From Asterochloris sp. CNOR1 (taxonomy: Eukaryota; Chlorophyta; Trebouxiophyceae; Trebouxiales; Trebouxiaceae), in contig OZ017761.1 of NCBI GenBank assembly GCA_963969365.1, forward strand, positions 434,001-498,000: a stretch of DNA of 64,000 bases, read 5' to 3'. Below, piece after piece: positions 1 to 64,000 of the stretch (positions are counted from its first letter, which is position 1; each line of letters starts with the position of its first letter). Both the position numbers and the translations under genes were made by a program. A model generated the notes under the pieces. The model was not told where the DNA came from. It did not search any database and saw only the letters and a list, made by a program, of their open reading frames with translations.

Positions 1-3000
1 GTGTTCCAAGCACAGCTGTGCCTGCTACCTCAGCAACAGCCACAACTGCAAGCCCCGCCACCTCAGGTTTGTCTCCTTTACAGTGAACTCCATTGGCTGA
101 GAGCAGCAGCTAGTGTCTCAAGCCGTATCTGATTCATGCCAGTCAATCAAAAGCCCAGCTGCATGCCAGCTGCAGGGCCTTCAAGCACGTCTGTGCCTGC
201 TACCAAGGCACCAACCACAACTCCAAGCCCCACCACCTCAGGTTTGTCTCTCTTTCAGTAACAATATTGGCTAAGAGCGGCAGCCTACAGTCTCATACTA
301 TGTTGGTTTGCTTCAGTCTGTGAAGGTCCAGCTGCATGCCGCCTGCAGGTGCTTCAAGCACAGCTGTGCCTGCTACCACAGCAGCCCCTGCTGGGCTGTT
401 GGGCGGCTTGGGGGGTGCGTTGACCCCTGCACCAACCACAACTGCCAGCCCCACCAGCTCAGGTTTGTCTTGCACCCATCTATACATCATTGGCTCAAAG
501 CGGCAGCCATTGTCTCGCATCATATTGACTCACTTCAGTCGTCATTCTTCAGAGCCCAGCTGTGTGCCGGCTGCAGGTGTCTCAAGCACAGCTGCGCCTG
601 CTACCACAGCACCGGCCACAACTGCAAGCCCCACCGCCTCAGGTTTGTCTCCTTTACAGTGAGTTCCATTGGCTGAGAGCAGCAGCTAGTGTCTCATGCC
701 GTATCTGATTCATTCCTGTCAATTAAAGCCCAGCTGCATGCCGGCTGCAGGGCCTTCAACCACATCTGTGCCTGCTACCAAGGCACCCACCATAACTGCA
801 AGCCCCACCAGCTCAGGTTCGTCTCTGTTCCAGTGATATCATTGGCTGAGAGCGGCAGCCTACAGTCTCGTAAGATGGCAATTTGCTTCAGTCTCTGAAT
901 GTCCAGCTGCGTGCCGGCTGCAGGTGCTTCAAGCACAGCTGTGCCTGCCACCACAGCAGCCCCTGCTGGGCTATTGGGCGGCTTGGGGGGTGCGCTGACC
1001 CCTGCACCAACCACAACTGCAAGCCCTACCAGCTCAGGTGGTTTGGCTTCCATCTACATCATTCGTTAGAAGCGGCAGCCATTGTCTCATATCGCATGGA
1101 TTTGTCAAAGTCTCTGACTGTCCAGCTGCGTGCCGGCTGCAGGTGCTTTAAGCACAGCTGTGCCTGCCACCACAGCAGCCCCTGCTGGGCTATTGGGCGG
1201 CTTGGGGGGTGCGCTGACCCCTGCACCAACCACAACTGCAAGCCCTACCAGCTCAGGTGGTTTGGCTTCCATCTACATCATTCGTTAGAAGCGGCAGCCA
1301 TTGTCTCATATCGCATGGATTTGTCAAAGTCTCTGACTGTCCAGCTGCGTGCCGGCTGCAGGTGCTTCAAGCACAGCTGCGCCTGCTACCACAGCAGCCC
1401 CTGGTGGCCTGTTGGGCGGCTTGGGGGGTGCCCTGACCCCCGCACCAACCACAACTGCAAGCCTCACCAGCTCAGGTTTGCTTATGACTTATCTACATCA
1501 TTGCCTGACAGCAGCAGGCATGATCCCAATCTGCACTGATTCACTAACTTTGAAAACTTCCCAGTTGCGTGCCGGTTGCAGGTGCTTCAACCACAGCTGT
1601 GTCTGCTACCACAGCAGCCCCTGCTGGGCTGTTGGGAGGACTCACAAATGCTCTCACTCCAGCACCCACAACTACCAGCATTACTACAGGCGCCACGACA
1701 GCTGCTCCTGCCAATCTCTTGGGAGGCGTGGTGGATGCGCTGACCCCTGCACCAACCACAACTGCCAGCCCCACCAGCTCAGGTCTGGTTTCGCTTCTGT
1801 TTACATGATTGGCTGAGAGCAGCAGCCACTGTTTCACCTTTGTTGTTGTATTTCAGTCTTTAGAGCCCAGCTGCATGCTGGCTGCAGGCGCTGTGCCTGC
1901 CACTACAGCAGCCCCTGCTGGGCTGTTGGGAGGACTCACAAATGCTCTCACGCCTGCACCCACAACGACCAGCGTCACCACAGGGGCCACGACAGCTGCT
2001 CCTGCCAATCTCTTGGGAGGCGTGGTGGATGCGTTGACCCCTGCACCATCCACAACTGCCAGCCCTACCAGCTCAGGTCTGTTTGCTTCCGTTCACATGA
2101 TTGGCTGAGAGCAGCCACTGTTTCACCTTTGTTGTTGTATTTCGGTCTTCAGAGCCCAGCTGCATGCTGGCTGCAGGCGCTGTGCCTGCCACTACAGCAG
2201 CCCCTGCTGGGCTGTTGGGAGGCCTCACAAATGCTCTCACGCCAGCACCCACAACTACCAGCGTCACCACAGGGGCCACGACAGCTGCTCCTGCCAATCT
2301 CTTGGGAGGCATGGTGGATGCGCTGACCCCTGCACCAACCACAACTGCCAGCCCCACCAGCTCAGGTCTGTTTTCGTTTCCGTTTACATGATTGGCTGAG
2401 AGCAGCAGCCACTGTTTCACCTTTGTTGTTGTACTTCAGTCTTTAGAGCCCAGCTGCATGCTGGCTGCAGGCGCTGTGCCTGCCACTACAGCAGCCCCTG
2501 CTGGGCTGTTGGGAGGACTCACAAATGCTCTCACGCCAGCACCCACAACGACCAGCGTCACCACAGGGGCCACCACAGCTGCTCCTGCAAATCTCTTGGG
2601 AGGCGTGGTGGATGCGTTGACCCCTGCACCATCTACAACTGCCAGGCCTACCAGCTCAGGTCTGTTTGCTTCCGTTCACATGATTGGCTGAGAGCAGCCA
2701 CTGTTTCACCTTTGTTGTTGTATTTCGGTCTTCAGAGCCCAGCTGCATGCTGGCTGCAGGCGCTGTGCCTGCCACTACAGCAGCCCCTGCTGGGCTGTTG
2801 GGAGGACTCACAAATGCTCTCACGCCAGCACCCACAACGACCAGCGTCACCACAGGGGCCACCACAGCTGCTCCTGCAAATCTCTTGGGAGGCGTGGTGG
2901 ATGCGTTGACTCCTGCACCATCTACAACTGCCAGGCCTACCAGCTCAGGTCTGTTTGCTTCCGTTCACATGATTGGCTGAGAGCAGCCACTGTTTCACCT

Positions 3001-6000
3001 TTGTTGTTGTATTTCGGTTCTCAGAGCCCAGCTGCATGCTGGCTGCAGGCGCTGTGCCTGCCACTACAGCAGCCCCTGCTGGGCTGTTGGGTGGCCTCAC
3101 AAATGCTCTCACGCCAGCACCCACAACTACCAGCGTCACCACAGGGGCCACGACAGCTGCTCCTGCCAATCTCTTGGGAGGCGTGGTGGATGCGTTGACC
3201 CCTGCACCATCTACAACTGCCAGCCCTACCAGCTCAGGTCTGCTTGCTTCTGTTCACATGATTTGCTGAGAGCAGCAGCCACTGTTTCACCTTTGTTGTT
3301 GTATTTCGGTCTTCAGAGCCCAGCTGCATGCTGGCTGCAGGCACTGTGCCTGCCACTACAGCAGCCCCTGCTGGGCTGTTGGGAGGCCTCACAAATGCTC
3401 TCACGCCAGCACCCACAACTACCAGCGTCACCACAGGGGCCACGACAGCTGCTCCTGCCAATCTCTTGGGAGGCATGGTGGATGCGCTGACCCCTGCACC
3501 AACCACAACTGCCAGCCCCACCAGCTCAGGTCTGTTTGCTTGCGTTGACATGATTGGCTGAGAGCAGCAGCCACTGTTTCACCTTTGTTGTTGTATTTTG
3601 GTCTTGAGAGCCCAGCTGCATGCTGGCTGCAGGCGCTGTGCCTGCCACTACAGCAGCCCCTGCTGGGCTGTTGGGAGGACTCACAAATGCTCTCACGCCA
3701 GCACCCACAACTACCAGCGGCACCACAGGGGCCACGACAGCTGCTCCTGCCAATCTCTTGGGAGGCTTGGGGGGTGCATTGACCCCTGCACCTTCCACAA
3801 CTGCCAGCCCCACCAGCTCAGGTTTGTTTGCTTCTGTTTACATGATTAGCTGAGAGCAGCAGCCACTGTTTCACCTTTGTTGTTGTATTTTGGTCTTCAG
3901 AGCCCAGCTGCATGCTGGCTGCAGGCGCTGTGCCTGCCAGCACAGCAGCCCCTGCTGGGCTGTTGGGAGGACTCACAAATGCTCTCACGCTAGTACCCAC
4001 AACTACCAGTGTCACCACAGGGGCCACGACAGCTGCTCCTGCCAATCTCTTGGGAGGCGTGGTGGATGCGTTGACCCCTGCACCAACCACAACTGCCAGC
4101 CCCACCAGCTCAGGTTTGGGTTTCTCCACTTGCATGGCTGAGAGCAGCAGCCACTGTCTTGTGTCATGTGTGTTCAATTCAGTTGCAGCTGCATGCCACT
4201 TGTCAAGTGCTTCCAAGCACAGATGTGTTTGTCACAGCACCTATCCTGGTGCTCTCGTGCCAGCATCCACAAGTACCAGCGTTACTGCTGGAGCCACGAC
4301 AGCTGCTCCTGCCTTTCTTTTCTGGGAGGCCTGCTTGGAGCTGTGAGCCCTGCACCGACTGCAGAAGGGGCCACACCAGCGCCAGGGCTGTTCGGGGGCC
4401 TGGTGGGTGCGCTGACCCCCGTGCCAACCGCAGAGGGGGCCACACCAGCCCCTGGACTCCTGGGAGGCCTGGCGGGTGCTCTCACCCCAGCACCAACCAC
4501 AGAAGGGGCCACACCAACTCCACAGCTGGCGGGGACTCTCACACCAGAGCCCACAACATCGGCGGCCACACTAGTGCCGGCGTCGTCATTGGGCCTGCTC
4601 GGGACTCTCATACCAGAGCCCACAGCAGCGGCGACCACAGCAGCCCCTGAACTCTTGAGCGGCCTGGTGGGTGCTCTGACCCCAGAGCCCACAGCAGAGG
4701 GGGCCACACCAGCCCCTGGACTCTTGGGCGGCCTGGTGGTTGCCCTGACCCCAGCACCAACTGTAGAAGGGCCCACACCAGCGCCAGGGCTGCCCGTAGC
4801 GTTCCCGCTGGCTGAGAGTGCCACGACAGCCCCACCTGGTGGACTGCTTGGTGAGGAGACTGCCTTCAGCTCAGACTTCATGTTGCTCTGTGCCGTCAGG
4901 CTGTGTTGCCAATCAGGTGTCAACAACAGAGGCTCAAGACTTTGCTACAGGTGCTCTGATCCCTGCCCTGACACCAGTACCACCAGCCTCAGTGGCCGCC
5001 ACACCAGCACCGGAAGCCACCACAGCCTTGGACATTTTAGGTGAGCATAGCCTACCTTTTAGGCCGCCCGTCTGTTGTGTCTCATCAAGAGGACGCATAG
5101 GCCTGCACTGCTCTCGTCTCGGTGGCTGCCCAGGGCTCTGCATTCAACAGGGGTGTCAAATGCAGGCGGCTTGGTCCCAGCTCTGACGCCAGTGGCCCCA
5201 TCATCTGAAGGTGCTGTGCCTCCGCCTGGCACAGCTGAGCCACCACCAGCCACCCCAGCAGCGCCTGAGGGGCCTCCTGGTAGGCACAGGCAGCTCTCAA
5301 GCACTGTTGACAAGGTGCTGCTGAGCTGTCATCTGCACTCACTCTCAACTGTCTCATGTAGGCTTAACATTGCCACCTGTAAGCCTTGTGGGTGAGTGGC
5401 AATGTACCCTTTGTATGCATGCACGCCTCTCTGTGGAGCAGCTGCTGCCCGGGCGGAGTGTGCTGGCTGGCACCTCAGCTTCCTGCAGCTGGGATGTCTG
5501 CCATTCCACAGCTGCTCCTCCTTGCGGCTGTAGGCGGCGTCATTCCAGTCTTTGTGCCTCCAGCCACACCTCCATCAACCCTGCCTAGCACCAATCTGCC
5601 AGAGACAACGTTGCCTCCTGCAACCTTGCCGGAGGCGGCAACCCCAATTGCCAACGCAATCCCTCCTGTGCTGTCGCTGTTGAACATCACAGCACCCACC
5701 ACAGCCTCCCCCACCCTGGAGCCAGCTGTCACGCCGCCCATCAGCCTGGCAGAGACAACAGGCCCCCCATCAACATCGCCTGGCCCCACCACAATCTTCG
5801 ACAGCATTGGGCTCATCACCTCGATGGCGCCGTCTCCCCCTCCGCAGACACAGGCAAGTGTGCAGATTTGCGCTCGATAGCGCAGCTTCGTTTGGCAGGC
5901 CTGGCTGACAGCATCCATGCACCAGACCTGTCACCGGGCGCTCTGTGCTGTGTGGTGCAGGCAGCCGTGCCTGGCACAACTGCCCCACAGCTGCCGCCCA

Positions 6001-9000
6001 TCACACTGCCGCCAGTTCTGTCAGCACTTCTCCCAGAGCCCAGCGCACCTGCGCCCGCAGTGCTCACAGAGGTGCCCCCTCCGGCGCCCTCTGAGATCAC
6101 ACCAGTTCTGCCACCTGTGTTCATGAGCAACGGACCCATCACAGTGCCGCCAGTCCTGTCGGCACTTCTACCACAGTCCACTGCTGCTGCACCTGCGGTG
6201 CTCTCAGAGGCGCCTCCTCTGCCGCTCTCTGAGATCACACCAGTCCCGCTGCCACCTGTGTTTACGAGCGACGGCCCAATCACATTGGCGCCGGTCCTGT
6301 CGGCACTTCTCCCACAGCCCGGCGCCCCTGCGCCTGCGGTGCTCTTGGAGGTGCCTCCTCTGGTGCCGTCTGAGGTCTTACCAATATCGCTGCCACCTGT
6401 GGTCACAAGCAGCGGGCCGCCTGCCTCGCTGCCGGCGGTCACCCTGCCTCTGACGCTCCCTCCGGGGACTCTGCTGCCGGCTGTCACGCTGCCTTTCACG
6501 CTGCCTCCTAGTCTCAGCCTGCCTGTCCTGACACAGCCTGCCTTGACGCTTCCCACGCTCACTCTGCCGCCAGTGACGACATCGCACGTCACGCGGCAAG
6601 GGCAAGTGAACACTACACTGGCCCCAGCCACCCAGGCTCCAGCAGCACAACAGGCGGCTTCCACGTTGTGCAGCAACACAGCAGGTACGCGTGCACTTCT
6701 CATGCACAAGTCGCTAGTTCTCACTCTTACTTTGGTGGTCTTGCCGTGCAAAGCACTGAGACACACGCACTTTGTGGGTGCTGCAGAAACCTACTGCCGC
6801 TATGGGGTCTGCTTCTGCTCCGTGGTCACCACAGACAGCGCTGAGCCACCTACTATCCAGCTGAGGCACACAGGCTATCTGGCTTCGAACATTTCTGTGG
6901 TGCAAGGGTACCCCTATGCAGCGTGTGGCTCAAGAACCCTGCCAACACGTGCTGCGCCCTGCGAGCTTGGGGCAAATGCCACGAGTGCAGCAGGGCTCAA
7001 CTTGACACAGTATGTCGTCGCCTGCAAGCCAGCGAACTGCTCGACCGCAGGCTGCAATGGTGAGTCACATAGCTCTGGACTGCACCGCTGCAAAAGTAAC
7101 ATGCCAATGCAAACGTCACTTGCAAGGGCTTGGCCACCAAGTCAGCATGCCACAATGCTGCAGGCCAAGCCTTCTACCAAAAGGGCTTGTCGAACTGCAA
7201 GCTCAACACCAGCCAGCCCGCAGGCACTGTGCTCAACATCACATTCTTTGTCATGGAGCCCGGCCGCCCAGACCTGAATGCCAGTGTGACTCGTTACATC
7301 CTTCTCACCTGTCCATCAGGCAGGCTCATCACCCCATGCAGCAGTCAAGACATGCTTCACGCCAAGAGCATCTTTTGCAGAGCTCCACTCAGATGCAGAA
7401 CCGGGTGCTGAGCCCTGATATGTGCTGCAGGGCAGTACAATTGCAATGGCACCTGCCAGAAAGCTGCATGCTTCACCGTGAACCAGGTGTCCTCCAAGTC
7501 ACGACCTGTCATCACTCCCACCGCATTGTTCACCAGCGCCCTCCATGAGGGTGGGATGGTACTGACGTATGGCAGCCGAGTGCAAGTCCAGCTGGCCCCT
7601 TGCTCCACCGGTGAGCTGGGTGAAGTCCAGGCAAAGTGTCTAATTATGAGTGCATGTCTGGCAGCAAGACCCACATGCTGCCCTGCCCCTGCCTGCCGTC
7701 CCAGCTTCAGCAGCCCTGCCAGCAGCACTGCTGAGACAGATGGCGCCTCCCCCTCAGCCTGCCTCTACACCTGTGCAGGCTCTGAGACCAACTGCTCCGT
7801 CACATCTGCAACTGGCTTGGTTGACGACTCACCTCTCACCAAGGCTGTGCTGACAGTCGCCTGTGCCAACAACCTGACCACCTGCCTGCCATGCACAATA
7901 CCCCGCCTGCAGCAGGGCCAGTGCCTGCCTGGAAGGTAGGTGAGCCTGCCTGTCATTTCTTGTAAGGTGATGCCAGCTAGCAGTCCAGTGTGACTCCTCT
8001 GTGCCTGGGACCCCACCCCAGCCCCTTTTGGGCTTGCCTGCCTGGAAGATAGGTCAGCCTGCCTTCATCCCATGCGCTCTCATGTAGGCAGCAGATCTTG
8101 ACACAAACTCAGGGCTCTGCAAGTTTAGAAATGTGTCTGCAGGTACAACATCAGGTATTCTGTTACAGACGCCAACAAGTTGGTGGCCACCCCTGTGGAT
8201 GTGCCCATCACGGTGTATGAGAAAGGAATAGTTGAGGGGCAGGTGGGCGCTGCCTGTGCTGCAGCCTGACTTCTGCTGCATGATTGAAGGACTTTGAGGT
8301 GGCCAGCCCTCCAAAATGGATATGCCATGGAAGCAACAATGCGTGCGTAAGCTGTCTTGCCATGCCTTCTGTATGGACACTTTACGTCACAGCACGTGCT
8401 GACTGTGTGATGCCATCTGCATTCAGGTGCTGCTGGTGGGGGCAAGGAACGGAACAGAGACCGCATCAGACTATGCCATGCGGCTGGCAGTTAAGGGCAG
8501 CAGCCTCAACACCGGGGTCCTCAATGCCACCACTTTGGCGCTCAGCGCTTACGTGGCGGACGTTCTTTCCAGCAGCGGCCAGGTTGCAGAGCTGCTGAAT
8601 GATGACTTCCCCTTTCCCACTCTGAATGCCAGCCAGGTGAAGCCTGTTTCACGCTCAACCTGCAGTGCTCCTTTGGCAGGTGGCACCTGACACCCTGCAA
8701 TGGATTTGTGCAGGTCGACATCACGAACCTGAGCATCCCAGCCACCTTCACCTCAGACAACAGCAGCAATGGCAATGCAGTGTATGCAGCCAATGCGCTG
8801 TTCAGAGTCATCCTATACTCAGACTCCTACGCTGCCAGCCTGACCCAGACCACTGCAAGGCGGCGCTTGATGGCTGATGCTCGCCCCAGCGCGCTCAGAG
8901 CACTTGCGCCCATAAGGCGCCCAGAGCCTGCCAGTCTTGCAACTGCCATGACGGCAGTTGCTGGATGGCCTGCACAGCATGTCAGGCTGGATGCTGCCAT

Positions 9001-12000
9001 AGTGGGGCCTGCACGGCAGCTCAGCCACCTGCGCTGGCAGCGCCGCAGCTTGCTTGCAGCCGCCTCCGCCTTCCAGGACATCCTGCAGACTAAGCTGCAG
9101 CTGGTGGCAGAGGCCTTCCCTGTCATTGTGCAGTGCAACAGGTCGGCCATGATGGACAACTTCTTTGCCACTGGAGATCTGCCACAGGGCCTGTCCAGCA
9201 ATTGCAGCACACCCATCACGGAGGCTGCTACAGCCTCCTCCTACACCCTGGACAACTACCTTCAGGCGGTGAGCTCACGAGGCTCACTCACAGCCGAAGA
9301 AGGCCCCTTTCTGGCACAGCTGCTCCCCATCTCGAGCAGGGCCCGGCCTTGCTCTCCACCTGCTGTGCGCTGGCCTGTGCACCACTGCTCTGCAGCAACG
9401 CTCAGCTGCACTGCTCCGCTCTGCACCTGCCTCTTGCATGCTTGACATCCTCCCGCTGCTGTCTTACAACGTTTGCCTTGCCAGGCGACCTCTTCCTCTG
9501 GGCAGCCCCTCCTCCAGACGCTCAAGATGGGGGCAGTGCCCACCATCACCCAAATCACTCCAGCTCTGGACTTCACAGCTGCAATGGAAGCTTCCCTGGA
9601 GGCTGAGCTGCAGTCATTGACGGACACGCTGGAGGCCAGCACCCTCACCCTGAGCCTGATGGCTTGTGGCAACATCTCCGCTCAGCAGGAGCTGTCGCGC
9701 AAGAGTGCTCTGCAGACCCTGCTGGCCACCTTTGATGGCTACGTCAATGAAACCCTGGCCCCTGAGTTCTCAGAGGTGCTGTCCATTGAGCCAGACATAC
9801 CCTATCCTGCTTTAGAGAAGGAGCAGATCGCAGCACTCCGGCAGACGCAGCAGACTATGCTGCGACACCAACAGGCAGGTGCTTGTTTGTTGCCGGAGAG
9901 CTCTGCACTGCGCAACATGCTCTAACAGTGCTTCACAATGTAGCCACCCTGACACGCAGGCCGCCCAGATCATGCTGTACGAGGTCATGACTGCCATCGA
10001 GCAGAAAATTGTGCAGCTGCGTATGCAGCAGCTCCAGGCCTGCAATGGGACTCTCTGCAGCAGATCCGGAACAGCCGCCTTCACATTCACGGTGAGGCTC
10101 CAGCATGGCCTGCATGCCCAGGCTGTAGCAACACCAGGCGATATCATAGTGGTCCATCACTTGCTGCAGGTGGGGAATGGCACCACTGTCATTCAGCAAA
10201 GCTGTCAGGCCAACACCAAGCTTGCCAAGCAAAGGCTTGGGCTTTGGTATGGTTATGACGTCCAAGACACGCAATATGGCTGTGACCCAACCTTTGAGAA
10301 TGAGACTGCCCCACTCAGATATGTGGGGCTGCAACACACCAACAAGGTGGTTGGGGGGCTCTTCGTCTCACAGGCAAGCGCAACTACTGCTGTCAGCATG
10401 AGTTGAGTGGCAAGCATGGCGGCCCCTGCAGCTTAAGCTGTGCTGCTGCAGATCCGCCAGGACCACAGGTGCAGCAGTATCGATCTGAAGCTGAGCGGGC
10501 CTTGTCAGCAGGACGACTACAATGCCCAGACGTCAAATGGTGGGCACTTGCATAGCTCTGGACTTTGCACATGCAGATCTGCCGCTCAGTACAACTCAGC
10601 TGCCTGCAGGAGGCCGCGAGTCGCTTGCTGATGGTCCCTTTGGTTATGATGCTGTTTACAAGCCCTTTTCAAGGCTCTGGCGCAGGGACATGGTCGCGAC
10701 TCAGTACGAGTACTACAACACCTCAGAGGTCATTAGACATGCACGCCACACACCTCGACGTCTTGCTCTGTCCATAGAAGGGCTAGAATCTGCGAGCTGG
10801 GTGATTTTCATGTCTTTGACTGTCCTGCCTGCCACCCATGTGCTCCATCTTTGCTTGCAGAGGCCTGTCGCTATCAGGCACGTGTGCAGCAGGCAGGGAG
10901 GCAGATCAGACTGCTTCGCTGACTCTGTTCGACTGGTCTGTGCTTGCATGCTGTCAAGCTGACATGTGCAGTGCCTGGAGGGCACTGGAGGCAGGCACGC
11001 CTGACATTCAAGGGTGACCTGTGAGGGTTATGTGCAGGGCTCGTCAGAGGTGGACGCAGCAGGGGACCCGTATGGCTTCCCAGCACCAACACCAACTCTG
11101 CATGTCCCCGCCACTTCCGTGCTCTTCAGCACCCAGATGACCCAGAACAGGTCTCGCGAGCAGCTGCAGGAGCTTGTGGTGAGCTGCTCCTTGTGACAGG
11201 TGCCTGGCCCCTGAGGTCACATCAGATGCAGCTGTTTGTTTGGTATGCTTTATTGCTTGAAGCTTGTGTTGCCTTAGATGCGAAGCAAGTCAGCGTAGCT
11301 CAAAGGGCCCAGCACCTTTGCACTGCACAGTCTGTGCCCTTCCACCCATGCCCAATGCTGTGCCTCTAGCCTGGCCGCTGCAGGGCAGCCCTTCTCAGGC
11401 GGAATGCATGCGCACCGTCCTGTGACATGACTTCTTGCCTGCCTGCAGGATGGGAGATTCTTGAGCAACAGCACCAGCCTGCTACTCCTGCGCCTGGCCA
11501 CCTACAACGCCAAGCATGGTGTCTTTGGCATCGTGCGCATCACCATCGCCTGGACGGGCCCTGGCGACATCACCAGCACCATGAGGGTGCACTCCCTGGC
11601 AGTCTCGCCCTACCTGACTGCACACAGCAGGCGAGCGGACTGCCTGCCAGCGCACAGACGTCTTGGTGCCTCCCCTGCTTGCTTGCTGCTCTCTGCTGCC
11701 CATTTGCAGCTGAAAGCTGCACAACATAGCCAATGCCCTGCCACAGTGGCGTGGAGAGAAGGCCAGGCCGTTTCAGCATGTCTCCAACAGCATATTCAAT
11801 CCACTGTCCAGTACTCTTGACTGGAGCTGGCCTTGAAGCTGGAGGCCTCACAGGGAACTGCCTCCTCCACCTGCTGGTGGGGCCTGACATGATACCTGTG
11901 CGCTGCAGGCTTCGACAGGCTGTGCTGGACCTGGCAATGGCCTGCCTGCATGTCGCCTTCCTGTTGTGGCTGCTGTGGCACCTGGCACTGGTGGTGAAGA

Positions 12001-15000
12001 GTTGGGGGGAGGCCAACAGTTGGAAGGAAGTGAGCAAGCCTGCCGCAGGAGTGCTAGTGGATGCCACCATCTGTGTATTGCAGGCACTTGGTGAGTGCAG
12101 GCACAAGTGCTTGCTGTCATCTGCTTTGCATGCGCTGATGTTGGTTAGGTGTTGAGCTTCTGTGCTCTGAATCAAGTCCTGCACTCTGCTTTGTCTTGCA
12201 GAATGTGCATTGCTTCAAGAGAGCTTCCTGCAAACGGACGCAGTGTAGGTGGTAGTCGAGAGAAAGCAATCACAGAAAAGCTGCGCCTCAAGACTGACAG
12301 GGGCTGCCTGCAAGTTGCTGCAGTGTGGCAGGCATGATTTGAGCAGCCGCGCCTCCATTTAAACTGTGCACTGGCTTTGTAAAGGTTCCTGTGTGCCGCT
12401 GCAGTGCTGCTGCTGTACTTTGGCCAGCTCGCCTGGCAGGTGCAGGTCCTACACCCCCAGGGGTACTACCGAGTGTTGGACAGCAACAACGGCAGCCCAG
12501 CCAGATTGCAGCTGATGCAGCGTGCCAGCGCAGAGGACGAAGGCACTGTGATAGTGGGAGGGCCAGGGCAGCCTTTCAGATGGATCCTTCCAGTGGACAT
12601 CACAGGTAGTACCACCTCCCTCACCTTCACCAGAGCTGCTTGTTCCCTGCTATCAAAGGCATCTTGCGCATTGGGGAGACCTGAGATGCTGCTTTGCATG
12701 AAAATGCTTGTGCGCTGCCATCCGGAACAGCACAAGTGCTGACACATGTCCCACCTATGTGAAGCAGTCTGTGATGTGCTGCTTCCACCAACAGCAGGAC
12801 AAGCTCTGATTGGCCGAAGGCATCAGAGGGCCATGTCACTGATGTCTCTCTGTCTTTTTTGCAGTTGGGCCTCAGGATGTCCTTATTTGGTGCAGGCATG
12901 ACGGCATTCTTGGGCTTCTTCCAGCAGATGGCACACTTCAGATCGCTCAGCATCTGCAGTGGTGTCCTGCAAGGCCTGACTGCAGGTCTTCTGGTCTGCA
13001 GACTCGCCCACGTATGGTGAGCTATACTTAGCAGTGTGTCCCCCATGAACGCGGCGTTCTTGCCCTGAATATCAGCAGCCGTACACCATGCAGCCTCAAC
13101 CCTCACAGCAGCATGTGCCTTCTCGGCACAGTGCAGCCTCAATCCCCGCGGCAGCATGTGCCTTCCCAGCACAGTCCAGGCTGCACAGCTGCCATCTGCC
13201 ATGTCCAGCCTGCCTTCTGTTGCATTAAGCAGCAGCCTTGCTGCCCTGCAGGCAAGTGCTGCCCCACCTCGCGGCGGTCTGGCGCACTCTTTGCCACAAC
13301 AGGAGCGCACTGGTCCACCTGCTGCTCTGCCTATCAACAGTCACGCTGCTGCTTGGCGCCTTCTGCGTCGTCACCACAGGCAACAGCATCCAGGTGCTCA
13401 GCACTTATGCAGGTGGGGCTAGGTGCCACAGTGATGGGGCTTCACTTGCTGTCCTCGTGTTGGAACTGTCACTGGCAGAACACACCGAGATCAAGGGCTG
13501 GCGCCGCTGCTCAGCATCTGTGCCAGCCAGCAGGGCTTCTGGCAACTGTGCCACTGGGCTGCGCTGCCAGCAGCCTGCTGGGTTTTCTGCGCCTGACGGT
13601 TGCTGACTGCTGTGTCATGCTGCTGCTGCAGGGGCTCTGCAAGCCCAGGTTCTTGCCTGGGTGGCCGCCAACAACCACCACAGCGTGACAGTGCTGCAGC
13701 GTCAGCTGTTTTTGGAAATTGTGGACTACGCCCGCCGTTCAGCCCAGGTGAGACTGCCTGGGTCCTCGGTCCAGACTGCTGTGACCGCTGGTTTGGCTCC
13801 AAGCCTTTGTACAACAGCCCCATAGCCGCAAGAGCTCCTCTGCCACATAGCTGCCAAAACTTTGCCTGACTGTCTGTCTGTCACAACTGGTGCACCTGCT
13901 GGGTCTTGCCAACCATTTGGTGGTTGCCAGAGCTACTTTGCTGGGCAACTTTTGTAGTGAGTATGCTACAGATTGCCAGAGCTGCTGTGACGGGCAGGCC
14001 TCTGCTGTTGCAGGCGGCACTGATTTTGGTGGTTTTGATAGCTCTGCGCTACCTGGTCAAGGGAGCAGTGCTGGGCATCCTGTGGTCGGCCTTCCACCCA
14101 GAGCTGCAGGCAGCGCGTCGTGCAGGCTGCAGTGAGCAGCTGATGCTGCTGACCTTGGTGTACATCTGGCGCCAGTGGGCTCAGCCTCGGGTCTCAGAGG
14201 AAGCAGCTGGAGTGTGCAGGCAAGTGCAGAGCCCCTGCTGAGCAACTTGCTCAAGCTAAAGAGAGGGCACCTGGTGCTGGCCGTGCGTCTGTGCATGATC
14301 AGCAGAGGGATTGCCAGTTGCGAGCATGCCGTCGAGTGTGCATGTGCCGTCTGTGGCGGCCATCATGCTTTGCTTCGCCTGCCAGCACAGCCCCACATGG
14401 ACCGTCTGTGGCGTCCATTCTGGTGCCTGCCTGCCAGCAAGGGCTCTGCATCGTTCTGCAGCCCAACAGCACGTTCTGGTTCTGCAGGGCAGCAGTGGCG
14501 CCCCAGGCGAGGGTTCCCACCACCCACCTGGCGCACATCCCTCCCACCCTGTGGCAGCGAGCAGTCTACCAGGGAGTGAAGAGCAGGTCACTCGTGATCC
14601 ACACATGCTTCATGCACAATGTCCTTGCTGGCACCTCATTGCCCATGCTAGCAGCAGGCTTTGGGTCCTGTCACTTTGCATCTAACCCGCCTGCAGCACA
14701 CACTGATTTGCTGATCTCCCCATGGCGTCATGTGCAGGCACAGACACCATCATGCCCACCTGAACCCATGGCTGAGGCAGCTCAGGGCCAGCTGGGTTGC
14801 ACAGCATCAGCCTGGGTCTCAGACAGCTGCACAGTGGCCACCGGCAGATGTTGGCGACGCCATGGTGCTGCTGGAGGGGCATGCAGCCAGGCTGCTGCAG
14901 CTCCAGAAGCTTGCTGCTGCCAAGGGGAAGCCTCAGCCGCAGCAGAATGGAGAGCTGCAGCAGTCTGGGCACCCCCAGCAGAATGGCCAGCCGCATGGGA

Positions 15001-18000
15001 GTGCCCACTTGCTGCAGGAGGGGCACAGCAGGTCAGCTTCGTGGCTTGTACCGTCCCATTGCTGCTGCTTGCGAGAGCATCGCTGCCCGCAGGGGTGCCT
15101 TTTCTGGCACAGGGAGCTTCGTCTGAGCTGTTTCATGTTTGACTGCATCGCTGAACATGACGCCTGTTGAAACGCAGGCATGCAGCATCTGGCTCGCCAG
15201 ACCCTCTCACACCACTGCAGAACGGCCATCATGCGGAACAGAACATCACCAGCACCCCTGCCGATCAAGACAGGGTGGTGCAGCTGCTGCAAGACGTGCA
15301 TGGCAAGGTGTGGCTCTAGCCGTATGCTCTCACACAATGCAGAGTTCATGTTGCATATGGCATGTGCTCAGCAGCTGCAGCAACAGCACCAGATGGTACT
15401 GCGTTCTCCTAGAGGTACAAACAGGCGTTAGCCCTTGGCTTGGTCGAAACACATTTCATGCACAGGCCCTCAGTTGAACTCATTGCCTGTTAGCTCTGGG
15501 GGGATTTCTCACACTGCTGTGCTTGTTGTCAGCTTGGTCATGCATCACACTGCCGTGCTTGTTGCTGCTAGGAGGTGCACTTCGCCCACTGGCTGAGCTG
15601 GCATGCATGTCAATAACTGGCCCTGACAGACATGCGCACCTCTGCCTGCAGGGGCTTGCCTGTTCAGTGCATTGCTTGCTGGCTGCAAGGTGGTTGCAGT
15701 CTACTGCAAAAGTTGCTGGCATGGTGTTCAGCACTGCACTGCTTGCAGGCTGCAATACATGCACTCAAAGGAAATGCATGCCAAAGGCATGGACTTGCAT
15801 GCCAGTGCACTGCTTCCTGGCTGCAGGGGGACGCCTTCCACTGCAGCGCTGGGTGGGACGATGTGGCAGCCCGGTGGAGGAGGCACACCCTGCACACAAT
15901 GGTCTGCTGCGGGCACCAGGCAGCCCTCGCCACCCTGCAGGGGGTCGTGCAGCAGCACAGCCTGAAGCTGCAACGCAGTGGGGAGCGCACGCTCGGCCTG
16001 CTGACAGAGACTGAGGCTGCATGGTGAGGAGGCAGCCCAGATCCCGCGCAGAATGATTTGCCTTGGCTCAAGCAGCCTCTCGCTCCCAGGCATGGAACAC
16101 AGCGACTGCGTTTCACAGCACAGAAAGCAGTGCACTGCTGGCTGTCGTGCTGAAGGTCTTGAGCTGAGTAGAGCTGCTTGCAAAGACAAACGCAAAAGGC
16201 CCATGCAGCGCTGGCTTGTTCTTTGCCTGTCCAGTCTGCCTGAGCAGGCAATGGCAGAACCGCAATGCTTTCCACTCTGCAGGGTGGCCGCAGGACAGCG
16301 GCTAACTGGAGAATGTTCCCGACGTGCATCGCTCAGCAGCACTGGGCGCAGCTGGCGGCAGACAGCCTCCTTCCAGCTGCGGCGTACGGCCTCCATTGCA
16401 CTGCAGACAACCCTGCAGCGCAGCGGAGGTGCACAGAGGTATGGCTCTGATGTGCCCACAGCTGCTGCCTGAGGAAACATGCCGCGTCCGTGTACAGCCA
16501 GCAAGTGCTGCTGCGCTCTTCCATGTGGATGTCCATGGGTAGCCTGCAGCTGCTTCAGCAGAGCAGTTCCCCCAGGTGCCCAGAACGTCTGTCACCACTC
16601 AGCTTCTGTTCTGACTTTTTGCACGACCTGCCGGCGCCAGTCAAGATGGCAACCCTAAGGCAGCGGCCCAGGGACTGCGCCGCAGCCACACTGATGTCCT
16701 GCCTGATTCTGGTCTCTGTCTGCTAGCTGTGGTGCCCCGTTTGAGCCTGCAGCCTTGACTGGTGCAGCCCTGGGGCAGTGGTGCGGGCACTTGACCGCAG
16801 CCGCCAGCTCATCTCCCCCGGCTCATCCCCCCCCTCCCAGTCCGACGATGACCAGGAACACCTGCAACCCAGCCCCTTCACTGACCCCAGCAGGGCGGCC
16901 CGGGACACGACAGGCGCCGGCCACAGCAGGCGGGGTATGCGGCGAGCCCGCTCCCGTGGCCCAGGGCTGCAGCGGGCAGACAGCGCGGCGGTGGCCGCCC
17001 TGCAAGCCGCGCTGCCGCTGGCCGGCAGTGACGCGGGCTCCGAGGGGAGCTCCAGCTGGGGCAGCGGGGTCAGCGAGGCCCTGCAGCGATACGACAGCGG
17101 GACGCCTGCCAGCCACGGCATGACCCGGGGTCGCAGCGGCGTGGCAGGTGCCCTCCTGCGGCAGCCCAGCCGGGCCGACTCTGCGCAGTGGTCAGCTGTC
17201 AACGATGCGCTGGACCATGGGCTGCAGCTGGAGGGGCAGCTGGAGGGACAGGGCACTGGCCCCAGGTGGGTGCTAGGTGGCTGCAGTGGGCTGCTGCACA
17301 GCCATGCTAGCATGTTGCTGAAGCAAGGGCTGCAGCAGATGGCATAGGAAACATGCGATTGGTGGGCATCAGGTGCTGGCAGGTGGCTGCTCCCACACAA
17401 CCTGCACGCCCAGGTGAGCATTCCCTTCTGATTTGGCTGGAGCTAGAGGGGCAGGGCTTTGGCAACAGTAAGGCATTGTACTTTTGTGCCCACAACTCCA
17501 GTGTCGGCAAGTGATTGCATCTTTGGTTCTACATACTGCAGCTGCTGTCAGGGGGTGGTCTTCTCTGGGGTCTGCAGCTACATGTTTGCAAAGCAGGCTG
17601 CATGCTGCCCTGAAAAATATTATCTTGAGCCCCTGCTTCTGAAGTTTCAAGTGTGATAGCAGTCGGCTGCATGAGCCAGTACCTTGCTGATTGGGCACCA
17701 TTCAGCTGGATGCTCGACTTCTACTGGGCTGCACACCTGCAGGGTGCAATGCACCATGGGCCAGCCTGGCGTCTGTCAAGCTGCCAAATGTCAGCCTTGC
17801 CAGGTTCACCTGCACCGTCCCCCCGCAGGTGGCTGCAGCGGACGACCTCACGCGCTCGCCCCCGCAGCGCGCCCCCAAGCAGCCTCTCCCGCCGCGGCAG
17901 CGTCGCACCCGCCGGCATGGCTTCCCAGGCGCAGCACGACGCGCTGCTGGAGGATGTCATCAGGACGGCTACCGGGCGCCAGCGGCTGGCTCCGCAGCAG

Positions 18001-21000
18001 GAGCAGCAGGAGCTGGCGGGAATTGATGTCAGGCGCACCAGGCGGAGGTGAGGATGACAAATCTGTGCTCTCTAGCCTTGAAGGTAGCTTGGCGTCAGGT
18101 GCAGCAGAGGCAGGCTGGCTGTTGTGTCACTGTCCCCTGCTTTGAGGCACCCCTCATGGGTGCAAGAAGAGGAGCAGCTGTGGCTGCCAGGCATGCTTGT
18201 CAGCTACCTGGTTGGTACCCCTTGCGGTGTGGCAGCCCTCCTTCATGACTCCCCAGTGGGAGCGGCAGCAGCTGCCAGACACTGGTGTCGGCCGCACGAA
18301 CTGCAGGTGGGCACCTGGCAACATCTCAGTGCCATTGTGCGTTCTGGCCATGACGTGCACTCATGTCAGGGGCACCACTCGTCCCCCACTTGAGCTGCTC
18401 ACCACTTTGCTGCTCTCTGGACTGCTGAACCTGACACAAGCAGCACTTCAGGCAGGCACACTGGCGCCCTGGCTCAGCTGCTTTGCCTTCCCTTCTGCCT
18501 GCTCCATTCAGAACCGATCCCTGCTGGTTGTGAGCAGCGGACGGCCCAAGCCCTCACAGGTGCAACCCCCTCATCGTGATACAATGCCTCACACTGCTGC
18601 AGGCCCAGTGAACCCTGCCGAGGGCACCCTCACTGGCCTGCAGGGCTTGAGCAGTGCACCACCACCACGCCTCCGTGACACCTTGGCTCATGCTGTTGCA
18701 GGTCCACACCCATCCAGGCCACGCCAGCTCCAGTGCCAGGGCTGCCACTCATCAGTCCGTATGCTGTTGCAGGTCCACACCCATCCGGGCCACGCCTGCC
18801 CCAGTGCCAGGACCGCCGCCCCTCAGCCCCACACTGGGTACACGCGCCTCCCTGACAAGCGCGGTGCAGGCTTACATTGCGGCCGCCACCCAGCAGTACA
18901 CAGGCACCTCGCGCCTGTCGGACGAGAATCAGGTCCAGTTACAGGCCGCAGGCATCAACAGGTTAGACTCAAGACTTGGAGTGAGGCACCTGTGCGAGGC
19001 ATGGTCGTGCCAGGGCTGACAGTGCCCTCCTGGTACCACCACGTTTGTGCCGTCCTACTCTCAGGTTTGCTGAACGGGCTTCTCTGAATGGTCTTGGTGC
19101 AATCACTGAAGGGATCTGGAGCAGCTTCCCTGCCACTGCAGGAGGTGTCAACGCTTTGTGGCGTTCAGTAGGCTGGTGTGGCAGCATGCAGAGCTGGCCT
19201 CATGTTAAGCAGGAATGAGTGGCTGCACTCCTCATCTGCAGGGTGTGTGAAGCCATTGAGGCATGAACAGGCTGGCACGGCAACACACGCAAACGAAGCC
19301 GGTCCGCACATCATGTGTGCCCAAGCAGCTGCATGCCTGCCTGCAGGGTGTCTGACGCTATCGAAGCTTACAACAGGCTTGCACGTCAGCGCATGGAGCA
19401 GGGTGGCACCCTCAGGGAGCGCTTGAATGCAGCGCTGGGGACGCCGGGGGGCAGGGGCATCAACTCCCACCCCCCGGCCCGCACCATCAGCAACTGGGCA
19501 GACTTCCTGAGAGACGTGCAGGATGCCCCAGCGGCAGATGATGAGGGGACAGCCACAGCGCTGGCCACCAGCCGGTATGCCCCCAGCCGGCTGCGCTCGG
19601 TGGCCGTGCCAGAGCTGACGGGTGAGCACCTTTGATAGGGGATGCCTGGAGTCACACGCTGGTAGGCACATCTCAAAGCAAGCCTCAGTATGCGAGCATC
19701 GGCGCATGGACCATCATGCCCTCCCCATGCCAGCTGATGAGCAGGCTGGGCAGGCTGCCCCAGCTGCTGCATCGCTGTGGATGCCAGCTAGTATGCCCCC
19801 AGCCAGCTGCAGTTCGGCTGAAAGTAGGGAGGGGAAAAGGGGTTGATCAGCCTTTGCCACACATTCATTGCACCGGCCTGAAACCACTGTGCTCTCAGCT
19901 GCATGCGCTGGGCAGGTATTCCAAGGCTACCAGTTGAGCAGAAGGTGGCTCGATCAGTGACTGCCTGTACAGGCACATGCTGCCCAGCTGCTGCACCCAT
20001 GTGGACTCAGCATTTGGGCCCTGCACGCAGAGCATCCCTTCACCACACAGCTGCTGTACACTGCATGTCCCTGCCCTGCAGAAGCCGTATGGGCAGCCAA
20101 TGCTGAGCAGGGTTTGGGGCCAGGCCCGGACGCAGGAGGGCTGCCCAGCACTGCTGCAGCTGCTGCAGGGGGCCTTTCGCCGGATGACAGCGTCAGCAAG
20201 GGCGTCTTCTCCTTCCTGTACCGCGCCAGCAGCACAGCCCTGCAGGCACTGAATGCTGGCATGGAGGCCACGCAGCTGCGACAGCCGGCAGAGGGGCCTC
20301 AGCTGGACGGGCAGCTGGCCGGCGGCAGCCAGCACCCTAGCCCAGCCGCTGTGCACCCTGAGGGGGTTGTCACCCGCGTTTCAGAGGCGAAGCCCAGGCT
20401 GCAGAGGGTCACCAGAAGGTGGGCCATGCTGCCATTAGTCAAGCCAGTGCTGCTGACATCCAGACCTGTGCATGCCTTCAATTGAAAACCTGCAGAACCA
20501 GGCCTGTGCTGCATGCCCCAGCCATGTGCACAGCGCAGTCCCTGTCCCCGCAGGCAGCATCTGAGCGTTGGACATCTGGTACATGCCTGACTCCCATGCA
20601 GTTGCTGCACCACATGCCTTGAATCTGCTGGGGAGTTGCTGAGTACCACATAGCCAGACTGCCTGCCACCAGACTGGGAGCCCTCAACATTAGTGCACCG
20701 CGCATGCCTTCCCATGTGCAGGGACTGGATGAGGATTCTGAAGCAGCGGCGCCAGCATGGCGGGGCTGCACCTGTCAGGGCAGCTGTCCTGCGCTGTACT
20801 TACGACCACTTCCTGCATGAGGCACATGACATCATCCAGGCCTCTTCTCAAAAGCTGCAAGTGCAGTGCAAGCTGCACAGCAAGCTCAATAAAGCAGTGC
20901 TGCTCATGCAGCATGAGGCAGCCGCCCTGATACAGCAGGTGGAAGAGGACTTGCATAGAGAAGAACCCCCAGAGAGGACTTGCATACAGGGTGATGTGTC

Positions 21001-21013
21001 ACAGCCCTACTGA
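1..21013 (+). CDS. Giant polycystin-like membrane protein with Pro/Thr-rich exon-repeat stalk (5' end outside window)
   Basis: A multi-exon gene already in progress at base 1; the stop TGA is at 21011-21013. In order it encodes a Pro/Thr/Ala-rich stalk (exons 1-6684), a Cys- and N-glycosylation-site-containing ectodomain (6787 to about 10400), a polycystin-type extracellular domain (about 10200-11640), hydrophobic membrane segments (about 11909-14120) and a long Ser/Arg-rich, partly coiled-coil tail (16755-21013). Stalk exons are phase 1-1, so they can be duplicated without breaking the frame. The intron after 5853 has a GC donor. The family call rests on motifs typical of algal polycystin domains: TNKVVGG, YEYYNTSE, DPYGF, DGRFL and ATYNAKHGVFG, in the expected order. 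Similar proteins act at the ciliary or cell surface in sensing or adhesion. That role, and whether it is an active channel, is inference. Some middle and tail exons are unresolved, so one transcript is likely but not proven. Confidence 0.75.
176..1475 (+). repeat. Short stalk-exon repeats (66-bp and 114-bp exons)
   Basis: Exons at 176-241, 577-642 and 751-816 (66 bp each) and at 349-462, 924-1037, 1143-1256 and 1362-1475 (114 bp each) encode variants of one Ser/Thr/Pro motif ending SPTSSG. The longer form inserts a LLGGLGGALTPAPTTTA module. All start after TGCAG and end in TCAG before gt, with phase 1 on both sides. The segments around 924-1142 and 1143-1361 are almost identical, introns included, with a 219-bp period, so that duplication is recent. 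A further partial exon ends at 66. Confidence 0.85.
1582..4113 (+). repeat. Nine-copy tandem exon array, about 291-bp period
   Basis: Nine exons follow one another: 1582-1782 (201 bp), then eight of exactly 189 bp starting at 1888, 2177, 2471, 2760, 3049, 3341, 3633 and 3925. Each encodes about 63 residues with two related halves, LLGGLTNALTPAP and ANLLGGVVDALTPAP, separated by a Thr/Ser/Ala run. The ~100-bp introns are also highly conserved and share the block ttggctgagagcagcagcc, so exon and intron were duplicated together. The Pro/Thr/Ser-rich composition predicts an extended, O-glycosylated or hydroxyproline-modified cell-surface stalk (inference). Confidence 0.9.
4180..4328 (+). other. 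Relic of a stalk exon inside an intron
   Basis: Between the exon ending at 4113 and the one starting at 4329 lies sequence that still reads like a stalk exon (VPASTSTSVTAGATTAAPA). It is out of frame with the LLGGLLGAV module that follows. Assigning the acceptor at 4327-4328 restores the phase-1 frame and leaves this stretch intronic. I read it as a decayed copy of the 189-bp exon. Confidence 0.5.
4329..4850 (+). repeat. Fused, intronless block of stalk repeats
   Basis: One 522-bp exon (phase 1 at both ends) carries about seven divergent copies of the module GATPAPGLLGGLVGALTPAPT. In the upstream array each such module pair is a separate exon. Either introns were lost here or this is an older, locally expanded block. 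Further stalk exons follow at 4930-5040, 5166-5279 and 5534-5853. Confidence 0.8.
5997..6411 (+). repeat. Three 46-47-residue Pro-rich repeats within one exon
   Basis: Inside the exon 5961-6684, a unit beginning PI(T)xPPVLSALLP and ending LPPVFTSxG recurs at 5997, 6135 and 6276, spaced 138 and 141 bp. A run of TLP/LPP triplet motifs follows to about 6580. The sequence is in frame and intronless. It looks like a stiff, Pro-rich spacer between the stalk and the Cys-containing ectodomain. Confidence 0.8.
6787..11640 (+). other. Ectodomain and polycystin-type extracellular domain of the giant gene
   Basis: Exons at 6787-7059 and about 7122-7320, 7433-7610, 7670-7935 and 8142-8240 encode Cys pairs and N-x-S/T sites. 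They end in a beta-rich segment (YSVTDANKLVATPV) resembling Ig/HYR-like repeats of algal secreted proteins. A helical segment of about 400 residues follows (8427-9873). Then come the polycystin hallmarks: TNKVVGG near 10340, YEYYNTSE near 10715, exon 11038-11178 with DPYGFPAP, and exon from 11449 with DGRFL, TYNAKHGVFG and IAWTGPG. I saw no convincing PLAT or GPS motif and no clear S1 helix before this domain. Confidence 0.6.
11909..14120 (+). other. Membrane region of the polycystin-like protein
   Basis: Hydrophobic stretches occur in exons at about 11909-12090 (MACLHVAFLLWLLWHLALVV), 12403-12608 (LLLYFGQLAWQVQV), from 12865 (LFGAGMTAFLGFFQQMAHF, S4-like), 13251-13412 (LVHLLLCLSTVTLLLGAFCV then LSTYAGG, S5-like) and from 14014 (AALILVVLIALRYLVKGAVL, S6-like). 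The segment between the S5-like and S6-like helices (from about 13632) reads ALQAQVLAWVAANNHH. It shows no polycystin pore-helix or selectivity-filter pattern. Exon phases around 12608-12865 are not fully resolved. Confidence 0.5.
16755..21013 (+). other. Cytoplasmic tail exons of the giant gene
   Basis: Readable exons lie at about 16780-17264, 17827-18048, 18780-18960, 19347-19620, 20082-20417 and 20722-21013. They encode Arg/Ser-rich, low-complexity sequence (for example RRARSRGPGLQRADSAA), a conserved-looking segment with RTISNWADFLRDVQDAP, and a final amphipathic region (KLHSKLNKAVLLMQHEAAAL) that could form a coiled coil. The last junction is phase-consistent: ..ACC AGA AG at 20417 joins G at 20722. 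Long stretches between these exons appear to be introns with no other gene that I can support. Confidence 0.55.
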
Positions 21014-21538
21014 TTCTTGGTTACAGTGGTGTTTTTTGGCCATTGCATAATTTACACCAGTCATGTGCAGCACGCTCTGTTTGTGTGCCAACACCCTGCT
21101 GCAAGCACTGCAATTCAGATATTGGTTGTAGCATCTGCATATACTCATCGAGCACTGAAGCACTGCTTCCGAGATATATCTACATGTCGTCGCCAGTGTA
21201 GCCCTTTGACATGAAGGGAAGCAAAGCAACAGCTTAACAAGCACATTGACGGTGCAGCAGCCAGACACTGAGGTGCTTGGCGCTGTTGCGGCCCCAGGCA
21301 GGTGCAGGCATCGGCCTGACGGGCAGTGAGAGGTGCGGCTCCCCAACCAGCCAGCCATGCTGCATCTGCTGTCAAGACTGACGAGGTGTCAAGCACGCTG
21401 AAGATCAAGGTTCAGCTTCGGCTTCCTGCGGAGCTTCCAGTCGTCCACCTGCCCAGATGCATCTCCATTTGCGATGGAAGACATGAGCTGGGCACCTGCC
21501 TCCTATGCTGCCTCAGAGCCCCCTCTGCAGGCCTTGGG
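21014..21538. other. Convergent intergenic spacer
   Basis: This is 525 bp between the stop of the giant gene and the stop of the minus-strand parvulin gene. No coding segment is visible. TTACA at 21021-21025 and 21052-21056 reads TGTAA on the minus strand, a candidate poly(A) signal for the parvulin gene, though far from its stop. Confidence 0.5.
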
Positions 21539-22942
21539 TCAGAGCTTCTGCTTACGACCCTCGCACAGGATCAGGTGGTGCCCAAATTGGGTCTTCACCG
21601 GGGCAGCAGTCATCTCGCCCACCTGCACAGGGGGGTCGAGCAATGTGAGACACGTGTGTTGGACTACAATTGTGCTGCAGGCAAGTTGAGTAGGCATGAG
21701 CAGCTGCCAGGCCCCAAGCTTGGCTTTGTTCACAGATAAAGCAAAGCATCCCACCAGCAAGCAGGGCAGGAACACACTCAGCCTGGCAGCAAACAGGCCA
21801 GAACTTGGCAGGCGATGTCAGGCACATGAGCAGTGACTGAGCTGCAGGGAGTCCACATGCCCCAAAGGAAATCCTGGAACCCACACCTGCTTGCGTATTT
21901 GCAACTGCAAAGGCTCAAAAGCAGCGGTGCTGGGCAGCCGCCAAACAAAACATTGATGATACATGGAGGCAGAAGGGTTGCAAAGTCAGCATGAGGATGG
22001 TCGTGCCACACTGAGGTGAAGCCAGGAGCAGGAGTGCTTGTGCGGGACACCCACCAGCTGGCTGGCAAGCTGCCTCAGCAAGACTGCAAACAGCAAGCGG
22101 CCACACGATAACTGCTAGCCCAGGCAGCAGGGAGGGATGTATTTTTCAGATGCTGCCTTTGCAAGATGCATGATTGGCATCAGCAGGCTGCCCGCTTGAG
22201 GGCTGCCACTGCCAAGGCTCTTGTTATGTCTCAGCAGACATGCAAACCACCCCCATGCAGCTCCTGGGACCCACATCCAGCTTGAAGGCTGCCTCTGCAA
22301 AGGCCCCAACCACGTCCTGCCGACCCTTCCAGCCAAGGTCTCCTCCCTGGCGGCAAATAAAGGACCTCAGATCTAAGCTCTTCTGTATGGCTGCCAATCA
22401 CAAGGACTTGATGGCTGAGCATATGCGCAACCGAAACAAAGGCAGCGGGACTCGCTGAGCCCGTGTGGTCAAATGCTGGCAGTGAAGAGGATTCCCAGAT
22501 CATCCGGTAACAGCGAATTGCTTACATTCAAAACCACTTGCTTTGCGTGATGCTTCGCACCTGGCGGGCCTTGTCTTCGCTCATCCCTGATGCAACTGTG
22601 GCAAACTGCTCGCCGTTTCTGATGCGCTCCTGTGCCTCCAGTATCTGCAGAGGGATGTCCAGTACTTTGGAGACAGCAGGGGATGGAAAGAGCGCCCCAG
22701 AGCACATTCCAGATGCTAGAGGCAGCTGTGCATACAGACGCACAGACCATCTGCGACGCCTCACCTTGCTCTGTTTCTCACACAGAATGTGTCTAACCTT
22801 CACAAAATTGGCTGGCTTGAGCTTCTTGTCTGCCGCTCTGCAGTCAAGCACAGGGTGTATAAGCAAGGGTGCATGCCAGGATCCATGGGCCAGCCCACCC
22901 TTCATCTGCATCAGCTCCTTTTTTGGCCTTTCCCTTGGCCAT
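21539..22942 (-). CDS. PIN4-like: Parvulin-type peptidyl-prolyl cis/trans isomerase, PIN4-like
   Basis: A complete gene of five exons: 22942-22899, 22837-22765, 22644-22561, 22346-22275 and 22622..21539 read as 21622-21539. It spans 357 coding bases and 118 residues. All introns are GT-AG and all phases match. The protein starts MAKGKAKKGADADEG, a short basic leader as in PIN4. The rotamase fold follows: NFVKVRHILCEKQSK, then SEDKARQ/GGDLGWKGR, then FAEAAFKLD, ending VKTQFGHHLILCEGRK. The conserved His pair (VRHIL and FGHHLI) and the Cys after the first His are present. PIN4 parvulins isomerise X-Pro bonds and work in the nucleolus or in ribosome biogenesis, with chromatin roles reported. No WW domain is present, so this is not a Pin1 type. 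The divergent neighbour is an esterase with no evident functional link. Confidence 0.95.
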
Positions 22943-23150
22943 TGTGCTGCCACTGGTGAGCAGATGAATGTATCAGAGATGCAGTTTCTCTGTTAGTAAT
23001 CGATTGGCTAATAAACCGAAATACCTCCCTTTCTTGCTGCACAAGCCTCTCTCGCGAGTGCTTAAGCAGTGGAGTCATGTGCTCAGCGTCCTATCTCGCA
23101 TCACGAGACAGCCTCAGACCTTGGTACTGAATGTCCCACCCGCTGCGACA
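22943..23150. promoter_or_regulatory. Bidirectional promoter region
   Basis: Only about 208 bp separate the divergent start codons of the parvulin (22942, minus) and the esterase (23151, plus). Both 5' UTRs and both promoters must lie here unless they overlap coding sequence. An AT-richer patch around 22984-23036 could hold core elements, but I see no TATA box I would commit to. Confidence 0.5.
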
Positions 23151-26100
23151 ATGCCTCTCCGGCGGAGAGAGAGAGCAAGCCTCGTGAGGCTCGCCGTCTC
23201 ACTGCTGGCATGGCAACTTTGGCTAGGCGTTGCTGACGCTCAGGTCCCAAGCTCCATAGCAGGCTTCCCAGTGGCAAACGTCACTCTTGCCAGCAAGGGC
23301 CCTGTCCCCAGGCATGGCGCCAACGCAAGATATGATGCCATGGGCTACTTCGGCGCTGGCCCCCAGGTGACAAGTGGCACACAGCACAATTCCTGCTCAA
23401 ACAATCACTGCAGTCCGTCTTGGCTGTGGAGTGCCTGCCCTCTCCAGCTTTGCGTGTGCAGCAACATGCAGAGCAGCTGCTGTTATGGTGCATGGATTGA
23501 CTGTGCCTGGCCATCATCCACTAGTCGCAAGCGACTCATGTGCAAGTTCACCTCTGGGAGCATCCCCCTCGTTGATGGCGCTGGCCTCCCACTCATGCAG
23601 CTGCACCCAGCATGCAGCACTGGGCAGCCCACCAGCCTCATGCTGTGGGGACCAGGCAGCTCTAGCCCAGATTTGGTGCATTCAACAGATGTGATTCGCA
23701 CACAAAGCAGGCCCAGAACTGACATGGCAGCCAACAGCGGGCTGTGATGCTGTAGTCATCCTGTGCTGGGCAGCTCAGTCATTGGTCCACTAACAAGAAT
23801 TACCTGCAGCATGCATCATCCACCAAGTGCTGCCGTCCAACCTGGCAGCCATGCCCACTGGAGGTTTGCAATGCAGGAAGGTGAGCTGCAGCTGCAGCTG
23901 CCAAAGAACTAGGGACCTGCAGCACCAGGCTGCAACCCACTTGCCGCACTCATGTCCCAGCCCCAGATCCTGAGCTCGGTGCAGGGTGGATTGGAGCCAT
24001 GCAACAGCAGGCGACCTGGTACAGGGCAGGCTTTCTCTAGGTTGACTGCCCCTGATAATGCTCTTGATCAGGGGCAGGCACATGCCTACACTGCGCATCG
24101 TCCACATGCAGGTGTGGAGCACGAGCTGCCACCAGTGCAGCTGTGCAGGAGGGACATGGCCCGCCAGACGTGCCGCACAGTGTTGATGGACTGCCATCGG
24201 CAGGAGCGCCGCCAGCTGCAGATTGCGCACCAGTCTGTCCTGAGCGGCCGCTGTGGATGCTATGCAGGTGGCTCCTGGCCTGGCAGATGCTCAAGGGGCC
24301 CACGCCCTGGCTGATGCAGCGCAGCCCAGACCGTGCGTGATGCTGACCTGGTGCTGTCTTGCTGAAGGGGGCCCAGGCAAGCAGAATGGTCCCAGGAGCT
24401 TACGCTGTAGCTGGATTGTGAAGGCGTGAGGGGCCGGCACTCACTACTGACCAGCCTGACCACTGACAATACTGATCACTGACCAAGGCCGGGTGATGCT
24501 GTGCAGAAGGGGCCTGGCAAGCCGACTGCGCCCAAAGGCCTTATACCCCTGGGCATCGGCGGAAACGGCACAGCCCAGCCAGGCGGGGACAACAGGGACA
24601 ACGTCACTTGCGACAGGGATGGCTACATCTTCGTGCCGCAGTCCTACCAGTCCAACAAATCGGCGGCCTTCCTGCTGGCGCTGCACGACGCGGGAGGCAA
24701 CTCGTCGCAGCCGCTGGAACTGCTGGCTGCAGCCGCCAACAAGTCAGGTGGGGCGCCACTGGCCCTGCCATTGCTGTCTGGTTGGAGCCCTATTTGCGGG
24801 GGCCTTCGCAACGCAAGGGAGCCTCTCTGCAGCAGATGTGGCTGTCGCCTGCTGCAGACGCTTGGCGCGGCCAGTCAGAGGCGTGGAGCACATCCCCTCC
24901 TGAGCTGTTCCTGGGCTCTGCTGCCGGGATGGTCTCTTTGCAGACACATGCCACTTTGGGGGGAAGTTGGGGGGATGCACAGTTGGCAAGCTCCAGCTTC
25001 GATGGCCCTGTGCTGGCTGGTGCCTGCAGGCACTATCATCCTGGCCCCTGACTCGCGAGGAGACACCTGGGATTTGACAGAGCTGCAGGCAAGCCCACAC
25101 AATTGACGGCACATGTTGCTGCTGCTGCCTTAAGCGCAGCTGCTATGCTTCCCTGCATGTTAACGGTCTTCCCTCTCTTGTCAGCATAGCTGCTGTTCCC
25201 ATTGTGATGCTGCAATATTGCCAAGGGTGCCTGGCATTTACAACGTGCCAGCGTCTATTACTTATCAGTGCCCTAGCACCCCCTGAAGAGCTTCTCTCAT
25301 GCGGTGCAGTACTTTGGCCCGGATATTGATTTCATTGATCGAGCTCTCAACCTCACTTTTAGCCTTTATAACATTGACATATTTCACTTGGGCGTAGAGG
25401 GCTTCTCAGATGGGGCCACTTATGCACTCTCAATTGGTGAGGGCTGCACCTCTCTGTAGCAGAGACCACAGCAGCAGGGAGCTGCAGGCATGTGTCAGCA
25501 ATCGTGTCCGCAGCCCAATGATGCAGGCCTGATGCGCTCACAGCAGGAGTTTCATGCTGCAAGACCTCCTTGCGAAGAAGCACAAACTCAGCTGGCTGCG
25601 CTGGACTGCTGCTTGATCTTGTTCAGTGCCAGTGTTGACTCTCAGCTGCAGTGCCCCGCCGCAGTTATGTGACCTCAAAGTTGGCATTGCGCTGCTTGGA
25701 ACACAGGCCTGTGAATGGGCCAGCAGGAGCAAGCCGCATGCCTCCAGCATCATGCAATGCCACTTCCACTGCCACTGCCCTGCAGGCATCATCAATGGTG
25801 ACATGTTCCAGCAGATCATGGCATTCACACCTGGTGGGGTGGCAGCGACAACCAGCCCAGGGAGGCCGTTTGTGTACCTCTCAGCAGGTGAGCGGGCACC
25901 AAGTTGAAGAGTCGTCGGCGTTCACCCCTTTGGAGCAAGAAGTTGGTTCTTGAGAGGAGGGGTTCTCGTGCAGCGGTGACTGGGAGTGATCATGCATGAA
26001 GCCCCAGGCCAGTCCCGTGCTGTCCAAATTGCATGTGTGCCAGACCTAGTATGCTCACCCAGGTGTGGCCCTCACTGTCTTGACACTCTCAAACCAGCAT

Positions 26101-26336
26101 CTTCATTGATTTACTATTCTCACCTGCCTGCAGGCACACAAGACCCGCTCTTCAAGAGTGAGTACATCATCAAGGGTATCGTCCCTCTTTTAGAGGGTGG
26201 CTTTGGCCTGAATGTGACGGTCAACAGCGGGCCCTGGAACCACACTGTCCCCCCTTCGGTGGCTCAGGCTGGGATGCAGTGGTTTCAGGATTGCCCTTCA
26301 CGTGCCATGGCGCCTTCGCCCATGCCCTCCGGCTGA
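23151..26336 (+). CDS. Secreted serine esterase of the alpha/beta-hydrolase fold (PHB-depolymerase/carboxylesterase-like)
   Basis: Six exons with matching phases: 23151-23366, 24507-24747, 25030-25088, 25310-25436, 25786-25887 and 26134-26336. They give 948 bases and 315 residues. The start was chosen at 23151 because it gives an Arg-rich n-region and a hydrophobic core (VRLAVSLLAWQLWLGVADA), a clear signal peptide. The catalytic triad is visible: Ser205 in the nucleophile elbow GFSDG, Asp252 in GTQDPLF and His285 in GPWNHTVPP. LHDAGGN around residue 120 is the oxyanion-loop equivalent. Several N-x-S/T sites fit a secreted or vacuolar glycoprotein. The intron after 25088 has a GC donor (ctgcag/gcaagc). 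The first intron is unusually long (1,140 bp). The substrate cannot be told from sequence. Confidence 0.9.
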
Positions 26337-26626
26337 CAGTGTAATATTGCAAGTCCAGCCTGCCTGCTGACAGCATTTGTCATACTGCACTGTCTTCCCA
26401 CTGTCTAATTCAAGCAATTTCATTTGTGTTGGCCCCCGCCTGGTCCCCCTAGCAACCCCAGCACAGCTTAGGTTGCCTGGTTCTATTCTGCCTTGTGCTC
26501 AACTCCAGGAACTGAATATCCAAATGAACCCTGCCCTTTGAGCAATTGAACTTCACACACAGAGTGCAGCAACAAAGCTGCAGGCATAACTACACAATTC
26601 ATCGGGTGTCCATGCACAAGAGTTCA
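26337..26626. terminator. Convergent 3' ends; candidate poly(A) signal
   Basis: TGTAA at 26340-26344 lies just after the esterase stop and is the usual green-algal poly(A) signal, although it is very close to the stop. The remaining spacer to the stop of the minus-strand CCCH gene shows no coding sequence. Confidence 0.4.
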
Positions 26627-29600
26627 CTACTGAAGGCTGCGAAGGGTGCCGAAGGGGTTGGCTGTATTGGAGACTGACTGCTTGCTGGGCCTGGCTGTGT
26701 AGCTGTCTGCAACCGCATCAGTGAGCTGCTGGTATTCATGCTCATAGCCAAAAGCCCGCTGTTGGGGGTGGTACAGTGCCTCAGCAGCAAGGGTCCCCTG
26801 CTGCGACTGAGGCTGCCCCCACTCCACTCCCAGCTGCTGATTGGCCGAGGCTGGTGCAGCATACCCCTGCCCACAGCCATAGGCCGCATAGCCGTTGGCC
26901 ACATAACCGTTGGCTGGCTGGTGGCGGTCGCCATCTGGGGACGCCGCCAGGTCAGCCTTGCCATAGCTTGGCGCCTGCTGCTGCCCGCCGTAGCACTGCT
27001 GCTGCTGCAGTGCGGCCAGGGCAGCACCACTGTACCTTGCCTGCTGCTGTCCACTGTAGTCCTGATGTTGCTCATGGTACTGCGTCTCTGGCTCATACTG
27101 GGAAACGTAGTTGTGCTTGGGCTGCTGCGGAGTACATGGCAATGGCGGTGGGGGTGGGGCCATGGACTCCTCTGAAGCATGGTAGCTGTTGCCCTCCAAC
27201 GCTCCTGCCTTGGCCTGCACAGGGCAGGCACAGCTTGCGATGGGTGCAGCTCTTGGGTATGATAGGACGTGGGCACACTTTGCGACAAACAAGTGTACTT
27301 GGCCTCTGCTGTGGCTCTCCTGGCCTCAGATGCAGGCGACCCAATCCTACAGACCTCGCGAGACACACAGCGCTGGCTGTGCCACTTTGCAGCAAGATGT
27401 GGCGCCAACTGCTGCAGCCTGCCGTCTAATCTGCACCGCACATCTTCCCTGACCATTTTCTGGAGTTGCTTCAGGTCTTGCCAGCTCTGTCTGCTTGTCA
27501 TCCCCAGCAGCTAGCAGCAAACTATGTCAAGCCTCTTCAAGCACCCCGCAGCAGATTTACACATGTCATGAACACCCAGTCTCCCTGGCCAAGCTCCTTG
27601 AACAGCTCCAGGAAACACGCCCAGTCCAGCCTGCCCTGCCACGTGACTCCCTCCATGGCCAGCCTATGGACGTGCTGCAGTGCCAGTCCTTGAACTGGCA
27701 GCAGCACAATTCTTGCAGGGGTGCAGTACCTGCTTGTCCCCCTCAGCAGCCCCTTTCAAGCCTGCCACACACCCCGCTCACACCTGATTTCTTTCCATGG
27801 CCAGTTTCTGATAGTGTTCCAGCAGCAATCTCTGCTGCTCGACCGAAGGGTCCCCGCCACCACCACCAGCCCAGGCAGGCACGACCTCTGCAGTTGCTGG
27901 CTGCGGCTGATAGCTGCTGCCGGGAGGCACGTCCTGCCCAAAGGCTGCTGGGTCGTACTCCTCAAAATTTGTGGTGTGGGGCTTGGGCTGCGCAGGCGGC
28001 AGAGGGCGGGCACCTGCTGACGGGGAGGCCCTGTCCTCAAACTCCTGCGAGCATGGCAGCAGCTTTGTCCAACACGTCTGCAAGCATGCAAGCTGCAGAG
28101 GCTTGCTGAGGGGGAGGCCGACGCCGCAGACCCCTGCAGGCGCGTGACGTCCCCTGGGTGAGAACGGGGGTTGACACAGCACCACAGCCTTTGATTCCCC
28201 CCAAGTTACCATCTTCTGCAGTTTCGTCAGGCTGGTGAGGCTCCATTTCCCAAAAAAGCTGACGCTGCGCACTCAGGCCCTGGCCTGGCGCTGAGATGTT
28301 GCCTCCTGCCAAGCAGCAGGTCGGCAGCGCCGCTGCCAGCACTGCCAAGCAGCAGATCAGCCGCAGATCAGCAGCGCCCCTGCCAGCACTGCCCAGCGCC
28401 CCTGCCAGCTGTGCCCAGACCTGGGGCGGGCTGGTGGCATAGACCATGGTTGAGCAGGGCGCCGCGCACACCCCATGGCCGCTTGCCAGCGCCCGCCATG
28501 GTCGTGGACTGGATGCTCGATGCATCAGGTGCACCGCGTCCAGCACGACTCTGGCTGCTAGACGCGCTCTCCAGCAGAGCAGCAAACCACAGTAGCGCCC
28601 CTTCCCAGCTGTGCCGAGCCCTGGGTGGGCAGGTGGCGCAGAGTCCCTGCTTGCCGGCCCACCTGCATGGCCGCCTGCCAGCTCCCGCCTGCGGCACAGA
28701 TGGCTGCGTCCACGTCGTCCAGGGGCACCCCCAGGGCTTCTGCGGATACCCTCACCAGCGCCAAGTCCTCCTGTAGGTCAACCTGCGCATCCATGTGGTC
28801 CCAGGGCACGGCTTCTGCACACACACAGGGAGGTGCGCTGTGATGCAGACCAGGTAGCTGCTGTCTCGTCCTGCACAACGCCGGGGCACTGCCTCTGCAT
28901 GCATCTGGCTCCGATCCAGCAGCAGAAACCAGAAGCAGGGATCCTCTCATGGCAAGGTCTGCACCGCATTCTGGCAGTCGATTTGTCAGGCACGTGTGGC
29001 CAGATGAGAGCGCGCACTGTCCGTCCCGAAAGGCCCTCTGTCACATGGCACGCCATCACCAAACCACTGTGCCAGGCCCTAACAGGTCTTGCAGCTGCAG
29101 AAGTTGCAGCCTGAGGCTCACCTAACACATCGCCAGGTGTGAGCAGAGACACACCGGAATCCCTCATTCAAGTGTTCGCCATCAGACACCTCTCCGTCAG
29201 GCGAGAACAGGCCTTGCAGCAGCAGCAGCAGCCGCGGGAGCAGGGAGCCACACCTGAGAAGAAGGCCTGCACTGCCCTCTCAAGGTTGCAGTCACACGCT
29301 TGACAGATCTGCCTGGCCTGGTCCCAGTCCATGGACCCCGCCACCTCCAGGAACTGGGACACCGCTGCCTCCAGCTTGTGCTTGCGCATCAGCCTCTTGG
29401 TCTGGCTGCTCAGCTGCATCAGAGCCGCCACTTCCTGCTGCCTGCAGCAAGGCACATCAGACGGCGCAATCAGAGGGTCTGGCCGGGTGCAAAGCGCAGG
29501 CTGGTGCGGCTACTCAGCTGCATGAGGGGCACCACCTGCTAAGCTGCACATGGGGTGCACATGTCTTTGGCAGGCACAGCCAAGATGGCGCAGTCTCAGC

Positions 29601-32600
29601 TTGATACAGCCAAGCACCAGCCAAGCGGAGCATTGACAGGAAGCAAAGAGGCGCTGCTGCTGTTGCTGCAAAGAATGCATGCTGGTGCTGCCGCCCCTGA
29701 CCACGCCAACACACAACTTGCTTGATCTGCCATGTGCGCCACAATGCTTCAGGCGAGAGTCACTCTTTCCTGCTGCCTGCTAGCCTCACAATGCGGCCAG
29801 ACCTCAGGCGACCGATGCCTATGCACAACCCCTCCAACCCCACTCCAGTTCGTAAAGTCACTTCTGGCACCCCTTGGCCTTCCTTGTCCGCAGGAGTGTT
29901 AACTCCACAGCCAAATGGCCACCCCGGGGAACATGCCCTTAGATCCTTAAGCAATGCAAACTGACCTCTCTGCCCGGGCATTCCTGTGGGTCCTGAAAGG
30001 ATCGTAATCAACCCGCCCTCCCCACAAGCCATAGGCAGTGCACAACTGGCTTCATCTCTGCCTATCCTTCCTGCTGTGATGGTTGCCTGTGTCCCCTAAA
30101 CAGCCCACCGCAAACCAGAGGCAGCACACTGCAGTGCTCACCCCTCCGCCTTGGCCACCCTGGTGCGCAGCTCCTCATTGCTGTGTGCATGGGGGCACCT
30201 GGGATCCCCGCAGCTGGCCAGCCCCTTCACAACCCACACCGGGCAGAGCTGCAGGTGTCTGGCATCGCCCAGCCCCCGTCCTCTGTGGGGTCTCTTGCCC
30301 TTCCCCTTGTCAGCCTGGGCCTTGGCTGGCATCAGCCCTGCCTGGACAGCCAGGGGGCCCTGCCCGTTGTGCCTGCAGGCCAGGCCACCATATGGCAGGA
30401 GCGCTTGGCAGGTGCTGGATGAGAGCAGGACTCAGTAGGTGCGGGGTGGCCGCATTTTTAACTCATATACAGTCTGCAAGGTCTGCTGCAGCTGCCACTT
30501 GCAGCATGATGACAAGGGGCATCTCAATCCCAGAGACCTCAGGCCAAGCTCGCCCAACTCAAGCCGAGTGATTAGGATCTGCAGGCCACCATGGAAGGGG
30601 CTGCTCCTGCAGGTGTTGAGTAGCAGGCGCCTACACCCAACAGCCACATGCTCAGCAGCAGCATGCCTCGTGGGTACTGCACCACATCTGAGGTTCCCCT
30701 GGCTGGGAAATGCCTAGGTCTCTGGTGCCCTTGCTAACCTGCCCTGTCAGTGGCAGCAGTATGTCCCTGCAGTCCAGGCAGAGGGGTGCCTGGTCCCCTG
30801 TAGACCGTAATGTGCTGACCATGTGCAGGCTGCACCAAGAGGCTCTCCAGGCTGGGCGCCGTCTGCACCCTCTGCCTTTCCATTGCTTGGCAACAGTGGC
30901 ACAGGTCACGTGGAGGTGGCACCGCACCTGGCAACCCCAGGCTGGGCAGCGCCTGCGCCTTGTCCCCTTGCCAATCTTGCCGTCTTAGGCCAGCAGTGTG
31001 CATCCCCGCACCTGAGGTTCTCCAGGCGTGATGCCCGCAGTTTGTTCCGCTTGGCTGCCCGCACCGTTCCCTTGCTACTCTGGAAGGAGTCCAGGCTCCG
31101 CGTGTCAGCCATGGAACCCAGGGACGCCCTCTCTGCCAAGTCATCTGCCCGTCTCTGCCGCACCTGCGTCAAAAGTGAGTTTGTATAGCTGAAAGGCCAC
31201 TGCCGCTGCCCCTTGTTTCGTGGCGCGGCACCCACCTGGCCCCTGCACAGCAAGCAAGCTGGCACCAGCTGGCATTGACTGCCGCTGCCCTGGCTTTGGG
31301 GTAGGTCACACATCCCTCCCCACAGCAATTTTGACGGCACGCTGAGCTCAGATCAGCTTAGCCGAAAGGTGCCAGTGCTGCACCCTGGCTTCCATCAGGG
31401 CACCTGGAGGTCCTCGCGGCACCTGCAGCCTTACGGCAGCCAGGTCCACTGCAGAAGTGCTCTGACACCCAAGCAGACAGAACCCCTCTCAAGCCAGATC
31501 ACTGTCAGCTGGGCCCTTGTGCAGGGGTCTGCTCTGAAGCCAGACACACAGTCTAGCCTGACGACAGTGAGCTTGAGGTGGTAGTTGTAGACACTGACCT
31601 CTTTTAACTGGCCACAATGCCAGTGCTGCAGGCTGACGCCACAGCCCAACTTGCTTACATCACAGGAAGACTGGCTCCACATGGCGCAGGCAGGCAACAT
31701 CATGGTGCAGCCTGGTTGCCTAAGGAGAGCAGCACCCGTGGTAGAGCAAGCAGGCCGTGGAGCCCAAGTCAGCCCCTGATGTGGGACTTTGTGAGACACG
31801 CAATCAACAAAGGACCAGCAGGCCAGGTAGGCTACGATGGCTTGAACAGGCACAGCATGGTGGCCAGGCTGCACACCCCAGCTCAGCATCTCACCTGGTG
31901 AGGCAACTTCTGAGACACATCCAGTGAGAGCTCCTCAATGCCGTGGGCCCAGAAACACTCTGGCCCCATTGCACAATACCCTGTCTCCTGCAGCAATTTG
32001 ACGAGCACGCCTTGCTTCCATAGATCTGTCATGCCCTACACAAACTGCTAATCATAAAGCAGGGTGTCCTACCTGCTGGAGGGTCATGACACAGGTGGTA
32101 CTCTATTCACAGGCTGCCAAGCTTCTGAGGTAGCTGCTAAGCCAATGATCACAAGGTACACTCAAGACCGTGCACATGTGCTGCTCGCAAGCTCTGCAGG
32201 CGGTAGCCCAGCTGCTTCCTCACCTGCCAGATGCGGCAGTAGCGCTCCTTGAAGAAGATCTTGGGCATTTGGTCCAGTCTGGTGTGGTGGTACTTGCAGG
32301 CGGCCTGATCTGTGCAGCGCTCGCCGTCGGGACATGGGTCCGTTTTGATCTTCTCGTTAAGAATCCTCAACCGCACAGCTGCCTCTCGCCTGCAAGGCAC
32401 AGTGAGGTGTGGTGTGGCTGAAGGTGACATGCTGTGGCAGGCATACTCCAAGCGTCACAACTGCCCGCTGCTTGCACAGTACAGTGATAAGTGTAGGGCC
32501 CTGTGGGGCGTTATGGCAGGTAGTCTCCTCAAACTCACAGCTGCGTCCCACTTGCAGGGCACAGTAGAAGGTCAGTCACAGTGGGGCATTGGGGCAGGCA

Positions 32601-35600
32601 GCCCCCTGAGGCTCCTGCCTGCAGAGCACAGTGGCATCTTGGCACATTGGATTGGCAGAAGCACTCATGCGGCAGCGCAGCTTGTACCATGAAAAGGGCA
32701 TATTGGCGCCATTCCAGGTTGCCAACGGTTTGGTCGTGCTTCTTAGATGCCGAGCTGCCCCTGTGGCGTCACTTCCATGCAGCACTGGCACCATTTGAAA
32801 AATATCTGTGGCAATCATCTAATCTGCAGGTTGTCTCTTTGCTTGCTGCAAGTGCTGCAGAGCTGTCTCTGCATCAGCGCTTATCCTGGCCTGCAGCGCC
32901 ATGCTTGCCTGTGTGACTGCAGCCAACAGGGCTCTGTATTGTGTAGAACAACAACCTCACAGCCTGCTGCGACTGAGGTCCCCTACCACTCAAGTTCTAT
33001 GTTGCAGGCTCCCATTGTAGAGTGCAGTAGCAAAGGCAAGAGAGGCGTTTGTGGGAGGCTGCACAGCTTTGCATTGCCATTGCCCTTGACCGCAAACTGG
33101 CTGGCCCATAGATAGGCAAGGCCAATCCCACCTGCCATGGGCGATGTTGCACCCCCAAGCTGCATAAAGCATGACAAAGGACATGCAGGCCCTAAGAACC
33201 CACCTGAGGTCTGCTGCCCCATGTGCGTCCTCGCACCTGGCCCCCTTGGTGCACCGGTGCTTGAATGTGAAGCCCGTGCAGAGTCGGGTCTTGTACTTGT
33301 CATTGTGCTTGCCGGTCATGACGGCTGCCTCGCGCCGGAGCTCCTCAGTACCTTGTGCCATGTGGCACTCCAGGGCTGCAGGGCAAGGTGGCAGTGCACA
33401 TGAGGTCCCCCACCCTCGCAACTTAGGGACAAAAAGGTCGGAGACAGCAGTACAGGCCTGCAAATTGGGGGGGTGTGGGGAGAAGGGGAAAGGTGCAGAT
33501 TTAGGGGTGACACTGGCAGTCCACCCCTGCATAGGGGTTAGCAACCAGGAACAAGGGCAATCTTCGCTGCCTAGTCTGCCAGGCCGGTGCAGCCGCTGCC
33601 ACCCAGTCTCTGAGGCAGCTCAATAAAATTTATAATAATTATATGCAGATTCAAGCTGCGACACTGCCCTTATCCCATGACTTCTAGCCCAGCACAGACA
33701 TAAACCAGACTGAGGTGCTCAGGCATTGCTGGCGTCCTCAGGGGCACGCAACAGTTTCTCTCCAGGTCAAGCCTGTATGGCCACCTCCATCAACAGGTCT
33801 GGGGCTTTCAACCCAGGAACAGACCAGCTCGGCAGCGCAGATCAGGACGACAAATTGCAGACAAGAATCCATGCACAACCCTTGCTTAAAACCCTGACCA
33901 GCCCACGCCGTTCAACATGTGAGAGGGCATCCCTAGTCTGGTGTGCATGCCCCGCACCCACCTGCATGGCACTCTGGCCAGTCAGGGCACAGCTCCGTCT
34001 TGTACTCCTGCGCCAGCTTGCCCTGCTCGATGGCAGCCACCACCCGCAACTCTCTGACGGTGTGTGCCCCGTGGCAAAGCAGACCCTTGGCACAGCTCCC
34101 TGCGGCACAAGCACTCCTTTGAACTTTTCCAATGGAGTGTTCTGTGGCCTGAGAAGAGATCACTGCATCAGGAACAAGGCTCTGTGCCAGTCAACAACAG
34201 CGGCGGGTAACGGCATGGCAGCAGGCCCTGAGCACAGCTCCCCAGAGCAGGTACCAGCGCTCATGAGGCTCTCTACATCAGCCATGTCAGCATGTGTCCC
34301 AGGGCAAACCAGGCCCTGTGCGCATTGTTTATTCTAAGGCTGTGCTCTGGGCGGCCCACAACAGCGTCATAGGCTCCATGACACAGTGGCCTGCAATTTG
34401 AATGATTGACAATTATGTGGGAACCTTCTGCAGAGCCTTGAGCAGACTCTGGACATGTGTATGCTTTGCTGCAGGGCTCCTGCCAGTCCAGCACGAGCAA
34501 GCCTGGCGTCACACATGCTCTTCTACCAGCCTATGCCTTCTGGTAGCTGCAGCGCATTGGTACCTCACCTCCAGCCACTGCCTCCTCACAGAAGGAAGTC
34601 CTGAAGTCCTTGGGCAGCTTCCCAGCCTGTACAGCTGCCTCGGTCCGCAGCTCCTCCAGGCTGTGCGCATGCACACAGCTGCTGCGGGCTGAGCATGCAC
34701 CTGCCTCGATCAGGGCCCGGCAAATTTGTGTCCTGTAATCCTCAGGCAGCCAGCCCTGCCGGCAGGGCAAGGGCAGCTCAGTAGAATCGCACCCATCTGG
34801 TTTGAGACACATTTTTGAGCAAGGCCAAGACCCTGTGTGCTGAGCAGCGTGGTGGGCAAGCACACCCTGAACCTGCGCAGCCAGTCCGGCCCAGTGGGTC
34901 AGAACACAGCAGATTATGCCGACATTGACAGACTATGCACCAGGCCCATTACATCGTGCACAGAACTAGAGGCACTTGAATGCGTGCTGCTGCAGATCAC
35001 CTGCCTGCCATACTTTCAACCACCCAGCATACTCTCAAGCAGTGAGCCTATGGTGGTCTCAGGTGAGTCTCAGACCTACTTGTTTTACGGCTGCATCCAC
35101 CTCCTCTGAGGAGCTCAGTCCAGCAACACCCCCGTCTGAGTCTGCAACCAAGGCGGAGCTGGAGGGGTCGTGGCGCTGCTCGCTATTGCTGCCCTCCTCA
35201 CATTCCTCGTCATCCCCCTCTTCCACAGCATCAAGAGCAAGGTCGCCAAATCTGCAGACGCAGAGAAGGGGCCATGGCCTGGACTTTAGTGTCAAAATGC
35301 CCGATTGGGGTTGTGTAAACAGGCAAAATTGAAATGAGGCATCCCATTGCGACTTGACTCCAGACACCCTATGGTTAATGAGACATCCCCTGCTGCCTTG
35401 AGGACCCCACAGGCACCAGAAGCCAGAAAAGGCATGCCAGGCAGACATGCAGCTGCCACAGCATGGGTGAACATCGACCATTGCACATGCTAGCCTGTTG
35501 CAGGAGCAAGCTGGTGTCCTCCAGCTGCATTCATGAGGCAAAACTCACGAGTTGAAGGATGGCCCCCTGACCCTTTGAGCAGCATTGTGAGCACCCAGGG

Positions 35601-35760
35601 CAGAAGAAGAAGGGGGCACGCTCCTCTGCCGTGATGCTGTCTGAGGTTCCGCGTTGTGGGCAACAGAAGAAAGCACGTCAATTAGTTTAGGCAGGCTGAT
35701 GGGCAGAGGCAAGGCAATTGCAGCAGCAAGTGCAGGCATGACGCCATAAGCAGCAGTCAC
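26627..35760 (-). CDS. Multi-CCCH zinc-finger protein with UBA-like region and Gln/Tyr-rich tail
   Basis: Phase-consistent exons run 35760-35549, 35251-35080, 34755-34569, 34099-33962, 33375-33204, 32389-32224, 31987-31895, 31163-31012, about 30832-30740, 30341-30142, 29441-29254 and 28811-28663. Later exons at about 28269-28216, about 28037-27780 and about 27217-26627 are less certain. Fingers of the form C-x8-C-x5-C-x3-H are exact in exon 34755 (CRALIEAGACSARSSCVHAH), across 34569/34099, in 33375 (CTGFTFKHRCTKGARCEDAH) and across 32224/31987. Variant fingers sit in 32389 and 30341, and one is degenerate. Between them run helices of the form EELRxEAAVxxGK. Two UBA-like segments follow (DWDQARQICQACDCNLERAV and ALGVPLDDVDAAICAAGG). 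The tail from about 27217 is rich in Gln, Tyr and Ala. RNA binding is expected from the fingers and ubiquitin binding from the UBA-like part; both are inferred. Confidence 0.8.
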
Positions 35761-37953
35761 GCGATGCCAGATCTAGCAGTGCTTTTCACTATGCTCAGGT
35801 CCAGCAATTACCAGACCTGACAGTGCTTGCGACTACGCTCAGGTGCCGCGTTCACCAGCCGCAACGTCAAGAACAGCCAAACAGAGCTCATGGTGTGGGG
35901 CGGTGTGCATCAGGCAGCTACCATGCCAACATGGGCTGCAGCGTCATGTCACCTGGTGGACGCTGGCCCTGTGGTGCTGGGTCGTGTGCATGATTAGCCT
36001 GCTTGGCAGGTCCTTGGGCCTGCAGAGAGCGCAGAGCCCACCTCAAACACATGACACTGATGTCAGATCACCGTGGCAGGGGCCTGCCCAGGCACACAGA
36101 TCAGGTGCAGTGTTGCACAGGTGATTGCGGCCCTCTCAGGCAGGACCAGCAGGAACAGAGCCACCAGCAGGGGACAAGGGCTGCAAGGAGTGTGTGCCTC
36201 TGTATGCCGTGCTGGGGACCGCTCTGGCCCACCTTGGGGTTTGCAATTGCAGCTGCAGGCACAGACTGGCCTACTCAGCAACAGGCAGGCTGCAGCATGG
36301 ACCCCTTGGCCTACACTTATGGCTCAGGCACTGCCATTGATGGGGGCTGCACTGTGCCAAAGGGCCCACCTTGGGTTTTGGGCCCTGCTGGACTGGTGGC
36401 TGAGCAACAGGCTCCTTGGGCTGAAGGTGTGGCTTCACTACCTCCACTCTTTGCACAGTGGCTGCAAAAGCACAGGGGGGAGAGCTGTTGGATTGCCTGC
36501 TCCCTGCCGGCAGGTGAACCCCATGCTATGCCCGCCTGCTTTGGCCGTCAGAAGCCCACATGCCGTGAAGCACCATGCACACAAACCTTGCTGGTGGGCT
36601 CGCAAGTGAGGACCCCAACGACAGCATGCCAAGATCAGAGCTCAAGACAGCTGGGATATGCCAGATTCCATGACATGCCCCAGAGGTCTGATGAAGGCAA
36701 TCTGCTGAGCTGAGGCTCAAAGATTGCAGAAGCCCACACACATGGCCAGCAAGCCCGCCGCGCAGAAAGGTGGCACTGCTTTGTCAGCACAAAGACCTTG
36801 AGGTTGCCCACCTGAGCATCCAGCAAAAATTTGACCCTCAGTCTTCCGGCAGGCCCCTCGTGGGCATGGTTTGTGGAACAGCTCTTGGTGAGGATGTTTG
36901 TTGTATTTGTCCTGCAGCAGAAGGGCCAAACATACCCATGCTTTGGACGGCTCCTGGTGATGTTGATGTTTTGATCTTGTCCTGCAGCTGAGCCCAATAC
37001 GAACAGCAGTGTTGTGCTTGGTTGTCCTCCTGTAGCAGAAGGTCCCACTACCATATTCAGCAGACGGGGTGCTTGTTGTGCTTGTCCTGCAGCATAAGGG
37101 CCCATTACAGCAGAGGGTGCTTACTATGCGCGGCACTTGTCCTGCAGCAGAGGAGCGCAGCAGAGGAATGCTTGACTAGGTGGACTGCTACAGAGTACCC
37201 CAATGGGAGGCACAGCAGATGGGTGCCTGCAGGGTGAGGCAGGCTGCACAGGGGCGCATGTCACCAGTGCCCACCCAGCACTGCCTGTACAGGCCAAGGC
37301 AGAAGCATGGTTCAACTGCATGGGAGCAAAAGGGGGCTCCACAGGCGATGCAGACAGCCCAAGGGGTAGTCCTGCCATGAAGGTGCCCGTCTTGAAGGCA
37401 CCCAACCTCCCTCCGCCTCCTGGTAGACCAAGACAGGTATCTGACCACAAAGCCCCGCAGCACTCTTTACAGCAGTTCAAAGTACAGTCAGGCAGAGGTG
37501 CCCTTGCAAATCTACACTGCAGGCCAAGGCATGGAGCTAACGGCGCCGGTCCCAAAGCAGACGTCCCAGCTGCAAGACCAGGATGCAGCACAGGTGCCTT
37601 GCAGGCCAATGTTTGCTGCTGCAACAAGGTGTGTTGTGCTGCAGGCTTCAGCTCACAGCTTTCTTTTTCTCCAGGCGGCTGTTGTGGCAAACTACAAAGG
37701 TCTTGACAGTCGCCACATACTCTGGCCCGCACCTGCAGAGCACAGACATCAGATCAGCGGGACAACAATGACTTATGATGTCCAGACCTCAGGTGCCTGA
37801 CAAGACCTGACATTTGCCAATGCCAGGCATCGCATGTGCCTCTCGCGACTGACGTGTGCATGGCACGAGTGCTACACTGCATGGTATTCTGCCAAGCAAG
37901 TAAGGTTGGCTCAGCCATAGTGTCTAGGCCACGCAAAAACTTGGACCGCTCCA
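35761..37953. other. Stretch without a supported gene
   Basis: Both strands contain long open frames, but none shows a recognisable domain or a convincing exon chain. On the plus strand 37300-37800 has exon-like pieces (for example between tgcag and gtcttg around 37678-37700), but no consistent frame emerged. This could hold a rapidly evolving or decayed gene. Confidence 0.4.
36890..37160. repeat. Irregular short tandem repeats
   Basis: A unit containing ttgtcctgcagcagaagggc recurs near 36905, 36975, 37024, 37080 and 37135, with variable spacing of about 50-70 bp and imperfect copies. On the plus strand each copy resembles a 3' splice site followed by a few codons, so it may be a decayed array of very short exons. 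Confidence 0.5.
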
Positions 37954-38235
37954 TTAACACAGCAGCAATCTTTGGATGTCAGCCAAAGTCCTGTAAACAG
38001 CCCCCAGGCCTCACCGATCGTGCATCTGCTGCACTCTGCAGCTGCTGCCAGCTTGGCCACACCAGGAGTCCCAGTGCACATCCTCAGCGCTGATCTCCTC
38101 ATCGCACCAGCAGCACATGCGAGGTCCATCCGGCTCCTTGTCAGTATTGCCCGGAATGGCTGTCTCCCCCGCCTTTGCTTCAGCTCGGATCTTTTCTTTG
38201 GTAATGCCTTTCGGCTTGACCCTGCTCTTGCCCAT
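37954..38235 (-). CDS. Small Cys-containing protein of unknown function
   Basis: The ATG at 38235 opens a Lys-rich N-terminus (MGKSRVKPKGITKEKIRAEA), then MCCWCDEEISAEDVHWDSW, which looks like part of a small metal-binding site (C-x2-C and downstream Trp/Cys). Two splicing solutions both end at TAA 37956-37954 with the tail TLADIQRLLLC. One uses a donor at 38062 (69 residues). The other keeps reading to a donor near 38018 (about 80 residues). I do not recognise the family. The gene lies downstream of the ion-channel gene on the same strand, with about 280 bp between. Confidence 0.45.
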
Positions 38236-38410
38236 TGACAGTACACACTGTTGTTTGCCAACTTCAGCTTTGAACAGTACTCGGCTGCCTGCTGGATGTG
38301 CTTTCTGTCTCCTTGCTTTACTAAGAAGCCCATGGCTGGCAGGGGCCTAGGTCTGCCTGGTGCACAACTTCCCTCCTCATCTTGTTACTGAGGTGAGGCA
38401 GTGTCTGCTC

Positions 38411-38420
38411 TTACATTACA
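38411..38420 (-). terminator. Candidate poly(A) signals of the ion-channel gene
   Basis: TTACATTACA on the plus strand reads as two overlapping TGTAA motifs on the minus strand, about 100 bp after the stop at 38518. That is a typical position for a green-algal poly(A) signal. Confidence 0.5.
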
Positions 38421-38517
38421 TACAGTGAGGAGTCACACGTCGAGCTGATCCAATACTTCAAGGTCCACAGGCACAGCGTCATGGGCATGGGGCCTCACTC
38501 CAGCTTAAGCTGGTCAA

Positions 38518-41500
38518 CTAGTTGGTGGCAGTGATCACCAGCTTGTCATCATACTTAGCAGCATTGATGGAGAGAATCAGGATAACAGCAATGTTAAAAG
38601 CTATGAAGGTGCAGACAGCAACTACCCAGTCCACAATATTTGCTATGTAGTTTGCGTAGCTCTTGTCCCTCCGCACATACAGCAGTGCCTCCCTGAAGCC
38701 AGCAGCGGGCCTGCAGCACAGGCAGGCACGGTGTCAGCAGTGAAGCAGCATAAAATATGTCATGCTGTGCATGCAGCAGGAAAGTCATGAAGCCGCACTA
38801 CCAGGGTACATCACTTCAGCATGAGGCTTTCAGGAACCATTTGATTGGGCTCAGTACATGCTCTGCAACCAAGGATGGGCATGGCTGCGACGGGCACCAG
38901 TGTCTGCTGCCACAGCTGTGCGCATTGCCAGCGAGGCTCAGGCCGCCAAGGGGAGGGTTGTGGATGCTGTGCCTACGCCTCCCTGTGTGTTGCCCGCCAC
39001 CTGCTTTTCACTTGGCAGCCGGCGGCAGCTGTGGCTTGCAGCAGGTGCCTGCCCACCTGCACCTTTTAGGCACATGCCCCATTTGGGTCTGCTCTGAACC
39101 GCCACTGACCCCAGGTGCTGCTACACAGTGCACAAGGCAATGCCACCTGCCTGTGCATGCCTGACAGGCGCTGCTTCACAGAGCGGGACCCAGGTTGAGA
39201 CTGAGGCTTCTGCGGGGGTCCCTGCTCCAGGTCAGGGTCATCGTCGGGTCCTTGACCATCATCCGTCGAGAACACTGACTTGGGTATCTGAGCATCATCA
39301 GCATCAGACTTAGGCATCTGGGTGATGAGCCCGTCGGAAGATGTCAAAACTGGGTCCGGCGCTGTCTGCTGGGCGCAGGCCTGCACGCAGCTGGAAAGGC
39401 TCAGGGGATGGGACTACATCCTCCCTGTCGTCCTGCGCCGGTAGCCAGCAGCAAGCCGGCAGCGTGGGGCTCTTCTCGTGCTCATGCCCAACAGAGCTGT
39501 GCAGAGCTTCAGCAGGACAGCTGATGGTGCAACCAGCAGCCGCAGGCCGCTGCTTCAGCGGCACAGTGCTGGGAAGCTGCCATGCTGGGTCACACCAGGT
39601 CCACGACATGATGTGCAGACAGCATGGAACCGCACATATGCAGAAAGGCTGCATGCCTGCCGCATGGCGCTTGTGATCTGGGCAGCAGCCCCAAGCCCGA
39701 GGCACTGAAGGGGGGAGGGTTAAGAGCCAGCATGCCGCGTGGCGACAGTGGCCCAACAGAGAAGCAGGACCCCAGGCCAGGCATACATAGGAAGGGAGAA
39801 GGGCCACTGCCAGCTTGCAACATTGCGTGCAGCCCGGCAGACAGGCAGCACCGGAGCCCCTGGCATGGGGCCAGCCTGCCGCCAGCATCTGCGCAACTGC
39901 CAGATCAGACTCACATTTGACCTCTGCTTTGACAGCACCCTCTGGGTCTGCTGGTCGCTCAGGAGGCCCTTCATGGCCTTGGCCACCTCGAGGCGCGACT
40001 TGGCCTCACGCATGGCTTTTGCGCTGCGGCCCAGGAGGACAGCACGAGTCAGGATGGGGGCATTCAAGAGAGCTGCATGGCAGGCAGGCAGACTGCAGCA
40101 CAACTGGCTGCTCTCCTCAAGCTGTTTGCAGGCTCCCAGATGCAGGTTGCTGGGCTGCATGGCTGTGTGGCAGATGGTTAGACTGCAGAGTGTTTAGCCG
40201 TGCTGCTCTTGTTTGTGGCAGGCTTCAGATGCAGGCTTGGCCAGGCAGCAGCCACTGTGCCGATTGTCAGCAGCTGTGCCCCATGCGGCTGACCGTAGTC
40301 GCACCTTGTGTGGCGGTCCTGCCATCTAGCCAGGAAATAAACGAGGAGGTGTGCGAGGGAGTTCACCCCGATCACACAGTAGCAGGCCACCACCAGCTGC
40401 TGAATAGCGTTCAGCCTGGAGGCTGGGGGAAAGTTGAAGGTGAACTGGAGAGCAACCAGACTGAGGAACATGGTGACCTCAGTCGCTGCAGTCACCACAC
40501 ACTGAGAACTCAGCACGAACAGATACACCCACAGCAACGAGCTTGCAGCTTGGCAGCACAGGCCAGGCAAGGCTGGCAGGCACTGCAGTGTGCACCACGT
40601 GCAGAATGCAGCATGCCACCAGCATGGTGCGCACTCTCATGCAGTCACAAAGGTAGTCCTGCTGCCAGCACTCACTTATTCTGCCCTCAATTGCCAGCGC
40701 TTGAAAACAGAAGGGGATGAATGATATGTAGGCGATGAGCAGAAGCGGCAGCAGAGTGTTCAGAGACGATGCTGACCTGACACGGCCAACCTGCAGTGCG
40801 AGAACATGGAGTCAGAGCCTGCCTACGCTCTGACCTAGACGCTGCATGCCCACCAGGCTGCCAGGTGGGGGCAAAGGACTGAGTCACTGGTCGCCTGACT
40901 CAGCAATTGATGCGCAAAGCGCTTGCCAAGAGCTGCCAGCAGGGCAGAGCACTTGTTGGGGCCTGCACACTGTATGTCAAACAGTAAACCTGCCAGGGCC
41001 AATGCCTGCCAGGCATGCTGCCATCAGGCAGAGCGCCAAGTCAAAGACTTGGTCAAGCTGAGCACCCAGCGCACAGGAGCTGCACACCTTGATGGCAGCC
41101 GCTAGGGTGATGGGGTTCAGAAAAGCCGCTGTGGTGTTGTCCTCATACTCGCAGTGGATCTGCTCCACATCGTACGTTGTGTAGTCACCTGCAGGGCGTG
41201 ACACCTGATGGTGCTGCATCGAGCAGACACTGCAATTGCATGCTCATGGTCCTGAGAAGCCTGAGTGGGTTCAGGCGCACATGTGGCTGAGCATTGTGTG
41301 GGACGCCTCACACTCATCATGCAGGGGTGGCAAGAGGCAGGCACTGTGAAGCTTGGAGGATGGGAGCACAGGCACTCATCGATGCCTGACCATGCCTGTG
41401 CAGTGGGGGCAGGAGGCTGGAGGCTGTGCACTGTGACACGCCCCAGGCATCCCGCCTCATGCCCCTGGCATCGTCGTACCTTGTGGCACAAACAGCTGCG

Positions 41501-43790
41501 CAGTGAAGAGGCCCCTCTGCACGAGGTCGTTGCCAAACACGGCTGATGGCTCTCTGTATGGGTACGGTGAGTTCGGGTCCCCAGCCTGCCTCACGCAGTA
41601 TAAAGAGTTGAAGGAATACTGCCGGACCCATATCAGGTCCCAGCCCGGAATCATGTTGGTGCCTGCAGGCGGCAGTTTGTGGCATGACTGCGCTGGTGGT
41701 TGCTGAGACTGCCAGCGACCTCTGGCAGCCCCAGCAGCCCTTGACCGCCTCCCCTGCCTGCCAAATGAACAGCAAATAAAAGAGGCTGGAGCCCCTTCAA
41801 AGGCAAAGGCCGGCAGCACCACAGTGGGCTGTGTGTCTCACCTGCATTGTATGGCTGGTTCTTGAGGATCCGGGTCTGGCTGTAGTACTCATTTATTGGG
41901 TAGTCTGGGTCCCACTGCAGCCAGCATGAGCTGTCAGCAAGGAGGGCACACCACCAGCCGGCTGCCAGCAGGCCTCTTGCACCGCCAGAAGCTGCTAACT
42001 CCTTCTGCGGCCTGACATGCTGTACGCCCTTTGTCAAGCACAGGCGGGACAGACGCAGCCATGCCAGGGCTGCAATCCTCCTGGCTGACCATGTCGAATC
42101 CTAAACCCTGAACCCAACCCTGAGTGAGTGTCACCTGAATGCCGATGTGGCTCCCATCAGGGCTGGACCCCTCATCAAGCTCCAGTGGCAGCAGCAAGTG
42201 CTGGTGGTCAAAGGGGTAGGCGCTGCAGAGCAGTCAACAGCAGCTTCATGCTGGCAAGCGCAGGAGGTTGCACAACAGCGGCAGCACACAGCTCGAGCAT
42301 TGCAGTTTCATCTGCGGACGCCTGATGTGAGCTCAGCAGCCTCAAGGCAGCCACTCTGCGCACAGCGCCCGCCCTCCACACTGACTTGTTGGCCCGCCCC
42401 TACAAGTTGCTGAACATTGATCCTTGTTCCCCAACAGGCAGTCGCCATCACATCTGGCAGACCCAGGAGACCACACTGCCCAGAGCAACATGGGCTGCCT
42501 TAGCGCATCAGGTCCAGAGTAGTTTTACCACCCACCAAATTCAAGTAGAGCCCTGAGTTTCTGACAGGGACAAGCCCCCCCAGGGTTGAACTGGTGTACA
42601 GCAGGGGGCCGGCTCTAAACAATGTAATCACGCATGATATACTAGGGTAAGCAGGCCACAAGTTGATGTTCAGAGAGCTGCCCCAACCAGGTTAGCCTAG
42701 ACTGCCTGAGGTTCGCAGGACAGCTTCATAGCTGTTCCTAGTGCAGCCCTGCAAAACCCTTCGGCTGGTGGGGGGTGGCCCAGGGCAGTGGACGTGCAAG
42801 TCACCTGAAGTCCATGGGCGTGAAGAACGTGCCCACCAGGCGCAGCCACCTGTGCATGCTGCCACTGTCATCGACAACCACTGTCCTGGCCGGCTGAGCT
42901 TCGGTGCCCTCGTCCAGGAGGTTTGGCATGCTGAGATTGGGGATCTGCAAGGCGTACATTCATCAGCCTATGCTCAATGCTGGGAAAAGCCTTGGAATGA
43001 CACTACTCTTCATTTGTAGAGCAGCACAATGTGGTCGGGCCTGCAAAGCTCAGAGAGTCCGCAATGCATGAACTGACATCGTCCAGCAACGCACTTCCAA
43101 GTATTGGCATGGCAAACATGAAGCTGGGCTCGGCTCCAGATTGTCGCCAAGCACATCAGAGCCAAGCATGACGAGCATGCAGCGACACCTCCCCAGCCTG
43201 GGGACGCAAGTCTCAAGCAGACGGCTCACCCAGACATTGTCGCAGCAACCAAATCTGGCCAGGTTTGAGTTGTCACACCAGTTGGAGCAGTTGTCGGTGG
43301 CAGCTGTGCTGGATGTGTTGAGGCGGGCATCGGTCCATTGCAGGTCAATCCAAATAGCAGCCTGCAGTCCGCATTACACAGCTGGGCTCAGGAGGTGCTG
43401 GCCTGTGAGCAATTGGCCAGTCTGGCCTGCGGGCTGAGTGTAGTACTTGGTAAACGCCCCATGTGTCATCGTCTGCAGATTCATTGTCAGTATGTTCAGA
43501 ACCTCCGCCAGCAGCAGCAGCTACAACACAATAGCACCTGAGGCTCTCAAACAGCATCAGCCCACCTGGAACTGCATGTTCTCCTGTACAATCTGGAGCA
43601 CCCTGTCCACGTAAAGGCGCACAGTCACGGTGGTGTTGGTGCCAGTAGGGGCATTGCCAAAGCCTATCAGGGGGCTGAGATTCTGAGTGAGGCTCTGCGT
43701 GGCCTCGGTGGTGCTTCTGCTCAAGAGAAGGAGAATGCCCAGGGACAGACATGCTTTATTCTGCCAGGACGAGCCGCCCCCACGAGCCAT
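38518..43790 (-). CDS. Pentameric ligand-gated ion channel subunit (Cys-less, Pro-loop type)
   Basis: Exons with matching phases: 43790-43566, 43361-43230, 42944-42805, 42222-42135, 41914-41842, 41662-41480, 41188-41088, 40790-40676, 40485-40305, 40023-39915 and 39380-39147. A last exon starts near 38711 and ends at 38518; the junction before it is unresolved. The total is about 590 residues. Order: signal peptide (ACLSLGILLLLSRST), extracellular beta domain with VQENMQFQ, WTDARLNTSS, DNVW and FTPMDFSAYPFDHQHLLLPL (the FxPMDxxxFPFDxQ loop), TM1 (LLPLLLIAYISFIPFCFQ), TM2 (TTEVTMFLSLVALQFTF), Pro-containing TM2-3 loop, TM3 (LVVACYCVIGVNSLAHLLVY), basic and acidic cytoplasmic loop, TM4 (DWVVAVCTFIAFNIAVILIL). 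The loop Cys pair of animal receptors is missing, as in bacterial homologues. An extra Cys-rich insert (DNCSNWCDNSNLARFGCC) precedes DNVW. Ligand and ion selectivity are unknown. Confidence 0.88.
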
Positions 43791-44639
43791 TGTGGCCCTG
43801 AAGTACCTGCCGTAGGCTGCTTCTCCTGCACAACAGACCAGCCTGAGTTCCTTATGGGCTGTCCCGTCATGTGCTTACAAAAGGGGGAAGAGTGCAGAAA
43901 AGATCTTATACACAGCAGTGTTTGCCATCTTTGTAGCTGGCGCAGGCTGACAGGATCTGAGATGCACTTCAGGCTATTCAAGGCTTGATGATGCGTCCCC
44001 AAACGTGTGAAGTGCACCGAGCCCACCTGGTGTGCAGGACAAGGCCAGGTAGTAGCCGTAAGAAAAGGTATCCAAGTCTGCACACCTGAATCCGAGCTCA
44101 AGATGGCGTTGTCTTCTTATTCAATTCAACGTTAGGTCAGGCCATTAAGTAGGCTAATCAATGCCAGCTGCAACATATTGCAGTCTAACCAAAAGGGCTA
44201 TGAAACCTTGCCGCAGGATCTCCCCAACAAAACCCTATGCCAGCTGCACTTCCACGGCGAACTGCTCTTAGCTTGTTGCTTGCCTGTAACAAGTGCAGAC
44301 TCTAACCATGCCTGGAGCAGCCCATCAGCCACAGGAGTGCCCCTGCACCTTGCCTGACAAAATGGAGGCACATGAGCTGCGCCTGTCACACCAGAGCAGC
44401 TTGACCAGCAGCCCTGCGGCATGGGCGCAGGCCTGGGCTAGGTGGCTGCAGATGAGAAGGCTTCTCAGCCTATCTGTGGGTGCTCAGCAACTGATGTTGT
44501 GCATGCTCACGCTTTTTGGAGGTATCATGATGCTGCCTTCAGGGGCGAAACTGGATGTCCAGGGTCATGGTCAAGCTTGCGGCCAGATGACTGGACAACT
44601 TGTAGATGATCTTGCTCGCAATGGGCATTCATAGGTCAA
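43791..44639. other. Upstream spacer of the ion-channel gene
   Basis: About 850 bp between the channel start codon and the F-box/LRR pseudogene. The open frame at 44293-44634 (+) has no recognisable domain or splice context. I see no gene that I can support; the channel promoter should lie in its first few hundred bases. Confidence 0.4.
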
Positions 44640-44960
44640 TGAGACCAGGTTAGCACAGCTTTTGAAGGCATGTCACAGGCGCGCATGCACTTCAGGTAGT
44701 TCGGCCACTTGGAGGCCTGGGTAGCCGTGCAGATGCGAGTCATTCACGTGCAGCTGCATGGTCTCATCGCACAGTGGGAGGTCAGCTATCTCAAGCCTGC
44801 GAATGTTAGGCAAGAATGCTCCACGCTGGTCCCAAAGTGCATTTCAGGCGCACAGGAGGGAGAAGGGTCTTAGTGCAACCAAGTTTGGGAGCATTGCCAG
44901 CAGTGTAGAGAGTGGCACACTTCCCAACTTCTTGAAGTGAACAGGGTATGCTGAGAGCTC
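44640..44960 (-). pseudogene. Decayed copy of the F-box/LRR-like gene at 56784-58626
   Basis: Read on the minus strand, this stretch aligns base by base with about 58300-58626 of the plus-strand gene. Shared blocks include LLAMLPNLVAL (versus LLARLPNLVAL), NALWDQRGAFLP (DALWDHRGACLP), RRLEIADLPL, HVNDSHL and HAFKSCANLVSL (HAFKSCAKLTSL). It carries in-frame TGA codons (after LLCA and after HARL) and lacks about 60 bp corresponding to PLVSILSMCPALKHLSLL. It therefore cannot make the full product. Confidence 0.85.
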
Positions 44961-45261
44961 CCTTGCAGAGCTGCAACAGACAATGGGAGTGCTGCCCTGA
45001 GCCCAGAGGGGCCGCAGCAGCCAATAGCAGGTCAAAGTAAACACAGCGGTGCTGAACGTCACTGCTCCCTGCACAGTGGGCCTGGGGGCTGCAAGCTGCA
45101 TACCTGCCTGGTGCAGCTTGCAGGCCTGGCAAATTGGGCAATTTTAGCAACCCAGCTCAATACGTGGCAGTGCTGCCTTCTGCAGCAAAGTACCAGGGGA
45201 GCAGCAGCTCGCTGACATCTTCTCAGCAGACACAGTCCCTGGACATTAGCCTGTGTGCAGA
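44961..45261. other. Spacer next to the pseudogene
   Basis: The minus strand stays open for about 110 codons here, but alignment with the functional F-box/LRR copy fades and no domain is visible. It is probably the further-diverged 5' part of the pseudogene or the 3' UTR of the USP gene. Confidence 0.3.
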
Positions 45262-48200
45262 CTAATGCTGCTTTGTCCAGCGCCAAGGCAGCCAAGATCC
45301 TTCCTGCATCATCTTGCGCAGGCACTCCTGCTTGTGAAACCCAGCATCCTGCTGTGCTGAGCGGCAGCGGTCAGCCATTGGCATGGCAGACATTGTGCAG
45401 GGGAAAGAGCTTGTGGAGCTGCTGCAGTGTGCCAGCGGCGTGAAGCAAAGGAGGGCAGTCCCAGACAGCTGCGAAGGTGCCACCAGGGCCACTGAGGAAG
45501 TGAGCAGGGGCGTTTTACTTCCCTTGCCCTCTGGAGGTGGTGTGGACTCTGAGCTAAAAATATATTGGCCAGAGGCAGAGTGCCAACTCAGCACTGGCCA
45601 CTGCCAGCCCCAAGCAGGACCAGGCACGCAACACGAGCTGATGTCCTGACTGCAAACAGGCAGCATGAATCTGTTTTGAGAAAGGAGTCCAGTCCTGGCG
45701 GATGCAGCAGCCAAGCAGTTCTACTGAGCTGACGTCCCAACTGCGAATGGGCAGCATGACTTTGTTCTGAGGAAGACGACCAGTCCTGGTTGATGCAGCA
45801 GCTAAGCACTACATCATGAGTCTGCAGCAGACAGCTGTGCTTGCGTCTGTGGACAAGGCAGAGCCCGGCCAGGCCCTCCGCATGAAGCAATTCATGGATA
45901 CCAGATATTGCAACGTTGAGGCTTTTGCAGAGCTTCATTGCAGCAAGCAGACCAGTAAGATGAGTAACCATCATGGCTGTATTGACAGCAAAGGAACAAC
46001 GTCGTCCTCCTACATGTGCTCACGTGGTCCTCCTGGCAGCCTGCAAGCTCCTCACCCAGCACCTGTCACATGCATGGCTCCAGCCAGACTGTTACGGGTG
46101 TGATCTCTTGTCTGGTTTCTTTCTTGAGCTTAGAAGTCTCTTGACCAGAGCACACGGGGTCCACCTGGGCAGGCGCAGCCAAGGAACAGCGTCAAAGTCA
46201 GGCATGGCAGTCTGCCAGGAAAGAAAGCGTGAGGCAGCTGTTCCCTGCCGGCATGCACCCCATCCACTTGGGCTGCCGCAAGTCATCGCCCACAAGCCAC
46301 AAGCACCATCTGCAAGTGCACAGCCTGCGCAACAAGACTGACTCACTTGGGCTGACGCCTGCTGCCCTCAGCCAGAGCAGCGGTGCTGCCTGCTGGTGCC
46401 TGAGTGTTACTAGCCTCCTCAAAGTTGCCAGCCCTGCAGCAGCAGAGAATGCCTCCGAGACTGGGCACTGCAAGCTTAGCTTCTCGTTGCAGTAGACGAT
46501 GGCAGGCAGCAGCCCACATGAGGATGTGAAGACCTCGATGCACGCAGCAGCGCACCTCCCCATGCAGATGCTTCTCATTCTGGTGGTGGCAAAAACATGG
46601 TAACAGTGGAACTGCTGGCTGGCACCACGCTCGTGGTCTGCTGTCTGTGCACGCTGCCCCAAGCAGGTGGTAAGGGACAGGCTTGCAGAGCAAGGCTGCA
46701 TCCTTGGGGCATGTCGCCCTTGCTAATCAAGACATCAGTACCTAGAAGGTGGTGCATGTGAGGCAGCGCGCTCCACCGCGGCTCCACATCTGGCTGCCTG
46801 ACTCCTGCGCAGCTTCTCTGAGCCCCTCAGCGCTCTGCAGTGCAGTGCACCAGTGCTGAGAAACTGTGCAGGTCAGTCCGGCATGCAGGCAGCATCTGGC
46901 ATCCTTCATGCCGACCCCTGCGACAGGATGGCTAGCACAGCCCATCCCCACCCGCTGGCGTGCGGGAGAGCGCAGACTTAGTCTGAGTGCACCTGCAAAT
47001 GATGGCATTGCTGCAGGCCTGCAGTAGGTTTAGTGCTCACCCAGGCTTCCCGCAGAATTGGCTGTCCCAGTCCTCCAGCAGCGCCTCCGCGTCAGACACC
47101 TCCAGTGCAAAGCGGCCGGCCTGCACCCGCTGACTGCAGACAGGCGGCAGCTCTGCTCTCAGTATGCAGCAGCAGACAACTGTGTTGCTTCAAGCTGCCG
47201 CCTGGGCTGCTGCCCTGTCTGTCACAGCCTGCCATACCGACAACATGTAGGTCACAGTAAGACACGCTCAAGCTGTGCTGTTGCATGGTGCTGAGCCCCT
47301 GCTAGTCACTGACCTGTCGAATCTGGGCTGGTAGGTGGGCGGTCCGTCCACAGGTGTGCTGCTGGTGGCCACTGCTTCAGGGTGCAGCATGGAACGGGTG
47401 AAGCCATTTTCCCTGCACAGACTGGTGGTGACAGCTGTAAGCGCTGTGTTCATGGGACACTTCTGGCCTGCACAGCCTGGTCACATGCAACCAGCATACT
47501 GTCAGCTCAGCACTCCCACACCTGAGCTGCTGAGCCCGTCAGGTCAACCAGCAGGGATGGAGACATAGCAGCAGTCCGTGACACTCTGTCTGAATTTGAT
47601 GATTGCTGGACAGCTGCTTGGTCTTCAACAGGCAGGACTTCACCTGAGGGTGTTCCATGCCAAAGGTGCCAGGACTCCCGCGCTCATGCTGGCAGTGCAC
47701 AGTGCATCTTCTGCCACTGGGCTGGGTATCCTCCTGCAACCAACTGCTGGAGCTTGGAGGTGCAGCTCAGGTGTCTGCTGGCAGACCAGCAGCAGGCAGA
47801 GCAGTCTGGCAGAGAGGTGGAGGCGCCCTTTGGTGCTCAGGCACCTGCACTACTGACAACTGTAAGCATCACATTCACCCTAGGGAACAATGCCCTGCAG
47901 CATACTACAAACAGGACGAATTCCAGCAATCCGGGGCATGGTGCTGTGTGGGCAGACAGCGGGCTGCTTCACACAGCATTGAGGAAGGGGACACGCCCAC
48001 AGCTTTCCAGCAATGGCAGCGCTATCGCATGCTGTGTGAAGTGTTCTGTGCTGCCAACTGTCTGCCGGGGCTGCTGCGGCAGCCGCAGCCCAAGCTGGAC
48101 CCTGGTCCGTGTGTACTACAGACATGTCCACCCTCTTCAGCAACCCCTGCTCACCCCTGGGCGCAAGCAGTACTTGGTCTTATCTGCACCCCGTCGCCGC

Positions 48201-51200
48201 TGTGCTGCAGCTCTGCAGCAGCTGCACTGGAGCTGTCAGCTGCCTCGGTGCTGCCAGCAGCCTTGAGCATGCTGCTCCGGCCAGCCCGCGCCACTGGCTG
48301 GGGGCTGTGCTGCTGCGCAGCTGACCCCTTGCCTGCAAGAGAGGCACCAGCCATCCCTGCTGCAGCCCCCAGGTACCCACTCGTGCCAGGGCTGCTGTTG
48401 CCGGGCGCAGGACTGCCAGGCTGCTGGGTGCTGTCTGTGGATCCATTTGCCATTGACTGTAGGCCGTCTGGAGCGCCGGGCGCCACAGCATCTGCTGAGG
48501 CACTGTTGTGGGCGCTGCCCCAGGTGCCAGAGACTGTGGCAGCGCTGGCAGCTTTGAAGGGAGTCCTGCTGCTGCTGCCTGCCACCTTACATTCTGCACA
48601 GGTGTGGCCCTGGGCAGCCGCAAATGCGCCAGAGCCTGTGGCAACGCTGGGGGCCTCAGCGACAGCTGTTGGGCCACTGTGTGACAGCTGAAGTTCTGCC
48701 AAGGCGCTGCAATAGGGGCTCTCAGAGGCGCCAGGGCCTGAGGCAGCGCTGGGAGCCTCGGTGACACTTGCAGTGGCTGTGGCCCCAGTCTCCTCAGCCG
48801 AGGGGTGGCCGCCGTTCCCCACAGCTTGGGCGCCTGCTGGAGGGTTGTCCTTGGTGTTGGCAGCAGCCTCAGCACGTGGTCGGGCTGAGACTGCTGCAGC
48901 CTCAATGTGCTCAGCCGCGGGGTGGCTGGCACCATCCACAGCCTTTGCGCCCTCGCCTGCTGACTGCCCCAGCTGAGCCTCAGCCAGGCACTGTCTGCTC
49001 GTCGTGGCTGCTGCCGTAGGTTGCCCCAGCTGCTGATGGGCCAGCCAGCAGCGAGCATGCTGCTGCGGCACCTTGGCTGCTGCTGCCTGGCGAGCATGGG
49101 CCGCCCTCTTGCGGCCGAGCGCCCCGCGCAGGTGGCGCTGCAGCACCAGGGCGGCTGCTGCCTGGCGAGCATGTGCTGCCCTCTTGCGGCCGAGCGCCCC
49201 GCGCAGGTGGCGCTGCAGCACCAGGGCGGCCACTGCCCTGCGCGCCTGCTGCTCAGCCAGCGCCTTCAGCTGCTGGCGTGCCCGCATGGCTCGGCAGGCG
49301 CGCTGGATGGCGCAGGCAGCCCACTCCCTGGCTGCTGCTGCTGCCTGGCGAGCATGTGCTGCCCTCTTGCGGCCGAGCGCCCCGCGCAGGTGGCGCTGCA
49401 GCACCAGGGCGGCTGCTGCCCTGCGCGCCTGCTGCTCAGCCAGCGCCTTCAGTTGCTGGCGTGCCCGCATGGCTCGGCAGGCGCGCTGGATGGCGCAGGC
49501 AGCCCGCTCCCTGGCTGCAGCTGCTGCCTGGCGAGCATGTGCCGCCCTCTTGCGGCCGAGCGCCCCGCGCAGGTGGCGCTGCAGCACCAGGGCGGCTGCT
49601 GCCCTGCGCGCCTGCTGCTCAGCCAGCGCCTTCAGTTGCTGGCGTGCCCGCATGGCTCGGCAGGCGCGCTGGATGGCGCAGGCAGCCCGCTCCCTGGCTG
49701 CAGCTGCTGCCTGGCGAGCATGTGCTGCCCTCTTGCGGCCGAGCGCCCCGCGCAGGTGGCGCTGCAGCACCAGGGCGGCCGCTGCCCTGCGCGCCTGCTG
49801 CTCAGCCAGCGCCTTCAGCTGCTGGCGTGCCCGCATGGCTCGGCAGGCGCGCTGGATGGCGCAGGCAGCCCGCTCCCTGGCTGCTGCTGCCTGGCGAGCA
49901 TGTGCTGCCCTCTTGCGGCCGAGCGCCCCGCGCAGGTGGCGCTGCAGCACCAGGGCGGCTACTGCCTGGCGAGCCTGCTGCTGAGCACGGAGCTGGTCTG
50001 TGTGCCTGCGTGCCTGGCGGCCCCGCCACAGGCGCTGGCCCAGCAGTGCTGCAGCGGCCCGCAGAGCATGCTCTGAACGGATTTCAGACAGAAGAGCAAT
50101 CCAACGTTGGCGCAGCTGGTGCGTGCCCATGCGTGGTGAATGACACGGGCAGCTGCTGCGTAGTGGGCCTGCCCCTCAGCAGTCGCCTGCTCTGCATGTT
50201 TGCGGACTTGCTCTTCCAGCAGGCGCTGAGCTGCCTCCTGCTGCGCCTCGGCAGCGGCAGCTGCTGCCTGCCTGGCCCGTTCCCTCTTGGCGTCCCGTTG
50301 CTGCTTGTGCTTAGCAGCCCTCCTCTGCTTGGCAGTCTGGGGGTGGGCCTCCTTGGTGCATTGGGCGGCGGCAGAGGGGGCCGCTGCGGGTGCTGCCGCA
50401 GCAGAGGCTGCAGGCTGCGCGTGCATACATGTGGCGTCCCTCTGCCTTTGGGCCTCCTCCTGCCGGGCCTTCTCGGCTGCTGCTGCCTTCTTCTGCGCAG
50501 CAGCTGCCTTGTCGGCCTGCTTCTGCTGGGCCGCCTGTTCAGCAGCAGCAGCCCGAAGCTTGCTGTCCCGCGCCGCCGCATCAGCACATTTCTGCAGCAG
50601 GTCTGCCTGCTGCTGCTGCCTGTGACTCATTTTCTTGTTGGGTGGAGCCGCCTGCTGAACAGGAGGCCCCCCAGTTGGCTTGGAGCGCGCCGGCCATTGA
50701 GCTGGGATCATGGGGGAGCCTGGGTCTTGCGTGGCCTGCAGACAACAGGGTCACAATCAGCAACCTGCGCTGTGCAGCCGCTGGGCGCCAAACCCATCAG
50801 CTCATTGACCCTGGGACAGGGCTGCTGTGGTTGAGAAGCAGGTGGCGCAAAGCAGTGCTGCCAGCAGAGGTGCCGATGGCTTGACATCGCAGATAATCGA
50901 GATGGTGACATCTGAACGCACAACGGTATGCATGCATTTGCTGAGTACCAGGCAGGTAGTGCTCACCTCTCTTGCCAGCTTGGCAGACAGTCCAGCGGAG
51001 GCGCCCTGGCTCTCCTGCCTTGATGGTGGGGCAGCGGCCGCTGCACTGGGCCTGCAGGCACATGGCACTGAGGCTGACTGCAACCCATGCCACGCTGCTG
51101 CCCAGCAAGCTCGGGCACAAGTGTGGTGGCATGCTGGAGCCTGCTGGCACCCTCTGTGGACTGCCTCTCACAGGGGGCATCGCCCAGCATGGCATGCACT

Positions 51201-53700
51201 GTGCCTGTCAGGACCCTGTTGAGGATCTGCCTCTCAGTTTGACATCCAGCCACTGACCTGCTGACCCTCACAGGTGCAGGGCCCATGGGAGGGGACTTCT
51301 GTGCCTGGTAGATCAGCAGGCACGCGTGGAAGCGGGCCTCACTGGACAGGCTGGGATGGAAGTCTTTTTGTTGGACGGTGACAGTGCTGTCATTGCACAG
51401 CCACCACCGGCGTGCCTGAGGCGGCTCGCCATGGAGCACATAGGCCTGCAGGTGGGGGACTTGCGCATCGCTGCACACGGGCATGCTGCAAACGAAGACC
51501 AGGTCATGCATGGTGGCCTGACGCTGGAGCCGCCTCTCTTTGAGGAGTGCGACCAGCAGCAGTTGACCATGGCTAGCATTTGACATGGACTCTAGGGCGG
51601 CCTGCATCTAGCAAGCTGCACCGATGCTTGGCCAGCATGTGACATGCAGTCTGAGGCTGCTCGCAGCAGCCTGAAGCACGTTGGAGGTAGCCTGTGAGCC
51701 ACACAACTACCCAAGACGCGCAGAGCAATTCCAGATGCCCAGCAGCCTGAAGCCCAACAGACACACGCGCAAGTGTGCTGATCTGGGGTGCAAGGAGGTG
51801 GCTTCAAAAGGAGCCTCACCACAAAGTGGCCTGTTTTGGCGCTGCCCCTGTGCACGATCACGGCCATCAGTTCATAGCTTCTTGTCTGCTCACTGGAAGA
51901 CCTGAGCGTGATGTGCGGGGTCAGGGAGATCTCATGGACCACTGGCACATTCTGGCCCTTGACTTTCTGCAACATCAGCAGACCATTCTGCACATGCTTG
52001 TGGTCAGCTTTGAGCACAGGCACCATTGCAGGAGAAGGAGCAAACCCAATTGCGAGCAGAAGGGGTGGCGATGCATCCCATCCCCCTGAGAAGGGGCCAG
52101 CCATGCACACATCGCTGCCTCACAAGACAGTGGTGATGCTTAAGAGGGACACTGTGCAGGGCTGCCATGTGCATGCGGCCTGCATCTCGTTGCTCACACA
52201 GAGATCCAGCATGCAGGCAGCTGCAGTGCTGTCGGGGGATGGTCACGCATGCCCACCTTCAGTCTGGCGATTGAAATTCCCACCAGGCCCTGTGGAAGGC
52301 CTTGCAGGGCCCATCGGGAGGTTGTTGAACAGCCACACCTCTGGCACCTCACATCCGCTTCGACCTGAGTGCGGGCTGCCAAAACCTGTAGCACAGGGCA
52401 GACACTGCAAGCTGAGAGAAGAGGGGCAGCAGCATGGCGATCGGCACCAAGATGCCAGGCCCAAGGTGCCAGAGTGTGCAGTCAAGGAAATAACTTGCAC
52501 CACAAGACGTGACATCGGCAGCTGAGTGCATGACTGCAGTCTGCAACCTGGAGTGGGCATGAGAGGCTCTTGATCTCAGGCGATGATGCTCACACACGGG
52601 TCCTGCAGGTCAGCTGTTGGCAAGCAGGAGCCTTAAGCCCCCGACAGCATGTGCAGCGGCATGCGCTAAACTCCACAAACACCAAGTCTTGAGGTCAAAA
52701 ACGCTACTCACCGTCAAACCCTGTGCCACACTGTAAAAGGGATCCATCATCCCCAGGTTGAACTCGATGAGGTACTCTTCTCGTGACGTGCCCCTGGTTC
52801 CTTTGCACTTGACATTGTTGCAGATGTACTCGGGCGCAATTTTGATGCAAGCCAGCTTCTTGAGGTTGGTAGTGACCTCGCCAGGTCCCTGCACGAGAAG
52901 GGCGCTGATGTAGACACAGCACTGACTTGAGCAACGGGATGAGCTGCATGGACTGTGGTGAGGCATGCCTCTGAGCCGGACACCGGGGAGGTCATGCCAG
53001 GCAGCAATTCTGCTGCCTTCTGGCCGAAGGCATGGACATTGTGGGCGTGGCGGCGATGCTGCCTGGCCTTGTGCGCTGGTGTGCAGTGTGCCTGGCCCCA
53101 CCAGCAGCGCTGCTGCGGTGCCATGGCTGTTGGCCTGCCATGCAGTGCGCTAAGGCCCACCTCCATGGCCTGTCAGCTGGCACGCATGTGAGAAATGAGT
53201 GAGCATGCCAACGCAGCTCACCTCTTCACACAGCAGCGCCAGCAAGCCTGTGTAGGCAAGCTCTGGCTCGTTGGGCTTAAGGTGCAATGGGGAGGGGCCT
53301 TGTTGGATGATGCCCATGTTAGTGGCCCACTCAGTCAGTCGGATGTTCTGCAGCAGCTGCATGACGCTGCCTTCCTGCCCTCCTCGGACAGTGTTGTGGT
53401 ACAAGTGCACCAGCTGCTGGCACACGGAATGTGCTTTGCTGCGCAATGGGGCTGCGCTGAACAGCCATTGGATGAATGCGGCCGAGTGCAGCAGCCCTTG
53501 CAGCATCGTGTTGACAAAACACCTGCAGCAGAAGGCTGCATTCAGTGGCAGTCAGTGCATGGGCTTGCTTCCAGGTCAAACAGGTATGCATGTCCCAGTC
53601 ACCAGTCTCACCAGTTGGGGTTGATGCCACTGCCAACCATGCCACCGCTAATCTCATTTGCGAGGCCTCCAGGCTGGTGCCTGGCAGGCTGCAGGGCCAT
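45262..53700 (-). CDS. Ubiquitin-specific protease fused to coiled coil and IQ-motif array
   Basis: Exons with matching phases: 53700-53612, 53522-53222, 52888-52712, 52385-52257, 51966-51820, 51445-51272, 51077-50967, 50735-48155, 47412-47314 and 47133-47041. Small exons near 46996, 46835 and 46590, and a last one at about 45344-45262 (stop TAG), are tentative. USP (C19) landmarks: Cys31 in GINPNWCFVNTMLQ, zinc-binding RCQRCGC (Cys203/206) before LPQGLVGISIARL, His279 in YELMAVIVHRG...KTGHFV and Asn299-Asp300 in WWLCNDSTV. All catalytic residues are present. After residue ~339 the frame continues through an Ala/Ser linker into a Gln/Ala/Lys coiled coil and then IQ motifs (calmodulin or myosin-light-chain binding). 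The tail may end in a MYND-like Cys/His cluster (HKQECLRKM). The large exon needs one frameshift near 50130 to be continuous. Confidence 0.8.
45635..45815. repeat. Two-copy 91-bp tandem duplication
   Basis: Copies start at 45635 and 45726 and share gagctgaxgtcc, gggcagcatgaxtxtgtt and ccagtcctggxxgatgcagca with scattered substitutions. They lie in a likely intron or 3' region of the USP-IQ gene and do not look coding. Confidence 0.6.
49080..49990 (-). repeat. 183-bp tandem repeat encoding paired IQ motifs
   Basis: The word gagcatgtgctgcc (or a one-base variant) occurs at 49167, 49350, 49533, 49716 and 49896 on the plus strand. Spacings are 183, 183, 183 and 180 bp, so the unit is 61 or 60 residues. 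On the minus strand each unit holds two IQ-like motifs, ALVLQRHLRGALGRKRA and ACAIQRACRAMRARQQL, separated by Ala-rich helices. Copies are nearly identical in DNA, so the array expanded recently or is kept uniform by gene conversion. The antisense strand is also open throughout because of the Ala/Arg-rich codons. Confidence 0.9.
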
Positions 53701-53730
53701 GGACGGTAAAGCTGCCGGGCAATCACAAAT

Positions 53731-55267
53731 TCATCTGCTCTGCATTGGGCGGGGTATGCTCAGGCCGTAGCTCGGTGTGTTGCGTTCAACGGCTGGATGC
53801 GCTTTTCCTATATATGGTTTTCTACGCACAGACATGTAGTCCATCCTGACATTTATGCTGCGGTCCCACTCTTGCACTGTCCCGGGCAAAGTGTGTACAG
53901 TCCCTGCGTTCAGTCTGTCAGAGACGCGGAATGCAGTGTCAGAAATTTTGTCGATGGCTGGCATCAGCTGTGCTGCATCTGCCATGGCCGCTGTAACTTC
54001 TGCTGAACATCTGCCTAGGGAACCCTGCAAGGCAGTGAAGGTTGCGAAGTGCATGTTGCACTCAGATGTCCATGGCCTTGCAGGCTCCCAGGCAACGTTT
54101 ATGTGGCTTGCTCCACGCCAATGTCTTTCCATGCCCAGGCTCCTCTTCTCATACTTTGCCCTGCTGCACATCATGGTCTAATAGCTTCCAAGTCCAGGGG
54201 CCACAATGAACGGGCATGGGACTGACAACTCATACGGCAAAAGCAGCGCTGATTGATGCAGGAGCAGTGCTGCGTGCACATACTCAGGAAGCAAATTGAG
54301 GGGTGATGAGCACAGTGGTCTGTCAGAATCAGCACAATATCTGTGCTGATTGCTGGAGCAGGTGGCTATGTGTGTTGCATAGGTCATCAAGCTGTGGGGC
54401 CTATGCAACAAGCTGTGCATCTCGTCTTCTATGGCAGTTGCTGTATTAATGAAGGCAGACCTCTCACGTCTAGCTTCTGATATGTAGCGGCCTGTCCCAA
54501 CCCTTAGCTTGTGGCTGCTGCAGCAGATCTGGGCCAATGAGTTGCGCAGTCTGTAGGCTCTGATCTGATGGATGTAAGGGTGCATTTTGTGCGCTGCGGT
54601 GAAGCCATGCATCAGCTTGTACATCGACACATTGCTGTCTGACTTTCCTGCAACGAGCTGCTCATGGCGCTCTGCGCTGGGGCCGCTGACATGGCTGCCG
54701 TTCCTGCAAGGCAGATAATGCAGCAGGCGTATGTAAGAGACTCAGGATTTCTGCTTGGGTGTGCCATCAAACATCGCTCAAAACAGTGGGTTGTCATTCG
54801 CAGTGCGAGTGACATTGCAGATGCGCTGCCTGAACCTGTCAACTTGCCTTTGCCAATGCACAGAATCGAGTATCTTCCAAATCTGTTCAAACTCAGCAAG
54901 TGATGGGTGGTGCATGACACACCCACCAGGCCCCGCAGCAACCGGCGGTAAAACCCCTGCAGCACTTTGATGACCATGTCGCTGGCCTCATAATGTCACA
55001 ACTGCACCTCACAGCCATGGCTCAAAGTGCCAATGTACGCCACTGCCACACATGTGCCACAAGCATACTTAGCAACTGCGGCAGCATCTGCACTCAGCAA
55101 GCATGCCAGGCTGCAGCCAGCTCATGGCCAGTTGGGTCCAGCTGCCCACAGTGGTGAGGCCTGCCAGGCAGCTATGCCTGGGAGTGACGCATGCGTGGCC
55201 ACTGCCACAGCACCTGCGCCCAGCTGGGAGGCCGAGCGGCTCACTCTGGGAGTGCTGCAGATGTTAC
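53731..55267 (-). other. Coding-like segments of uncertain gene membership
   Basis: On the minus strand 54630-54178 reads as 150 open codons (MSMYKLMHGFTAAHKMHPYI...), stopping at TAG 54178. 54174-53731 reads another 147 codons. Around 54975-54910 there is YEASDMVIKVLQGFYRRLLR, and around 54880-54790 FEQIWKILDSVHWQRQVDRF. These could be 3' exons of the coiled-coil gene that starts at 56014, or a separate gene. The plus strand is also open at 54664-54903. No domain is recognised. Confidence 0.35.
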
Positions 55268-56014
55268 GCAGCAGCTGCTTGCAGCTGTTTGGCCGGTGCC
55301 TGCTTGCCGTTGGCCACCTTCAGCCAGGCTGTCAGCTCTGCATGTGCTTTAAGAAGGCTCCTGTGCTCCTGCTGATGCGCATTCGTTGCCAGGACGGACT
55401 GCAGTACATCAATCTTCAGCCTCCTGCTACTTCCTGCCGCCGCCCATAGCGTGAGTTCCTCAAATGTGCACTAGGCAGTTGAGAATGGCTGCTTTGCCAA
55501 CCCAGCACTCGAAACAGGGGGCGAGGTCTGGTCAGGAGCCATGCTGGCAACAAATATACAGGGGCGCAGTCCGCTGAGTGCATGTGCCCCACCTGCTCCT
55601 GCAGCCCGGCAATGGTTGTCTGCTGCTCCTCTCCCTGGCCTGGGCTGCAGACTGCTCAGCCCCCGGCCGCTGCACCCTCGGCGCAAGTCCACCCCTCCTG
55701 CCACCAACAGCGCTCCTCCAGGTCTGCACAGCATCGCTGCAGTGCTGCTGCCACGTCGGACTGCCGGGCCTCTGTCTGACGTTGCTCCTGCCACTGCTGC
55801 AGGCTGACACGCAGTGACTTGCTGGCTGTGTCACATCCCTGAAGGCAGACCGTACTGCTTTAAGCGCTCACCCTATCCTGGCTGTGCAGAGACTGCAGCT
55901 GCCAACACATGCCAGCCTGCATGCACACTGCTCACCATACACCAGCTGGATGTCTGCACCACTGTTCTTGTGCCTTGCAGTAACACCCTTGGTCCCGGAG
56001 GCATCATCCCCCAT
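55268..56014 (-). CDS. Coiled-coil protein, 5' exons
   Basis: A candidate start ATG at 56014 gives MGDDASGTKGVTARHKNSGA and a splice after ADIQL. The next exon (LQSLHSQDR, ending in a donor near 55870) and the one from about 55801 (QWQEQRQTEARQSDVAAALQ) join in phase 0. Further exons encode GEEQQTTIAGLQEQ and, at 55423-55268, RLKIDVLQSVLATNAHQQEH and LLKAHAELTAWLKVANGKQ. The heptad-like spacing of Leu, Ala and Gln predicts a coiled coil. The family is not recognised. One splice between the third and fourth exons is a guess, and the 3' end is unknown. Confidence 0.45.
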
Positions 56015-56783
56015 GGCCAGCCCAGCCTTGAGCAGTGACACCTGGCAGAGTGTAGCCTGCATGACCGCAGCTGGTGAGGTCTGTGCACCACGGCAGTGTG
56101 CACAAAGTCAAGTTCTTGTAAGCTGCAGTGTCATAAAGGTGCAGCCTGTCAACGATCAGAAGCAAAGGGCTTGCGGGTGGTGCTTGCTCATCCTCTGGCA
56201 GGACCCCAAACTAGAGCCTGCAGGCAGGCGACCTGTCATGTCATATGCGGGGATCTGTAGACGTGTAGAGGTGAACAAACACAACACTGCAGTCACAAAC
56301 GTCTTGTCAGTGTTGCAGCTCAAACCCACTGGGACTAATCCAGGTACCTGCATACAGAAAAAGTGCTGCCACGGTGTCCAACCAGCTACCGGTACCAATG
56401 GAAACTCAGGCAGCACTTTCATTGTCCCCTCTTGCAACTCTACTTGAAAGCTCTCACATCCATTTTGGAAGTCGCCCTTGAAGAGCGAGGGAAGCAAACA
56501 GCATCCCTCTGAAGCCAGGCCAGGAAGGTGGATTGCCAGCAGCCTACACCACCTCTGCTGCCTAGAAGGCGGCAAAGGGCCATTGACTAAGCTTTGACCG
56601 AGTCGTTCCCGAGTTGATGAGCAGCCGGCGTCTACCTACAAGCATGAGTTCCTGACAATCAAGCGATCCAGACCGATGGCCGGTGCTTGACAATTGCGGC
56701 TTTCAAGCAGTGGCTCCTCACATAGCAGCCAACAGGAGACCGGCTGCCCTGCCACAACACAGTGACAGCAAGCAGCTGGCACG
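56015..56783. other. Divergent spacer between coiled-coil gene and F-box/LRR-like gene
   Basis: About 770 bp. Open frames on either strand (for example 56156-56575 minus) lack domains and splice context. It probably holds the promoters of both flanking genes. Nothing else is supported. Confidence 0.35.
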
Positions 56784-58626
56784 ATGCTGCGAGATATCAT
56801 GCAGTGTGCCTGCAAAAGCAGCTGTGTACCCCCTACTGACGCTGCACGCGTGATTCAGGCTGTGCCCTCCCGCTACAACATGCTTCTTGAGGACGAGGAG
56901 AGTGATCCCCTGAATGAACAGGATGGTGAAGAGGCCTTCACAGCAGCAGGAGGGATCAGCGCAGATGTGAGATGGCAAAGGCAGCGTAGATGCTCAGCTG
57001 TGACAGGCATTGCAGCTGTCCTGCACCTATATATCAGTCAGCTTACCTCAGTCAGGCCAGTCTGTGTCTCGTGCAGGATCTCTCGGAGAATGAGACTGGG
57101 AAGGTGTTCAAGTCAGGCCTGCACCTGTCAGATTGGGCAATGCTGCGGCTGGTCTCAACAAAGTGGAAGGCACTTGCAGACAGCTACGTAGACTGTGTCA
57201 ATGTCAGCCTGACACATGCAGAGTGGCCAGATCAGCTTCTGGAGATGTCAGCCGAGTACAGCTGGCATGTGGTCCAACCTTGGGTCGCAGAGGCAGCCTT
57301 CTCCAGCCTGTGCTATGTGCTGTGAGTGGTTGTGTTCACTGCTGTCCTGCAAGCAGAGCACATTTTCCCCCTTCTTGGCCTTGCCAGGCTTCCGCTAACC
57401 ACGGGACCGCTCTGCCAAACATGCTTTCCTGCTGCATGCAGGGAGACCTTCCCTGCTGCTGTGGTGACCGTAGCGCATGCTTCACTCAGAGAGCCTGTTT
57501 TGAAGCTCATCGAACTCAGCACAGGTTGATTGCTGCAGTGTGCCCTGCTGACATTTGTGGACAGGGTCTGAAAGCCTACAACATTACTTCAGGTGACGTC
57601 TTTGCTGGACGCCGTATCTGCTTCCTCCACGCCACAGATGGCCACCCGTATGACATGCCAGTCCTACAGAGGCTCGGAGACTGCTGCAGACAACTGCTCG
57701 CCTCCCATGGCTGGATCTGCAGATCTTAGTGTGCATGCCTCGTGGGGCCGCTTGCCCGGACAGCGGGTGTCCCGAAGTGGTCATGTGTCTGGCGCCTCAC
57801 CTTTGCGGGATGTTCAGTCGCTATTATGGGTTCAGGCTGCAGGCATTACTGCCGGCAGCTGCACAGCTGGAGCATGTGACATCCTTTGACACGTGCTCAG
57901 ATAACTCAGCCTGCTGGGGCAGTTCTACATGCTCAGAGTATTACATGTTAATGTACGGCACTCAGTCCTGCTGACAGCAAGCCTGCCCTACCTTCACACA
58001 CTGGGTTTGAGGTTCTATGGCACACTGTTGAGGGAGGTCAACCTGCAGTACCTGTTCTCTGGAGTGCCCGCCCTGCGTCAGCTTGTGGTGGAGTGCGAAC
58101 ACGACTATGTATGGGGGGAGAATAATCTTTGTGCTCTAGACAGATGGGATGTGGAGGCATTGGTGGGTCTGCAGTGTCAGCAGCTGGACCTCCTCACTGT
58201 GGATACCAGCATCATTGATGATCACACCATGAATTTGCTGGCATGCATCCAGTGTCCCCTCAAGCTGAGCATTGACATCAAAGAATGGAGCCTCTTGGAA
58301 AGCGCGCCCCCCTGACACTACTGGCAAGGCTTCCAAACTTGGTTGCACTGAGACTCATCTCCCTCTCATGCGCCTCAGATGCACTTTGGGACCATCGTGG
58401 AGCATGCCTGCCTGCTGTGCGAAGGCTTGAGATAGTTTACCTTCCCCTGCACATGAATGACTCGCACTTGCCCCTGGTGAGCATCTTGAGCATGTGTCCG
58501 GCACTGAAGCACCTCTCCCTGCTTGGCTACCCAAGCCTCAGGGCGGCTGAACGCCCCGGTATTCATACACGCCTGTGGCATGCTTTCAAAAGTTGTGCCA
58601 AGCTGACCTCACTGCAAATTGAATGA
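56784..58626 (+). CDS. F-box/LRR-like protein (possibly frameshifted)
   Basis: Exons 56784-56966, 57077-57321 and 57442-57524 join in matching phases. The second carries DWAMLRLVSTKWKALADSYV, the LRLVSxxWxxLAD pattern of the second half of an F-box. The 3' part encodes leucine-rich repeats: LPYLHTLGLRFYG, VPALRQLVVE, QCQQLDLLTVDTS, LARLPNLVALRLISLS and CPALKHLSLLGYPSL, ending in TGA 58624-58626. Exons between 57525 and 57929 are unresolved. Near 58285-58316 the repeat frame must shift: the upstream frame ends at TGA just after ESAPP, and the downstream frame opens at MEPLGKRAPLTLL. The inverted copy at 44640-44960 keeps the downstream frame. F-box/LRR proteins recruit substrates to SCF ubiquitin ligases; that role is inferred. 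Confidence 0.55.
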
Positions 58627-59284
58627 ATGTAGTAAGAATTGCATCTTTCAGGCAACTGGGCTGGCATAATGGTCCTGCTATGCAGCGGTGCTCGCAGCTG
58701 TTGCTGCTCCTCCAGTGCGGAGATTCAATGGGTCAATCATGCGCCCGGCAGTAGCCCAGTGATCTCCCTGGCAAGGCTGGAGCTTGTCAAGGGCTCCAGT
58801 CTTGTGGTGCATGAGAGGCTAGCTGGCTCAAGGTATTGCTGACCACCGGACAGTAGCTCTGCCTTATCTGTTGGAGACCTGGATGCCATTGCGCAGTACT
58901 TCTGATGCTTTCAGCAGTGCAAAGCACTGCTGGCTGGCTGTAGGGCTGCACAAAGAGGCCGCCAACGTCAGCATCAACCAGCCTGAGCGCTGGTGCCTCT
59001 GCAGCAGGCCCTGCATGTCTGTGGCATACCTGCGAAACGGAGTCCAGGTACTGTTGGAGCCTGCTGGCCCCAAATGGCTGATTACTAGACCACTGTGCAG
59101 CTTGCAATGCTCTGTTGATTGGGTGTTCCTTCCAATCATCTGCATGCAAGCAGCAGGGCAGCAACACGTTGAGAGGTCTTTTAAAAGATCTGAAAGGACA
59201 TCTCCTGGTCAAATGTATCTGCAGCTTGACCTAAGGGCCTGACAGCCGCAGCCACTGTCTGCTCTTTCGAAGGGCTGCTCAGTG
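58627..59284. other. Spacer between LRR gene and transporter
   Basis: About 660 bp downstream of the LRR stop. It contains short open frames such as LARLELVKGSSLVVHERLAG (58768-58827) that could be an LRR fragment, but no gene is supported. It should include the LRR 3' UTR and the transporter promoter. Confidence 0.35.
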
Positions 59285-62200
59285 ATGGGGCCCTTACATG
59301 ATGACCCTGCAATGGAGCAGCCGGTAGACATGGACGTAAAGCTGGCGACTCTCCCTGTGAGGGTTGCCGAGTCTATGCTGCAAGATCTGTGCACCAAATT
59401 CCTAGCTGGCCGCCTCAGAATGCTGCGATGGGCTGTCTTGCAGGCAGTGTTGTGGCTGCACTGTCATATTGCCCCTGAGGCTGCTGCTTGATCAAGGCTG
59501 GGCCTGCTGCAGGCCGTGAATGAGCAGCGTGTGCTCCGCAAGACTTTTTGGAATGTGGTGCCCCCGCTGTTTGGAGTCACTCTATTTACTTACCTTGACC
59601 GGTGAGGGCTGGTCACTCAATGCCCAAGCTTTACTGTGGTGCAGACTGCACTGCAGGCATTGGCTGCTACCTGTGCAATGCTGTTTCTGCTGGAGCACTG
59701 TTTTCCAGAGCTGCCGAGCCTTAGGCTTGAGCATTGCTGCGCCTCCAGGTTCAATCTGGCCTTTGCTGCCCCCTCTCTGAAGTCAGATCTCAAGCTCAGT
59801 AATTCAGCCTACGGCCTAGGAGCAGGCAAGCACTCTTTGGCTGCCACATGAGCCCACCCATTCATACACTGCCACATGCTGCCAACATCAAGCCTTCTTG
59901 CTGCAGCCTCTTGCCTGCTCGTTAAATCACAGCCTGCTGCCTGCAGGCCTCCTCTTTGCCGGCTACGCCTCCATGCAGATCCCTTCCACCATGCTGTGCG
60001 CCCACTTTGGCGCACGCAGGTGGCTGTCAGGCCTCATGGTCTTCTGGGGCATTGTGCTGGCATGCACAGCCCCCATCAAGACCAAGACTCAATTCTTCAT
60101 CATGCGGGTGCTGCTGGGCTGTGCCGAGGCAGGGACCTTCCCAGGTACACCTCAGCCTGCTCATTGAGCAGCTCAATGCGGATCAGAAGGTGCTGCAGCC
60201 TCACTTCATAAGAAAATGCAATTGCCGGCACCTTGGGACCATCACTGGGCCCTGCCAGCCTCATTGTCACTTTGGCTGCACCTTGCAGGCGCATGGCACC
60301 ACCAGACGCGCTTCTTCCTGGCTCGCGAGGTCGGCTTTACCCACTCAGCTGTCACCCTGGGCTCCATCTTCAGCTACATCATCAACGGGCCCATCGCCGC
60401 AGGCTTCTTGCTCATGGACGGCACACGAGGTGGGGTTTTGCCGGCAATGTAAGGAGCATTTACGCTGCACAGCATTACTGCTTCTGGGCAGCATCCAAGG
60501 TGGGTTCCCCCATGTGCTGATACTCATCCGTACTGCCAACACTTGACACACAAAGGGTGTGTGCTGGCAATGGTACTGAGACCCACGCTCATAGTCGACT
60601 CCCAAGGTGAGCATGCCTTGTACAACCCTTTTAAGCTCACCCTGCAAGCTAACAAGCTCACTTCCGCTCTACACAAATGCTCTTCAGTGAGCGTGGCTCA
60701 AGTCCATGGGCAGCCCATAGCCTGAACTGCACAACCTTACCGCCATCATTTTGCTTGCGATTTGATGCAGTAGACACCCGACTGTCTGGTGCCACGCAGG
60801 GCTGCACGGGTGGTCCTGGCTCTTCCTGATTGAGGGCATCATCACTTCGGCATATGGGATTGTTTTCAGGGTGAGCCTAGCCCGTGATGCGCTTGGCCAT
60901 GCTGCCTGCCCTGGTACGATTGCACATCTCTCCTTGGTATTTGTCGCTTGCCTCCACTGGCTGCATGCCATGCTGCCACGCAATGCACTGGTGTTGTTGC
61001 CTGCTGCTCACCAATGGGCCATGCCATAACCCAAGCTGCAGTGCCTCTCCCTGCTGTGCGAGGCCCTGAAGCACGGCCTCTGACGTGCCTCCCCCAAGTC
61101 AGGCTGTGCTGCTTGTCAAGCTGAACCTTCTTGCAGGGCTGTTGGCAGCTTGAAACTTCTTTGCTGCGTCAACGGCACGCTTGCCAATGGAGCATAATTG
61201 ATGCGCTGCTTACAGGTGATCCTCTGCCAACGGCTTCAACCTGTTGACAATGCTGTACTCGCGGCTGAAGCCTCCTGTGCTGCTCCAAACGCAGTTCTTT
61301 GCTGCCTGCAGTTTTGGCTCCCTGGGAGCATTAAGGACCTTCGCGGCTTGCAGCCCGAGGAGAAGCAGTGGCTGGCAGACCGGAAGCAGGCCGACAAGGC
61401 GGCTGCTCAGAATGTCAGCAGGTGGCAGGGCACCATCTGGGGTGGGTTGCGCTGCCGCTGCTTCATCCTGACATCTGCTGGCGGGGGCATGTTGACCTGG
61501 GCAAAAGGAAATGGTGTCGAAACCCTGTTGCTGCTGGACCACCGGCAAGCAGCACACACACAGTGTGCCTCAGCCATCATGGTGCAGCCTGAAGGGACAC
61601 ATCTGCCAACAGGGGGCGTATCAGCAGCTGTATGGCGGCAGGGGGCATGATGACCTGCAGGGCGCCGCTCATGCAGAGCACCTAGAGGTTGTGACAGGGC
61701 TGGCTGGCTTGAGATCGATCAGGCTCTGCCACAGCCGCATCTGCCCATCCCTCATAGGCAAATCAGACTGCGTCGCTGACCGCTGCTCAGTGTGCTGCAG
61801 GCGCCTTCCTGAACTGGCGCTTGATCTACCTCTCCCTCTGCTGGTTCCTGGTGGCCACCACATGTGAGTCGCTTGGCTGCCTGCAATCCTTGGCTCCATT
61901 GCTGCAGCCTCTGTCTGAAGTAAGGTGCAGGGCCTGAGGATCATACCGGACAAAGTGGCACGGCCCCCTCAGAGCTGAGCACGAGCGTGTTGCCTGCAGG
62001 CTGCACTGCCAGTCGCAGCTCCTCACACACGCCTGTTGCAGGATCCTGCACGACCTGCAGCCTGCACAGGGCTGCACCGTCTGAAGCCTGCACAGAATTC
62101 CAGCCGGACGGCTGTCGTCTGCCTGTCCAGGCTGCACCGTCTGGAGCCTGCACAGACTGGAGTCTAATATCTGTCCACTGTTCTGCTGCAGTCATTGGCG

Positions 62201-64000
62201 TGAGCACGTGGACCACCCTGATGCTGGACGCTGCTTTCAATGGTAGCTTCAACGGCGCCACTCCTCGCCCACAACCCAAGAACTGGGTACGCTTGAGCCT
62301 GACCTTCCCCTGCTTGAAGAACATTGTGCTTTAGAGCTGATTGCGCATCACAGCTGCCCAGGCCAGCTGCTGCTTCTGGTCCTAACACTTTGCTGTCTGT
62401 ACTGCACCTTGCAAAGTGCACACAGGCAGCAAAGTGCATTGGGCAGAGGCCTGGCGAGTATCTGCTTTTCTTCTGCGCCTGGCGTGATGCACTGAAGGCC
62501 GGTTTTCTGTGAAAACAAATTGACCTGCTGACTGGTCGGGAGGCTGTCAGCACATCATATGCGGTGTGTGTCTACGTGCTACATGTGCAGAGGCCGCCAA
62601 CAGCGCTGCCCTGACAGGGCTTGACAATTTTGCAACTGCTTCCACGCCCCACACACGTTGACGAAGCTGCCTGCCACCAGTCTCTGAGCACCTACTGACA
62701 CTGCCCTCCTCCCTGCCCTGCAGACCCAGCACGACAAGAGCTGGTACACTGCCAAGCTGGCGCTTATCTCCAGCCTCCTGTGGGTGCCCTCCGCCTTCTC
62801 CATGCAGTTCGTGGCCTGGTCATCCCAGCACTTCAAGGAGCGCAACCTCCACGCAGCCATCCCTGCCCTGGTGGGCACGATCGCCTATTCGTGAGTTTCA
62901 AATTGCAATGTGTAGATGAACTTGATAAAGATGTTCAGGCTCTGCCATCGGGGGTTGATGCAGCTGTTCCTGTGTTAGAGAGATAGGGAGCTGCCAGGCA
63001 GAAGCGAGCCCCTGCCACCTGCTGGCTGAGCTGGTCAGCTTCATAGTCATGTGCCCTGCCTGCGGGCTTGACACTGCATGGGCTGCATTGCTGGATTGGG
63101 GCTGCCCCAGTCCAACTAGGGGCCTGCAAAGGTGCAAAGCAACAGCTCCTCTGCACACTGCATGAACCAGGGGTTGATGTTTCTGAGGTGTCTCCCGTTT
63201 GGAGGCGTGAGAGGGTTGCTGGGTCACAACTCCTCCCTGCCCGCCAGCTGGCCTGGCCTTGCCTAGTACTGTCGCCAAAGCAGCCCCTGCCACCAGAGCA
63301 GGCTTTCTGGCTGTGGTCTTGCTCTGCTGACTGGCTTGTGGGGTGGGCTGCAGAGTCTCTGCAGCATAAAGTAAGGGAGCTGCTCAGTGAGCTGGGGGCA
63401 GCTGCCAAGACTCTCGTCATGCAACTGAGCTGAACGGGTTGCTGTACTGACATGTCACACCCTGCCTGCCAGGTGCGTCCCACACGCCATCGAAAGGGCT
63501 GGTGCAATCCCAGGCTTTGTCTGTCTCACCATCGCAAGTTGTGGTGTCTGGTCTACGATTGGTGAGCGTTGCACTCCCTCAGCCTGTTGTTTGCAAGAGC
63601 GGGCATCTCCAAACCTGACAGGATGGGTACCTCTTGGAAGCCTTCCTGCACTGCCTTTAAAGGCTCCAATTTGCTGTCAGAGCACATGACCCAATTGGTG
63701 CTATGCCGGCAGGCCCCATCTGGAGCTACCCTCCCACCTTCCTGCATGGTGTCGCTAAGGCACCGGGCATCAGCTTCCTCAACGTTTTTACTGCCGTTGG
63801 AGGATTCTCGGGTGAGAGCTTCAGCCCATCTAGAGGCATTTGCTGTCCGGGTTGCTGTTTGGCTATAAACTGCAGCTGGCCTGTTAAGTTCACTGCCACT
63901 GTATGCTGCAATGCTGCAGGACCTTACATCATTGGCAGCCTCTCTCAAAGAACCGGCAGCTATGCCAGCTCCATGTATACCTTTGCTGCTTTCAATGCAG
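59285..64000 (+). CDS. Major-facilitator transporter, anion:cation symporter (ACS)-like (3' end outside window)
   Basis: Thirteen exons with matching phases: 59285-59356, 59513-59601, 59749-59825, 59947-60144, 60289-60429, 60800-60870, 61312-61441, 61801-61863, 62192-62286, 62724-62890, 63473-63561, 63713-63811 and 63920 onward. TM1 is followed by TYLDRFNLAFAAPSLKSDL and SAYGLGAGLLFAGYASMQIP, the usual ACS pattern. TM2-3 contains HFGARRWLSGLMVFWG. TM4 has RVLLGCAEAGTFPG and TM5-6 SYIINGPIAAGFLL and GWSWLFLIEGI. The central loop and second half continue in exons 7-13, ending in GPYIIGSLSQRTGSYASSMY. ACS members carry organic anions such as nicotinate, pantothenate, tartrate or phosphate; the substrate here is unknown. 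The third intron has a GC donor (gagcag/gcaagc). Exon 9 (residues VSTWTTLMLDAAFNGSFNGA) is atypical for the family. Confidence 0.9.

Follow-up and report, generated by a model that had tools for sequence, protein, structure and literature searches.

The stretch of DNA analysed here, referred to as the window, comprises 64,000 nt of Asterochloris sp. CNOR1 (OZ017761.1, 434,001-498,000), and all positions below follow its numbering. On its minus strand, at 43790-38518, lies what is almost certainly a gene for a pentameric ligand-gated ion channel (pLGIC). In-silico splicing of 12 exons across 11 introns yields a stop-free frame of 589 amino acids, with exactly the limits and intron number given in the initial annotation. 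The start codon is the first ATG downstream of an in-frame TAA at 43877. The intron boundaries are GT-AG in 10 of 11 cases and GC-AG in the last (intron 11), while all 11 acceptors end in GCAG. G+C in the coding exons amounts to 0.71 at the third codon position, versus 0.55 at the first and 0.43 at the second. The features are as follows.

38518..43790, minus strand: pLGIC gene, ATG through stop codon, 589 aa from 12 exons, by splicing
43566..43790, minus strand: exon 1 by splicing, residues 1-75, probable signal peptide, then the first part of the extracellular domain
43230..43361, minus strand: exon 2, residues 76-119, IDLQWTDARL strand followed by a stretch with Cys100, 104, 114 and 115
42805..42944, minus strand: exon 3, residues 120-166, loop A region and start of the Pro loop, with Thr161 at the first-Cys site of Cys-loop receptors
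42135..42222, minus strand: exon 4, residues 166-195, YPFDHQ (Pro169, Asp171), with Leu175 at the second-Cys site of Cys-loop receptors
41842..41914, minus strand: exon 5, residues 196-220, part of a long extracellular insertion
41480..41662, minus strand: exon 6, residues 220-281, part of the same insertion, with GWDL (Trp227) and Cys242
41088..41188, minus strand: exon 7, residues 281-314, candidate beta9 (Tyr286), Cys293 and putative beta10, the strands placed by spacing to pre-M1 Arg317
40676..40790, minus strand: exon 8, residues 315-353, pre-M1 Arg317, M1 with Pro329, then Glu349 (-2'), Gly350 (-1') and Arg351 (0')
40305..40485, minus strand: exon 9, residues 353-413, M2 (Glu355 at 4', Leu360 at 9'), M2-M3 Pro372/373, M3
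39915..40023, minus strand: exon 10, residues 413-449, basic M3-M4 segment
39151..39380, minus strand: exon 11 (optional or uncertain, with a GC donor at its 3' side), residues 450-526, acidic M3-M4 loop
38518..38710, minus strand: exon 12, residues 526-589, M4 and C terminus
38411..38420, minus strand: TGTAA twice in direct succession, 97 and 102 bases past the stop, presumably a poly(A) signal of the green-algal type

The signal peptide is suggested by a hydrophobic stretch, CLSLGILLLLS. The model is weakest at exon 11: an alternative GT-AG intron that begins within exon 10 and runs to exon 12 skips it and keeps the reading frame. The window contains 53 open frames of at least 180 codons. 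Twenty were tested against Pfam and 19 gave no match over cut-off, whereas the remaining one, at 48154-50175, has an IQ motif. In the 64-kb window no tRNA was found, nor any Rfam family at gathering score.

The initial annotation proposed to verify the family assignment by two Pfam domains. The ligand-binding domain, PF02931, matches residues 50-174 of the spliced protein well over its cut-off (E = 8.2e-15; 55.2 bits, cut-off 26). The membrane domain, PF02932, matches residues 326-567 below its cut-off (E = 5e-4; 20.8 bits, cut-off 28.1), the latter being a Pfam score threshold and not a structural feature. A PDB search returned 236 distinct sequences at E <= 10, and all 60 of the matches listed are named as a pLGIC or a pLGIC ligand-binding domain. 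As a lone query, residues 281-412 retrieve GluCl (E = 9.7e-5), and residues 166-317 retrieve no pLGIC from the PDB.

The most conserved residues of the superfamily were taken from Table 1 of PMC4795631, which lists an [F/Y]PxD motif with an invariant Pro in the beta6-beta7 loop. The algal protein carries YPFD at 168-171. Likewise, it has the M2-M3 loop Pro (Pro372/373), as well as the pre-M1 Arg (Arg317) and the M1 Pro (Pro329), 12 residues apart; their GLIC equivalents are 192 and 204 (PMC4795631). The beta9 aromatic residue has two possible placements, Trp227 by alignment or Tyr286 by spacing. The latter lies 31 residues from Arg317, and in GLIC, GABA-A beta3 and 5HT3 this distance is 30-32 residues (PMC4795631). 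Together with the four transmembrane helices, the ligand-binding domain places the protein in the superfamily. Hydropathy peaks mark M1, M3 and M4 with none at M2, which was placed by alignment with GluCl. The cysteines that define the Cys-loop subfamily are absent, since Thr161 and Leu175 occupy both positions in the alignment with the PDB matches. Less usual is an extracellular insertion of about 76 residues, located after the YPFD loop and before the pre-M1 region.

It could be argued that the ligand-binding and membrane halves belong to different transcripts, either of two adjacent genes or of a mis-spliced model, given that intron 11 is GC-AG and that exon 11 is uncertain. This is scarcely credible because the exons form a single frame in collinear order, exons 7 and 8 meet within beta10, two residues before Arg317, and the spacing from Arg317 to Pro329 is that of GLIC. 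A decayed or non-functional relic is quite improbable too. The large extracellular insertion and the unusual pore motif would fit a relic, but the 12 exons are free of stops, the coupling residues are intact, the acceptors are uniform and the third codon position is G+C-rich.

The light-harvesting domain is matched 31 times on 8 contigs of the genome, including four matches on the contig that carries the window. With the 11 introns, these exons agree with the earlier view that this is a genuine nuclear gene and not bacterial contamination; splicing, Pfam and the light-harvesting exons together support a Cys-less pLGIC in a nuclear gene of a photosynthetic eukaryote. It is very improbable that the gene is a bacterial contaminant or was recently acquired from bacteria. 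A loop without cysteines is indeed what prokaryotic members have, but the introns contradict contamination, the light-harvesting exons share the contig, and the bacterial matches are distant: among bacterial and archaeal genomes, 3 of 69 candidate stretches passed, with 21-42% identity in the best segment. No relative was found in plasmid and phage collections at E <= 1, nor among the 34 stretches of viral contigs that matched the search pattern. An old transfer from bacteria may have taken place.

The gene is apparently single-copy. Searches of the 56.4-Mb genome with the whole protein, the M1-M3 region and the Pro loop recovered its own exons and, on contig C2, a single weak match (E = 0.78 genome-wide, 44% over 37 query residues). 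Searched against the surrounding 10 kb alone, the same query piece gave E = 0.001, which argues against dismissing the match. Nevertheless, no YPFD exon lies beside it within those 10 kb and the bases past it lack the donor that follows the same point in the pLGIC gene; on these two grounds it was judged a chance match. When the genome was searched in six frames with the Pfam models PF02931 and PF02932, neither gave a match, even to the gene itself, because single exons are too short to register. Both searches are therefore no evidence on copy number, and they lend the gene model no independent backing. Among 14 control genomes searched in this way, PF02931 was matched in none and PF02932 in one, over cut-off in none.

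M1-M3 aligns with GluCl, and M2 does so free of gaps across the exon 8/9 junction. In the resulting numbering Arg351 is at 0', Glu349 and Glu355 are at -2' and 4', respectively, and Leu360 is at 9'. The initial annotation had put the Glu of EVTM at 0'; by this alignment that residue is at 4'. Of its leaning towards cation selectivity little is left, carried by the Glu at -2'. An anion channel would be equally compatible with the 0' Arg and with GluCl and GABA-A subunits as the best matches of M1-M3. The motif preceding M2 is Glu-Gly-Arg. According to PMC4795631, Cys-loop receptors have GE[K/R] or A[R/K] at this place, and the algal motif is neither animal type. The ring of Glu at -2' tips the balance slightly towards a pore permeable to cations and away from one for anions. 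That the same homopentameric channel is anion-selective is unlikely, though a serious contender: to the Arg and the best matches may be added a gap-free M1-M2 linker (AIEGRITTEVT, against AIPARVTLGVT in GluCl). Against this, where the animal anion motif has Pro at -2' and Ala at -1', the alga has Glu and Gly, and GLIC, a cation-selective channel, likewise has Glu at what we take to be -2'.

Members of the pLGIC family serve as receptor-channels at animal synapses and, to our knowledge, are absent from land plants. In the cation-leaning reading, five identical subunits would most probably form one channel, a homopentamer being likeliest since no second pLGIC gene was found in the genome. The ring of extracellular beta-sandwiches would sense a small chemical, and the YPFD loop and Arg317 would relay this signal to the M2-M3 loop and M1. 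The M2 helices would then open the pore, which Leu 9' would keep shut and which is slightly likelier to be a cation than an anion pore, and the cell would be depolarised or Ca2+ admitted. We assign a probability of about 0.6 to this whole chain, that is, a Cys-less, homopentameric, chemical-sensing pLGIC of the membrane with a Leu 9' gate and a cation-leaning pore. A more speculative and rather doubtful proposal is that of a green-algal subclass, with its own sensor module (the insertion, whose extra cysteines could form a new disulfide) and a pore of neither animal selectivity type, combining the -2' Glu with a possible salt bridge between Arg 0' and Glu 4'.

Jaiteh et al. (2016; PMC4795631) state that the biological role is known for no pLGIC of a unicellular organism. 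An apparently single-copy algal gene would offer a clean target for knockout and expression to learn what pLGICs sense outside animals and by what route the pore motif arose.

As an occurrence, the gene is one further algal member, well preserved and ordinary, within the published distribution. Chlorophyta, like other protists, have already been described as having Cys-less pLGICs (Jaiteh, Taly and Henin 2016; PMC4795631); that paper aligns 126 protist sequences and names Chlamydomonas and Chlorella, so that the rarity first claimed is not supported. These share with the present protein the green-algal type of host, the missing cysteines and the coupling residues. The suggested likeness to bacterial GLIC and ELIC holds for the missing cysteines, but of the NCBIfam models TIGR00860 gives 91.9 bits (E = 3.6e-26; cut-off 280.2) and LGIC_1 32.8 bits, each short of its cut-off. 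GLIC, the proton-gated channel of Gloeobacter, is 21% identical to the algal protein and similar in its loop (PLDFRRYPFD versus PMDFSAYPFD), but has neither the long extracellular insertion nor the long M3-M4 loop. Its M2 His235, which has a role in proton gating, is Leu in the alga. ELIC of Dickeya, also without a Cys loop, matches residues 49-180 in the PDB search and is 24% identical (as computed with an ELIC sequence one residue off the PDB chain); its Glu is presumably at -1', versus -2' here. Animal GluCl, GABA-A and glycine receptors are also among the PDB matches, the first two being the best over M1-M3, with the linker free of gaps. Unlike the algal protein, these receptors have the Cys-loop cysteines, Pro-Ala-Arg in place of Glu-Gly-Arg, and an M2-M3 loop two residues longer.

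The channel gene (38518-43790, minus strand) is intact, as far as the sequence tells. Manual splicing, guided by consensus splice sites and by homology, yields 12 exons and 11 introns in one stop-free frame of 589 residues. The initial annotation, which had called a real, nuclear gene for a Cys-less pentameric ligand-gated ion channel (pLGIC), is borne out. The introns span 179-582 bases, with phases, in order, of 0,0,2,0,1,1,0,1,2,0,2. All 11 acceptors end in GCAG and 10 of the 11 donors are GT, the last being GC (AG|GCAGGT). The ATG is the first one downstream of an in-frame TAA at 43877. TGTAA, the poly(A) signal of green algae, occurs twice beyond the stop (97 and 102 bases 3' of it), and 30 times on the minus strand of the whole 64-kb window. 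G+C at codon positions 1/2/3 is 0.55/0.43/0.71 over the entire CDS, and the third position is the richest in 11 of the 12 exons, the sole exception being exon 11 (0.68, 0.49, 0.63). A GT donor within exon 10 permits in-frame skipping of exon 11, which makes the predicted M3-M4 loop length provisional. Intron 4 contains a short plant-telomere-like stretch (42100-42124; one CCCTAAA-type unit with degenerate neighbours).

The assembly has 21 contigs totalling 56,383,464 bases; in it the window is C16:434001-498000. The PF00504 light-harvesting domain has 31 matches over 8 contigs, 4 of these on C16, and is found in only 1 of 14 control genomes, a cyanobacterium. Together with the intron-rich genes, this indicates that the host is a photosynthetic eukaryote, presumably a green alga. 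Within this genome, the one eukaryotic genome covered, all 12 matches to the whole protein, both matches to an M1-M3 query and two of three to a Pro-loop query are the channel gene itself. No second channel gene was found with these queries, which a divergent, intron-split paralogue could escape. The third Pro-loop match, on contig C2 (locus L018, 4506-4604), resembles the residues leading up to YPFD (44% across 34 residues; E 0.001 in a search of 10 kb); being isolated, with no YPFD exon found nearby, it was judged a chance match.

Other features of the window:
1596-4157, 8.8 tandem copies of a 292-bp unit (94% matches)
553 to 4782, 174-, 219- and 69-bp tandem arrays surrounding the 292-bp one
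32993-33619, minus strand, open frame weakly matching the CCCH zinc finger (E 0.0015, under cut-off)
48154-50175, minus strand, open frame of 674 aa scoring as a whole for the IQ calmodulin-binding motif (E 4.3e-19; no single stretch passes by itself), overlying a 183-bp tandem repeat (4.6 copies, 97% matches)

A Pfam check of the spliced protein supports its extracellular half, PF02931 matching residues 50-174 (55.2 bits, cut-off 26, E 8.2e-15), whereas PF02932 (residues 326-567, E 5e-4) stays below cut-off (20.8 vs 28.1 bits). TIGR00860 (91.9 bits over two stretches, the better being 49-179; cut-off 280.2) and NCBIfam LGIC_1 (NF033918; 32.8 bits, cut-off 500) are also under threshold. In the PDB, 236 distinct sequences match at E <= 10; among the 60 listed, GABA-A delta is first (3.3e-8), followed by ELIC chains from 4.3e-7. 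A separate query with residues 281-412 picks up 44 PDB sequences (E <= 1), with GluCl on top (9.7e-5), so the membrane half is supported without the extracellular half. Residues 166-317 match no pLGIC in the PDB at E <= 10; the seven sequences they do pick up are fumarate hydratases, six in number, and an antibody fragment (E 0.49-0.76).

The gap-free pairing of AIEGRITTEVT with AIPARVTLGVT of GluCl assigns the pore numbering: Glu349 at -2', Gly350 at -1', Arg351 at 0', Glu355 at 4' and Leu360 at 9'. The Glu initially placed at 0' was thus misnumbered. GLIC also has Glu at -2'. The predicted pore leans towards cation selectivity, at odds of about two to one.

A three-sequence alignment, scanned against a collection covering 84,980 species of bacteria and archaea, brought up 69 candidate stretches, 3 of them passing; searches of plasmids, phages and viral contigs yielded no relatives.

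Passing prokaryotic relatives of the channel protein:
Dickeya, 24% identity, best segment
Aphanocapsa lilacina bin (cyanobacterium), locus L016, 2001-2438, distant pLGIC relative, 21% identity, best segment
Thermomicrobiales bin, locus L017, 2001-2129, pLGIC-like Pro-loop segment, 42% identity over query residues 139-175

The superfamily's most conserved residues are tabulated in Jaiteh et al. 2016 (PMC4795631). The channel protein has YPFD at 168-171, Pro372/373 in the M2-M3 loop, and Arg317 with M1 Pro329 twelve residues further on, a spacing shared with GLIC. By alignment to GABA-A delta, Thr161 and Leu175 occupy the Cys-loop positions; the pair fits the replacement that the paper describes for bacteria, polar at the first position and hydrophobic at the second. 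The protein's cysteines are residues 14, 100, 104, 114, 115, 242, 293, 342, 387, 389, 451 and 559. The beta9 aromatic is ambiguous: either Trp227, by MAFFT pairing of GWDL with GLIC GWDI, or Tyr286, which precedes Arg317 by 31 residues, the spacing in GLIC, GABA-A beta3 and 5HT3 being 30-32 (PMC4795631). Whichever is chosen, 148 residues separate Pro169 from Arg317, 76 more than the 72 in GLIC (120 to 192), and this excess would fall mostly in either loop F or loop C.

Jaiteh et al., whose alignment takes in 126 protist sequences, record pLGICs in the Chlorophyta (Chlamydomonas, Chlorella) and report none in multicellular plants and fungi; protist members are mostly Cys-less, with a true Cys loop in four species. 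A 2024 diatom paper (PMC11085791), which cites that study for chlorophyte Cys-less pLGICs, reports such channels across diatoms, though some species are without them. Among the titles and abstract openings surveyed in one open-licence library, none described a recording from a green-algal pLGIC. The gene adds a member to a family previously recorded in green algae. Two traits of its predicted protein, either of which other green algae may share, are unusual: a so far unclassified pore motif and a long extracellular insertion.
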